Assembly: GCA_017404795.1 (NCBI GenBank)
Contig: JAFRBR010000022.1
Location: 1-38,138, forward strand
DNA: 38,138 bases
Origin: Candidatus Saccharimonadota bacterium
GTDB taxonomy: Bacteria > Patescibacteriota > Saccharimonadia > Saccharimonadales > Saccharimonadaceae
Reading direction: 5' to 3'
Below, in pieces: positions 1 to 38,138 of this stretch. Positions within the stretch are counted from its first letter, which is position 1. Every line of letters begins with the position of its first letter. A model generated the notes under the pieces. That model was given only the letters and a program-made list of their open reading frames with translations. It did no database searches and was not told where the DNA came from. Position numbers and translations under genes: made by a program.

Positions 1-181
1 ATACCGTCTTATCTATTTCATTTATAGTATTATGGGTATCAAGTATTCTGGGCTTGGCCCGCTTTCAGCGGGCCGGTGAGCGCGCCCATACTTACTTGTA
101 TTTTTGAAAATAGGTTCTAGCCAACTCGTAAAGTGGCACCAAACAACTTGATTCTTGGATCTGACCGCCTGAAAGGCGGAC
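1..181. other. left-flank DNA with hairpins, no convincing gene
   Basis: No gene is supported here. There is a GC-rich hairpin at 56-74 (GGCCCGC, loop TTTCA, GCGGGCC) without a T-run. A 77-codon minus-strand frame (325 down to 92) runs from the inverted repeat into this stretch. It resembles the recombinase C-terminus only inside the repeat (about residues 7-48), then diverges. It is probably the truncated tail of another recombinase copy or a chance frame. Confidence 0.5.
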
Positions 182-187
182 TTTTTT
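163..187 (+). terminator. possible rho-independent terminator
   Basis: CCGCC, loop TGAAA, GGCGG, then A, C and six T on the plus strand. The stem is short (5 bp). It could end a transcript entering from the left of the window and so insulate the recombinase unit. It also lies inside the minus-strand remnant frame, so it may be incidental. Confidence 0.4.
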
Positions 188-303
188 AATCACCGAGCGC
201 AGCTCGGAACAAAGGCGAAAATGGACCCCAGGTGCGGGGGTCTGGGGCCCATTTTCGCCTGCTCCTTCCGCCCCTTCTGATGCGCGAAGATGGAGGGTTT
301 TGT
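182..303 (-). repeat. inverted repeat, left copy (IR-L) flanking the recombinase gene
   Basis: Its reverse complement matches 1835-1956 at about 109 of 122 positions by eye. It contains a strong hairpin at 214-259 (18-nt arms, 10-nt loop) and a small GAGC-rich hairpin at 193-207. Translated on the minus strand it gives the same peptide motif (TLHLRA, EGAEGAGENG, SELRSVIKK) as the recombinase C-terminus. Most differences from the right copy fall in the hairpin stem as compensated pairs. It is either a truncated recombinase 3' end or a genuine terminal inverted repeat of the element. Confidence 0.8.
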
Positions 304-305
304 GA

Positions 306-311
306 TATAAT
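306..311 (+). promoter_or_regulatory. extended -10 promoter of the recombinase gene
   Basis: TGATATAAT (extended -10, TATAAT at 306-311), just outside the edge of IR-L. No good -35 is seen at 283-288. The expected start near 317-318 coincides with the first base of the folded leader. Confidence 0.6.
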
Positions 312-317
312 TGAAGA

Positions 318-420
318 GCAGACAATTTATTTTTAGCAAAACCTATTATTTAGGCTCAAAAAGCCGCTTTGGAAACGATTTGGTTTTGCTAAATTGTCTG
401 CACCAGAGCGGCTTTTTGAG
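318..420 (+). promoter_or_regulatory. interleaved inverted repeats (pseudoknot-type leader) before the recombinase
   Basis: Arm A is 318-328 plus 335-343, with six bases looped out, and pairs perfectly with A' at 382-401 (20 bp). Arm B at 355-372 pairs with B' at 403-420 (17 of 18 bp). The order A-B-A'-B' is a pseudoknot topology if both form in one RNA, or mutually exclusive hairpins. B' ends about 5 nt before the ribosome binding site AAGGAGG at 425-431, so folding could control translation. As DNA it could instead be a recombinase binding site. Confidence 0.6.
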
Positions 421-435
421 ATATAAGGAGGTTTT

Positions 436-2082
436 ATGGAAAATGTGATTTTATACGCACGTAAGAGCACAGATGTTGAGGACAAGCAAGTCTTGTCCAT
501 AGATGCGCAGCTCATTGAACTCCGAAAATTCGCTGCTCAAAATAACCTGCGAATTATAGATGAACTTATAGAAAAACGAACTGCCAAAATGCCAGGTCGC
601 CCCGTTTTTGATTCTCTCTTAACAAGAATTAAAAACGGCGAGGTGACCGGCATTTTGGCTTGGCACCCAGATAGATTGGCGCGCAATTCTGTGGATGGTG
701 GTCAGATTGTATATTTAGTGGATCAGGGCCTAATTCGTAGTTTGCACTTTCCTACATTTTGGTTTGAGCCGACTCCGCAGGGCAAATTTATGTTAAATAT
801 GGCTTTTGGACAAAGCAAGTATTATGTTGATAGTTTGTCAGAAAACACTAAAAGGGGTTTGCGTGAAAAGATTCGGCGTGGCGAGTATCCTGGCTTTGCG
901 CCACTTGGCTATCTGAACGATAAGCGCACCAGAACAATTGTAGTTGATCCGCAGTTTTCTAGCGTTATTAGACAGATATACGAAACTTATTCCAGTGGGC
1001 GCTATACTCTCCGAGAAATTTCTCTTCTTTTAAAAGAAAAAGGAGCGATAAGCAGAACCGCAAAGCCTTTCTGTTTAGATAAGGTTAGACGAATTCTGAC
1101 AAACCCCTTTTATACCGGTCTGTTCTATTATGGTGGCGAGTTGTATGAAGGTTCGCACGAACCTATTATCTCTAAAACTTTGTTTGATAAAGTTCAACAA
1201 GTTTTAAAGACTCGGAGCCGTAACCAACCAAACTATAAAAATCCATTAGTATATTGTGGTCTTTTGAGATGTCCCTGCGGTATGATGATAACCGCCGAAA
1301 AACACATCAAACACTATAAAAATGGTAATTCTCAAAGATTCATCTATTATAGATGCACTCGTAAGAGTAGAACAAAGCGTTGTATTGAGCCGGCTATTCG
1401 GTTTGAGAAATTGGATCAGGAACTCTGTGCTTTCCTTCTAGATTTTGCGCCAGATAAGGCGGTTTTAGAGTGGCTGTATAACAAAGTTGAACAAGACTCA
1501 ATAGATAACGTAAGCGCCCAAACTACTGCTAGCGAAAAACTACAAGATAGATTACGCGCGCTTGAAGCCAAACAAAATATGCTAGTTGATAGCTATTTAG
1601 AGCAAGATATTGACCGTCAAACCTTCCTAAATAAAAAGGAGCAAATCTTAAACGAAAAGAAACAAATAAAGGAACATATTAACGATTCGGAAACCAACCA
1701 AAACCGTTGGGTTGAACCTATGTTGAATTGGCTGGATTCGCTCGGTTCTATCTGTAAAATCGTTGAAAATGGTAGTTTTTCCGCTAAAAAAGAACTAGCG
1801 CAAAAATTGTTTGGGTTGAACCTGTTTCTACACAACAAAACCCTCCATCTCCGCGCACCAGAAGGGGCGGAAGGGGCAGGCGAAAATGGGCTTGCGACCC
1901 CCGCACCGCAAGCCCATTTTCGCCTTTATTCCGAGCTGCGCTCGGTGATTAAAAAATCGTACCATAAGCACGAAAATTATGATTTAGATAGCATTTTGGT
2001 GGGGATATGTGGACTTGAACCACAGACCTCGTCATTATCAGTGACGCGCTCTAACCAGCTGAGCTATATCCCCATTTGCTAA
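436..2082 (+). CDS. large serine recombinase
   Basis: Site-specific recombinase of the large serine family (resolvase catalytic domain plus recombinase and zinc-ribbon domains). The resolvase domain spans about residues 4-150, with nucleophile Ser in YARKST (residues 7-12) and the arginine motif HPDRLARN near 77-84. The recombinase domain follows (GYLNDKRT; TLREISLLLKEKG), then a zinc ribbon with CGLLRCPCG and later C residues (about 275-315) and a coiled coil (about 370-415). ATG at 436 has AAGGAGG ideally spaced. The native protein probably ends near residue 475. Beyond that the frame reads through the right inverted repeat and then antisense through tRNA-Ile, giving a tail (CGLEPQTSSLS) typical of translated tRNA. 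Whether that tail is made is uncertain; it suggests insertion beside the tRNA. Function as integrase or invertase is family-based. Confidence 0.93.
   Translation: MENVILYARKSTDVEDKQVLSIDAQLIELRKFAAQNNLRIIDELIEKRTAKMPGRPVFDSLLTRIKNGEVTGILAWHPDRLARNSVDGGQIVYLVDQGLIRSLHFPTFWFEPTPQGKFMLNMAFGQSKYYVDSLSENTKRGLREKIRRGEYPGFAPLGYLNDKRTRTIVVDPQFSSVIRQIYETYSSGRYTLREISLLLKEKGAISRTAKPFCLDKVRRILTNPFYTGLFYYGGELYEGSHEPIISKTLFDKVQQVLKTRSRNQPNYKNPLVYCGLLRCPCGMMITAEKHIKHYKNGNSQRFIYYRCTRKSRTKRCIEPAIRFEKLDQELCAFLLDFAPDKAVLEWLYNKVEQDSIDNVSAQTTASEKLQDRLRALEAKQNMLVDSYLEQDIDRQTFLNKKEQILNEKKQIKEHINDSETNQNRWVEPMLNWLDSLGSICKIVENGSFSAKKELAQKLFGLNLFLHNKTLHLRAPEGAEGAGENGLATPAPQAHFRLYSELRSVIKKSYHKHENYDLDSILVGICGLEPQTSSLSVTRSNQLSYIPIC
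1835..1956 (+). repeat. inverted repeat, right copy (IR-R), overlapping recombinase 3' end
   Basis: Mirror of 182-303. It carries a perfect 18-bp hairpin at 1879-1924 whose 10-nt loop (1897-1906, ACCCCCGCAC) is identical to the left copy when both are read in the repeat orientation. A second hairpin, CCGAGC TGC GCTCGG, at 1931-1945 is followed by a run of six A. Confidence 0.8.
1997..2073 (-). tRNA. tRNA-Ile (GAT)
   Basis: Read on the minus strand: acceptor GGGGAUA pairs with UAUCCCC, a D-arm follows, the anticodon loop is CUGAUAA with anticodon GAU, then GGUUCAAGUCC in the T-arm, discriminator A and an encoded CCA. Length 77 nt. It is paired with tRNA-Ala as in many rRNA-operon spacers, though no rRNA is seen here. 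The recombinase frame overlaps it antisense. Confidence 0.95.
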
Positions 2083-2097
2083 TGTAATTTGTGAGAT

Positions 2098-2183
2098 AAA
2101 ATCGCTTCAGATTGGCGCTTTCTCGGAGCGAAGCGCGATTATTGATCGAGCGAGCGACGAAAAGCGCCGAGATGAACGATTTT
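2098..2183. repeat. long imperfect hairpin between the tRNA genes
   Basis: Outer arms AAAATCG (2098-2104) and CGATTTT (2177-2183), inner arms GGCGCTTT and AAAAGCGCC, with GAGCGA-rich loop sequence. The GAGCGA tracts resemble those inside the hairpins at 13366 and 23568. It may be a processing or spacer element between tRNA-Ala and tRNA-Ile. Confidence 0.55.
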
Positions 2184-2194
2184 AGCCACAAATT

Positions 2195-2271
2195 TGGTGG
2201 AGTAACTGGGACTCAAACCCAGGACCTCTGCCTTGCAAAGGCAGCGCTCTAATCAGCTGAGCTATTACCCC
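2195..2271 (-). tRNA. tRNA-Ala (TGC)
   Basis: Acceptor GGGGUAA pairs with UUACUCC and includes the G3-U70 pair that is the identity element of tRNA-Ala. The anticodon loop is UUUGCAA with anticodon UGC. T-arm GGGUUUGAGUCCC, discriminator A and encoded CCA. Length 77 nt. Confidence 0.96.
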
Positions 2272-2297
2272 ATACCAATATTGTACCAAATAGTCCT

Positions 2298-2397
2298 AAA
2301 AAAGTAAAGAATAAAGAAAATTACCCTCTATCTAGAGGGCAATTTTCCAGGTCATACATGTATTTTAAGTAGCCTCGCAGTTGCCACTACTTAAAAC
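2298..2397 (-). ncRNA. candidate small RNA or attenuated tRNA leader
   Basis: A consensus promoter (2405-2433, minus) is followed by a hairpin with 10-bp arms (TTTTAAGTAG / CTACTTAAAA) and then a second hairpin (2316-2347, AAAATT-CCCTCT arms). A T-rich tract ending in six T follows, as in a rho-independent terminator. This predicts a transcript of about 100 nt. If termination is partial it is the leader of the tRNA-Ala/tRNA-Ile unit. No known RNA family is recognised. Confidence 0.45.
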
Positions 2398-2404
2398 TAC
2401 CCCT

Positions 2405-2433
2405 ATTTTATATCACAAAATGCATATTGTCAA
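2405..2433 (-). promoter_or_regulatory. sigma70-type promoter for the candidate small RNA and tRNAs
   Basis: On the minus strand: TTGACA (2428-2433), 17-bp spacer, TAAAAT (2405-2410). The -35 is a perfect consensus. Confidence 0.75.
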
Positions 2434-2439
2434 CACCTT

Positions 2440-2461
2440 TTTTCCACAATTTGTGCAAAAC
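2440..2461. promoter_or_regulatory. 22-bp dyad shared with 23756-23777
   Basis: TTTTCCACAATT followed by TGTGCAAAAC. The arms resemble two inverted DnaA boxes (TTTTCCACA and TTTTGCACA). 21 of 22 bases recur at 23756-23777. It lies just upstream of the minus-strand -35 and about 60 bp before the promoter of the KGG gene. Confidence 0.55.
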
Positions 2462-2522
2462 GTCACAAAAAAGTGTTCGGGAAAATTAAAAATATTTAAA
2501 CATAAAATTTAGAATTAGCATA

Positions 2523-2551
2523 TTGACAAACTTTAAGCACTATGATATAAT
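2523..2551 (+). promoter_or_regulatory. consensus sigma70 promoter of the KGG gene
   Basis: TTGACA (2523-2528), 17-bp spacer, TATAAT (2546-2551): both hexamers are perfect, with an extended TG. The predicted transcript starts near 2558 and carries the structured repeat at 2578-2664 in its 5' leader. Confidence 0.85.
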
Positions 2552-2577
2552 GAAAATATTCACCTGTAAAGTTCACA

Positions 2578-2664
2578 TCGACGGGTGGTGCCGCCGGAGG
2601 GGACCCCAAAAATGTTTTGCTTTGCAAAAATTTTTGGGGAGGAGGCGGTGACAGGACTCGTCGA
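2578..2664 (+). repeat. structured repeat family 1, copy 1 (5' leader of KGG gene)
   Basis: Outer stem TCGACGGGT / ACTCGTCGA, asymmetric internal loop with CAGG on the 3' side, second stem CCGCC / GGCGG, second internal loop (GGAGGG / AGGA), then a long A/T apical hairpin closed by CCCC / GGGG. It is almost identical (one base) to 2939-3025. Wobble and covarying pairs against other copies indicate a conserved fold. Confidence 0.8.
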
Positions 2665-2724
2665 GAGATGAGATTTAGGTGGTGTGTTTTATTAAGTATT
2701 TGGTGGGCAGAATAGGAGTCAGAA

Positions 2725-2925
2725 ATGGCTGGAACTAAAGCTGGCGGCATGAAAGCTGCTGCTACTAACAAAGCTAAATACGGCAAAGAATTCTATGCCC
2801 GTATTGGTAAAAAAGGTGGCCAGAACGGTCACACCGGTGGCTTTGCTGCAAACCCAGAGCTTGCACGCATCGCCGGGGCTAAAGGCGGTCGTATTTCTCG
2901 CCGTGGCCCTGCTAAGAAGGCCTAA
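2725..2925 (+). CDS. small basic KGG-motif protein (stress-protein-like)
   Basis: 66-aa glycine- and lysine-rich protein with repeated GG motifs (GKKGGQNG, GAKGGR) typical of the KGG/GsiB-like stress-induced repeat family and of con-10-like hydrophilic proteins. RBS AGGAG sits 6 nt before ATG at 2725. It has its own near-perfect promoter and a leader containing a structured repeat, and is followed by a second copy of that repeat. High expression is likely (consensus promoter). The exact biological role is unknown; nucleic-acid association or desiccation/stress protection are possibilities. Confidence 0.8.
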   Translation: MAGTKAGGMKAAATNKAKYGKEFYARIGKKGGQNGHTGGFAANPELARIAGAKGGRISRRGPAKKA

Positions 2926-2938
2926 GACGCATCTTACA

Positions 2939-3025
2939 TCGACGGGTGGTGCCGCCGGAGGGGACCCCAAAAATGTTTTGCTTTGCAAAAATTTTTGGGG
3001 AGGAGGCGGTGACAGGACCCGTCGA
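2939..3025. repeat. structured repeat family 1, copy 2
   Basis: Differs from 2578-2664 by a single base in the 3' outer arm (ACCCG versus ACTCG), which turns a G-T pair into G-C. It lies between the convergent KGG and metallopeptidase genes, 13 nt after the KGG stop, and may act as a bidirectional terminator or 3'-end stabiliser there. Confidence 0.8.
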
Positions 3026-3034
3026 GAGAAAAAT

Positions 3035-3439
3035 CTATAGGCTTTCACACCTAGGGCAGTGATACTGCCCGTCGGGGGTCTGAAATCGCGTTAGTCCGCA
3101 TATAGGGCAACGCGATTTTTGATGTAGCCAATCTCTGTAAGTATCTAGCTCGGTTTCCATCACCTCTTCATCCCACTCCACCCCATACAATGTGGCTAGT
3201 CTCCGCGCTTTTTCCCAGGCTTCCACTTCCATTTTTAATCGCCCTACATCTGTCGCAAAATCCCGATGCCCAGATAAAGCATGCCCCACCTCATGCAGCA
3301 GCAGCAGTCCAGAACTAGGCTCTTCTGGCCCCACTATAATCGTCCGTGGCGGCCGAAAAGCAAACTTCCGCCCCTTTTTAAACTTCAAATCTGGATAAGC
3401 CACCTGTAATCTATCAATCAGCACCCAATCTTCAGCCAC
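3035..3439 (-). CDS. HExxH metallopeptidase-like protein with C-terminal zinc ribbon
   Basis: 134 aa. The motif LLHEVGHALSGH (about residues 46-57) is an HExxH zinc-peptidase signature, as in minigluzincin or ImmA/IrrE-like small proteases. A likely third ligand lies in the following acidic helix (EVEAWE). The C-terminus has CPICG and CPRCE (about 111-131), a four-Cys zinc ribbon. No signal peptide, so it is probably cytoplasmic. It starts 6 nt after the ROK stop and is co-transcribed with it. The substrate is unknown. A regulatory protease acting on a repressor (as IrrE/ImmA) is possible but not shown by context. Confidence 0.75.
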   Translation of the reverse strand: MAEDWVLIDRLQVAYPDLKFKKGRKFAFRPPRTIIVGPEEPSSGLLLLHEVGHALSGHRDFATDVGRLKMEVEAWEKARRLATLYGVEWDEEVMETELDTYRDWLHQKSRCPICGLTRFQTPDGQYHCPRCESL

Positions 3440-3445
3440 AGGGAA

Positions 3446-4219
3446 TTACTCCCGTTCTTTCTGCCTGGCTAGCAAATAACAGCCGTAAATTACCGACTCA
3501 TTGGGGCGTTTCGGCCGCCGATAACGTACCCCCTCCACCTCTGGTAAATACGGAGTATACAATTTAAAAATCTTACCAAGCGGCCCTCCCAACACAACAG
3601 TACTGGGCTGGTATTTTTTAATTACATCCGGCAACCCCAGATAAACTCGCTTAGCGATATCCTCCATCACTTCTTTTTTTCGCAAATCAGTTGCCGCATC
3701 TACATGGTAATAATTTTCAATAGCATTCGCCGACGCAATATCCTCCCACTCTAATACTTTGCCCCCGTAACGGTATTTTTTGTGTCCCGGCTCAAGCTCA
3801 CTTGACTCTGGCAAAATCCGATTGTGCTCCACCACTCCCCCACCAATCCCAGTCGAAAACGTCAAAAAAACCGTCCGCCCCGGCAAACGATAAGCTTCGT
3901 ATAATGCACCCAGGCTAGCGTCATTCTCAAAATAAACTGGACACTCGAACAAGTTTTTTACAGGGGTATAAATATCAATTTTATTCCAATTTCGATTACC
4001 AAATTTCACTGAATAATTTTTTTGTACAATTCCTGGAATCGCCACTACTACCGAGCGTATTTTGTATTTTTTGAAATCCGCCAAATGGCTAGTCAAGTCA
4101 TTAATAAAAGTCCTAGAACCTTGAGCGGTTTTAAACTTTCGCCGTCTCAATATCCGACCTCTTTTGGAAAACAAGGCGACTAAAGTTTTAGTCCCACCAA
4201 TATCTACACTCAAATACAT
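3446..4219 (-). CDS. ROK-family sugar kinase (glucokinase-like)
   Basis: 257 aa. N-terminal phosphate-binding motif DIGGTKT (6-12), the sugar-binding segment ENDA (about 98-101), and STGIGGGVV (about 121-129) are ROK/ASKHA hallmarks. The usual Cys-rich zinc motif (CxCGxxGC) is absent and replaced by a GHKKYRYGGK segment, as in polyphosphate-glucokinase-type ROK proteins. It most likely phosphorylates glucose or a related hexose; the donor (ATP or polyphosphate) cannot be told. A TATAAT box ends 6 nt before ATG, so the mRNA is predicted to be leaderless. Divergent from rpsA. Confidence 0.85.
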   Translation of the reverse strand: MYLSVDIGGTKTLVALFSKRGRILRRRKFKTAQGSRTFINDLTSHLADFKKYKIRSVVVAIPGIVQKNYSVKFGNRNWNKIDIYTPVKNLFECPVYFENDASLGALYEAYRLPGRTVFLTFSTGIGGGVVEHNRILPESSELEPGHKKYRYGGKVLEWEDIASANAIENYYHVDAATDLRKKEVMEDIAKRVYLGLPDVIKKYQPSTVVLGGPLGKIFKLYTPYLPEVEGVRYRRPKRPNESVIYGCYLLARQKERE

Positions 4220-4222
4220 GCC

Positions 4223-4251
4223 TTGATTATATCATAAATCTTTGCTATAAT
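4223..4251 (+). promoter_or_regulatory. promoter of the rpsA-like gene, overlapping the divergent ROK -10
   Basis: TTGATT (4223-4228), 17 bp, TATAAT (4246-4251) on plus. The minus-strand -10 of the ROK gene (ATTATA at 4226-4231 on plus) overlaps this -35, so the two polymerases should compete. A GAATTTC TGAA GAAATTC hairpin follows in the plus leader. Confidence 0.7.
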
Positions 4252-4305
4252 AGTAAAAGTTTTTGAATTTCTGAAGAAATTCAAAGGGAAGGAATAATAT
4301 TAATC

Positions 4306-5373
4306 ATGGCAAATGCCAAAAAGTACACAATGGACCAGCTCCTTCAAGAACACGAAGAAGCTGCCAAGAAATTAATCACGGGCGACACCGTCGAGGGCAC
4401 GGTTTTGTCCATCAAAAAACACGAAATTTTGATCGACCTCGGTCCGCAAGGTGTGGGATTAGTCCCACGACGCGAAGTCTCTTTTGCTCGCAATTTAAGC
4501 GAGGGAGACAAAGTCACCACCTCTGTCACTGATTCCGAAATGGAAGACGGCTACGTTTTGCTTAGCCTCCGCAAGGCGGTTAAGGACAAGGGTTGGGATG
4601 AAGTCAACGCCAAGCTTGACAACGGTGAAATCGTCGAGGTTACGCCATTTGATGCCAACCGAGGCGGCCTCTTAGTAGAATACGAAGGCATCCGCGGCTT
4701 TATGCCTGTTTCACAGCTTTCAGCCGAGCATTATCCTAGAGTTGGCTCCGCCGATAAAGACGAAATCTTACAGCGCCTCAACTCTTTGGTCGGTAAGCCC
4801 ATCAAGGCCCGCATTTTAGATGCCAACAAGAAAGAAAACAAACTCATCTTCTCTGAGAAAGAGGCCATCAAAGACGGCCTCGCCGAACGTTTTGCTGAGC
4901 TCAAGATTGGCGATGTGGTTAAGGGCGTAGTCACCGGCGTAGTAGATTTTGGCGTCTTCGTCAATGTCGATGGCATCGAGGGGCTCATCCATATTTCCGA
5001 AATTTCCTGGGAGCGAGTCAATAACCCCTCCGATTATGTCAAAGTAGGCGACACAATCGAAGCCAAAATCATCGCCATCGACAAAGAACGGCTTTCGCTC
5101 TCAATGAAGCAATTGGTCGAAGATCCTTGGCTATCAGAGGTAGACGGCCTCAAGAAGGGCTCCAAGGTAGAGGGCACCATTACTCGGATTACTCCGTTTG
5201 GCGCTTTCGTCCAAATTAGCCCCGCCGTAGAGGCTTTGGTTCACGTTTCAGAGCTTGGCGAAGGTTCTGATGTCGACCCCGAGAAGATCTTCACTCTAAA
5301 TGAGCGCAAGAACTTTAAGGTCTTAGATATCGACAAAGAAGGTCGCAAGATCTCGCTATCTATCACCAAATAA
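4306..5373 (+). CDS. rpsA: S1-domain RNA-binding protein (ribosomal protein S1-like)
   Basis: 355 aa with four S1 (OB-fold) repeats at roughly residues 24-92, 105-180, 195-262 and 280-353. The last two are the most canonical (GDVVKGVVTGVVDFGVFV and GSKVEGTITRITPFGAFV, then LIHISE / LVHVSE). Four repeats fit the short S1 of Gram-positives and CPR rather than the six of Proteobacteria. Expected role: binding mRNA on the 30S subunit. The purine tract GGAAGGA lies about 13 nt before ATG, longer than usual. A terminator follows directly. Confidence 0.9.
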   Translation: MANAKKYTMDQLLQEHEEAAKKLITGDTVEGTVLSIKKHEILIDLGPQGVGLVPRREVSFARNLSEGDKVTTSVTDSEMEDGYVLLSLRKAVKDKGWDEVNAKLDNGEIVEVTPFDANRGGLLVEYEGIRGFMPVSQLSAEHYPRVGSADKDEILQRLNSLVGKPIKARILDANKKENKLIFSEKEAIKDGLAERFAELKIGDVVKGVVTGVVDFGVFVNVDGIEGLIHISEISWERVNNPSDYVKVGDTIEAKIIAIDKERLSLSMKQLVEDPWLSEVDGLKKGSKVEGTITRITPFGAFVQISPAVEALVHVSELGEGSDVDPEKIFTLNERKNFKVLDIDKEGRKISLSITK

Positions 5374-5390
5374 GCTTTTCAGCCACAAAA

Positions 5391-5414
5391 ACAACCCAAA
5401 AAGGGTTGTTTTTT
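5391..5414 (+). terminator. rho-independent terminator of rpsA-like gene
   Basis: ACAACCC, loop AAAAA, GGGTTGT followed by T6G, 17 nt after the stop codon. Confidence 0.9.
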
Positions 5415-5477
5415 GTTTGCGTAAGCGCTATAATAAGTACAGAAAAGCGCTTAAACTTAAAGAAAGGTTATACCAAA

Positions 5478-6959
5478 ATGAACCACGAAGCACCACATTA
5501 TGACGAACATCCCGAAAGAACCCAAAACGAATGGCAGACCCTTATGGCCAATGGAGTGGTCGATACCGATTTTAAACCGACTAAAGAATACCTTACCTCC
5601 GAACAGGGGCAGCGCGAAATAGAAGCCGAGAATAAAGCTCACGATCAAATAGAAACGGTCGATAGACTCATTGCTAACGCTAAAGAACAAGCCGAAAACG
5701 GTCGCTATAGCAACGTAGAATTTGAAAGATTAAAAAATAAGTTTGAAGCCAAAAAAGAAGCCTATCAAAAGGAAGCTGACAAGCAAAGCGAGGCTGCCAG
5801 GCAAGATTTTTCCGAAACTTTTATAGATAGATATTCCGTTGGCACTCCCGAAGAAGATTGGGTCGACAGTCCCCAAGTATTTAGCCGTGAAGAAGTTTTG
5901 GCCCAGGCTCAAGCCACCGCCGAAACAGCTGAGCATCACGAACCCGAATCCGAAAAAACCGGCACACACTTAGAGGATGAAGAGAGTATTTCTCGTTCCG
6001 AAGCCGAAGCTAATCTAGCCAAAAGCCAAGAGATACTTAGTGGCGCCGAGGCCCTTCAAAACAAAGATGAGTCTAAAAACCACACCGAACAACTAGAAGC
6101 CCTCGAGGGCCAATTAGACGAGTTGCGCTCCAACCTAGCCGAGCTATTCGTCAAGAAAAACCGCATTATTGGCCCCAAGCACCGAGAAGAATACGAAGCC
6201 GCTAAAGAAGAATATGAGGCTACTCTGAACAAGTATTTGCGCCTAAAGTCGGAGCTCACTCACGGATCCGAGGCCGAATTTGTCAAGGATTACATTCAGC
6301 AAGACCAACTGCTCCTAGAAGAGGTCGAAAACAAAGTCGACAACGGCAACCTATATCGCAAAATTACCAGTAGGATATTAGGTAATGAATATTACAAAAA
6401 AGCCCTTCTTGCTCACGGCGTAAGGAGCCTAGGTGTCTCTGGCGCTCCCAATATAACTAATATTACTACCAATACAGGGCCCAAACTCGCAGCATCTGAG
6501 TCTGCCCCCGAACCAGAGTCAGAGTCTGTCACCAAATTAGAGCCAGAACCTACTTCTCAGTCAGAACCAGAACCTCAGTCAGAACCAGAACCTGAGTCAG
6601 AACCAGAGCCTGAGTCCGAACCGGAGCCCACTCCACCCCAATCAGAAACCGACTCAGAGTCACAAGAACAACTAGCCGCAGACCAAGATTTTGAAGCCAC
6701 GGTTAGAACTTTAATTAACCCCAATATATTTGACGAAGAAGACATCCAGATGGTGCTTATGAAAAGCGCCCCTGCTGAATCAGCTGAGCAAAACGCCACC
6801 TACGACCGCATCCAAGAGTGGTGGGACGGACTTAACGATATGCAGAAAAATTCAATTCGCACTCTAATGCGAGCCGTTTACAGATCCTCCAACTCTGGCA
6901 GTGCTCTCTACTATTATCTCCAGACCACTGGCGAACTCGCCAGCAACAACGCCAACTAA
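5478..6959 (+). CDS. acidic coiled-coil protein with (E/Q)SEPEP tandem repeats
   Basis: 493 aa, unrecognised family. I take ATG 5478 because the promoter (TATAAT near 5430) and the rpsA terminator exclude the longer frame, and a weak AAAGG lies upstream. Residues about 60-300 are highly charged helical/coiled-coil sequence (AENGRYSNVEFERLKNKFEA; LEGQLDELRSNLAELF). Residues about 340-400 are a Pro/Glu/Ser low-complexity linker with four 18-bp DNA repeats. The C-terminal 85 residues form a compact domain (DFEATVRTLINPNIFDEEDI; DRIQEWWDGLNDMQKNSIR). No signal peptide or membrane segment. The EP-rich linker resembles spacers in cell-envelope or cytoskeletal proteins; function unknown. Confidence 0.8.
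   Translation: MNHEAPHYDEHPERTQNEWQTLMANGVVDTDFKPTKEYLTSEQGQREIEAENKAHDQIETVDRLIANAKEQAENGRYSNVEFERLKNKFEAKKEAYQKEADKQSEAARQDFSETFIDRYSVGTPEEDWVDSPQVFSREEVLAQAQATAETAEHHEPESEKTGTHLEDEESISRSEAEANLAKSQEILSGAEALQNKDESKNHTEQLEALEGQLDELRSNLAELFVKKNRIIGPKHREEYEAAKEEYEATLNKYLRLKSELTHGSEAEFVKDYIQQDQLLLEEVENKVDNGNLYRKITSRILGNEYYKKALLAHGVRSLGVSGAPNITNITTNTGPKLAASESAPEPESESVTKLEPEPTSQSEPEPQSEPEPESEPEPESEPEPTPPQSETDSESQEQLAADQDFEATVRTLINPNIFDEEDIQMVLMKSAPAESAEQNATYDRIQEWWDGLNDMQKNSIRTLMRAVYRSSNSGSALYYYLQTTGELASNNAN
6558..6629 (+). repeat. in-frame tandem repeat, four 18-bp units
   Basis: Units of the form CAGTCAGAACCAGAACCT (or GAG...) encode (Q/E)SEPEP. The first three are nearly identical and the fourth is diverged. 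Copy-number slippage would keep the frame. Confidence 0.85.
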
Positions 6960-7026
6960 CGCCTTAAATCTTCCCATTTCGTCCCGCTTATGATATAATA
7001 GGGGTAGTACAGTAGAAGGAGTTTTT

Positions 7027-8745
7027 GTGAAAAAAGCTAAAAAATCATCCAAAGAGAGCCCCTGGCTTTCGTTTTACGAAGAAGAAGGTATTTCTTCTCA
7101 TCTTGAATACCCAGATTATTCCATGGTCGACATGATTATCCAATCAGCCGAAAAATGGCCCGACAACGTCGCCTACACCTATTACGGCCACAAAGTAACC
7201 TATAAGAATTTTGTCAAAAAAATCGAAAAAGTCGCCCGCGCCCTCAAAAATTACGGCGTAAAAGAAGGTGACCGAGTCACCATTTGTATGCCCAATACCC
7301 CAGAGGGCATTACCATGGTCTACGCTGTTAATATGGTAGGGGCCATCTGTAATATGGTCCACCCCTTGTCCTCAGAGAAGGAATTAGAGTATTACATCAA
7401 AGTTGCCGAGTCCAAATACGTCCTTGTTTTTGACGCGGTTTTTGACAAAGTTTACAAACTCCGCGACACCGCTCAGTTAGAACGTATTATCGTTGTTCGT
7501 CCCTCCGATGGGCTAGGATTCTTAAAGCAACGCATGTACAAACTGCTCCACGTCAAGAAGGTCCGTTTACCATCTAACGATGGTCGTGTAGTCCTCTGGG
7601 AAGATTTCATTGCCAATTCGTACTTTTATCAGGGTAATTATCATGAGGAGCGGGGCGGGGAAGATCCAGCCATCATCATGTATTCTGGTGGTACCACTGG
7701 TGCGCCCAAGGCTGTTTTGCTTTCCAACCTTAATATCAACGCTGAATCTATCTGTGACAGCGCTATGATTCGCCAAGTTACTCCTGGTGCTACAGTGCTT
7801 TCTATTCTACCCCTGTTCCATTGTTTTGGTCTCGGAGTCTGTATCCACACTCCCCTCTGCAGGGGTATGTGCTGCGCCCTTATTCCGGCCTTTTCACACA
7901 AGCAATTTGCCGACATCATCAAGAAAAACAACCCCAACTTTATCGTCGGAGTCCCCACTCTTTTTGAGTCGCTAATCAACACCAAACTGAAGAGCGATGA
8001 CCTCGAGTCCGTTACGGCCGTCATTTGTGGCGGTGACGCTCTCAATCAGACCCTCAGAAATAAAATCAATCGCTACCTCGAAGCTCATGGCTCCGATGCT
8101 AAGATTCGGGTCGGCTATGGCCTCACCGAGGGCTCTGGCGCCGTTTGCCTTTCTCCAGAGAACACCTTCAAGGACGGCATTATTGGCGTTCCTTTCCCAG
8201 ATATGGATTTCAAAATCGTCCAAAACGACACCTTTAAGGCTCTCCCCGCTGGACAAGAAGGCGAAATTTGCCTCAGTGGACCGCTAGTAATGATGGGCTA
8301 CCTCGGCGACGAAGCTGAAACCGCCCAGGTTCTTCGTTTGCATGATGACGGCAAAATCTGGCTTCACACCGGCGACCTCGGCTATATAGGCGACGACGGG
8401 CTGGTTTACTTTGCTCAGCGTCTCAAGCGTATGATTATTTCCTCTGGTTACAATATCTATCCCACTCATCTAGAATCAATCATCAATTCCCATGAAGCCG
8501 TGCTCACTTCCATTGTCATCGGTATCGACCACCCCCATAAGGGGCAGGTACCAAAGGCTTTCATCGTCCTTAAACCAGGCTATAAAGCCGGCAAAAAGAT
8601 CGAGCGCGAAATTCGCGAACTCTTAGAGCGCAACATCCCCATTTACGCTCTCCCCGCCGCTTATGAATTCCGCGACAAACTTCCTCAGACCAAAGTCGGC
8701 AAAGTCGCCTTCAAAGAGCTCGAAAAAGAAGAGCAAACAAAATAA
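7027..8745 (+). CDS. long-chain acyl-CoA synthetase / AMP-dependent ligase
   Basis: 572 aa ANL-superfamily enzyme. The P-loop-like motif YSGGTTGAPKA (about 219-229), the A5-type motif YGLTEGSG (about 361-368), the A7 motif TGDLGY (about 448-453), KRMIISSGYNIYP (about 469-481) and the C-terminal catalytic lysine context TKVGKVAF (about 556-563) are all present. The start is GTG at 7027 with AGAAGGAG spaced 6 nt. The promoter is TGATATAAT near 6990. It activates a fatty acid (or other carboxylate) with ATP and CoA. In an organism lacking fatty-acid synthesis this fits use of host lipids; substrate not determinable from sequence. Confidence 0.88.
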   Translation: MKKAKKSSKESPWLSFYEEEGISSHLEYPDYSMVDMIIQSAEKWPDNVAYTYYGHKVTYKNFVKKIEKVARALKNYGVKEGDRVTICMPNTPEGITMVYAVNMVGAICNMVHPLSSEKELEYYIKVAESKYVLVFDAVFDKVYKLRDTAQLERIIVVRPSDGLGFLKQRMYKLLHVKKVRLPSNDGRVVLWEDFIANSYFYQGNYHEERGGEDPAIIMYSGGTTGAPKAVLLSNLNINAESICDSAMIRQVTPGATVLSILPLFHCFGLGVCIHTPLCRGMCCALIPAFSHKQFADIIKKNNPNFIVGVPTLFESLINTKLKSDDLESVTAVICGGDALNQTLRNKINRYLEAHGSDAKIRVGYGLTEGSGAVCLSPENTFKDGIIGVPFPDMDFKIVQNDTFKALPAGQEGEICLSGPLVMMGYLGDEAETAQVLRLHDDGKIWLHTGDLGYIGDDGLVYFAQRLKRMIISSGYNIYPTHLESIINSHEAVLTSIVIGIDHPHKGQVPKAFIVLKPGYKAGKKIEREIRELLERNIPIYALPAAYEFRDKLPQTKVGKVAFKELEKEEQTK

Positions 8746-8749
8746 AACA

Positions 8750-8834
8750 GGGCGGGTGACAGGCTTGGAAGGGTCCCCGCGAAGCTCTCGAAGGTAGGAT
8801 GTCGCGGGAGGGAAAAGCCTGGCAGGACTCGCCC
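8750..8834. repeat. structured repeat family 1, copy 3
   Basis: Outer stem GGGCGGGT / ACTCGCCC, then CAGGCTT / AAGCCTG, internal loop GGAAGG / GAGGGAA, then an apical GC-rich arm. It fills the gap between convergent acyl-CoA ligase and glycosyltransferase genes, overlapping the latter's stop by one base. Likely a bidirectional terminator or 3' end, though without a clear T-run. Confidence 0.75.
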
Positions 8835-9760
8835 TATTTCATAAAATTTAGCCTTACTCTCACTCTTAATTTCAACGGTTTTTCTCTGAGGAACCGATTT
8901 TTCCGCCAGGCGGGGAAGTATTGAGCCAGCATCTCTCGCGAGCGAGCAAACCCCGGCTTTCCTTCCGGAAACACCCCAAAATCCTTCGCCGAATCTATCA
9001 GTAAATTCCAGATAAAAAACCATTCCAATTCATCATGGTATTTTTGAGCCACCCCCGCCTCTTCAAATCGTCCATATAGCCCCTCTAGAGCTGGAAAAAT
9101 ATCAAAAATATGCGGGTCAAACTTACTTTTATGCAACACCGATTCTGGATTCTCGCAGTAAAAATACAGAGGTTCATCTATACTCGCAAACCTATCCGTA
9201 CGGAGTATCAAGGCCGATATCAGCTCCATATCTTCATGAATCATCCCCTCACGGAAAGCAAATCCCTGTTCATTCCACCATTTCCGTCGAATCAAAATCT
9301 GCCACGGCCCCATTCCGTAGCGAATAAATCTACTCTTGGTATCGGGGCGCCCCGCCTCCACCGCCGATAAATAAGAGGTAGAACCATCTCGCATCAGCCG
9401 TTTGGCTCCCATCATTACTAGGTCCGCCTTCTCACGCCTCGCCGCCTCTAATAGCTTCGTTACCGCCTCCTCATCAATATAATCATCCGCATCTATAAAC
9501 CAGATGTATTCACCCTTAGCCCGAGAAGCACCAAAATTTCGCACTGCCGCCGCCCCTGGTGTATGACATTGTAATACTCTTATGGTTTTAGGGTATTTTT
9601 CCTGGTATCTGTTCAATATTTCGGGTGAATCATCCGACGAATTATTATCAATTAACAAAACTTCTCTCTTCGTGCCATCTAGCGCTCCCAGAACAGATTC
9701 TAGACATCTGTCTAGATATTTTTCTGCGTTATATACTGGGATAATAATTGAAATCTCCAT
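8834..9760 (-). CDS. family 2 glycosyltransferase
   Basis: 308 aa GT-A fold enzyme. N-terminal SIIIPVYNAEKYLDRCLESV, then LLIDNNSSDDSPEIL and the metal/nucleotide-sugar motif IDADDYID (about 86-93). The acceptor-side helix contains YGMGPWQILIRRKWW. No membrane segment. ATG 9760 is chosen because the protein begins directly with the GT2 core and a TATAAT box ends 6 nt upstream (leaderless). Likely role: transfer of a sugar to a cell-surface glycan; sugar and acceptor unknown. Divergent from the membrane exporter, with overlapping -10 boxes. Confidence 0.88.
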   Translation of the reverse strand: MEISIIIPVYNAEKYLDRCLESVLGALDGTKREVLLIDNNSSDDSPEILNRYQEKYPKTIRVLQCHTPGAAAVRNFGASRAKGEYIWFIDADDYIDEEAVTKLLEAARREKADLVMMGAKRLMRDGSTSYLSAVEAGRPDTKSRFIRYGMGPWQILIRRKWWNEQGFAFREGMIHEDMELISALILRTDRFASIDEPLYFYCENPESVLHKSKFDPHIFDIFPALEGLYGRFEEAGVAQKYHDELEWFFIWNLLIDSAKDFGVFPEGKPGFARSREMLAQYFPAWRKNRFLREKPLKLRVRVRLNFMK

Positions 9761-9766
9761 AAATCT

Positions 9767-9776
9767 ATTATACAAT
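9767..9776. promoter_or_regulatory. overlapping divergent -10 boxes of two leaderless genes
   Basis: Minus TATAAT (9767-9772) ends 6 nt before the GT2 ATG. Plus TACAAT (9771-9776) ends 6 nt before the exporter ATG at 9783. Only 22 bp separate the two start codons. Confidence 0.6.
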
Positions 9777-9782
9777 AAGTTC

Positions 9783-10271
9783 ATGCTTTGGAAATATTTA
9801 GTTGTTCTGCTCATCTCTATGGTCCCTCTGATTGAGCTAAGAGGAGCCATCCCAGTGGCCATCGGCATGGATCTTGGCCTCCCCGAGTGGGCTGTCCTTA
9901 TTACCGCTATTATCGGCAACATGCTCCCTGTGCCTCTCATTTACCTCTTTGCCCGTAAATTTCTCGAATGGGGCAGTCAGAAAAAGTGGAAACCCTTAAA
10001 GCAATTCTGTAATTTTTGTCTGAAAAAAGGCCAAAAAGGCGGCGAAAAACTCTTGCAAAAAGCAGGGAACAAAGGCACATATTTTGCTTTATTCCTCTTT
10101 GTCGCCATCCCTATTCCGGGGACTGGCGCCTGGACCGGCACTTTGGCCGCCAGTATTCTCAATTTAGATTTCAAAAAAACCATGTTCTCTATTCTTGCCG
10201 GTATCTTGGTGGCTGGCCTCATCATGCTTCTCGCTTCACTCGGGCTTTTTAAGGTTATTATTGGTGGCTAA
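9783..10271 (+). CDS. small multi-drug export / COG2426-like membrane protein
   Basis: 162 aa. Hydrophobic N-terminal helix (LWKYLVVLLISMVPLIELRGAIP region), then segments around 30-55, 100-120 and 135-160, with a basic cytoplasmic loop (about 60-98, GSQKKWKPLKQF). The motif ELRGAIPVAI and the later PIPGTGAWTG are typical of the Sm_multidrug_ex family. Transport substrate unknown. ATG 9783 is chosen over the longer open frame because it starts at the first hydrophobic helix and follows a -10 box by 6 nt. Confidence 0.82.
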   Translation: MLWKYLVVLLISMVPLIELRGAIPVAIGMDLGLPEWAVLITAIIGNMLPVPLIYLFARKFLEWGSQKKWKPLKQFCNFCLKKGQKGGEKLLQKAGNKGTYFALFLFVAIPIPGTGAWTGTLAASILNLDFKKTMFSILAGILVAGLIMLLASLGLFKVIIGG

Positions 10272-10282
10272 ATCTTAAAAAC

Positions 10283-10302
10283 TATGCTATTATTAAAGCA
10301 TA
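10283..10302 (+). promoter_or_regulatory. promoter dyad TATGCT...AGCATA before first DUF5663-like gene
   Basis: TATGCT (10283-10288) and AGCATA (10297-10302) flank a TATTAT -10-like box. The same arms flank the -10 of the paralogous gene at 13041-13058. Confidence 0.4.
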
Positions 10303-10324
10303 AACGATATAAAACGGAGGAAAT

Positions 10325-10624
10325 ATGTTTGGAATCGCAGATAACACGGAATTCTTAACCGCCATCGGCATCGCCGATGCGCCAGAGGACACTAAAGCTA
10401 AACTCATCGCTGAAATCGAAGATTTAGCCCAGAAAAAACTCGTTGTAGCCCTTTCTGAGCGGCTCACCGAAGTCCAAGCCGAAGAATTCGGCGCCATCAC
10501 CGATGAAAAACAAGCCTACGATTGGCTAATGGCCAATGTCCCAGATTCCCAAGACCTTGTTACCAATATTCTCACCGACATCAAGAACGACATCCTCACC
10601 CACAAAACCGCCGTCGTCGGGTAA
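10325..10624 (+). CDS. small DUF5663-like protein, paralog of 13074
   Basis: 99 aa acidic helical protein. It shares with the protein at 13074 the layout: short N-terminal helix, a G-(I/L)-x(2-4)-PE(D) turn, a long helix ending in ERLTEVQAEEFGAITDEKQAYDWL, then PDSQDLV and a final helix. RBS GGAGG is 5 nt before ATG. The resemblance to DUF5663 is from memory; function unknown. A terminator follows at once, so it is monocistronic. Confidence 0.75.
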   Translation: MFGIADNTEFLTAIGIADAPEDTKAKLIAEIEDLAQKKLVVALSERLTEVQAEEFGAITDEKQAYDWLMANVPDSQDLVTNILTDIKNDILTHKTAVVG

Positions 10625-10637
10625 ATTGCTTTCTTGA

Positions 10638-10665
10638 AAAATAAGCGGATTTACCCGCTTATTTT
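10638..10665 (+). terminator. rho-independent terminator
   Basis: AAATAAGCGG / CCGCTTATTT arms, 6-nt loop, T-rich tail (TTTTAATTT). Confidence 0.85.
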
Positions 10666-10677
10666 AATTTCTGTTTA

Positions 10678-10717
10678 AGCTCCATTCGTTATACTAAGGG
10701 CATAAACGAAAGGAGCT
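10678..10717 (+). promoter_or_regulatory. possible RBS-sequestering hairpin
   Basis: AGCTCC (10678-10683) can pair with GGAGCT (10712-10717), which contains the Shine-Dalgarno of the micro-ORF at 10721. CGTT/AACG adds inner pairs. If transcription starts after TATACT (10690-10695) only the 3' half is transcribed. Confidence 0.35.
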
Positions 10718-10720
10718 ACC

Positions 10721-10774
10721 ATGAACTGCACTCGCAGGAAAAAACAACCTAAATATTTCAACTATTCCGTCTAG
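10721..10774 (+). CDS. possible 17-aa basic micropeptide
   Basis: Reads MNCTRRKKQPKYFNYSV. A strong SD AAAGGAG sits 5 nt before ATG, in an intergenic region otherwise without genes. Basic and short, like the 21-aa ORF at 25079. Translation is not demonstrated; conservation in related genomes would decide. Confidence 0.4.
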   Translation: MNCTRRKKQPKYFNYSV

Positions 10775-10802
10775 AAATAACACCACCAAATAGCGGTCAT
10801 TA

Positions 10803-10841
10803 TTATTACATTTTATTGCAAAATGATATAAAATGTAATAA
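10803..10841. repeat. perfect 14-bp inverted repeat over a -10 box
   Basis: Arms 10803-10816 and 10828-10841 (TTATTACATTTTAT and complement), 11-nt centre. The right arm contains the extended -10 TGATATAAAAT before the micro-ORF at 10860. It may be an operator or an AT-rich hairpin. Confidence 0.6.
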
Positions 10842-10859
10842 ATAATCAAAGGAAATAAT

Positions 10860-10922
10860 ATGGCACAGGCGACATATAGTAAAACGCAAAGAAAGAGAAG
10901 TTCTTATTGCTCGTGTCTTTAG
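10860..10922 (+). CDS. possible 20-aa micro-ORF (or decayed gene)
   Basis: MAQATYSKTQRKRSSYCSCL after AAAGGAAAT. Skipping to another frame after about codon 10 would give KEREVLIARVFSVGQDVSTEM to a stop at 10951-10953, which looks more protein-like. A frameshifted or decayed small gene is therefore possible. Low confidence. Confidence 0.3.
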   Translation: MAQATYSKTQRKRSSYCSCL

Positions 10923-10957
10923 CGTTGGCCAAGATGTTTCAACCGAAATGTAAGTAT

Positions 10958-10974
10958 TCCCCGGGCCAGACTCG
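10958..10974 (-). repeat. 17-bp copy of the tRNA-Asn 3' end
   Basis: TCCCCGGGCCAGACTCG is identical to 11038-11054, the acceptor/T-arm 3' part of tRNA-Asn, in the same orientation 80 bp downstream of the tRNA. It looks like an attachment-site duplication or partial tRNA duplication. Confidence 0.65.
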
Positions 10975-11033
10975 CACCGGAGCCGAAGGCGGAGGTCCGA
11001 GTCTCGCTTTTTGAGTTTTTTCGAAGAAAAAAA

Positions 11034-11108
11034 TGGCTCCCCGGGCCAGACTCGAACTGGCAACCTCGAAGTTAACAGCTTCTTGCTCCACCATTGAGCT
11101 ACCGGGGA
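11034..11108 (-). tRNA. tRNA-Asn (GTT)
   Basis: Acceptor UCCCCGG pairs with CCGGGGA, anticodon loop CUGUUAA with anticodon GUU, T-arm GCCAGUUCGAGUCUGGC, discriminator G and encoded CCA. Length 75 nt. Confidence 0.95.
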
Positions 11109-11156
11109 ATATCCCCATTATAGCATATTTTTCCAAAATGTGATAAAATTGTTCAA

Positions 11157-12923
11157 ATGGAAGAAAAAACAATTCAGATCGCTGGGTCTATCACTGTTGA
11201 CGAGCTCGCAACTGCGCTCGGCCTTTCCGTGACCGATTTGATTGGTACCCTATTCAAGAACGGTATTGTTGCCACTATCAACCAGCGCCTAGATTTTGAA
11301 ACCGCCAGCATCATTCTCGATGAACTTGGTCTCAAAAACGTCAAATTAGAGCGCAAGAACACTTCCACTAAGACCAGCAATTATCACCGCGAACTCTCCG
11401 ACAAAGCCGTCACCCGCCCGCCCGTAGTCGCCGTCATGGGCCATGTGGACCACGGCAAGACCACCCTTCTCGATACTTTACTCCACAAGAAGACCGTCGA
11501 CGACGAAGCCGGTGGCATTACTCAGCACATCTCTGCCTACCAGTTAAAGCACAACGACCGACTCATCACTTTCCTAGATACCCCTGGCCACGAGGCTTTT
11601 GCCGCTATCCGCCAGCACGGCGCCATGCTCACTGATATCGTGGTTATCGTGGTAGCTGCCGACGATGGCGTCAAGCCGCAGACTGTCGAGGCAATTAATT
11701 TTGCCAAGACCGCTAACGCCAAAATCATCGTCGCCATCAACAAGATCGATCGCGAAGGTGCCGATATCAATCGCACCATGGCCGACCTCTCTCAGCACGG
11801 CCTTCAGCCCGAGGAATGGGGCGGCGATACTGTCATGGTCCCAATTTCCGCCAAAAAGAATCAAAATCTCGACCAGCTCCTAGACATGATTCTCCTCACT
11901 GCCGACCTCGAGGAACTCAAAGCCGACATCCACATCCCGGCCGAGGGTCTCGTCATTGAATCCCACATGGAGACCGGCAAAGGCTCGGTGGTCAATCTCC
12001 TCATCACCGGCGGGGAACTAAAGACCGGCGAACTTATCGTCGCTGGCAACACTTATGCCAAAATTCGCACCATGTTAGATTGGAAAGGCAGACCCAAGGG
12101 CAAAGCCACCCCCTCTACCCCCGTCACTGTCACCGGCTTCAAAGAACTGCCGAATTTTGGCGATAGATTTATCGAAGTCTCAGACGAAAAAACCGCCCGC
12201 AAAATGGCCCTATTGAACGCCCAGGCCGCTTCAGATGAATCTGCCAGTACCAACGTCACCTCTACCGACCTCCTTCGGATGATGACCACCGCCGACAATT
12301 CCAAAGTCTTCAACGTTATCGTCAAGGGCGACGTGCTCGGCTCAGTCACCTCTGTTGTAGACAGCCTCAAACTGATTGATACTGGTGGCGAAATCACCCT
12401 CAACATCGTCCATACCGGCGTCGGCGATATCAGCGAGAACGACGTTTATATGGCCGCCGGTGGCAACACTGTAATTTACGGCTTTAACGTCAATGTTCCA
12501 GTTAACATTTCCAAAATGGCCGCCCGCGATGGCGTCCCCGTTCGGATTTACAAAGTCATCTACGAGCTGATTGATGATGCCAAGCACGAAATGGAAAATC
12601 TCCTCGAAGCTGAAATTATAGAGGAAGATAAAGGCAAAATGAAAGTCAAAGGCGTTTTCCGTACCGAGAAGACTAGCATTATCGCCGGCGGGGAAGTCAC
12701 GGAAGGCGATGTCAAACCCGGCTATCTCGTTCGCATTATGCACGATAAGAAGCAAATCGGCGAAGCCGAAGTTACCTCTGTTCAAAAAGAAAAACTCAAA
12801 GTCGACAACCTCGTTGCCGGCGAAACCGGCGGTCTCGCTCTCGCCACCAAGTCCAAAATTGACCTTGCAGTCGGCGACCACCTCGATTTCTTCACTCGCG
12901 AATCGCATAAAAGAAGTCTTTAA
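11157..12923 (+). CDS. infB: translation initiation factor IF-2
   Basis: 588 aa. A short N-terminal IF2N-like domain (about 4-56) leads straight into the G domain: G1 GHVDHGKTT (about 95-103), G2 region GGITQHI, G3 DTPGHEAF, G4 NKID. Then domain II, domain III and the C-terminal fMet-tRNA-binding barrel ([19 protein letters not shown]). The usual long N-terminal extension is missing, as in other reduced bacteria. TAAAAT ends 7 nt before ATG, predicting a leaderless mRNA for a factor that itself promotes initiation. Ends in a large hairpin. Confidence 0.97.
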
Positions 12924-13033
12924 TAATCTATTTTATTTTCTAGGCAATATCCCGGAAAAATCCAAAAAGTCAATGCCCTTGTGGCTTTACTTTTTGGATT
13001 TTGGAGGCCGCCTAGAAAATGAAATAGATTATT
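12922..13033 (+). terminator. long nested hairpin after infB
   Basis: Outer 24-nt arms (12922-12945 and 13010-13033, one G-T) beginning inside the infB stop, internal loop, then an inner AAAATCCAAAAAGT / ACTTTTTGGATTTT stem. No T-run follows. It may be a 3'-end structure between infB and the next promoter rather than a standard terminator. Confidence 0.6.
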
Positions 13034-13040
13034 TATGATA

Positions 13041-13058
13041 TATGCTATAATAAGCATA
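13041..13058 (+). promoter_or_regulatory. promoter dyad TATGCT...AGCATA
   Basis: Extended -10 ATGCTATAAT (TATAAT 13046-13051) lies within TATGCT / AGCATA arms, as at 10283-10302. Confidence 0.5.
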
Positions 13059-13073
13059 AGGAGTATTACAAAA

Positions 13074-13361
13074 ATGGAATTTGACGAACAATTTTTGCAA
13101 GAAATGGGTCTCTCGGCTATGCCCGAAGACGAAAAACAAAAGTTTCTAGACTATCTTCAAGAGGAACTCGAAGTCCGCATCGGTGAGCGTATTTCTCGAG
13201 GCCTTTCCGAGGTCCAGCTCAACGAATTTGACATGATTACCGATCAAGCCGAAGCCACCAAGTGGCTAGAGAAAAATCGCCCCGATTATCGCGACATCGT
13301 CACTCGCACCATTGAAGAAATGAAAGCCGAAATCCGCGCCAACCGCCACAAACTAGTATAG
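13074..13361 (+). CDS. small DUF5663-like protein, paralog of 10325
   Basis: 95 aa. Start at 13074 with AAGGAG 10 nt upstream; an in-frame ATG at 13035 lies before the -10 and is rejected. Sequence LQEMGLSAMPEDEKQKFLDYL then ERISRGLSEVQLNEFDMI, WLEKNRPDYRDIV and a charged C-terminal helix parallels the protein at 10325. Function unknown. Convergent with fmt across a long hairpin. Confidence 0.75.
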   Translation: MEFDEQFLQEMGLSAMPEDEKQKFLDYLQEELEVRIGERISRGLSEVQLNEFDMITDQAEATKWLEKNRPDYRDIVTRTIEEMKAEIRANRHKLV

Positions 13362-13474
13362 GGGTAAAAATAATATTCTTGGGGCAGTCCGGAGGCCGCT
13401 GCCGAGGTGTGAGGGCGCGAGCCCCGTGAAGACGGGCGCGAGCGACCCGTCCCCAAGAATATTATTTTTGCCCC
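13361..13474. repeat. long structured hairpin, GAGCGA family, copy A
   Basis: 19-bp outer stem (13366-13384 / 13451-13469) extended by GGGG/CCCC. Inside are a GGCAG/CTGCC arm and a CCCGT GAAG ACGGG hairpin followed by GCGCGAGCGA. The inner hairpin recurs at 23618-23655. It lies between convergent genes and includes the fmt stop codon. The A/T outer arms give T-runs on both strands, as in a bidirectional terminator. Confidence 0.7.
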
Positions 13475-14244
13475 CCATAACCGTTTATGAAACTTTTCGC
13501 GTCCATCGCTTTGCGCCCCTCTGGTTGCAATCTATCAATACTAAGAATTTGCCCGCCAGCGCATTCTAGGGGCAAAACCGCCGTCTCACCCACTTTAAGC
13601 ATATGCGCCTCTAAAATGATGCAATTTTTGCCATAGAACGCATATCTTGGTTTGGGAAACCCTTGAAAAGCTATTATTTTGCGCAAAGTTTGCTCCGCCG
13701 TATCTGTTTCTGGCTGCAAAACCCCCATCGCTTTATCCAATTTATTGCAGTAAGTCGCCTTAGACTCATCTTGAGCTATAGGGGTCGGCAAATTCGCCAG
13801 ATTATCGCAAATCCACTTCGCTCCTGCCTCCGCCAACCCCTGATAAATCGCCATCTTCTCCAGGGGTAAATCAAAAACAGTCGTCTGCCAATAAATCGGC
13901 CCCGCATCCATCTTAGGCGCCAACTTCATTACCGACACCCCAAACTCAGAACAACCGTCCAAAATCGCCGTCTCTATCGGTGACGGCCCCCGGTACAAAG
14001 GCAAAACCGAAGGATGAATATTCAAAATCCCCTCCGGTTCAAATAGCTCCAACACTTCAGCCGAAATCATTACGCCAAACGAAGCTAGCACCCCATGTGC
14101 CTCGGGATTCTCCCGCTTCATTCGACAAACTTCTGCCAAATCACCCTTGTCATGAGCTTCAAAAATCACTTCACATCCACTCTTTAGTACCCCTAATGCA
14201 TACTCCGCTAGCGGCCCATTACCAAGAAAAATCACCTTTTCCAA
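13462..14244 (-). CDS. fmt: methionyl-tRNA formyltransferase
   Basis: 260 aa, shorter than the usual 310. The formyltransferase core has VIFLGNGPLAEYAL, then VLASFGVMIS and the catalytic/THF segment NIHPSVLPLYRGPSPIETAI (catalytic Asn-His, about 77-78), with the DAGPIY motif near 110. The C-terminal OB-like domain is present but short (LSIDRLQPEGRKAM). It formylates initiator Met-tRNA. It starts 2 nt after def, so the two are co-transcribed; Def removes the formyl group Fmt adds. Confidence 0.92.
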   Translation of the reverse strand: MEKVIFLGNGPLAEYALGVLKSGCEVIFEAHDKGDLAEVCRMKRENPEAHGVLASFGVMISAEVLELFEPEGILNIHPSVLPLYRGPSPIETAILDGCSEFGVSVMKLAPKMDAGPIYWQTTVFDLPLEKMAIYQGLAEAGAKWICDNLANLPTPIAQDESKATYCNKLDKAMGVLQPETDTAEQTLRKIIAFQGFPKPRYAFYGKNCIILEAHMLKVGETAVLPLECAGGQILSIDRLQPEGRKAMDAKSFINGYGGQK

Positions 14245-14246
14245 AA

Positions 14247-14819
14247 TTACTCCTCGCCCCAGAGCTGTTTATTCCCGGCGATCTTCTCCTCGTAATCTAC
14301 CGGCACCAAATCCCCATTATCATTCATCTCATAAAACGCATCTTTCACCCCCTTAATGTGATCAATAAACAAAATCCCATCCAGATGGTCTATCTCATGT
14401 AAAAGTGTCCGCGCCAGCTCTCCGGTCGCCTTAATTCGCACCTCTGTTCCATCTTCTAGCTTCGCCTTAATCTTTACCTTAGAGGCCCGGGGCACTTTGC
14501 CATAGATAGACGGCACCGACAGGCACCCCTCGTAATCAGTCACCGTCTTGCCCTCGGCCCGAATCACCTCTGGGTTAATCAACGCTGTAAAAGTGGCGTT
14601 TTTCTTGTCCTCCATATCGTCCCGGATGATAATAATCCGTTTCAGTACCCCTATCTGGGGCGCCGCCATTGCCGCCGACAACTCATAGGGATGGTCAGCT
14701 TCCCAATCAGTAGACAATTTCCGCATATCAGCAATCACCTTGCGAATCTCTTCGTCAATGACGCGTACCTTTTCCGACTTCTCCCGTAAACACCTATCCG
14801 GCGTAGTAATTATTTTCAT
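14247..14819 (-). CDS. def: peptide deformylase
   Basis: 190 aa. All three motifs are present: MAAPQIG (about 50-56), EGCLSVP (metal-ligand Cys, about 96-102) and HEIDHLDG (HExxH, about 138-145). It removes the N-terminal formyl group from new proteins. A TATAAT box ends 8 nt before ATG within the end of the preceding amidase gene, so def-fmt may be transcribed separately with little or no leader. Confidence 0.95.
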   Translation of the reverse strand: MKIITTPDRCLREKSEKVRVIDEEIRKVIADMRKLSTDWEADHPYELSAAMAAPQIGVLKRIIIIRDDMEDKKNATFTALINPEVIRAEGKTVTDYEGCLSVPSIYGKVPRASKVKIKAKLEDGTEVRIKATGELARTLLHEIDHLDGILFIDHIKGVKDAFYEMNDNGDLVPVDYEEKIAGNKQLWGEE

Positions 14820-14828
14820 ACCCCTTAA

Positions 14829-15776
14829 TTATATCATAATCAACTCTGTTTTATCAAGGTCATGGTCTTTCAAGCTCACGCTCTGAATCGCTGGGTCCTC
14901 ATAGGTACTATAGTAATAGGTCTGGCTAACCGTCGAATACCCACCGGTGTAAATAGTCTTCTCATACGCCCCATCGCCCATCTGCGCGCCACCATCAATC
15001 ATCGCTACCCCAGTTAGAGTATGGAACAATCGCGACACATTTGAAGCCTCATCAGATTGCACCGGATAGTGGGTATTAAGATACGCCACCCTGATAAACC
15101 GGTCGGTAGAATAGAACCCGCCCGGAATCCCGCGCATCAAAGACCCCGACCCAAACGCTGTCATCTTGGCCTTGCCCCACCTCACCTCTTTTGGCATCTG
15201 TGGGAACAAGTTCATATAGTTGCGCAAATTCTCCTTATGCCAGCCATACCCCGGTTGATTAGTCAAAATATCCACATCGTTCTCAAAAATCTCCATCCCG
15301 CGCTCAGTGTACTCCACCACAATAGACCGCTTCGCATCCCCAATAATCCAATGTAGCTGCGATACCGGATATTGCTCATTAATCGGCTTGGCCACAATCG
15401 CCACATTCTTCAGAGCTTTCTCCGCCTCGTCCACGGTCTTGAAATTCAGCGCCACCCACAGCGGAAATTCATACGCCGCTATATTGGTTTTACCATCTAC
15501 CGCATCCGGCGCATACGACGCATAGCCAGGGAAGTTTAGCCCCGCAATCGCGAGTCCATGCTCATTCGCACAGTCAAAATACAATGGCGTATTCTCCGCA
15601 ATAATCCCCATCCCAATCAGTGCCGGCGAAGCCTCATTTTCACCTAAAAACGCCGTCTTATACTTATACCCCCGTGGTGTAATCACTACTTTCTGCCCAT
15701 AAGGGGTGGACCAGTCCAAATTCCGCCCAAAATACATATTCCCCTTATCATCACTAAACCTTACCCCTGTGCACAT
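14829..15776 (-). CDS. choloylglycine hydrolase / penicillin V acylase family amidase
   Basis: 315 aa Ntn-hydrolase. It begins MCTGVRF, so after Met removal Cys2 is the N-terminal nucleophile. GRNLDWS (about 18-24) supplies the conserved Arg and Asp, LTNQPGYGWH (about 171-180) the conserved Asn, and GSLMRGIPGGFYSTDRF (about 210-226) the conserved Arg region. No signal peptide, so probably cytoplasmic. The family hydrolyses bile-salt, penicillin V or N-acyl-homoserine-lactone amides; sequence alone does not separate these. SD AGGAAG precedes ATG. It is upstream of def-fmt; Def could in principle help expose Cys2. Confidence 0.88.
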   Translation of the reverse strand: MCTGVRFSDDKGNMYFGRNLDWSTPYGQKVVITPRGYKYKTAFLGENEASPALIGMGIIAENTPLYFDCANEHGLAIAGLNFPGYASYAPDAVDGKTNIAAYEFPLWVALNFKTVDEAEKALKNVAIVAKPINEQYPVSQLHWIIGDAKRSIVVEYTERGMEIFENDVDILTNQPGYGWHKENLRNYMNLFPQMPKEVRWGKAKMTAFGSGSLMRGIPGGFYSTDRFIRVAYLNTHYPVQSDEASNVSRLFHTLTGVAMIDGGAQMGDGAYEKTIYTGGYSTVSQTYYYSTYEDPAIQSVSLKDHDLDKTELIMI

Positions 15777-15816
15777 ATCAATTACTTCCTTTTTATAACA
15801 CTTAAGGCTAATTATA

Positions 15817-17808
15817 TCATAGCAGCCCCGGCGGGTCTAGTGTAATTCGGAATTTTTTGTCTAAATCAGAACACGCTTCTATTAGCGCCTTGCGTGACCG
15901 CGCTCTCACCACAATTTGCCAGGTGTATCCGCGGTTCGTTCGCTCATGAAAAGCCGGCTGGGGCGGGGAAACAATCAGCCTAGCATTCCGCGCTAGACGC
16001 TGCGCCGTCTCCCGTACCTTTTTTAGCACTAGCACCTCTGTTTTTAAAGTGATTTCTAGTTTCATCACAAACTTAAACGGCGGAAATCCTGACTTCTGTC
16101 GCCGTCGTATCAGGTATTCGTAAAATCCTAGATAATCCTCATCCGAGGCAAATTTTAATATCGGGTGCTCTGGCCGGTAGGTCTGCACCAACACCTCTGC
16201 CTCTGTTAAATGCCCTCGCCCCACCCGCCCCATCACCTGGGTCAGCAGCTGAAATACCCGTTCTTCCGCCATGTAATCCGGCAAAGACAACCCCGCATCC
16301 GCCTGCACCACCCCTACCGTAGCCAGCCGTGGCAAATCCAGCCCCTTGGCCAGAGTTTGTGTCCCTATCAGAATATCCACTTCGCCATCTCGCACCTCTG
16401 AATATATCTCGGCCAACCCCTCGCCTTTTTTGTTATCCGCATCAAACCTTCGGATTCGCGCTCTAGGGAACAACTTTCGCGCTTCCGCCTCCAATAGCTT
16501 AGTCCCAAACCCCCTATGTACCATCCCGGGCGTACCACATTTCGGGCAGACCGACGGCACTTTTTCCGCAAATCCACAGGTATGGCACACTAGTTCGTAA
16601 TTATCCGCATGCAAAGTCAGCGGCAAAAAACAATTTGGACACAAAATCTCTTCGCCGCACTTTTCACAGATCGTCAGCGTAGACGACCCCCGTCGGTTAT
16701 GAAAAATCAGCGTCTGTCGCCCCTGTTCTATGTTTTCCTGCATCTTTGCTATCAAATTATCGCAAAAATAGCGGTTCTTCCGAAAATTATCTCTGTTTTT
16801 CAAATCAATTATCCGCACTTCGGGCTTTATTGCCGCAGCCTTGGCCTTCTCTGTTAGTTTCACCACCGCCCCCTGACGATTTGCCAAATAAAAATCTTCC
16901 ACTGTCGGCGTAGCCGACCCCAGCACGCAATCTATTCCCAAATCCTGTGCCATAAAACTCGCCACCCTTAGCGCCGAATATCGCGGTGCGTTCTCTTGGG
17001 TGTAGGTAGACTCGTGTGCCTCATCTATAATGATTAGCCCCAGATTAGACAGGGGCGCAAACAGTGCCGACCGTGGCCCAATTACGATTTTAGGCTCATC
17101 TGCCATCAGGAGGGAATCAAAAATCCGATGTCGTTCCGCCTCTATCTGCCGAGAGTGCATCACTATCACCCGCTCCCCAAAATACCCTCTAAACACTTGC
17201 ACCAATTGCCCGGTGAGAGCAATCTCCGGCACCAGGAGGATTACAGACTTTTGCCCGGAAAGGGTCCTAGCAGCCATTTTAACGTAGATGTTGGTTTTAC
17301 CACTACCAGTAACGCCAAACAGCAGTTTCGTGGCGCTACGAGCCTCTGAGAGGCCTTCTAGCGCCTTTTTCTGGTGGGGGTTAAGTGGGATATTAGGTTT
17401 ATGGTTATCGAGCGACTGAATCTGATTTTTCTGAAGCATCAAATGATTTGAAAAAATAGATTCAGTCGCCTCGTCATCAACACCGAACATTTGTTCGGTT
17501 TTTATCTTCCTCCTCTGTTTTTGTACGCCTCTAGGCAGTATCAACCCTACGGCTTCACCCTCGGCAACCAAATAATATTCGTGCATAAACCTCACCACAT
17601 CCAGCAAATGCTTTGGCAGCGGCTTTGCATACAAAACTTTCAAAATCTCTCGCGTCTTAAACTCCGGTTGCGCAACTTTTTTAATAACTACGCCCGGCAC
17701 CGTCCTTCGCCCCACCGGCACCATCACCATCTGCCCCGGCACCAGGGAAGCATCAAAATTATAGGTCAAAATCCCAATTTTTCCCTCCGGCACTACCTCA
17801 TAATACAT
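15817..17808 (-). CDS. priA: primosomal replication-restart helicase PriA
   Basis: 663 aa, slightly short for PriA. The N-terminal DNA-binding domain is short, then Walker A GVTGSGKTN (about 165-173), DEAHE (about 263-267), GSATPT, the helicase-inserted zinc-binding region with paired Cys (CEKCGEEILCPNC and CHTCG, CPKCG, about 380-425), and motif VI GRVGRG. It loads the replisome at stalled forks. TATAAT ends 6 nt before ATG: leaderless prediction. Confidence 0.95.
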   Translation of the reverse strand: MYYEVVPEGKIGILTYNFDASLVPGQMVMVPVGRRTVPGVVIKKVAQPEFKTREILKVLYAKPLPKHLLDVVRFMHEYYLVAEGEAVGLILPRGVQKQRRKIKTEQMFGVDDEATESIFSNHLMLQKNQIQSLDNHKPNIPLNPHQKKALEGLSEARSATKLLFGVTGSGKTNIYVKMAARTLSGQKSVILLVPEIALTGQLVQVFRGYFGERVIVMHSRQIEAERHRIFDSLLMADEPKIVIGPRSALFAPLSNLGLIIIDEAHESTYTQENAPRYSALRVASFMAQDLGIDCVLGSATPTVEDFYLANRQGAVVKLTEKAKAAAIKPEVRIIDLKNRDNFRKNRYFCDNLIAKMQENIEQGRQTLIFHNRRGSSTLTICEKCGEEILCPNCFLPLTLHADNYELVCHTCGFAEKVPSVCPKCGTPGMVHRGFGTKLLEAEARKLFPRARIRRFDADNKKGEGLAEIYSEVRDGEVDILIGTQTLAKGLDLPRLATVGVVQADAGLSLPDYMAEERVFQLLTQVMGRVGRGHLTEAEVLVQTYRPEHPILKFASDEDYLGFYEYLIRRRQKSGFPPFKFVMKLEITLKTEVLVLKKVRETAQRLARNARLIVSPPQPAFHERTNRGYTWQIVVRARSRKALIEACSDLDKKFRITLDPPGLL

Positions 17809-17934
17809 ATTTACATTATATCACCAATCATCTCTTCAAAATATCTAAAAAACATCTTGACTATTTTAGCAAACAAGCTTATACTTATAATATACAAAGT
17901 CATACATCAACACATTAAACAAACAAGGTTCAAA

Positions 17935-20055
17935 ATGCAACAATTCACAGTAAATGTTGAAAAATCGGTCACTCCTGTTCCAGATGATCCGATTGATCCG
18001 ACCCCAGACGACCCAGTCGTTCCTGATGATTCAGGTGAATCTGGGACCATTAGTGGCGACACCGATGGTACTATTGTCGCAGTTCCCAACACCGGTCAGA
18101 ATTCAGTTGAACCCAGCGAAATCATTTTGATGCCCGAGTTTATCCTCTCTCTTGTTTTTGTTATCATTTTGCTCACTACCCTAGCTTATCGCTATTTTCG
18201 TCGTCTCAAAAGCCCTGATTTTACCTCCCCAAAAACTCCAAAATCCCGCGCCAGCATTTTAGGGCTTAGCGCCCTTTTACTTATTTCTTCATTCACCTCT
18301 TTTACCATCATCAAAAATCTCAGCGACAATCTAAACTCCGCTAGCGCCACCGAGGGTACTATCGATGTGTCCAGCCTAACCGAATCAGACTCCATTTCCG
18401 TTTCTACCTCAGATGTTGCTCTTGATTTTGATCTTAGCGACCAAGATAGCGTCTATCAAGCCGTCAAAAACACCGTCAAAGTCTCTACCAGTACCACTTT
18501 TGGCTACACTCTGGGTGTTTACACCTCAGATAGCGCCCTTACTAATCAAGACGGCGATACTATTGCTTCGGTGGCCGCAGGCTCCACTGCTGCTCTTGAC
18601 GCCAACACTTGGGGTGTCGCCACTAGCCAGCCTCAAAGTGCAGCTTCTACCGTCTGGCAGGGCATCCCCACCTCTGCTAGCTCGGCTCTCATTCTCAAAT
18701 CTACCGGCTATCAAGAAACCGCCGCCGGTGATGCCACCGACCTCTATTTTGGCGCCTACCTCACCCCAGAGCTGCCCGCCGGCATCTATACCAGCTCTAC
18801 TATTAATTATGTCGCCATCGCCAACATTCCCATCGAAACTACTATTATCTTTGACGCCAATGGCGGCACCGGCGAAATGTCCGACCAGACTTTTTATAAT
18901 CATCTCGGCACCATCCTCTCTACCAACACCTTCACCAATACCAACTTAGAATTCGGCAGTTGGAACACCCAACCCGACGGCTCGGGTCAAGCTCTCGCTA
19001 ACCAAGCCGAAGTCACCGACCTCCAGCCAGATGGTGGTGAAATCACCCTTTATGCCCAATGGGTCGATTGTGGTCCCAACAAAATCTGCTACGACGCCAA
19101 CGGTGCCGCCAATATTTCACTTAGCAAACAACTCACCGCCTCTAATTCCGGTGTCACTCTCTGGGCTTCTAACCTTCAGCGCGCTGGTTACGGTTTTATC
19201 GGTTGGAGTCCAGACTCAGCCGCTGCCTCTAACCTCGCCTCCGCCACCATTTATGGCCCCAATCAAACTATCACTACCGACGATCTCTCCATGGGCGGGC
19301 TTAAACTTTACGCCGTTTGGCTAGCCAGTAGTGGCGATCTTCAAAATTGGACCTGCCCCAACGATGTCGATTTTCCCATCGGTAGCGTTACTGCTCTCAC
19401 CGACCAAAGAGACGGCAACACTTACGCCGTTGCCAAACTCGCTGACGATAATTGTTGGCTTATCGAAAATCTCCGCCTCGGCGGTGACACTGAAATGACC
19501 TTAAACTCGGCAGATACCCAGACTCCCGGCCTTCTTCCGGCTTCCTCGTCCAGTTGGGTTATTATTAACTCCGCTGCTGCCAAATATCTCAACGACAGTA
19601 ATCTCCAATCTAGTAACCAGATTATCACTACCAACAATACCAATATTTATTCCTACGGCAATTACTACACTTGGTCCACGGCAGTCAACTACGACGCCAG
19701 CACTTTTGGCACTATTGACAGCTCAATTTGTCCTGCCGGCTGGAGTTTACCAGGGAGCCTAGTTGGTAGTTTCAGCTCCTTAGACGAGAGTTTTGGTGGC
19801 AACGGCAGCAGTCGCTACGATACTTCTGCTGCTTCTACAGTTTGGCGCACCTACCCCAATAATTTTGTCTTTTCTGGCTCCTTCGGCGCTAGTGCACAAG
19901 ATCGAGGCGTCGCAGGTTTTTACTGGTCTCAACCATCTTACGACAGTACTAGCGCCTACCATCTCTCCTTCACTTCTACTGACATCTATTTTAACAACGT
20001 CCAAAAAGGTTTCGGCGGCTCCATTCGTTGCCTTACTGATGTCAAAACTGAATAA
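17935..20055 (+). CDS. two-TM-anchored surface protein with InlB-type repeats and FISUMP domain
   Basis: 706 aa. The N-terminus is an acidic Pro/Asp linker ending in VPNTG (about 57-61), then a membrane segment (about 70-88), RYFRRLK, a basic loop and a second membrane segment (about 108-125). Both ends are therefore predicted outside. The ectodomain has a TasA/WxL-like beta region (about 130-300), InlB B-repeat-like modules (IIFDANGGTGEM; ICYDANGA; LYAVW) and a C-terminal FISUMP-like domain (ALTDQRDGNTYAVAKL, NCWLIENL, SICPAGWSLP, IRCL). ATG 17935 is chosen because the upstream frame is antisense to priA and the promoter TATACT/TATAAT lies at about 17880-17893. Probably an adhesin-like protein; partner unknown. 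Paralog at 36996. Confidence 0.85.
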   Translation: MQQFTVNVEKSVTPVPDDPIDPTPDDPVVPDDSGESGTISGDTDGTIVAVPNTGQNSVEPSEIILMPEFILSLVFVIILLTTLAYRYFRRLKSPDFTSPKTPKSRASILGLSALLLISSFTSFTIIKNLSDNLNSASATEGTIDVSSLTESDSISVSTSDVALDFDLSDQDSVYQAVKNTVKVSTSTTFGYTLGVYTSDSALTNQDGDTIASVAAGSTAALDANTWGVATSQPQSAASTVWQGIPTSASSALILKSTGYQETAAGDATDLYFGAYLTPELPAGIYTSSTINYVAIANIPIETTIIFDANGGTGEMSDQTFYNHLGTILSTNTFTNTNLEFGSWNTQPDGSGQALANQAEVTDLQPDGGEITLYAQWVDCGPNKICYDANGAANISLSKQLTASNSGVTLWASNLQRAGYGFIGWSPDSAAASNLASATIYGPNQTITTDDLSMGGLKLYAVWLASSGDLQNWTCPNDVDFPIGSVTALTDQRDGNTYAVAKLADDNCWLIENLRLGGDTEMTLNSADTQTPGLLPASSSSWVIINSAAAKYLNDSNLQSSNQIITTNNTNIYSYGNYYTWSTAVNYDASTFGTIDSSICPAGWSLPGSLVGSFSSLDESFGGNGSSRYDTSAASTVWRTYPNNFVFSGSFGASAQDRGVAGFYWSQPSYDSTSAYHLSFTSTDIYFNNVQKGFGGSIRCLTDVKTE

Positions 20056-20059
20056 AATC

Positions 20060-20076
20060 GTTGTAATTTTTACAAA
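20060..20076. promoter_or_regulatory. dyad operator candidate, shared with 36693-36709
   Basis: GTTGTAATTTTTACAAA. Its reverse complement matches GTTGTAAAAATTACAAC at 36693 in 16 of 17 positions. It sits just upstream of the extended -10 (ATGCTATAAT, 20081-20090) of the winged-helix gene. Confidence 0.6.
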
Positions 20077-20113
20077 ATCTATGCTATAATAGAGAGAGTT
20101 AAAGCGAGGTAAT

Positions 20114-20404
20114 ATGTTAGATATATTTGTCACATCTCGGGTGCGCCGCAAAATCATCGTGGTTTTCGCCAAATACCCTGATTTCAAGACCCACACCAGG
20201 GGTCTAGCCAAACTCATCAAAGAAGACCCCGGCAACATCCAGCGAGAGCTCAACCGCATGGTAGACGGCAAGTTTTTGATCGCCACCAAGAAGGGCAAGA
20301 CCAAAATCTACCAGACCAACAAGCGCTTCCCGATTTTGAAAGAGCTTCAATCCATCGTTATCAAGAGCCAGAAGGGCAATAAACCCAGTAAGACCATTGG
20401 CTAA
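20114..20404 (+). CDS. winged-helix DNA-binding regulator
   Basis: 96 aa. It begins with a helix (SRVRRKIIVVFAKYPD), then the HTH with RGLAKLIKEDPGNIQRELNRM as helices 2-3, and the wing KFLIATKKGKTKIYQTN. The C-terminal FPILKELQSIV helix is typical of small ArsR/MarR-like regulators of archaea and CPR. RBS GCGAGG. It overlaps or abuts recJ (stop and start are adjacent). A dyad at its own promoter recurs before the surface-protein gene at 36996, suggesting autoregulation and control of that gene (inference). Confidence 0.8.
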   Translation: MLDIFVTSRVRRKIIVVFAKYPDFKTHTRGLAKLIKEDPGNIQRELNRMVDGKFLIATKKGKTKIYQTNKRFPILKELQSIVIKSQKGNKPSKTIG

Positions 20405-22021
20405 ATGAACAAAATTTTTATACAACTCGTCAAAAAACGGGGCCTAGATGACGGTTTTTTGAATCCCAAGTACCAGAATCTCACCGACCCCTATCAGCTC
20501 CCTGGCATGAAAGAGGCCGTTTCGCGCCTCCAGCAAGCCATTGTGGGCCACGAAAAAATCCTCATCTACGGGGATTATGATGCCGACGGTGTCACCGCTA
20601 GCACCGTTATGGAACAGACCTTAAAACTCGCCGGCGTTCAGGCAGAAAACATCACGATTATGCTGCCGGATCGTTTTGCCGATGGTTATGGCATGAGTCC
20701 AAAGCTCATTAAACAGGCTCAGAAACAGGGAATTACCCTTGTAATCACCGTAGATTGTGGCTCTCGCAATCACGCTATTATAGAGGAGCTAAACACTCTC
20801 AAAATTGACACCATCGTCACCGACCATCACGAAACCGACCCAGAAATGCCAAAGGCCGTTGCCGTTATTAACCCCAAACGTCAAGACCGTCCCACCCCAG
20901 GGCTGCAAAATCTTGCCGGTGTAGGGGTGGCCTTTAAGCTCGCCGAAGCTTTGGTTCAAGCCAAACTTATCCCTGATGGCCAAGAGAAGTGGCTCCTGGA
21001 CCTCGTTGTTATCGGCACTATTTGCGATAGCATGACTCTCACCGGTGAAAATCGCATCCTCGGTTTTTACGGCCTCAAAGTCCTAGCCAAAACTCGCCGT
21101 CCTGGCCTTCGAGAACTAATGACTAGGGCCGGCGTAAAAAATTTGCACTCTGATGCCATCGGTTTTCAAATTGGCCCTCGTCTCAATGCTGCTGGCCGTC
21201 TAGATACCGCTCACCTCTCTTTAGATCTTCTTCGCACTTCCAAGGCCCCCACTGCCGCCGCTCTGGCCGAACAGTTAGAACAACTGAACAAAAAACGTAA
21301 AATTGAACAAAATTCTGTCATTCGCGCCATCAAAGAACATGGCATTTCAGACGACCCAGTGATTATTGAAACGGGCCGCTGGCACGAGGGTATTCTCGGT
21401 ATAGTTGCCGGTCGTTTAGTCGAAGATTATCAGAAACCCGCCTTTGTTTTGACAGAAGTAGAAAATGGTATTTATAAGGGCTCAGGGCGCAGTTTCGGTG
21501 ATTTTAGTCTTGCCAAAGCCCTTAACTACGCTAAAGACGCCATCATCAGCGGTGGCGGCCACGCTGGCGCCGCCGGTGTCCGCATCAAGCAAGAGGACCT
21601 CTATTCCTTCCGTGAAAAAATCAACCAATATTACCGCAGCCTCAATCTAAAAGACCAATCACAATACTTAAAACAACTCCCAGACCTCACCCTAAACGAT
21701 TTTTCTGATCTTAATTTAGATTTACTAGCAGAGCTTAAATCCCTAGAACCCTTCGGACCAGGGAACGAAGAGCCGATTTTCCGTCTTACCAATGTCAAAA
21801 TCGCCTCTGTCACCAAAATGGGCACCGAAGGGAACCACCTCCGCCTTGATTTAAACGACCAAAACGGCAAACACCTTAAACTAGTCGCCTTCTACGCCCC
21901 CGAAAAATGGCTAGCCCTCACTCCCGAAGCTCAAATAGAGCCCATCGTCAAACTCACCGAGAACGATTTTAACGGTGTCAAATCCCTAGAGGCTCGCCTC
22001 ATTGATCTCAATATGGTATAA
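20405..22021 (+). CDS. recJ: single-strand-specific exonuclease RecJ
   Basis: 538 aa DHH phosphoesterase. Motif I IYGDYDADGVTAS (about 55-67), motif II DCGS (about 117-120), motif III TDHHETDP (about 138-145), motif IV LAGVGVAFKL, and the DHHA1 GGGHAGAAG (about 379-387), with a C-terminal OB domain. 5'-3' ssDNA exonuclease in repair and recombination. It follows the regulator with no spacing. Its stop codon TAA lies inside the TATAAT of the next gene. Confidence 0.95.
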   Translation: MNKIFIQLVKKRGLDDGFLNPKYQNLTDPYQLPGMKEAVSRLQQAIVGHEKILIYGDYDADGVTASTVMEQTLKLAGVQAENITIMLPDRFADGYGMSPKLIKQAQKQGITLVITVDCGSRNHAIIEELNTLKIDTIVTDHHETDPEMPKAVAVINPKRQDRPTPGLQNLAGVGVAFKLAEALVQAKLIPDGQEKWLLDLVVIGTICDSMTLTGENRILGFYGLKVLAKTRRPGLRELMTRAGVKNLHSDAIGFQIGPRLNAAGRLDTAHLSLDLLRTSKAPTAAALAEQLEQLNKKRKIEQNSVIRAIKEHGISDDPVIIETGRWHEGILGIVAGRLVEDYQKPAFVLTEVENGIYKGSGRSFGDFSLAKALNYAKDAIISGGGHAGAAGVRIKQEDLYSFREKINQYYRSLNLKDQSQYLKQLPDLTLNDFSDLNLDLLAELKSLEPFGPGNEEPIFRLTNVKIASVTKMGTEGNHLRLDLNDQNGKHLKLVAFYAPEKWLALTPEAQIEPIVKLTENDFNGVKSLEARLIDLNMV

Positions 22022-22022
22022 T
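22017..22022 (+). promoter_or_regulatory. -10 of CYTH gene within the recJ stop codon
   Basis: TGGTATAAT extended -10; the recJ TAA is 22019-22021. TATAAT ends 6 nt before ATG 22029, so a leaderless transcript is predicted. Confidence 0.6.
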
Positions 22023-22028
22023 AAAGCC

Positions 22029-22565
22029 ATGAAAAAAGTCATCCTCAAAGTCAAGCTCAAAAACCGCGAAGATTTTGAACGCAAACTCTCTGATATTGAA
22101 CTAGATTTTTCACCGATTTATTGGCAACACGATCGTATTTATGTTCCTCGCAATTACAAATCAAGGGCCAATTTTCCGCGCCTGATTATGCGCACCGAAA
22201 TGAAGGCCGTCGACAAGCCCGCCAAGTATTATTTTATTTTGAAGCGCCATATTGAGGATTCCGGTGTCGACATTGTTGAGGAAACCACCGTCAAAGATTA
22301 CTCCAAAATGGTCAATATCATTCTTCAGCTCGGTTTCAAGCCAGTTAGTGAAGTTTCTCGCCGTCGCCAAGCTCTCAAAATGGGCGAAGGCACCTACATC
22401 TACCTCGATAAAATCGAAACCCTCCCCGGCTACTACGCCAAAATCGAATCCGATTTGACAGAGAACGATTCCTCTGTCGGCGCCCGCCTCGACCTCGAGA
22501 AGACTTTCAAAACCCTCGGCGAATCCAACTTCGTCAATAGCCCCTATTTCGAAACTAGCCCCTAG
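22029..22565 (+). CDS. CYTH-domain protein (class IV adenylate cyclase / triphosphatase-like)
   Basis: 178 aa. The single domain begins with alternating Lys (KKVILKVKLKNRE, a variant of the ExExK strand), followed by RIYVPR, LIMRTEM, YFILKRH, VSRRRQALKMGEGTYIYLDKIETLPGYYAKIES, which is the CYTH tunnel pattern with late Asp and Glu residues. The family includes adenylate cyclase CyaB, thiamine triphosphatase and inorganic triphosphatases; the activity here is unknown. The N-terminal ExExK is imperfect (KVKLK), so catalysis is uncertain. Convergent overlap of 11 bp with the DUF4868 gene. Confidence 0.72.
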   Translation: MKKVILKVKLKNREDFERKLSDIELDFSPIYWQHDRIYVPRNYKSRANFPRLIMRTEMKAVDKPAKYYFILKRHIEDSGVDIVEETTVKDYSKMVNIILQLGFKPVSEVSRRRQALKMGEGTYIYLDKIETLPGYYAKIESDLTENDSSVGARLDLEKTFKTLGESNFVNSPYFETSP

Positions 22566-23526
22566 GCGGCTCACCATCTGGCTCACCGAGGAGCTTCTTG
22601 GATTTAATCTCGTAGCGCCGTCCATTCACCGGCGACACATAATAATCTTCATTCAGTAAGTTCACGAACATCGTCAAGTCTTTATCATCCATAATGATAA
22701 TCGACCCGTCATCATCAGTCATCAGCTCCAGCTGCATCTCATCTGCATAATCAAGCAGTTTGTCTTGTGGCATTTCTTCGGCGATGTCCATCGCTTGCAC
22801 TTTTTTCAGAATCGGCTTCTTATCCGCTAACAGGGAATCTAGCGTCAATCCCTCCGCAAATGATAATTTATATTTTTCGGTTAATTCTTTGGCCTTGGCC
22901 TCGGCAATCACCTGTGACTTGTAGTCATATTGGAACAAATTCTCAAATTTCGCCTGATTAAACACCACAATCGTCTCATCCACGATCGCTACTTGGTTGT
23001 CATCTGGCATCTTGAGAGCGATTTCCGCCGAAAACGGCTCAAAGCTCTCCCCCTTAATCTCCCAAGAAGCCGAGCCTTTCAGTGCCGAGGAAGCCGGCAA
23101 AATCTTAGCAATATAGAAAGTCTTCATCCCGGTCTCGCCCGGATAGGTAAATTTGGCAATAATCCCCTTTACCTTCTTAAAGTCGTACTCGTTTTCGCTG
23201 AAATAGTCAATATCCTTGTATTCGTGCTCAATCAAATGAATCAGAGTCTCCGCCCGCCCCACTTTGGACAGGGAGGTCCGATAAATCACCTTCTCCTCAC
23301 CGTCTGCTTTCTCGTATTCGCGACATTCCAGCCCCTTATCGGCCTCTTTAATAATGTAAGAAATTGCCTCATTCATGAACATCGCCTTCACCGCCCCCGT
23401 CAACTTATCAGAATATTTAATCTTATATGGTGTATAATTCTTGTTAAACAAAAAGAGCTCCGCACTTACATTATTCTTGACCTCATCAACCTCATTCGCC
23501 CACAGAAACACATCAAATTCTTCCAT
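22555..23526 (-). CDS. DUF4868 (KwaB-like) protein
   Basis: 323 aa cytoplasmic, acidic protein. The C-terminal half matches my recollection of DUF4868: VDETIVVFNQAKFENLFQYD followed by helices, and the closing LLNEDYYVSPVNGRRYEIKSKK (written here only as landmarks LLNEDYY and RRYEIKSKK). DUF4868 is the domain of KwaB, the DNA-binding component of the Kiwa phage-defence system. No kwaA-like membrane gene is adjacent, so this is an orphan; defence function is inference. SD AAGGAGG and TATAAT precede ATG. Confidence 0.6.
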   Translation of the reverse strand: MEEFDVFLWANEVDEVKNNVSAELFLFNKNYTPYKIKYSDKLTGAVKAMFMNEAISYIIKEADKGLECREYEKADGEEKVIYRTSLSKVGRAETLIHLIEHEYKDIDYFSENEYDFKKVKGIIAKFTYPGETGMKTFYIAKILPASSALKGSASWEIKGESFEPFSAEIALKMPDDNQVAIVDETIVVFNQAKFENLFQYDYKSQVIAEAKAKELTEKYKLSFAEGLTLDSLLADKKPILKKVQAMDIAEEMPQDKLLDYADEMQLELMTDDDGSIIIMDDKDLTMFVNLLNEDYYVSPVNGRRYEIKSKKLLGEPDGEPPRG

Positions 23527-23567
23527 TTTTCCTCCTTATTTTCTCCATTATATCACGAAAACGTGAG

Positions 23568-23680
23568 AGCCAGGCTTATTTCTTTCGAGGCATTGGAGCG
23601 ACGACGGGAGCGATTATAGCGAGCGAGCCCCGTAACGACGGGCGCGAGCGAAGCGTGCCGAGAAAGAAATAGAGCTGGCT
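23568..23680. repeat. long structured hairpin, GAGCGA family, copy B
   Basis: AGCCAG/CTGGCT and TATTTCTTTC/GAAAGAAATA outer stem with AGGCA/TGCC extension. The interior contains GCGAGCGAGCCCCGT, ACGGGCGCGAGCGA as in copy A at 13361-13474. It lies in the intergenic region upstream of the DUF4868 promoter. Confidence 0.65.
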
Positions 23681-23755
23681 ATTTATTTGTTCGGTTATTA
23701 CAAAATAAAAATGGAAGCAACGCAACACGCTTTGTTCGGTAAAATAACAGGGAAG

Positions 23756-23777
23756 TTTTCCACAATTAGTGCAAAAC
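23756..23777. promoter_or_regulatory. 22-bp dyad shared with 2440-2461
   Basis: TTTTCCACAATTAG followed by TGCAAAAC. Same inverted DnaA-box-like arms as the copy beside the small-RNA/tRNA promoter; one base differs. Confidence 0.55.
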
Positions 23778-23805
23778 TAAACTTAAAAAAAGTCCCAAAA
23801 AACCC

Positions 23806-23834
23806 TTGCAAAAACAAACAAAATATCATAAACT
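23806..23834 (+). promoter_or_regulatory. possible promoter for the structured RNA
   Basis: TTGCAA (23806-23811), 17 bp, TAAACT (23829-23834). The sequence is A-rich, so chance is possible. Confidence 0.35.
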
Positions 23835-23886
23835 AAAAACAAGCGAAATAATACACAAAAACGCGAAACAAAAGTACCTTAAAAAC

Positions 23887-24142
23887 GTTTGAGACCGACC
23901 ATCTAGGAGCTTTGGCGCGCATTAAATCTTAAGCGAGATGCGTCAAAACAATCGTGTGCACCTTCCTTAAACACACCTCCCAATAAAACTCTATATGGTC
24001 TATTACACAATAAGTCTCTCAACGACCAGGATTATGTAATTCACTTCGGTGGATCAGAATCGTGGTGACTAATTGTGTTTTATAAAACAAAAATCAAAGC
24101 AGAAACAAACCCGCTAAAGTTTCTAGTTGAACGGTCTCAAAC
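23887..24142 (+). ncRNA. candidate structured RNA of about 256 nt
   Basis: A terminal helix joins GTTTGAGACCG (23887-23897) to CGGTCTCAAAC (24132-24142) and continues inward (CTAGGAG opposite TTTCTAG) with G-U pairs that form only in plus-strand RNA. Inner stems include ACACAATAAGTC with GACTAATTGTGT, GTGTG/CACAC, CGCAT/ATGCG and a CAC-TTCG-GTG hairpin. I see no RNase P, tmRNA, 4.5S or 6S signature. It precedes the dcw cluster, but rsmH has its own promoter after it. Confidence 0.45.
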
Positions 24143-24152
24143 AGCAAAAACA

Positions 24153-24168
24153 GTGTATAATAATACAC
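24153..24168. promoter_or_regulatory. palindrome over the rsmH -10
   Basis: GTGTAT AATA ATACAC, with TATAAT at 24156-24161, directly abutting ATG 24169. It could be an operator, or an RNA/DNA hairpin at the 5' end of a leaderless mRNA. Confidence 0.55.
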
Positions 24169-25044
24169 ATGGAGAAACTACATACCCCAGTATTATTGTC
24201 AGAAGTCTTGGCCGGTTTAAACCCCCAGCCGCACGAGTCCTATTTGGACCTCACCGCCGGTTATGGAGGTCACGCCAGCGAGATTTTGGCTGTGACACAG
24301 CAGTATAAAACTTCGATTTTGGTGGACCGCGATGAATTCGCTGTTAAGTATTTAAAACAGGAATTTCCGCCAGCACTCAAAATCATCCATACAGATTTTT
24401 ATAATGCAGTGTTGCAACTTTTACAGTGTGGACAGACTTTTGATTTGATACTAGCGGATTTTGGAGTTTCTTCTCCGCAGTTAGACATGGAAGAACGGGG
24501 TTTTTCGTTTAGACACGAGGCTCCTCTGGACATGCGGATGGATCGTCGGCAGACTAGGACTGCCTACGATATAGTCAACAAGACTAGCGAGAGGGAACTA
24601 GCCGACATTCTATTCAAATACGGCGAAATTCCTAGTGGTCGCGCTCACATGTTGGCTCGAGTGATTGTGCACCATCGTCCAATTAACACCACCGTTGAGC
24701 TCGCCGAGCTTATTCGGGTCCGTATCCACGGTCATTTTAACACCCATCCCGCCACTCAAGTCTTCCAAGCCATCCGGATTGTAGTTAACAGCGAGTTAGA
24801 GCAGATCGAAAACACGCTCCCACTCCTGCCACAATTAATGAACCCCGGTGGTCGCCTAGGAATTATCACCTTCCACAGTCTAGAAGATCGGCTAGTCAAG
24901 AACTTCCTTAAAGAAGCCACCAGCCAGGGCGAAGAATCCCCCCTGACTATTATTAATAAAAAGCCAATCACCGCGGAGAGTGAGGAGTTAGTTATCAACC
25001 CGCGTGCGCGCAGTGCCAAACTTAGACTGGCGCAGCGGAATTGA
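24169..25044 (+). CDS. rsmH: 16S rRNA (cytosine-1402-N4)-methyltransferase RsmH
   Basis: 291 aa. HTPVLLSEVLAGL N-terminus, SAM motif LDLTAGYGGHAS (about 25-36), DRD (acidic motif II, about 55-57), LADFGVSSPQLD (about 95-106) and the C-terminal FHSLEDRLVKNF. Start at 24169 is set by the -10 seven nt upstream and by the conserved N-terminus; a longer frame begins at 24127 but lies in the promoter. First gene of the dcw cluster, as in most bacteria, here without mraZ. Confidence 0.95.
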   Translation: MEKLHTPVLLSEVLAGLNPQPHESYLDLTAGYGGHASEILAVTQQYKTSILVDRDEFAVKYLKQEFPPALKIIHTDFYNAVLQLLQCGQTFDLILADFGVSSPQLDMEERGFSFRHEAPLDMRMDRRQTRTAYDIVNKTSERELADILFKYGEIPSGRAHMLARVIVHHRPINTTVELAELIRVRIHGHFNTHPATQVFQAIRIVVNSELEQIENTLPLLPQLMNPGGRLGIITFHSLEDRLVKNFLKEATSQGEESPLTIINKKPITAESEELVINPRARSAKLRLAQRN

Positions 25045-25078
25045 TAAAAATAAAAACAATAAACAAAAAGGAGGCAAT

Positions 25079-25144
25079 ATGCCAAAACAAATTGTCGTGA
25101 CTAATAAGTCCCGCAAGCAAAAAGTCAAAGTTCACTTCTGCTAA
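25079..25144 (+). CDS. possible 21-aa basic micropeptide
   Basis: MPKQIVVTNKSRKQKVKVHF plus C. A strong AAGGAGG lies 6 nt before ATG, 35 nt after rsmH. It is followed 13 nt later by structured repeat copy 4. The SD quality argues for real translation; product role unknown. Confidence 0.5.
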   Translation: MPKQIVVTNKSRKQKVKVHFC

Positions 25145-25157
25145 TTTAGGTTACCGT

Positions 25158-25242
25158 GGGCGGGTGACGGGCTTGGAAGGGATTCCGCGGAGCTCCCGAC
25201 AGGGAGGAACCGTGGGAGGGAAAAGCCCGGCAGGACCCGCCC
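25158..25242 (+). repeat. structured repeat family 1, copy 4
   Basis: GGGCGGGT / ACCCGCCC outer stem, CGGGCTT / AAGCCCG second stem (compensated relative to CAGGCTT / AAGCCTG of copy 3), the same GGAAGG and GAGGGAA internal-loop strands, and a different apical arm. Inside the dcw cluster between the micropeptide and ftsL. Confidence 0.75.
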
Positions 25243-25253
25243 AAGAGCAAAAC

Positions 25254-25373
25254 CATACATGGGCCGAACTCGGCCTACCAACTAGAGTTCACAACAGAGA
25301 GTGTGAAGTGTATGACCTTCCCGGGACGAGCTTTTACGGATTACTTATGGCTCTGTCCGTAAAAGCTTCCCGG
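25254..25373 (+). promoter_or_regulatory. three-way junction plus long hairpin ahead of ftsL
   Basis: CATACA (25254) / TGTATG (25309) encloses two arms, GGCCG AACT CGGCC and TTCACA / TGTGAA. An 18-bp hairpin CCGGGA...AGCTTTTACGGA / TCCGTAAAAGCT TCCCGG (25321-25373) with a 15-nt loop follows. No protein-like frame is convincing. It may be a leader or processing element for the ftsL-ftsI mRNA. Confidence 0.45.
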
Positions 25374-25443
25374 ACTAAGGCAAAAATTAAAAAAATAAAA
25401 AACAAAAATTAACACCAACATCAGCGAGGAAAAATAAAAAACC

Positions 25444-25791
25444 ATGATTACTCAAACTTACGTATCTAGACGTTCGCCCGTCACCAACAGTTTTGCCCGC
25501 AACCGCAACACTGTTCGCCACACTAAGCGGAGCTTAGGCTCTATCTCTCAAATCGTCATTGTGGGGATGTTAACATTAGTTTTTGGCCTAATTTATGTGG
25601 CCGAAGGCACCAAAGCTACTAGTTTTGACTATGAATTATCTAGTGTGGAAACCGAAATTACCGAAATGACCGCCGAAAAAGAAGACCTTGCTGTCGAAAA
25701 AGCGCGTCTTACCTCAGTTGCAGCCGCTAAAAATAGCACTGTTGCCGCTGCTATGGCCGACGCTACGGTAACTGGCTATGCCACGGAATAA
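25444..25791 (+). CDS. FtsL/FtsB-like division protein
   Basis: 115 aa bitopic membrane protein: basic N-terminus, one membrane segment (about 35-52, ISQIVIVGMLTLVFGLIYVA), then a coiled coil (about 60-95) rich in Glu/Lys heptads. Size, topology and position between rsmH and the class B PBP match FtsL, which varies greatly in sequence. It overlaps the PBP start by 14 bp (coupled translation). Confidence 0.75.
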   Translation: MITQTYVSRRSPVTNSFARNRNTVRHTKRSLGSISQIVIVGMLTLVFGLIYVAEGTKATSFDYELSSVETEITEMTAEKEDLAVEKARLTSVAAAKNSTVAAAMADATVTGYATE

Positions 25792-27559
25792 TTACCAAAC
25801 TACTTTTACTTCCGATTCCGCTTCGCGCCGAATCAAAGTCTTAAAGATTGTCATTTTAGTCGCCCTAGGTATTATTTTGTTGCGACTTTTTTGCATCCAA
25901 ATTATCGAACACGGAGCTTGGGTTGCCAAAGCTGATGAACAGCACACCCTGCTCGAAACTATCACCGCTAAGCGCGGCGAAATCTACATGCTAGACCACG
26001 GTGAACCAGTAGCCGTAGTTTTGAACCAGACCACTTACCAAATTGTCATCGACCCCACCGTCACCGAGAAAGAAGACATTGAATATGTCATTAATACCTT
26101 TGCTAAAGATTACGCCGTCGCCGATCTAGACGAAGTTTATAATACTGAAGGATTACGTTATTCCATTGTTGCCAAAAACATCCCTCGCGCCACTGCCGAA
26201 AAAATCGCCGAAGCTGGTGTCCCCGCTATTTGGCTCAAAAAGACCAATCAGCGCGTCTACCCAGAGGGCCAACTCGCCTCTGGTCTACTTGGCTTTGTCA
26301 ATGACGAAGGGGAAGGACAGTATGGCACCGAAGGTTCACTTAATAAAGAACTAGCTGGCGAAGACGGCCTCATCAAAGCCACTGCCGATGTCAACAAAGT
26401 CGCTCTCTCTATCGGCAACGACAATGTCAAAATTCCCGCCATGGACGGGGAAAATATCGTTCTTTCTGTCGATCGCAGTCTCGAACAAGGTGTCGAAGAA
26501 CTCGCTCAGTCCGCCATTGATTCTACCGCCGCCACTAATGCCAGCGTCTTAATTATGGACCCGAACACTGGCAAAGTTATTACCATGGCCAATCTCCCCA
26601 ACTATGACCCCGCTAATTACATTGAAGTCACCGACGCCAGTGCTTTTGTCAATTATACTACCGAAGTCCCTTACGAGCCAGCCTCCATTTGTAAAAGTTT
26701 TGCTTTTTCCGCTGCCATCAACGAGGGCAAAATGACCGCCGACACCACCTATTTTAATCAGCATTACACCATTGTCGATGATTGGAAAATCGAAAATGCC
26801 GAGCAGCGAGATATGCTGTATGGCACTATCAGTATGAAAACCGCCCTTTACTGGTCGTTGAATACCGGCTCTATCCAGGCTCTCCGGCTTCTTGGCGGCG
26901 ATCCTAATCAAATTACTCAACAGGGCAGGGAAAAACTCTATGACTATTATTACAACAAATTCCGTCTAGGCCAAATCACCGGGATTGAACTAGTCGAAGC
27001 CGAAGGCTACATCGAAGATCCCAACGAGGGCTGGGGTCGTGATTCCACCTACGCCAACATGACCTTTGGCCAAAACCTCGGTATTACCATGATTCAAACC
27101 GCTACCGCCTTTTCTGCGGTTGTCAACGGTGGCTATTGGCGCACTCCCAGTATTGTTGCCGGCACGCTTCAAGATGGCCAAGTCGTGCCAATAGAATCTA
27201 GCGAAAACAAGATTGAAGACAAAATCCTCTCCGACGAAACCTCCGCCATGATGCGCGATATGTTGATTTATAACCGTGGTTATAGAGTCACCGCCGGTAT
27301 TGACCGCCCTGGCTACGATGTTGGTGGCAAATCCGGTACCGCTCAGGTCATCGTCAACGGCGCCTATGACAACAGCTTCAGCCAACTAGTCGGTTCCTAT
27401 ATTGGTTTTGTCGCGCCCTCTGGAGAGTTGCCAAAATACGTCATAATGGTTAAAATGTGGGGAGAGGGTCAAGGCATTGGCTCAGGCGATGCCATGGATC
27501 TATTTGACAAATTATCCAACTATATAATTGATTATCAAAAAATAAAACCAGGAGTATAA
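25778..27559 (+). CDS. ftsI: class B penicillin-binding protein (FtsI/PBP2-type transpeptidase)
   Basis: 593 aa. Short cytoplasmic tail, membrane anchor (about 22-42), PBP dimerisation domain (about 60-220) starting near TAKRGEIY, then the transpeptidase: SxxK as SICK (about 303-306, in EPASICKSF), SxN as SLN (about 360-362) and KSGTAQ (about 517-522). Crosslinks septal peptidoglycan with FtsW. The SxxK variant has Cys at position 3, unusual but with Ser and Lys intact. Confidence 0.92.
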   Translation: MPRNNYQTTFTSDSASRRIKVLKIVILVALGIILLRLFCIQIIEHGAWVAKADEQHTLLETITAKRGEIYMLDHGEPVAVVLNQTTYQIVIDPTVTEKEDIEYVINTFAKDYAVADLDEVYNTEGLRYSIVAKNIPRATAEKIAEAGVPAIWLKKTNQRVYPEGQLASGLLGFVNDEGEGQYGTEGSLNKELAGEDGLIKATADVNKVALSIGNDNVKIPAMDGENIVLSVDRSLEQGVEELAQSAIDSTAATNASVLIMDPNTGKVITMANLPNYDPANYIEVTDASAFVNYTTEVPYEPASICKSFAFSAAINEGKMTADTTYFNQHYTIVDDWKIENAEQRDMLYGTISMKTALYWSLNTGSIQALRLLGGDPNQITQQGREKLYDYYYNKFRLGQITGIELVEAEGYIEDPNEGWGRDSTYANMTFGQNLGITMIQTATAFSAVVNGGYWRTPSIVAGTLQDGQVVPIESSENKIEDKILSDETSAMMRDMLIYNRGYRVTAGIDRPGYDVGGKSGTAQVIVNGAYDNSFSQLVGSYIGFVAPSGELPKYVIMVKMWGEGQGIGSGDAMDLFDKLSNYIIDYQKIKPGV

Positions 27560-27563
27560 TAGA

Positions 27564-28589
27564 ATGATGACAATTAGCGACGAAGTATTTCACGGATTCT
27601 TACTAGCTTTAGCAGGGTTTCTTTTCGCTATGGCCCTGACCCCTTTCTATACCCATTTTGCCTATAAATACAAATTCTGGAAAAAACAAAAAACCGAAAC
27701 CGTAGACGGCAAAGATTTACCTGTCATGCGTAGTCTTCATGCTCATAAATTTAAACACGTTTTTCCGACTATGGCTGGCCTCATTGGTGTAGTAGCCGTC
27801 ACCGCTGTCACCTGGATTTTTAATCTCGATCGTGGGCAAACCTGGCTACCCTTAGTTGGTTTTCTTGGCGGAGCCTTAGTTGGTGTTATTGATGATGTCA
27901 TCAACATTTTTGGTTCAGGTCGTGGCGCCGCAGGCTTACGCGGGCCAGTTAAGTTCTTTCTCATTACTGTAGTAGGAGTCGCCCTAGGTTGGTTTTTTGC
28001 TGCCAGGCTTGGTTGGACTACCATGTTCGTCCCATTCTTTGGTAATTTTGAGGTTGGGGTCATCGGGATGATTATCATCTTTGCTTTTGCCGTTGTTGCG
28101 ACTAGCAACGCCGTAAATATTTCAGATGGTTTAGACGGCCTATCTGGGGGGTTGGCCATGATGGCCTATGGTGCCTTTGGAGTAATCGCTTTATTCCAGG
28201 GTAATCTGTTGCTTTTTGGGTTCTGTTTGACAGTAGTCGGCTGGCTCTTGTCTTATATTTGGTTCAACGTTCCTCCCGCCCGTTTTATGATGGGCGACAC
28301 CGGCTCCTTTGCTCTAGGCGCCGGCCTTGGCGTAGTCTCCATGATGACCAATTCTTTCTTGCTTCTGCCAATCATTGGTCTGCCTTTCGTCATCGAAGCC
28401 GGCTCTAGCCTTCTCCAACTCTTTTCCAAAAAATTCTTCCACAAGAAAATATTCATCTCCGCTCCCCTGCATCACCATCTAGAAGCTAAGGGCTGGGGCG
28501 AAGCCAAAATCGTCATGCGTTTCTGGATTGTCGCCGGCGTCTGCGCCATTGTCGGTGTCTTCCTTGCCGCCACCGGAGGAGCCATCTGA
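27564..28589 (+). CDS. mraY: phospho-N-acetylmuramoyl-pentapeptide transferase
   Basis: 341 aa polytopic protein with about ten hydrophobic segments. Catalytic Asp pairs appear in GVIDDVIN (about 111-118) and NISDGLDGLSGG (about 183-194), with the MGDTGSFALG motif (about 242-251) and the HHHLE segment near 302-306. Makes lipid I. SD AGGAG precedes ATG; 4 nt after ftsI. Stop is UGA. Confidence 0.96.
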   Translation: MMTISDEVFHGFLLALAGFLFAMALTPFYTHFAYKYKFWKKQKTETVDGKDLPVMRSLHAHKFKHVFPTMAGLIGVVAVTAVTWIFNLDRGQTWLPLVGFLGGALVGVIDDVINIFGSGRGAAGLRGPVKFFLITVVGVALGWFFAARLGWTTMFVPFFGNFEVGVIGMIIIFAFAVVATSNAVNISDGLDGLSGGLAMMAYGAFGVIALFQGNLLLFGFCLTVVGWLLSYIWFNVPPARFMMGDTGSFALGAGLGVVSMMTNSFLLLPIIGLPFVIEAGSSLLQLFSKKFFHKKIFISAPLHHHLEAKGWGEAKIVMRFWIVAGVCAIVGVFLAATGGAI

Positions 28590-28605
28590 TGATATTAGCA
28601 CCACA

Positions 28606-28692
28606 TCGACGGGCGACACGCTTGGAGGGGACCCCAAAGATGTTTTGCGAAGCAAAAATTTTTGGGGAGGAAAGCGGGGCAGGACCCGTCGA
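28606..28692 (+). repeat. structured repeat family 1, copy 5 (between mraY and ftsW)
   Basis: TCGACGGG / CCCGTCGA outer stem, CGCTT / AAGCG second stem, GGAGGGGA / AGGA internal loop, and an apical CCCCAAAGAT / ATTTTTGGGG arm, with GGGGCAGGAC on the 3' side. It sits inside a co-directional operon 12 nt before the ftsW ATG, so it cannot simply be a terminator. Its 3' flank GAGAGG is the only Shine-Dalgarno candidate for ftsW. Confidence 0.75.
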
Positions 28693-28704
28693 GAGGACAT
28701 TACT

Positions 28705-29934
28705 ATGAATCGTAAGCACAAATCAGACCTCGTCATTTTGTTTGCTACGCTAGGCTTGATGGCTTTAGGGTTGATTGTGATTTACGCTATTGGTCCGATG
28801 CGCGCCAATGTTCTGAATTCTACTTACGGCACCGATTATGATTCTAATTATTTCTTTTGGGGCCAACTCCGTGCCGTGGCTCTCTCAACCCTAGCCTTTT
28901 TCGCCGCTTTCAAATGGATTCCTTATCAACACCTTAAAAAAATCGCCAAACCCCTCATGATTATCGCCTTAGCCCTCTCTGGTTTGCTCTGGGTCATGTC
29001 GCTCATGGGCTCTAGTTTAGTTAAATGCGAACTCGGTGAATGTCGTTGGTTTGACATCGGTGGCGCCAGTTTTCAGCCTGCCGAATTCTTGAAACTCGCC
29101 CTCGTCATCTATCTCGCCGACTTTCTCGCCCGCAAAAAAGAAGAAGGCTTAGTCGGGCAGTTCAGAGAGTTTTGGCTCCCCCTCCTTGCCGTTGGCGGGC
29201 TTTCGCTCCTCCTTGTTGTGGTTGCTCAGGGTGACCTTGGTACTGGTGTCGCCATTATTACCATTATTCTCGGCATGCTTCTGATTTCCGGCGTCCCTCT
29301 CCGCCAATATCTTTTAGTCTTAGCTATTATTTTGGTCGGTGCCATAGGCGCAGTCGCTTTTTCTGGCCATCGTATGGAGCGTGTAGATGCTTGGCTTACC
29401 ACTTTGACTGGTGGGGAAAGTACCGACTCTACTTACCATGTAGACAACGCCATGCTTGCCATCGGCGTCGGGGGTCTAACTGGCGTTGGTATCGGTAATT
29501 CCGTCCAAGCCACCGGTTATCTGCCCGAATCCATCAACGACTCCGTTTTTGCCATTATGGGCGAAACTTTTGGCTTCGTCGGGCTTTTCTTAGTCATCGC
29601 TGTGTTTGCCGCCTTGCTACTTAAGATGCTTAAAGTCGCCGAATACGCTCCCTCAGACGAAAGCCGCATCTTTGTGGTTGGCGTCTTTTCGTGGACTCTA
29701 GCTCAAGTGGTAGTCAACATCATGGCTATGACCGGCCTAGTACCTGTCACCGGCATCACTTTGCCTCTCCTCTCTTATGGTGGCACCAGTATGGTCTTTA
29801 TTGCTTTTGCTTTAGGTCTTGTTTTGCAACTTTCGTGTTATACTAGTAGGGAGGTAAATGTCAAAAATGAAAATATTAGTAGTCGGCGGCGGGTCGGGGG
29901 GCCACATCACACCAGCCGTCGCCGTAGTTCGTGA
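28705..29934 (+). CDS. ftsW: FtsW/RodA-family lipid II polymerase
   Basis: 409 aa SEDS protein with about ten membrane segments. Conserved GGASFQPAEFLKLAL (about 115-129), QGDLGTG (about 176-182), GVGNSVQ-like GIGNSVQ and LPLLSYGGTS (about 352-361). Start ATG 28705 follows the structured repeat; the longer frame from 28528 would translate the repeat and overlap mraY and is rejected. The 3' end overlaps murG by 77 bp, adding a basic tail (SSRRRVGG). Confidence 0.92.
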   Translation: MNRKHKSDLVILFATLGLMALGLIVIYAIGPMRANVLNSTYGTDYDSNYFFWGQLRAVALSTLAFFAAFKWIPYQHLKKIAKPLMIIALALSGLLWVMSLMGSSLVKCELGECRWFDIGGASFQPAEFLKLALVIYLADFLARKKEEGLVGQFREFWLPLLAVGGLSLLLVVVAQGDLGTGVAIITIILGMLLISGVPLRQYLLVLAIILVGAIGAVAFSGHRMERVDAWLTTLTGGESTDSTYHVDNAMLAIGVGGLTGVGIGNSVQATGYLPESINDSVFAIMGETFGFVGLFLVIAVFAALLLKMLKVAEYAPSDESRIFVVGVFSWTLAQVVVNIMAMTGLVPVTGITLPLLSYGGTSMVFIAFALGLVLQLSCYTSREVNVKNENISSRRRVGGPHHTSRRRSS

Positions 29935-31093
29935 AATCCTGGAGAAAAAGCCTCGTGCCGAGGTAGAATTTTGGACCGACCCCAAGTATTACAAAAACGT
30001 CACCAAACTAACCACCGAAATTGGTGTAGCTTGGGGCGAAGAGGTCCGTCGTCGCAAATCCACCTATATTCGCGTCCGCAAACTTCCTGCTGGTAAATTC
30101 CATCGCTATGCCAATTGGCATTTTAGGGATTATTTTGACCATTTTAGTCTCACCGTCAGGGAACTCATCATCGGCAATATCGTCGGGTTCTTTGGCTTTC
30201 TGGCTGGTCTTGTCACTAGTTTTTGCCGCCTAGTCAAGAAGCGCAACCGTCCCAACATTATCTTTCTTAAAGGTGGCTATGTCTGCTTGCCCGTCGGTCT
30301 CATCGCTCGTCTTTTCAAAATCCCTTACATCATTCACGAGTCCGATGTCGTAGCCGGTCTCGCCAATCGCCTGCTAATGAAAAAGGCCAAAAAAGTCGCT
30401 TTTGGCATGCCTCCTTCCGAGGAGACTTTGGCTGAGCACCCCAATTACGTTTGGACTGGCATTCCGGTCGGCGCCGAGTTTAAGTCCGTTAATTCTGCTC
30501 AACAAAATTCCTTCAAGCGCGCCTTTTCTTTTAATGCTAATCAACCCCTTGTAGTCATTACTGGTGGTTCGCAGGGTTCTGAAAACCTCAACGAAGCCAC
30601 CCGTGCTATTTTGCCAGATTTGCTCAAATTCACTTCTGTCGGCCTCGTCGCCGGCCGCAAGCACTACGAAGACATGGTCGACCTCAAGAAGTACGAAAAT
30701 TGGGATCAAGCCTCCCTCGAATCCAACTTCCGCATGTGGGAGTTCAATACCACCATGAACGAGTTGATGGGCGCTGCCGATGTCGTAGTTTCTCGCGCTG
30801 GTGCCACTACTATCGCCGAGCTCGCCGCCCTGAAAAAAGCCGTGATCTTAGTACCTTTTGAGCGTCTCCCCGGCGGTCATCAAGAAAAAAATGCCGAACG
30901 TCTCAAGGAGGCACACGCTGCCTCAGTAGTTAGTGATATGGCCATGGTTTCTAACCCCAGTCTACTTCTAGACGAAATCCGTCATTTGGTTAAATCTCCT
31001 CGTCAGCGCGCTGATATGGCTGACCGCTTACACCAAGAAGCTCGCACCGATGCCGCTCGTCGTCTCGCTGAAATAATCCTCGAGGAGGTCTAG
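29858..31093 (+). CDS. murG: UDP-GlcNAc:lipid I N-acetylglucosaminyltransferase
   Basis: 411 aa GT-B enzyme. N-terminal KILVVGGGSGGHITPAVAV (about 4-22), central LKGGYVCLPVG (about 131-141), GGSQGSENLN (about 231-240), SRAGATTIAEL (about 311-321) and the KxxIxxP-like VILVPFERLPGGHQEKNA region. Makes lipid II. SD GGGAGG; start lies within ftsW. Slightly longer than the usual 355-360 aa through an insertion at about 60-120 (HRYANWHFRDYFDHF). Confidence 0.95.
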   Translation: MSKMKILVVGGGSGGHITPAVAVVREILEKKPRAEVEFWTDPKYYKNVTKLTTEIGVAWGEEVRRRKSTYIRVRKLPAGKFHRYANWHFRDYFDHFSLTVRELIIGNIVGFFGFLAGLVTSFCRLVKKRNRPNIIFLKGGYVCLPVGLIARLFKIPYIIHESDVVAGLANRLLMKKAKKVAFGMPPSEETLAEHPNYVWTGIPVGAEFKSVNSAQQNSFKRAFSFNANQPLVVITGGSQGSENLNEATRAILPDLLKFTSVGLVAGRKHYEDMVDLKKYENWDQASLESNFRMWEFNTTMNELMGAADVVVSRAGATTIAELAALKKAVILVPFERLPGGHQEKNAERLKEAHAASVVSDMAMVSNPSLLLDEIRHLVKSPRQRADMADRLHQEARTDAARRLAEIILEEV

Positions 31094-31094
31094 G

Positions 31095-31751
31095 GTGGGC
31101 AAGAAGGACAGGAGTACTACTGTTAGAGGCGAGGGATTTCGGAGCGATGACAAGACCCGTCCAGAACTGGCTAACAAGCGCCAGCACCGTCAATCTACTT
31201 TTCGCATGGGCCGCACTATCGGCGAACAGCGCGAAAAGCTCGAAACTAGAAATGAACGCAACGCCGCCAGAAAGCAAGACAAAAAGCGCCAAGCTCGCCG
31301 GGTTATTTTTACTGTTGTTGGCTTCATCACCCTTATCGGAATTCTAATTTTTTTGTGTTTCTTTTTTGTCGGGAGCGGGGAACCAACCCCCACTACCCCT
31401 GAGCCAGCCGAAGAGCCGGTTTCCACAGAGCCTACCATCGAGATTGTCGACGAAGACGCCTCTGCCGGTAGCCGCATCACTAATCGCATGCGTTCATACG
31501 TCGCTCAGGCCGAGCAAGATTTTCGTGATCTCGGTTATAAACCCACCAAAGCCGTCGTACCTTCTGGTGCTATTCGCGAAGTTGATTTCTATCTCGAAGG
31601 TCACCCCGGCTTCATCAAGCTCTATATCGACCGCGGTTCGGCCGTATCGGTAGAAGATGCCGATCGCATGCTTCGCTACCTCTCCGCTCAGGGCGTCACC
31701 GAATTTCATTATATCGATGTCCGCATCGCCGGCAAATCCTACTGGCAGTAG
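31095..31751 (+). CDS. FtsQ-like bitopic protein
   Basis: 218 aa. Start is GTG 31095 with GAGGAGG six nt upstream, 1 nt after murG stop. Long basic cytoplasmic N-terminus (about 1-70), one membrane segment (about 72-92), Pro/Thr/Glu linker, then a folded extracytoplasmic domain (about 125-218) ending YIDVRIAGKSYWQ, the position and strand pattern of the FtsQ C-terminal beta domain. Smaller than typical FtsQ, lacking a clear POTRA domain. Assignment rests on topology and on being the last gene of the dcw cluster. Confidence 0.65.
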   Translation: MGKKDRSTTVRGEGFRSDDKTRPELANKRQHRQSTFRMGRTIGEQREKLETRNERNAARKQDKKRQARRVIFTVVGFITLIGILIFLCFFFVGSGEPTPTTPEPAEEPVSTEPTIEIVDEDASAGSRITNRMRSYVAQAEQDFRDLGYKPTKAVVPSGAIREVDFYLEGHPGFIKLYIDRGSAVSVEDADRMLRYLSAQGVTEFHYIDVRIAGKSYWQ

Positions 31752-32017
31752 CCCCCAATAGCGCCAAACTCCCAGTTGCTTTAGGGAAGGGAAGCGTTCG
31801 GGTTTTGTTCTGTTCCTTCTTCTCTCCTACCAGTTCGGTTTTTGTTCGGAAAAATTATCAGTCAAAAAAACTAGGGAACGACACCAATCAATCTAAAATA
31901 ACAGGGAAACAATAGAAATAGGGAAATAAACTAGGGAAAAAGTCAAATCCAAAAATCAGTAACTCGGAGGCCATAAAAATCAAATTTATAGGGGTAGACG
32001 CTGAAATTCATGAATAA
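31752..32017. other. A-rich intergenic stretch with AGGGAA repeats
   Basis: No gene seen. AGGGAA occurs at 31873, 31903, 31920 and 31933 in similar A-rich context. AAAATAACAGGGAA (31895-31908) is identical to 23741-23754, and TTTGTTCGG near 31841 matches 23731. The meaning is unknown. Confidence 0.5.
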
Positions 32018-32200
32018 GGGCGGGTGGCGGCACATGTTTTTCTAGCTGCATAAAGATCGATTTAAAATTTTAACACGTATATTCCTGACGGCGCCGAGAA
32101 AGTTGCCCTTTAGGGCAATCTTTCCCGGACGCCCAGTGTATGACGTGCTTAAAATTTTAAGTCCCGCAGCTAGAAAAATATGTGCCAACAGGACCCGCCC
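32018..32200. repeat. 183-nt nested hairpin, distant member of structured repeat family 1
   Basis: Same ends as family 1 (GGGCGGGT / CAGG + ACCCGCCC) but a much longer interior: GGCACAT-TTTTTCTAGCTGC paired with its complement, then TTAAAATTTTAA-ACGT arms and a GCCCT TT AGGGC tip. Lies between the convergent dcw cluster and ATPase gene. Confidence 0.65.
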
Positions 32201-32433
32201 ATTCCTTAATTTGAGCCATTTCTCTACCCATCCAGAAATACTTATGCCTAAAAGACGATAACTTGACCGTCTAAAAAACATAACCGTAATGTCCTAAAAT
32301 ATGCATTGTGCGACATTAAACCTATATTGAAAAGGCGATTGCTGTATCATCCAAATCCCGCCCATTTTGCCGGTCCTGCCCCACTTCATTTAAAATTCAT
32401 ACTTTGCTTCTCCACGCATTTTCAAAATTTTCT
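32201..32433. other. intergenic, possible decayed repeat fragment
   Basis: No gene seen. On the minus strand GGGGCAGGACCGGC near 32370-32385 resembles the 3' arm of family 1. AGACG...CGTCT near 32253-32273 can form a weak hairpin. Confidence 0.3.
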
Positions 32434-35400
32434 TTAATGCTTAATGGCCAAGAATCCGTCTACCGAATTGTCTTTCGAGGCGTGGTGATCACTCCTCTGA
32501 ACAGGGGTCGATAAGGGGAGGGAATGGTGGGTTGGCTGGATTTCAACCATGGACTTTTCTTGGTATTCTACCTCTGGGTGAACAGGGGAAGAAGCAGCAT
32601 CCCCACTGGCAGCCCCAGTAGCAGTATTTACAGGGGCGGGAGAAGGATTAACAGGGGAAGAAATAACCGGCTTCTTTGTAGTTTGTTCGCCCTGACCACC
32701 TTGTTTATCCTGTTTACCCTGCTTATTTTGCTTATTTGGCTTATTTTTCTTGAACTTGGTTCCCTCTTTTCCCGGTACTACCTCTTTTTCGGACGCCCTC
32801 GCTTTTTCAGACTCCACCCCCACTAACTTAGCTAAATCCTTGAGCCCCAGCGCTTCCCGCCCCTCAGCCGCATTTGGGCTCAAATTTTGCCTCCGAAAAT
32901 CACCCTGGGGAGTGGCTGGCTTACGCGTGTTCGGTTTTCGTTCGGGACGAGATTTCTTCTCTACTGGCGCAAAAACCGGCCTTTCTTCCCCACCCTCAAT
33001 CACCATCCGTGGCTCCTGCCGTCCCGAATCCGCTAATTCCCTCTTATACCGTTCAGATTGCTCGATCGTCTCGCGGATTTCCGCCTCCACCTCCATCCGT
33101 GGGCGAGCAAAATATTCCCGAGAATGGGCCACAATCGCCTCAAAATTGTCTTTCGGCGTATCAGGGATGGACAGGGTAGTAGCCGAGAAAGCCGGCACCT
33201 TTTCGCCGTTAATAATCATCGATATCACAAAATGCCGGTTATTTAGCTGGATGATGTCCGACTCATCAAAAGTCGGCTCAAATTGCTTGGCCAGCACCGG
33301 CGCATCATCGGCTGACACTCGGAAACTAATCGTCGTCCCCACGTTGCCAAACACCGCATCACGCACGCTATCAGTCATTTGGGCCACATATTGGTTGGCC
33401 ACAGTCAGATTCAGCCCGTATTTGCGCGCCTCGCTCAAAATCACCGCAAATGAATCGGTCGCAAAGTTCTGAAATTCATCCACATACAGATAAAACGGCC
33501 GCCGATTTTCAATCAGAGGAATATCCGAGCGCGACATCGCTGCGAGTTGCACCTTGGTCACGATAAACGCCCCCAGAATCGCCGCATTGTCCTCGCCAAT
33601 TAGCCCCTTAGACAAATTCACTACCAGTATCTTGCCCTCATCCATAATTTTCCGAATGTCAAATGACGACTTGGGCTGGCCGATGATATTTCGGATAATC
33701 GGATTAGCCGTAAACGCTCCCACCTTGTTCAAAACCGGCGCGATCGACTCATTGACCTGTTTTTCATTCCACTGGCCAAACTCATGTTTCCAGAATTGTA
33801 ACACCGTCACATCTTTACAGTATTCTAGAGTCTCTTTACGAAACTCCTTATCAGTCAGTAGGCGCGAAATATCCAGCAAGGTCGTAGATGGCCTGTCGAG
33901 CAGAGCCAGTAGGGTATATCGCAAAATGTGTTCCAGCCTCGGCCCCCACGAATCGCCAAACATCCGCTTCAGTACCCCTATCACTTCCGAACAAATATTC
34001 GGTTTTTTAGCCGGATCGGTCACCTCTAGAGGGTTAAAGGCCACCGGAAACGCCGTATCCGCCGGATTGAAATATACCACATCATCTACCCTAGATTCAG
34101 GGATAAACCGCAAATTATCAATCGCAAAATCTCCGTGTGGGTCTACAATGCAGTACCCCTGATTGTAAAACACATCCGAGAGCGCCAAGAGCTCCAGTAG
34201 TCCACTCTTCCCCGCCCCTGTCTGACCAATGATGTACACATGCCGGCTCCGGTCACGCCTCAGCAAACCAAACTGATGATTAATCCCCCGGAAATTAGTC
34301 AGCCCAAAGGCCGAAATATTCTCGTCATTAGCTACCACCCCAGTTAGCATCGGTAATTTGGCTGGCGGCTCGGCAGTTTTAGAGGTGGCCCAGACGATAT
34401 TGGGTGTTTCTACCGAAGTATGCGGCAGGTGATAAACACTCGCCAGTTCCGAAATATTCAAGATAAACCCGCGATCGGTGAATTGCCGCATCTTATAGGC
34501 GTCTAAATCGCTAGGATTAAAAGTCCCGCCAACCTGTTTAAATCCGTTCAAATTAGTGGAATTATACTGCTTAAAAGTCCCTACTAGAGCTTGCATATTG
34601 AGCTTAGCGTCGGTTTCGTTTTGTCCTACATAAGCGAGGCGTATTTTGACTTCATACCCCAGTTTAGTGGCCTTTTCTTCGGCCTTACTGATCTGGGTCT
34701 TGGCCCGTTCGGATAGCTCTACTTTTGCTTCAGAATTAGTTCCCCCCGCCGGTGGCCGAAATAGCGCCCCAAAAGCCTCTACCAGCCAAGTCCAATCTAT
34801 CCCTGTCCCACCGAGGATAGACCGCTTCCCGGCTTTTATCCGCTGTACCCACTTATCAGTGGTATTTTTATGCCAGTCATCTGGTATCGGTCGGGCCAAA
34901 ATCTGAATCCACATCTCCTCTGAATTATCGGGGTCTAGCTTGGCCAGCGTCCCCGTAATTCCGGCCAAGGGGTCCACCTCAAAAGTATCAAAAGTCTTAA
35001 TCGGCAGAGCTTCATTATCAATTAGCCCCAGTTCTGCCATGTAATTTACCGGATATTCGCCCCGCTTATCTACATAGTCCTCATTCATCTTATAAATCTG
35101 CACCGTGGGATACTGTGAATAAATCTGCCCCTCCACAAAACTCTGCAGGATTTTTGGCACCCACACATAAAACCGGATTTGCCCCTTAGTAGACACGATT
35201 TCAAATGACAAATGCTCCTGCACCCCACCGCTATTCTTGAGCTCCTGCTTATCCCGTAAAATCCCATGCAGACTAGCAAACAACTGCTCCGCCGCTAGTT
35301 CCTTCTTGTCGTTCTCACGGGGAATTTCCAGCATCAAAAGCACCGAATCTACGTTTAATACCTTAATCCGGTTTAATTTCTTATAATTCCGATAAGTCAA

Positions 35401-35469
35401 AAACGCCAACACTGAGACCACAGGTATCCAGAATATCGGCATCAGAATAAAGTGTATAACCGCGTCCAT
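32434..35469 (-). CDS. VirD4/TraD-like membrane-anchored ATPase (type IV secretion-type)
   Basis: 1011 aa. N-terminal membrane segment (about 5-25), an extracore region about 30-380, then a RecA-like motor: Walker A IGQTGAGKSG (about 410-419), Walker B LYVDEFQNF (about 660-668), and a following ANQYVAQM segment typical of coupling proteins and HerA/TraG ATPases. The C-terminus (about 830-1011) is a disordered, Lys/Gln/Pro-rich tail with KQNKQGKQDKQGGQ. Such ATPases are common in CPR and are linked to DNA or protein movement across the envelope; no VirB partner genes are in view. TAGAAT ends 7 nt before ATG (leaderless candidate). 19 nt after the sigma4-HARE gene. Confidence 0.82.
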   Translation of the reverse strand: MDAVIHFILMPIFWIPVVSVLAFLTYRNYKKLNRIKVLNVDSVLLMLEIPRENDKKELAAEQLFASLHGILRDKQELKNSGGVQEHLSFEIVSTKGQIRFYVWVPKILQSFVEGQIYSQYPTVQIYKMNEDYVDKRGEYPVNYMAELGLIDNEALPIKTFDTFEVDPLAGITGTLAKLDPDNSEEMWIQILARPIPDDWHKNTTDKWVQRIKAGKRSILGGTGIDWTWLVEAFGALFRPPAGGTNSEAKVELSERAKTQISKAEEKATKLGYEVKIRLAYVGQNETDAKLNMQALVGTFKQYNSTNLNGFKQVGGTFNPSDLDAYKMRQFTDRGFILNISELASVYHLPHTSVETPNIVWATSKTAEPPAKLPMLTGVVANDENISAFGLTNFRGINHQFGLLRRDRSRHVYIIGQTGAGKSGLLELLALSDVFYNQGYCIVDPHGDFAIDNLRFIPESRVDDVVYFNPADTAFPVAFNPLEVTDPAKKPNICSEVIGVLKRMFGDSWGPRLEHILRYTLLALLDRPSTTLLDISRLLTDKEFRKETLEYCKDVTVLQFWKHEFGQWNEKQVNESIAPVLNKVGAFTANPIIRNIIGQPKSSFDIRKIMDEGKILVVNLSKGLIGEDNAAILGAFIVTKVQLAAMSRSDIPLIENRRPFYLYVDEFQNFATDSFAVILSEARKYGLNLTVANQYVAQMTDSVRDAVFGNVGTTISFRVSADDAPVLAKQFEPTFDESDIIQLNNRHFVISMIINGEKVPAFSATTLSIPDTPKDNFEAIVAHSREYFARPRMEVEAEIRETIEQSERYKRELADSGRQEPRMVIEGGEERPVFAPVEKKSRPERKPNTRKPATPQGDFRRQNLSPNAAEGREALGLKDLAKLVGVESEKARASEKEVVPGKEGTKFKKNKPNKQNKQGKQDKQGGQGEQTTKKPVISSPVNPSPAPVNTATGAASGDAASSPVHPEVEYQEKSMVEIQPTHHSLPLSTPVQRSDHHASKDNSVDGFLAIKH

Positions 35470-35488
35470 ATATATTATTCTATCATAT

Positions 35489-36517
35489 TTATGCTAAAGT
35501 ATAGGAATTTCGCCCGACTTTTTTAAACAATTTCTTATTTTGCAAATTCAGTAAAATAGTCGTTTCTTTCACCTTGCGCACATGCAGGACGTGCTTGACG
35601 ATTTCTTCCCTGGTCAGTGGCCCATTGGCCTTCTTCAAGACAGACTCGATAATCTCCGAAATCGTCCCTTTCTTATAGCCCCAGCTAGATAATGCGTAAA
35701 TCCCCCGCCCAATCAGGACAAACCGGTCGTCTTTGATCAGCTCGTTATGGATGGCCTGTACGGTCACATTCTTCCGTTTAAAGTTGGACTCGCGAATTTC
35801 TTTTGCGATTTCCGAAAAATGCATCGGCTCCTTCTTAGTCTCTAGAATCACAAAAATCTTGTCCCGGATGTTCTTAGGGTTGACCGACGGCCATTTAGCC
35901 AGGCCCCACACGCCATTAAGGGTAGCCAACAGCTTAGAAATTGACGCTACCGCCTTTATGTAGTCAGGGTGTTCATAATTTAATTTGTTGTCAAGTTCAT
36001 CAAGGGTCATTGGCTGTTTATTTTCGCGGATTACCTTTACGATTTCGTCCACTCGGCTTCGGATCTTTAAACTATCACCATATTCGGCAATCCCAATTGC
36101 CACATTATACTTGTCATTTTCTTCAACCACAGATAGACTTTGGGCAAAAGTCGCAATAAAGTAAATCCCAGAGCGCTCTTCGCTAGTGGTTTCGCGTCCA
36201 TAGACCTTATCAGCTAAATCGGTTAATTTAGCCACTCGCCCCATTTCAGTCAGATTGCGGATCAGAAGCTTCTCTGCAGGAGCCAGTTCTGGAATTTCGC
36301 CCTCCTCAGCGCAAATCTGGAGCCGAATTAAGATCGCCTTTTCTAATTGTCTTACTCGCTCGCGAGTGATAGACAACATTTCGCCGATTTGTTCAAGAGT
36401 TTCTTTGCTGCCTTTTAGACCAAAACGACGCGAAATAATCTCTTTTTCGCGGTCTTGTTCGATGATTTCTAGACTGTCTTCGATTGCATTTTTGAGAATT
36501 TCTGCATTTTGGTCCAT
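35489..36517 (-). CDS. sigma-region-4 / HARE-HTH protein (RNA polymerase delta-like)
   Basis: 342 aa. Residues about 15-65 read as sigma70 region 4 (KEIISRRFGLKG, TLEQIGEMLSITRERVRQLEKAIL). About 150-230 and 230-342 contain winged-helix HARE-HTH/RpoE-delta-like units (QPMTLDELDNKL; PMHFSEIAKEI; GPLTREEIVKHVL). No region 2, so it cannot recognise a -10 by itself; an accessory RNA polymerase factor or activator is more likely. SD AAGGAAA upstream. Probably co-transcribed with the ATPase downstream. Confidence 0.8.
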   Translation of the reverse strand: MDQNAEILKNAIEDSLEIIEQDREKEIISRRFGLKGSKETLEQIGEMLSITRERVRQLEKAILIRLQICAEEGEIPELAPAEKLLIRNLTEMGRVAKLTDLADKVYGRETTSEERSGIYFIATFAQSLSVVEENDKYNVAIGIAEYGDSLKIRSRVDEIVKVIRENKQPMTLDELDNKLNYEHPDYIKAVASISKLLATLNGVWGLAKWPSVNPKNIRDKIFVILETKKEPMHFSEIAKEIRESNFKRKNVTVQAIHNELIKDDRFVLIGRGIYALSSWGYKKGTISEIIESVLKKANGPLTREEIVKHVLHVRKVKETTILLNLQNKKLFKKVGRNSYTLA

Positions 36518-36692
36518 CAGTTTTTCCTTATTTCCACCCCTGTTAATATTATCAATTTATACTATAATATCATAGTTTTAATGTGGTGTCAACTATGAAA
36601 TTATCCATTTTCCATTACTATTGTAGCACATTTTTTACAAAATTTGAAAAAAGTTATAAAAACATAAACACAATCACGGTATTCACTTTATT

Positions 36693-36709
36693 GTTGTAAA
36701 AATTACAAC
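36693..36709. promoter_or_regulatory. dyad operator candidate upstream of surface-protein promoter
   Basis: GTTGTAA AAA TTACAAC, perfect 7-bp arms, 8 nt before the -35. Near-identical to 20060-20076 at the winged-helix gene. Confidence 0.6.
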
Positions 36710-36716
36710 TGTTTTG

Positions 36717-36746
36717 TTGCGCACAATAAACCAGTTGTGGTATAAT
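36717..36746 (+). promoter_or_regulatory. promoter of the terminal surface-protein gene
   Basis: TTGCGC (36717-36722), 18-bp spacer, extended -10 TGGTATAAT (TATAAT 36741-36746). Expected start about 36752, immediately before the first stem of the folded leader. Confidence 0.75.
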
Positions 36747-36752
36747 AGAATC

Positions 36753-36934
36753 GCAATCATTAGAAATATTTTACATCAAGGCAGCGATATTTAATATCCG
36801 TCCATCTGTAGAACTTAAAAATGGCATCGTGAGGATGTCAGTGGGTTCTATAGGTGGACTGCCTGTAAGATATCTCTGATGATTGCACCCCTCGCGGTGC
36901 CATTTTTACACCTCTCTCATAGTAGATGGCACCG
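36753..36934 (+). promoter_or_regulatory. pseudoknotted, possibly switching 5' leader RNA
   Basis: Stem C 36753-36764 / 36875-36886. Hairpin GATAT TTA ATATC at 36786-36798. Stem A 36800-36814 / 36845-36859 (15 bp with wobbles). Arm B 36817-36834 lies in the loop of A and pairs with B' at 36890-36907 (18 bp with two wobbles), giving an interleaved fold. B' can instead pair with ATGGCACCG at 36926-36934. All mismatches are G-U in plus-strand RNA. No known riboswitch class is recognised. Confidence 0.6.
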
Positions 36935-36995
36935 TAAGGGGGATGACTATTAACATGAGTAGGCACCAGTCCTCACTCAGAAATAAGGAGCACCA

Positions 36996-38138
36996 ATGGC
37001 CATACATCGCAACCATCAATTCAACTTAATTAAGTTATCGTCTAGTATTCTTAGTTTGTTATTCATCACTACATTAGCTCTACTCACTATGCAGCCAAAT
37101 ACCTCGGCTGTCTCTAGTTCAGTCAACGCTTCAGTCAAAGTAGCCAGTGCCTGTAGTATTACTGGTGGTAGCAACAACTACAGCGACACTATCGCTAACA
37201 GTGAAACCAAGACCTTTGGCCCGAGTAATATCAAAGCCACTTGTAATGACACTGGTGGTTATTCTCTCTATGCTATTGGTTATTCTGGCGATAGTTATTC
37301 AGGTAATAATACCAAGATGATTGGCACCAACTCTAGCATTAGTACTGCCACTTCTGGTACTGATTCCTATTGGGCGATGCAAGTATTACCCGTAGCTGGT
37401 ACTTATGCTCCTACCATTATGAATTCTTTTGATAGTGGTAGCTTTCATGTGATTCCTGATACTTATGCCCAAATCGCCAAATACACTTCTATCACCGATG
37501 CTGGTGACTCTGCCACTGGCTCTAATCTACAAGTTTCTTACAAAGTCAGCATCTCCGCTACTCAGGGTGTAGATACTTATACTGGCAAGGTGAAATACAC
37601 TTTAGTCCATCCCAACAACGCAGCGGCTCCAGCGACCCCCTTGCCTGAGAGTGCCTGTTCAGCTAGCCAGATTTGCTATGCGCCAAATGCCGGTGATATA
37701 GATGGTTCAATGAGCTCCATGGGTACAGTGACTGGCTCTTCTACGGCTGGTAAACAGACCGGTGTAGCTACCAATGGCACCGCAGTCCTCAGAGCACCTA
37801 ACTTCTCCCGCGATGGCTATGGTTTTGCCGGCTGGTCTACCGACTTTGAAGCCACTTCCTCTAGCGTGGTCTTTGGCCCCAACCAAACTATTACCACCGC
37901 TACTGACGGCGCTGGTGATGCCGATGTATCACAGCACGGCCTGATCCTCTACCCAGTCTGGATTGCCAGCACCGGCGACCTCCAAAGCTGGACTGGCTGC
38001 TCTAGTCTCACCACTGCTCCAAAGCCCTCTAGCGGCAATACGCCTACCCTAGCTAGCATGACAGCTCTGACAGACACTAGAGATAATAACACTTACGCCG
38101 TAGCAAGACTATCCGATGGCAACTGTTGGATGGTAGAG
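36996..38138 (+). CDS. secreted surface protein with FISUMP domain, truncated by window end
   Basis: First 381 codons; no stop before the window end. ATG 36996 has AAGGAG 5 nt upstream. Basic N-terminus plus hydrophobic segment (about 10-34, LIKLSSSILSLLFITTLALL) and an Ala-rich cleavage region form a signal peptide. About 38-205 is a Ser/Thr/Gly-rich beta domain with two Cys (ACSITGG; ATCND). About 220-330 is an InlB-like module (QICYAPNAG; GYGFAGW; LYPVW) paralogous to 17935. It ends inside a FISUMP-like domain (MTALTDTRDNNTYAVARL, NCWMVE). Expression is probably controlled by the dyad and the folded leader. Confidence 0.85.
   Translation, partial: MAIHRNHQFNLIKLSSSILSLLFITTLALLTMQPNTSAVSSSVNASVKVASACSITGGSNNYSDTIANSETKTFGPSNIKATCNDTGGYSLYAIGYSGDSYSGNNTKMIGTNSSISTATSGTDSYWAMQVLPVAGTYAPTIMNSFDSGSFHVIPDTYAQIAKYTSITDAGDSATGSNLQVSYKVSISATQGVDTYTGKVKYTLVHPNNAAAPATPLPESACSASQICYAPNAGDIDGSMSSMGTVTGSSTAGKQTGVATNGTAVLRAPNFSRDGYGFAGWSTDFEATSSSVVFGPNQTITTATDGAGDADVSQHGLILYPVWIASTGDLQSWTGCSSLTTAPKPSSGNTPTLASMTALTDTRDNNTYAVARLSDGNCWMVE

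Follow-up and report, generated by a model that had tools for sequence, protein, structure and literature searches.

An apparently undescribed family of pseudoknotted leader RNAs ahead of exchangeable surface-protein genes in Saccharibacteria

The window analysed here, a stretch of 38,138 nt from a Candidatus Saccharimonadota bacterium, ends within a gene for an exported surface protein. Saccharibacteria live on other bacteria, and the long leader of this gene raises the question of whether, and how, a structured RNA might set the expression of such a protein. The leader (Table 1) is apparently one member of a large, hitherto undescribed, multi-copy family. We consider, with slightly better than even confidence, that these RNAs are cis-acting 5' leaders, most likely setting surface-protein gene expression through transcription attenuation.

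Table 1. Coordinates of the leader and associated features in the window
Feature	Position	Strand	Basis
-10 box TATAAT, extended (TGG 36738-36740)	36741..36746	+	sequence; -10-like hexamer in 100/100 copies
P1 (stem C) 5' arm, from predicted +1	36753..36775	+	stem search, covariation
P2 mini-hairpin, internal loop on 5' side	36786..36798	+	MFE fold
P3 (stem A) 5' arm	36800..36817	+	stem search, MFE fold, 100-copy pairing
B, pseudoknot strand inside P3 loop	36816..36834	+	stem search, covariation, 100-copy pairing
P4, local hairpin also using B; GNRA-type loop GUGA (family register)	36822..36840	+	MFE fold
P3 (stem A) 3' arm	36842..36859	+	stem search, MFE fold, 100-copy pairing
P1 (stem C) 3' arm	36864..36886	+	stem search, covariation, 100-copy pairing
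T, terminator-like hairpin GCACC-CCTCGC-GGTGC; overlaps P1 3' end and B'	36885..36900	+	independent scan
B', partner of B or B'', or internal to T	36890..36908	+	stem search, covariation, energetics
U5 tract, invariant	36903..36907	+	T at each position in 98-100/100 copies
B'', competitor for B', within exchangeable cassette	36926..36941	+	stem search; energetics over 92 copies
Ribosome-binding site AAGGAG	36985..36990	+	sequence
Exported surface-protein gene, cut by contig end before C-terminal domain	36996..38138	+	ORF
Family 2 leader of serine recombinase gene (436-2082)	306..420	+	generic scan, homologues
Family 2 -10 box	306..311	+	
Family 2 P1	318..401	+	
Family 2 B	355..372	+	
Family 2 B'	403..420	+	

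The predicted fold of the window leader is far more stable than chance, with a minimum free energy (MFE) of -103.3 kcal/mol against -60.3 +/- 4.5 kcal/mol in shuffled sequences (z = -9.5), none of 200 of which equalled it. Three stems, called C, A and B in an earlier note on this DNA, interleave where that note had put them: stem C, here P1, is 23 nt long (87% complementary), and stem A, here P3, pairs 36800-36814 with 36845-36859 over 15 nt, extending to 18 bp in the MFE fold. As the apical loop of A contains B, and B' comes immediately 3' of C, the B:B' helix forms a pseudoknot. This long pairing, previously put at 18 nt, was recovered as 19 nt at 89%, whereas the rival helix of B', previously put at 9 nt, is actually 16 nt at 88%, joining 36888-36903 to 36926-36941. 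The mismatches had all been described as G-U, which holds for A and B, but not for C, where there are two G-U pairs and one A.C (A36765.C36874, read from the sequence).

The window genome has two further copies of this leader, which are terminal on contigs C2 and C27. A strict B...B' pattern identified 15 copies in 7 genomes of one genus only, with 0 control matches; these copies were aligned with MAFFT. A covariance model, built with P1 only and P3 left out, matched 68 of 174 genomes from this Saccharibacteria genus. The richest of these genomes carry at least 18 copies each, and the assemblies of the genus with named records are mostly of ruminant-gut Saccharibacteria. Model matches were weak in other genera of the family, although loci L176 and L177 in such genera have the promoter, P1, B, B' and U run all present, and a phylum-wide sample gave almost no matches outside the family. 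Because a pattern scan of IMG/VR yielded 0 matches, no viral link is drawn. One additional match in the window genome (C14:20019) had no partner strand and was taken as chance.

Comparison of the copies indicates that the structure is maintained as RNA. Firstly, P1 was 98% paired in the 15-copy alignment, 14 of 18 pairs having changed on both sides, a figure matched by 0 of 500 shuffles, and B:B' was 96% paired. Secondly, the fold is anchored to the transcription start across the family, as had been noted for the window: the -10 hexamer is a perfect TATAAT in 56 of 100 copies and matches at 5/6 positions in the other 44, and sits 5-6 nt ahead of the P1 start in 93, placing P1 at the predicted +1 in approximately 93/100 copies. 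Thirdly, the sequences of P1 (mean 19 bp) and P3 (mean 15 bp) are wholly different between copies, with pairing kept: across 100 copies, P1 contained 1698 Watson-Crick, 192 G-U and 8 A-C pairs, and P3 contained 1245, 184 and 22 respectively. Hence G-U pairs far exceed A-C pairs in both stems, demonstrating selection for pairing on the sense-strand RNA. Fourthly, the B:B' pairing, the conservation of which had been set as a test, persists and shows compensatory changes, among them a G-to-A change matched by C-to-U in four copies; its 12-bp core is complete in 84/100 copies and has at most one mismatch in 97/100. This conservation of letters is partly circular because the pattern and model searches select on them, a caveat that does not extend to the pairing of P3, to B'' or to the compensatory changes in B:B'.

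The competing alternative helix is likewise conserved. Over 92 copies, B':B'' had a mean energy of -25.1 kcal/mol, compared with -11.6 kcal/mol when shuffled, and 86% of copies beat all 20 of their shuffles; the mean for B:B' is close by, at -26.3 kcal/mol. A GNRA loop occurs at the P4 site in 85/100 copies, and the CACC..GGTGCC motif of T in 99/100, with the A of CACC retained in 13 copies that have lost its P1 partner. Each position of U5 is kept though the B bases opposite U4-U5 vary. No conserved unpaired core that might hint at a ligand pocket was found among the family copies. A separate idea, that P3 folds back on P1, would predict correlated lengths, and was unsupported (r = 0.11). The conservation of B/B' and B'' over 100 related leaders supports the original suggestions of an RNA switch ahead of an adhesin-like gene, and of a new riboregulator class; that of a thermosensor finds no support, as the helices are 15-22 bp long and nothing points to temperature. 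Neither predicted state places a strong helix over the ribosome site.

In the attenuation mechanism we favour, P1 would fold from the first transcribed nucleotide, P3 would present B in its loop, partly held by hairpin P4, and B' would emerge beside the base of P1. Three mutually exclusive fates would then be available to B': closing hairpin T right before U5, causing transcription to stop; pairing with B, the loop of which matches that of T and could engage before T closes, allowing read-through; or, following read-through, pairing with B'', which belongs to the 5' region of the gene itself. The signal would presumably act on P4 and B. A G+C-rich hairpin followed by a U run does lie between the promoter and the gene, and the helices are mutually exclusive, with B:B' and B':B'' each sharing B' with T; the common topology of the three sequence families described below also counts in favour. 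Against this, T is modest (mean -7.2 kcal/mol) and followed by U5 only, and the leaders of family 2 have neither T nor B''.

The absence of T from family 2 is more readily accommodated by the opposite polarity, in which B:B' would itself be a pseudoknotted terminator ending at U5, such that blocking B causes read-through. B:B' adjoins the U5 tract in all three families, and in family 1, that of the window surface-protein leader, an A-rich run in B faces it. However, families 1 and 3 would on this view have no need of their conserved T hairpin, and B' would have to exit the polymerase before reaching a distant loop, as any strand must in a transcription complex. We favour T as the probable terminator and B:B' as the antiterminator because the T loop exits the polymerase before the 3' arm of T, and complements the P4 loop; we regard the reversed polarity as rather unlikely, while being the strongest of the rivals. 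A switch at the level of translation is less probable again: B', or the segment beyond it, would mask the ribosome site when B holds B', and B'' would free it. Predicted accessibility of this site is indeed 0.58 where B':B'' is possible, versus 0.50 (p = 3e-9), and drops to 0.44 on scrambling the spacer, but the effect is small, with many copies not exhibiting it, and B'' mostly ends well upstream of the ribosome site. Slightly more improbable still is that the helix of approximately 19 bp at the extreme 5' end, suggested by the position and length of P1, shields the mRNA from a 5' exonuclease with the remainder as scaffold, which would leave the conserved B/B', the near-isoenergetic B'' and the invariant U5 unexplained. 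Finally, it is very improbable that the leader is an attC-like folded DNA strand for cassette exchange, transcribed incidentally, for although cassette boundaries fall at B', the 24:1 ratio of sense-strand G-U to A-C in P1 and the fixed promoter on every copy point to RNA.

Those cassette boundaries reflect the arrangement behind the leader. At orthologous loci (the pairs L066/L084, L118/L129, L067/L132, L081/L126 and L073/L135), promoter and leader are near-identical, and everything past B'-U5 is different. The L296/L297 pair shares 93-100% identity over flank and leader; its genes, of 546 and 540 codons, show next to no similarity at the nucleotide level, and from the stop codon onwards the two loci again agree at 90%. 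Conversely, the leaders on C2 and C27 of the window genome differ, and the 123 bases that follow them are the same. Hence the leader, including B', is fixed, and B'' moves with the ribosome site and gene as an exchangeable coding cassette; by these sequence comparisons, surface-protein genes appear to be swapped between species while the leader RNA stays put. The requirement that every leader fit every cassette, added to the triple constraint on B', may account for the frozen state of B, B' and B'' against the drift of P1 and P3. The same freeze of B/B' is seen in family 3, despite its diverse downstream genes, which means that a trans-acting factor, or the triple constraint, has to be weighed as well.

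The genes headed by the leader encode exported proteins of 500-600 aa, resembling FISUMP and C-type lectin domains; 9 of 10 proteins tested matched Fib_succ_major, mostly under the curated cut-off. The truncated window gene has a weak Flg_new match, and N-terminal and central motifs in common with the FISUMP proteins. The final codons of the leader-headed genes vary in the manner of the variable regions of diversity-generating retroelements (DGRs). In genome G181, an AAC-rich template repeat beside a reverse transcriptase, the ORF of which contains IGNLTSQ, matches some of the leader-headed genes, and differs from that of L071 at 25/53 A positions and 15/111 non-A positions; the combination of a reverse transcriptase with a template repeat differing mainly at adenines, which defines a DGR target, was found for some G181 genes only. 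Reverse transcriptases were present in 8/8 genomes tested, and the window genome has four such loci with AAC-rich repeats (G000:C4, C12, C19 and C23; L328-L331), apparently representing several DGRs. Across the genus, 51/68 genomes with the leader RNA had a reverse transcriptase, compared with 47/106 without it (Fisher p = 8e-5, ignoring phylogeny and completeness). As in the DGRs of CPR bacteria (PMC8144416), the leader-headed proteins have a FISUMP/lectin-like domain at the C-terminus, and it is this domain that the AAC-rich template repeat in G181 matches. A structured leader is not mentioned in the DGR descriptions found in the literature, and, unlike DGRs, the leader topology also precedes genes of families 2 and 3 that are not DGR-like. 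A further FISUMP protein in the window, of 854 aa with a Listeria-Bacteroides repeat (17491-20055), is not preceded by a family 1 leader.

These further families emerged from a generic scan for a promoter, P1 at +1, B in the P1 loop and B' after P1, which gave 12 matches, overlapping and weak ones included, in 413 kb of the window genome, against 1.7 in order-1 Markov controls, used because reversed sequence preserves inverted repeats. Family 2 heads the serine recombinase gene at the start of the window, which had been noted as sharing the start-anchored fold, and indeed has the same topology; B:B' covaries among the recombinase leaders (the window, L343, L344, L345 and L347). Around this gene lies a 122-nt inverted repeat (182-303 and 1835-1956; 89%), each arm of which holds its own 19-nt hairpin. 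The third family, in 37/170 genus genomes (sites include L353:4028-4200 on G000:C19, G000:C21:1837 and C14:11116), has a strong T hairpin (GCGACUA-AGUAAA-UAGUCGC-AUUUUU), and a B''-like segment in many copies; its P1 contains 228 Watson-Crick, 41 G-U and 0 A-C pairs. Its downstream genes are mostly unnamed, with one matching T4SS_pilin. B and B' are unrelated in sequence among the three families. Tentatively, and with somewhat less than even confidence, these may constitute a new superfamily of pseudoknot attenuators anchored at the start site, of which a single genus has at least three B/B' types. Such attenuators would give ultrasmall episymbionts one switch in common for adhesins that are interchangeable and diversified by retroelements, as well as for genes of recombinases and type IV secretion pilins, and each type might respond to a trans-acting signal of its own.

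Neither gathering nor permissive thresholds gave an Rfam match to the window leader, the best permissive one being a chance match to a snoRNA (E = 5.1), and our search of open-access papers turned up no account of a leader like this. The T-box has the consensus UGGNACCGCG, which B (UGGCACCG) resembles, and its partner is similarly a terminator-like 3' arm. Nevertheless, a T-box was rejected: in 17/100 copies C takes the place of the U in UGG, contrary to the UGGN bulge that pairs with tRNA NCCA, and the Rfam searches gave neither a T-box match nor a recognisable stem I. In LicT/BglG-type regulation, a conserved hairpin, the ribonucleic antiterminator, overlaps a terminator across a multi-gene regulon; the Saccharibacteria leader likewise has a conserved hairpin overlapping a terminator-like element ahead of many genes, but its competing strand is a pseudoknot loop, and it has no known binding protein. 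Competition between a pseudoknot and an intrinsic terminator further downstream is a feature of the fluoride riboswitch and of other transcriptional riboswitches of the pseudoknot/terminator kind (PMC11077080), and here too one strand of a 5' leader is contested by a pseudoknot and a terminator-like hairpin. Unlike these riboswitches, the leader has no Rfam match or conserved unpaired core, its P1 and P3 are long, variable and start at +1, and B' has a third partner in the downstream cassette.

If this is correct, Saccharibacteria would have a novel means of managing a hypervariable surface repertoire: one RNA switch common to as many as 18 or more adhesin genes in a genome, behind which coding cassettes can be swapped and retroelements drive variation. 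The leader also makes gene regulation in Saccharibacteria testable with short RNAs in vitro. Elsewhere in the window, a 94-nt direct repeat (2575-2668 and 2936-3029) is 99% identical between copies 361 nt apart, the protein encoded at 22555-23526 matches a Kiwa KwaB-like Pfam family (E = 9e-9), and that at 14829-15776 belongs to the choloylglycine hydrolase family (E = 3e-94), in what is a gut Saccharibacterium.
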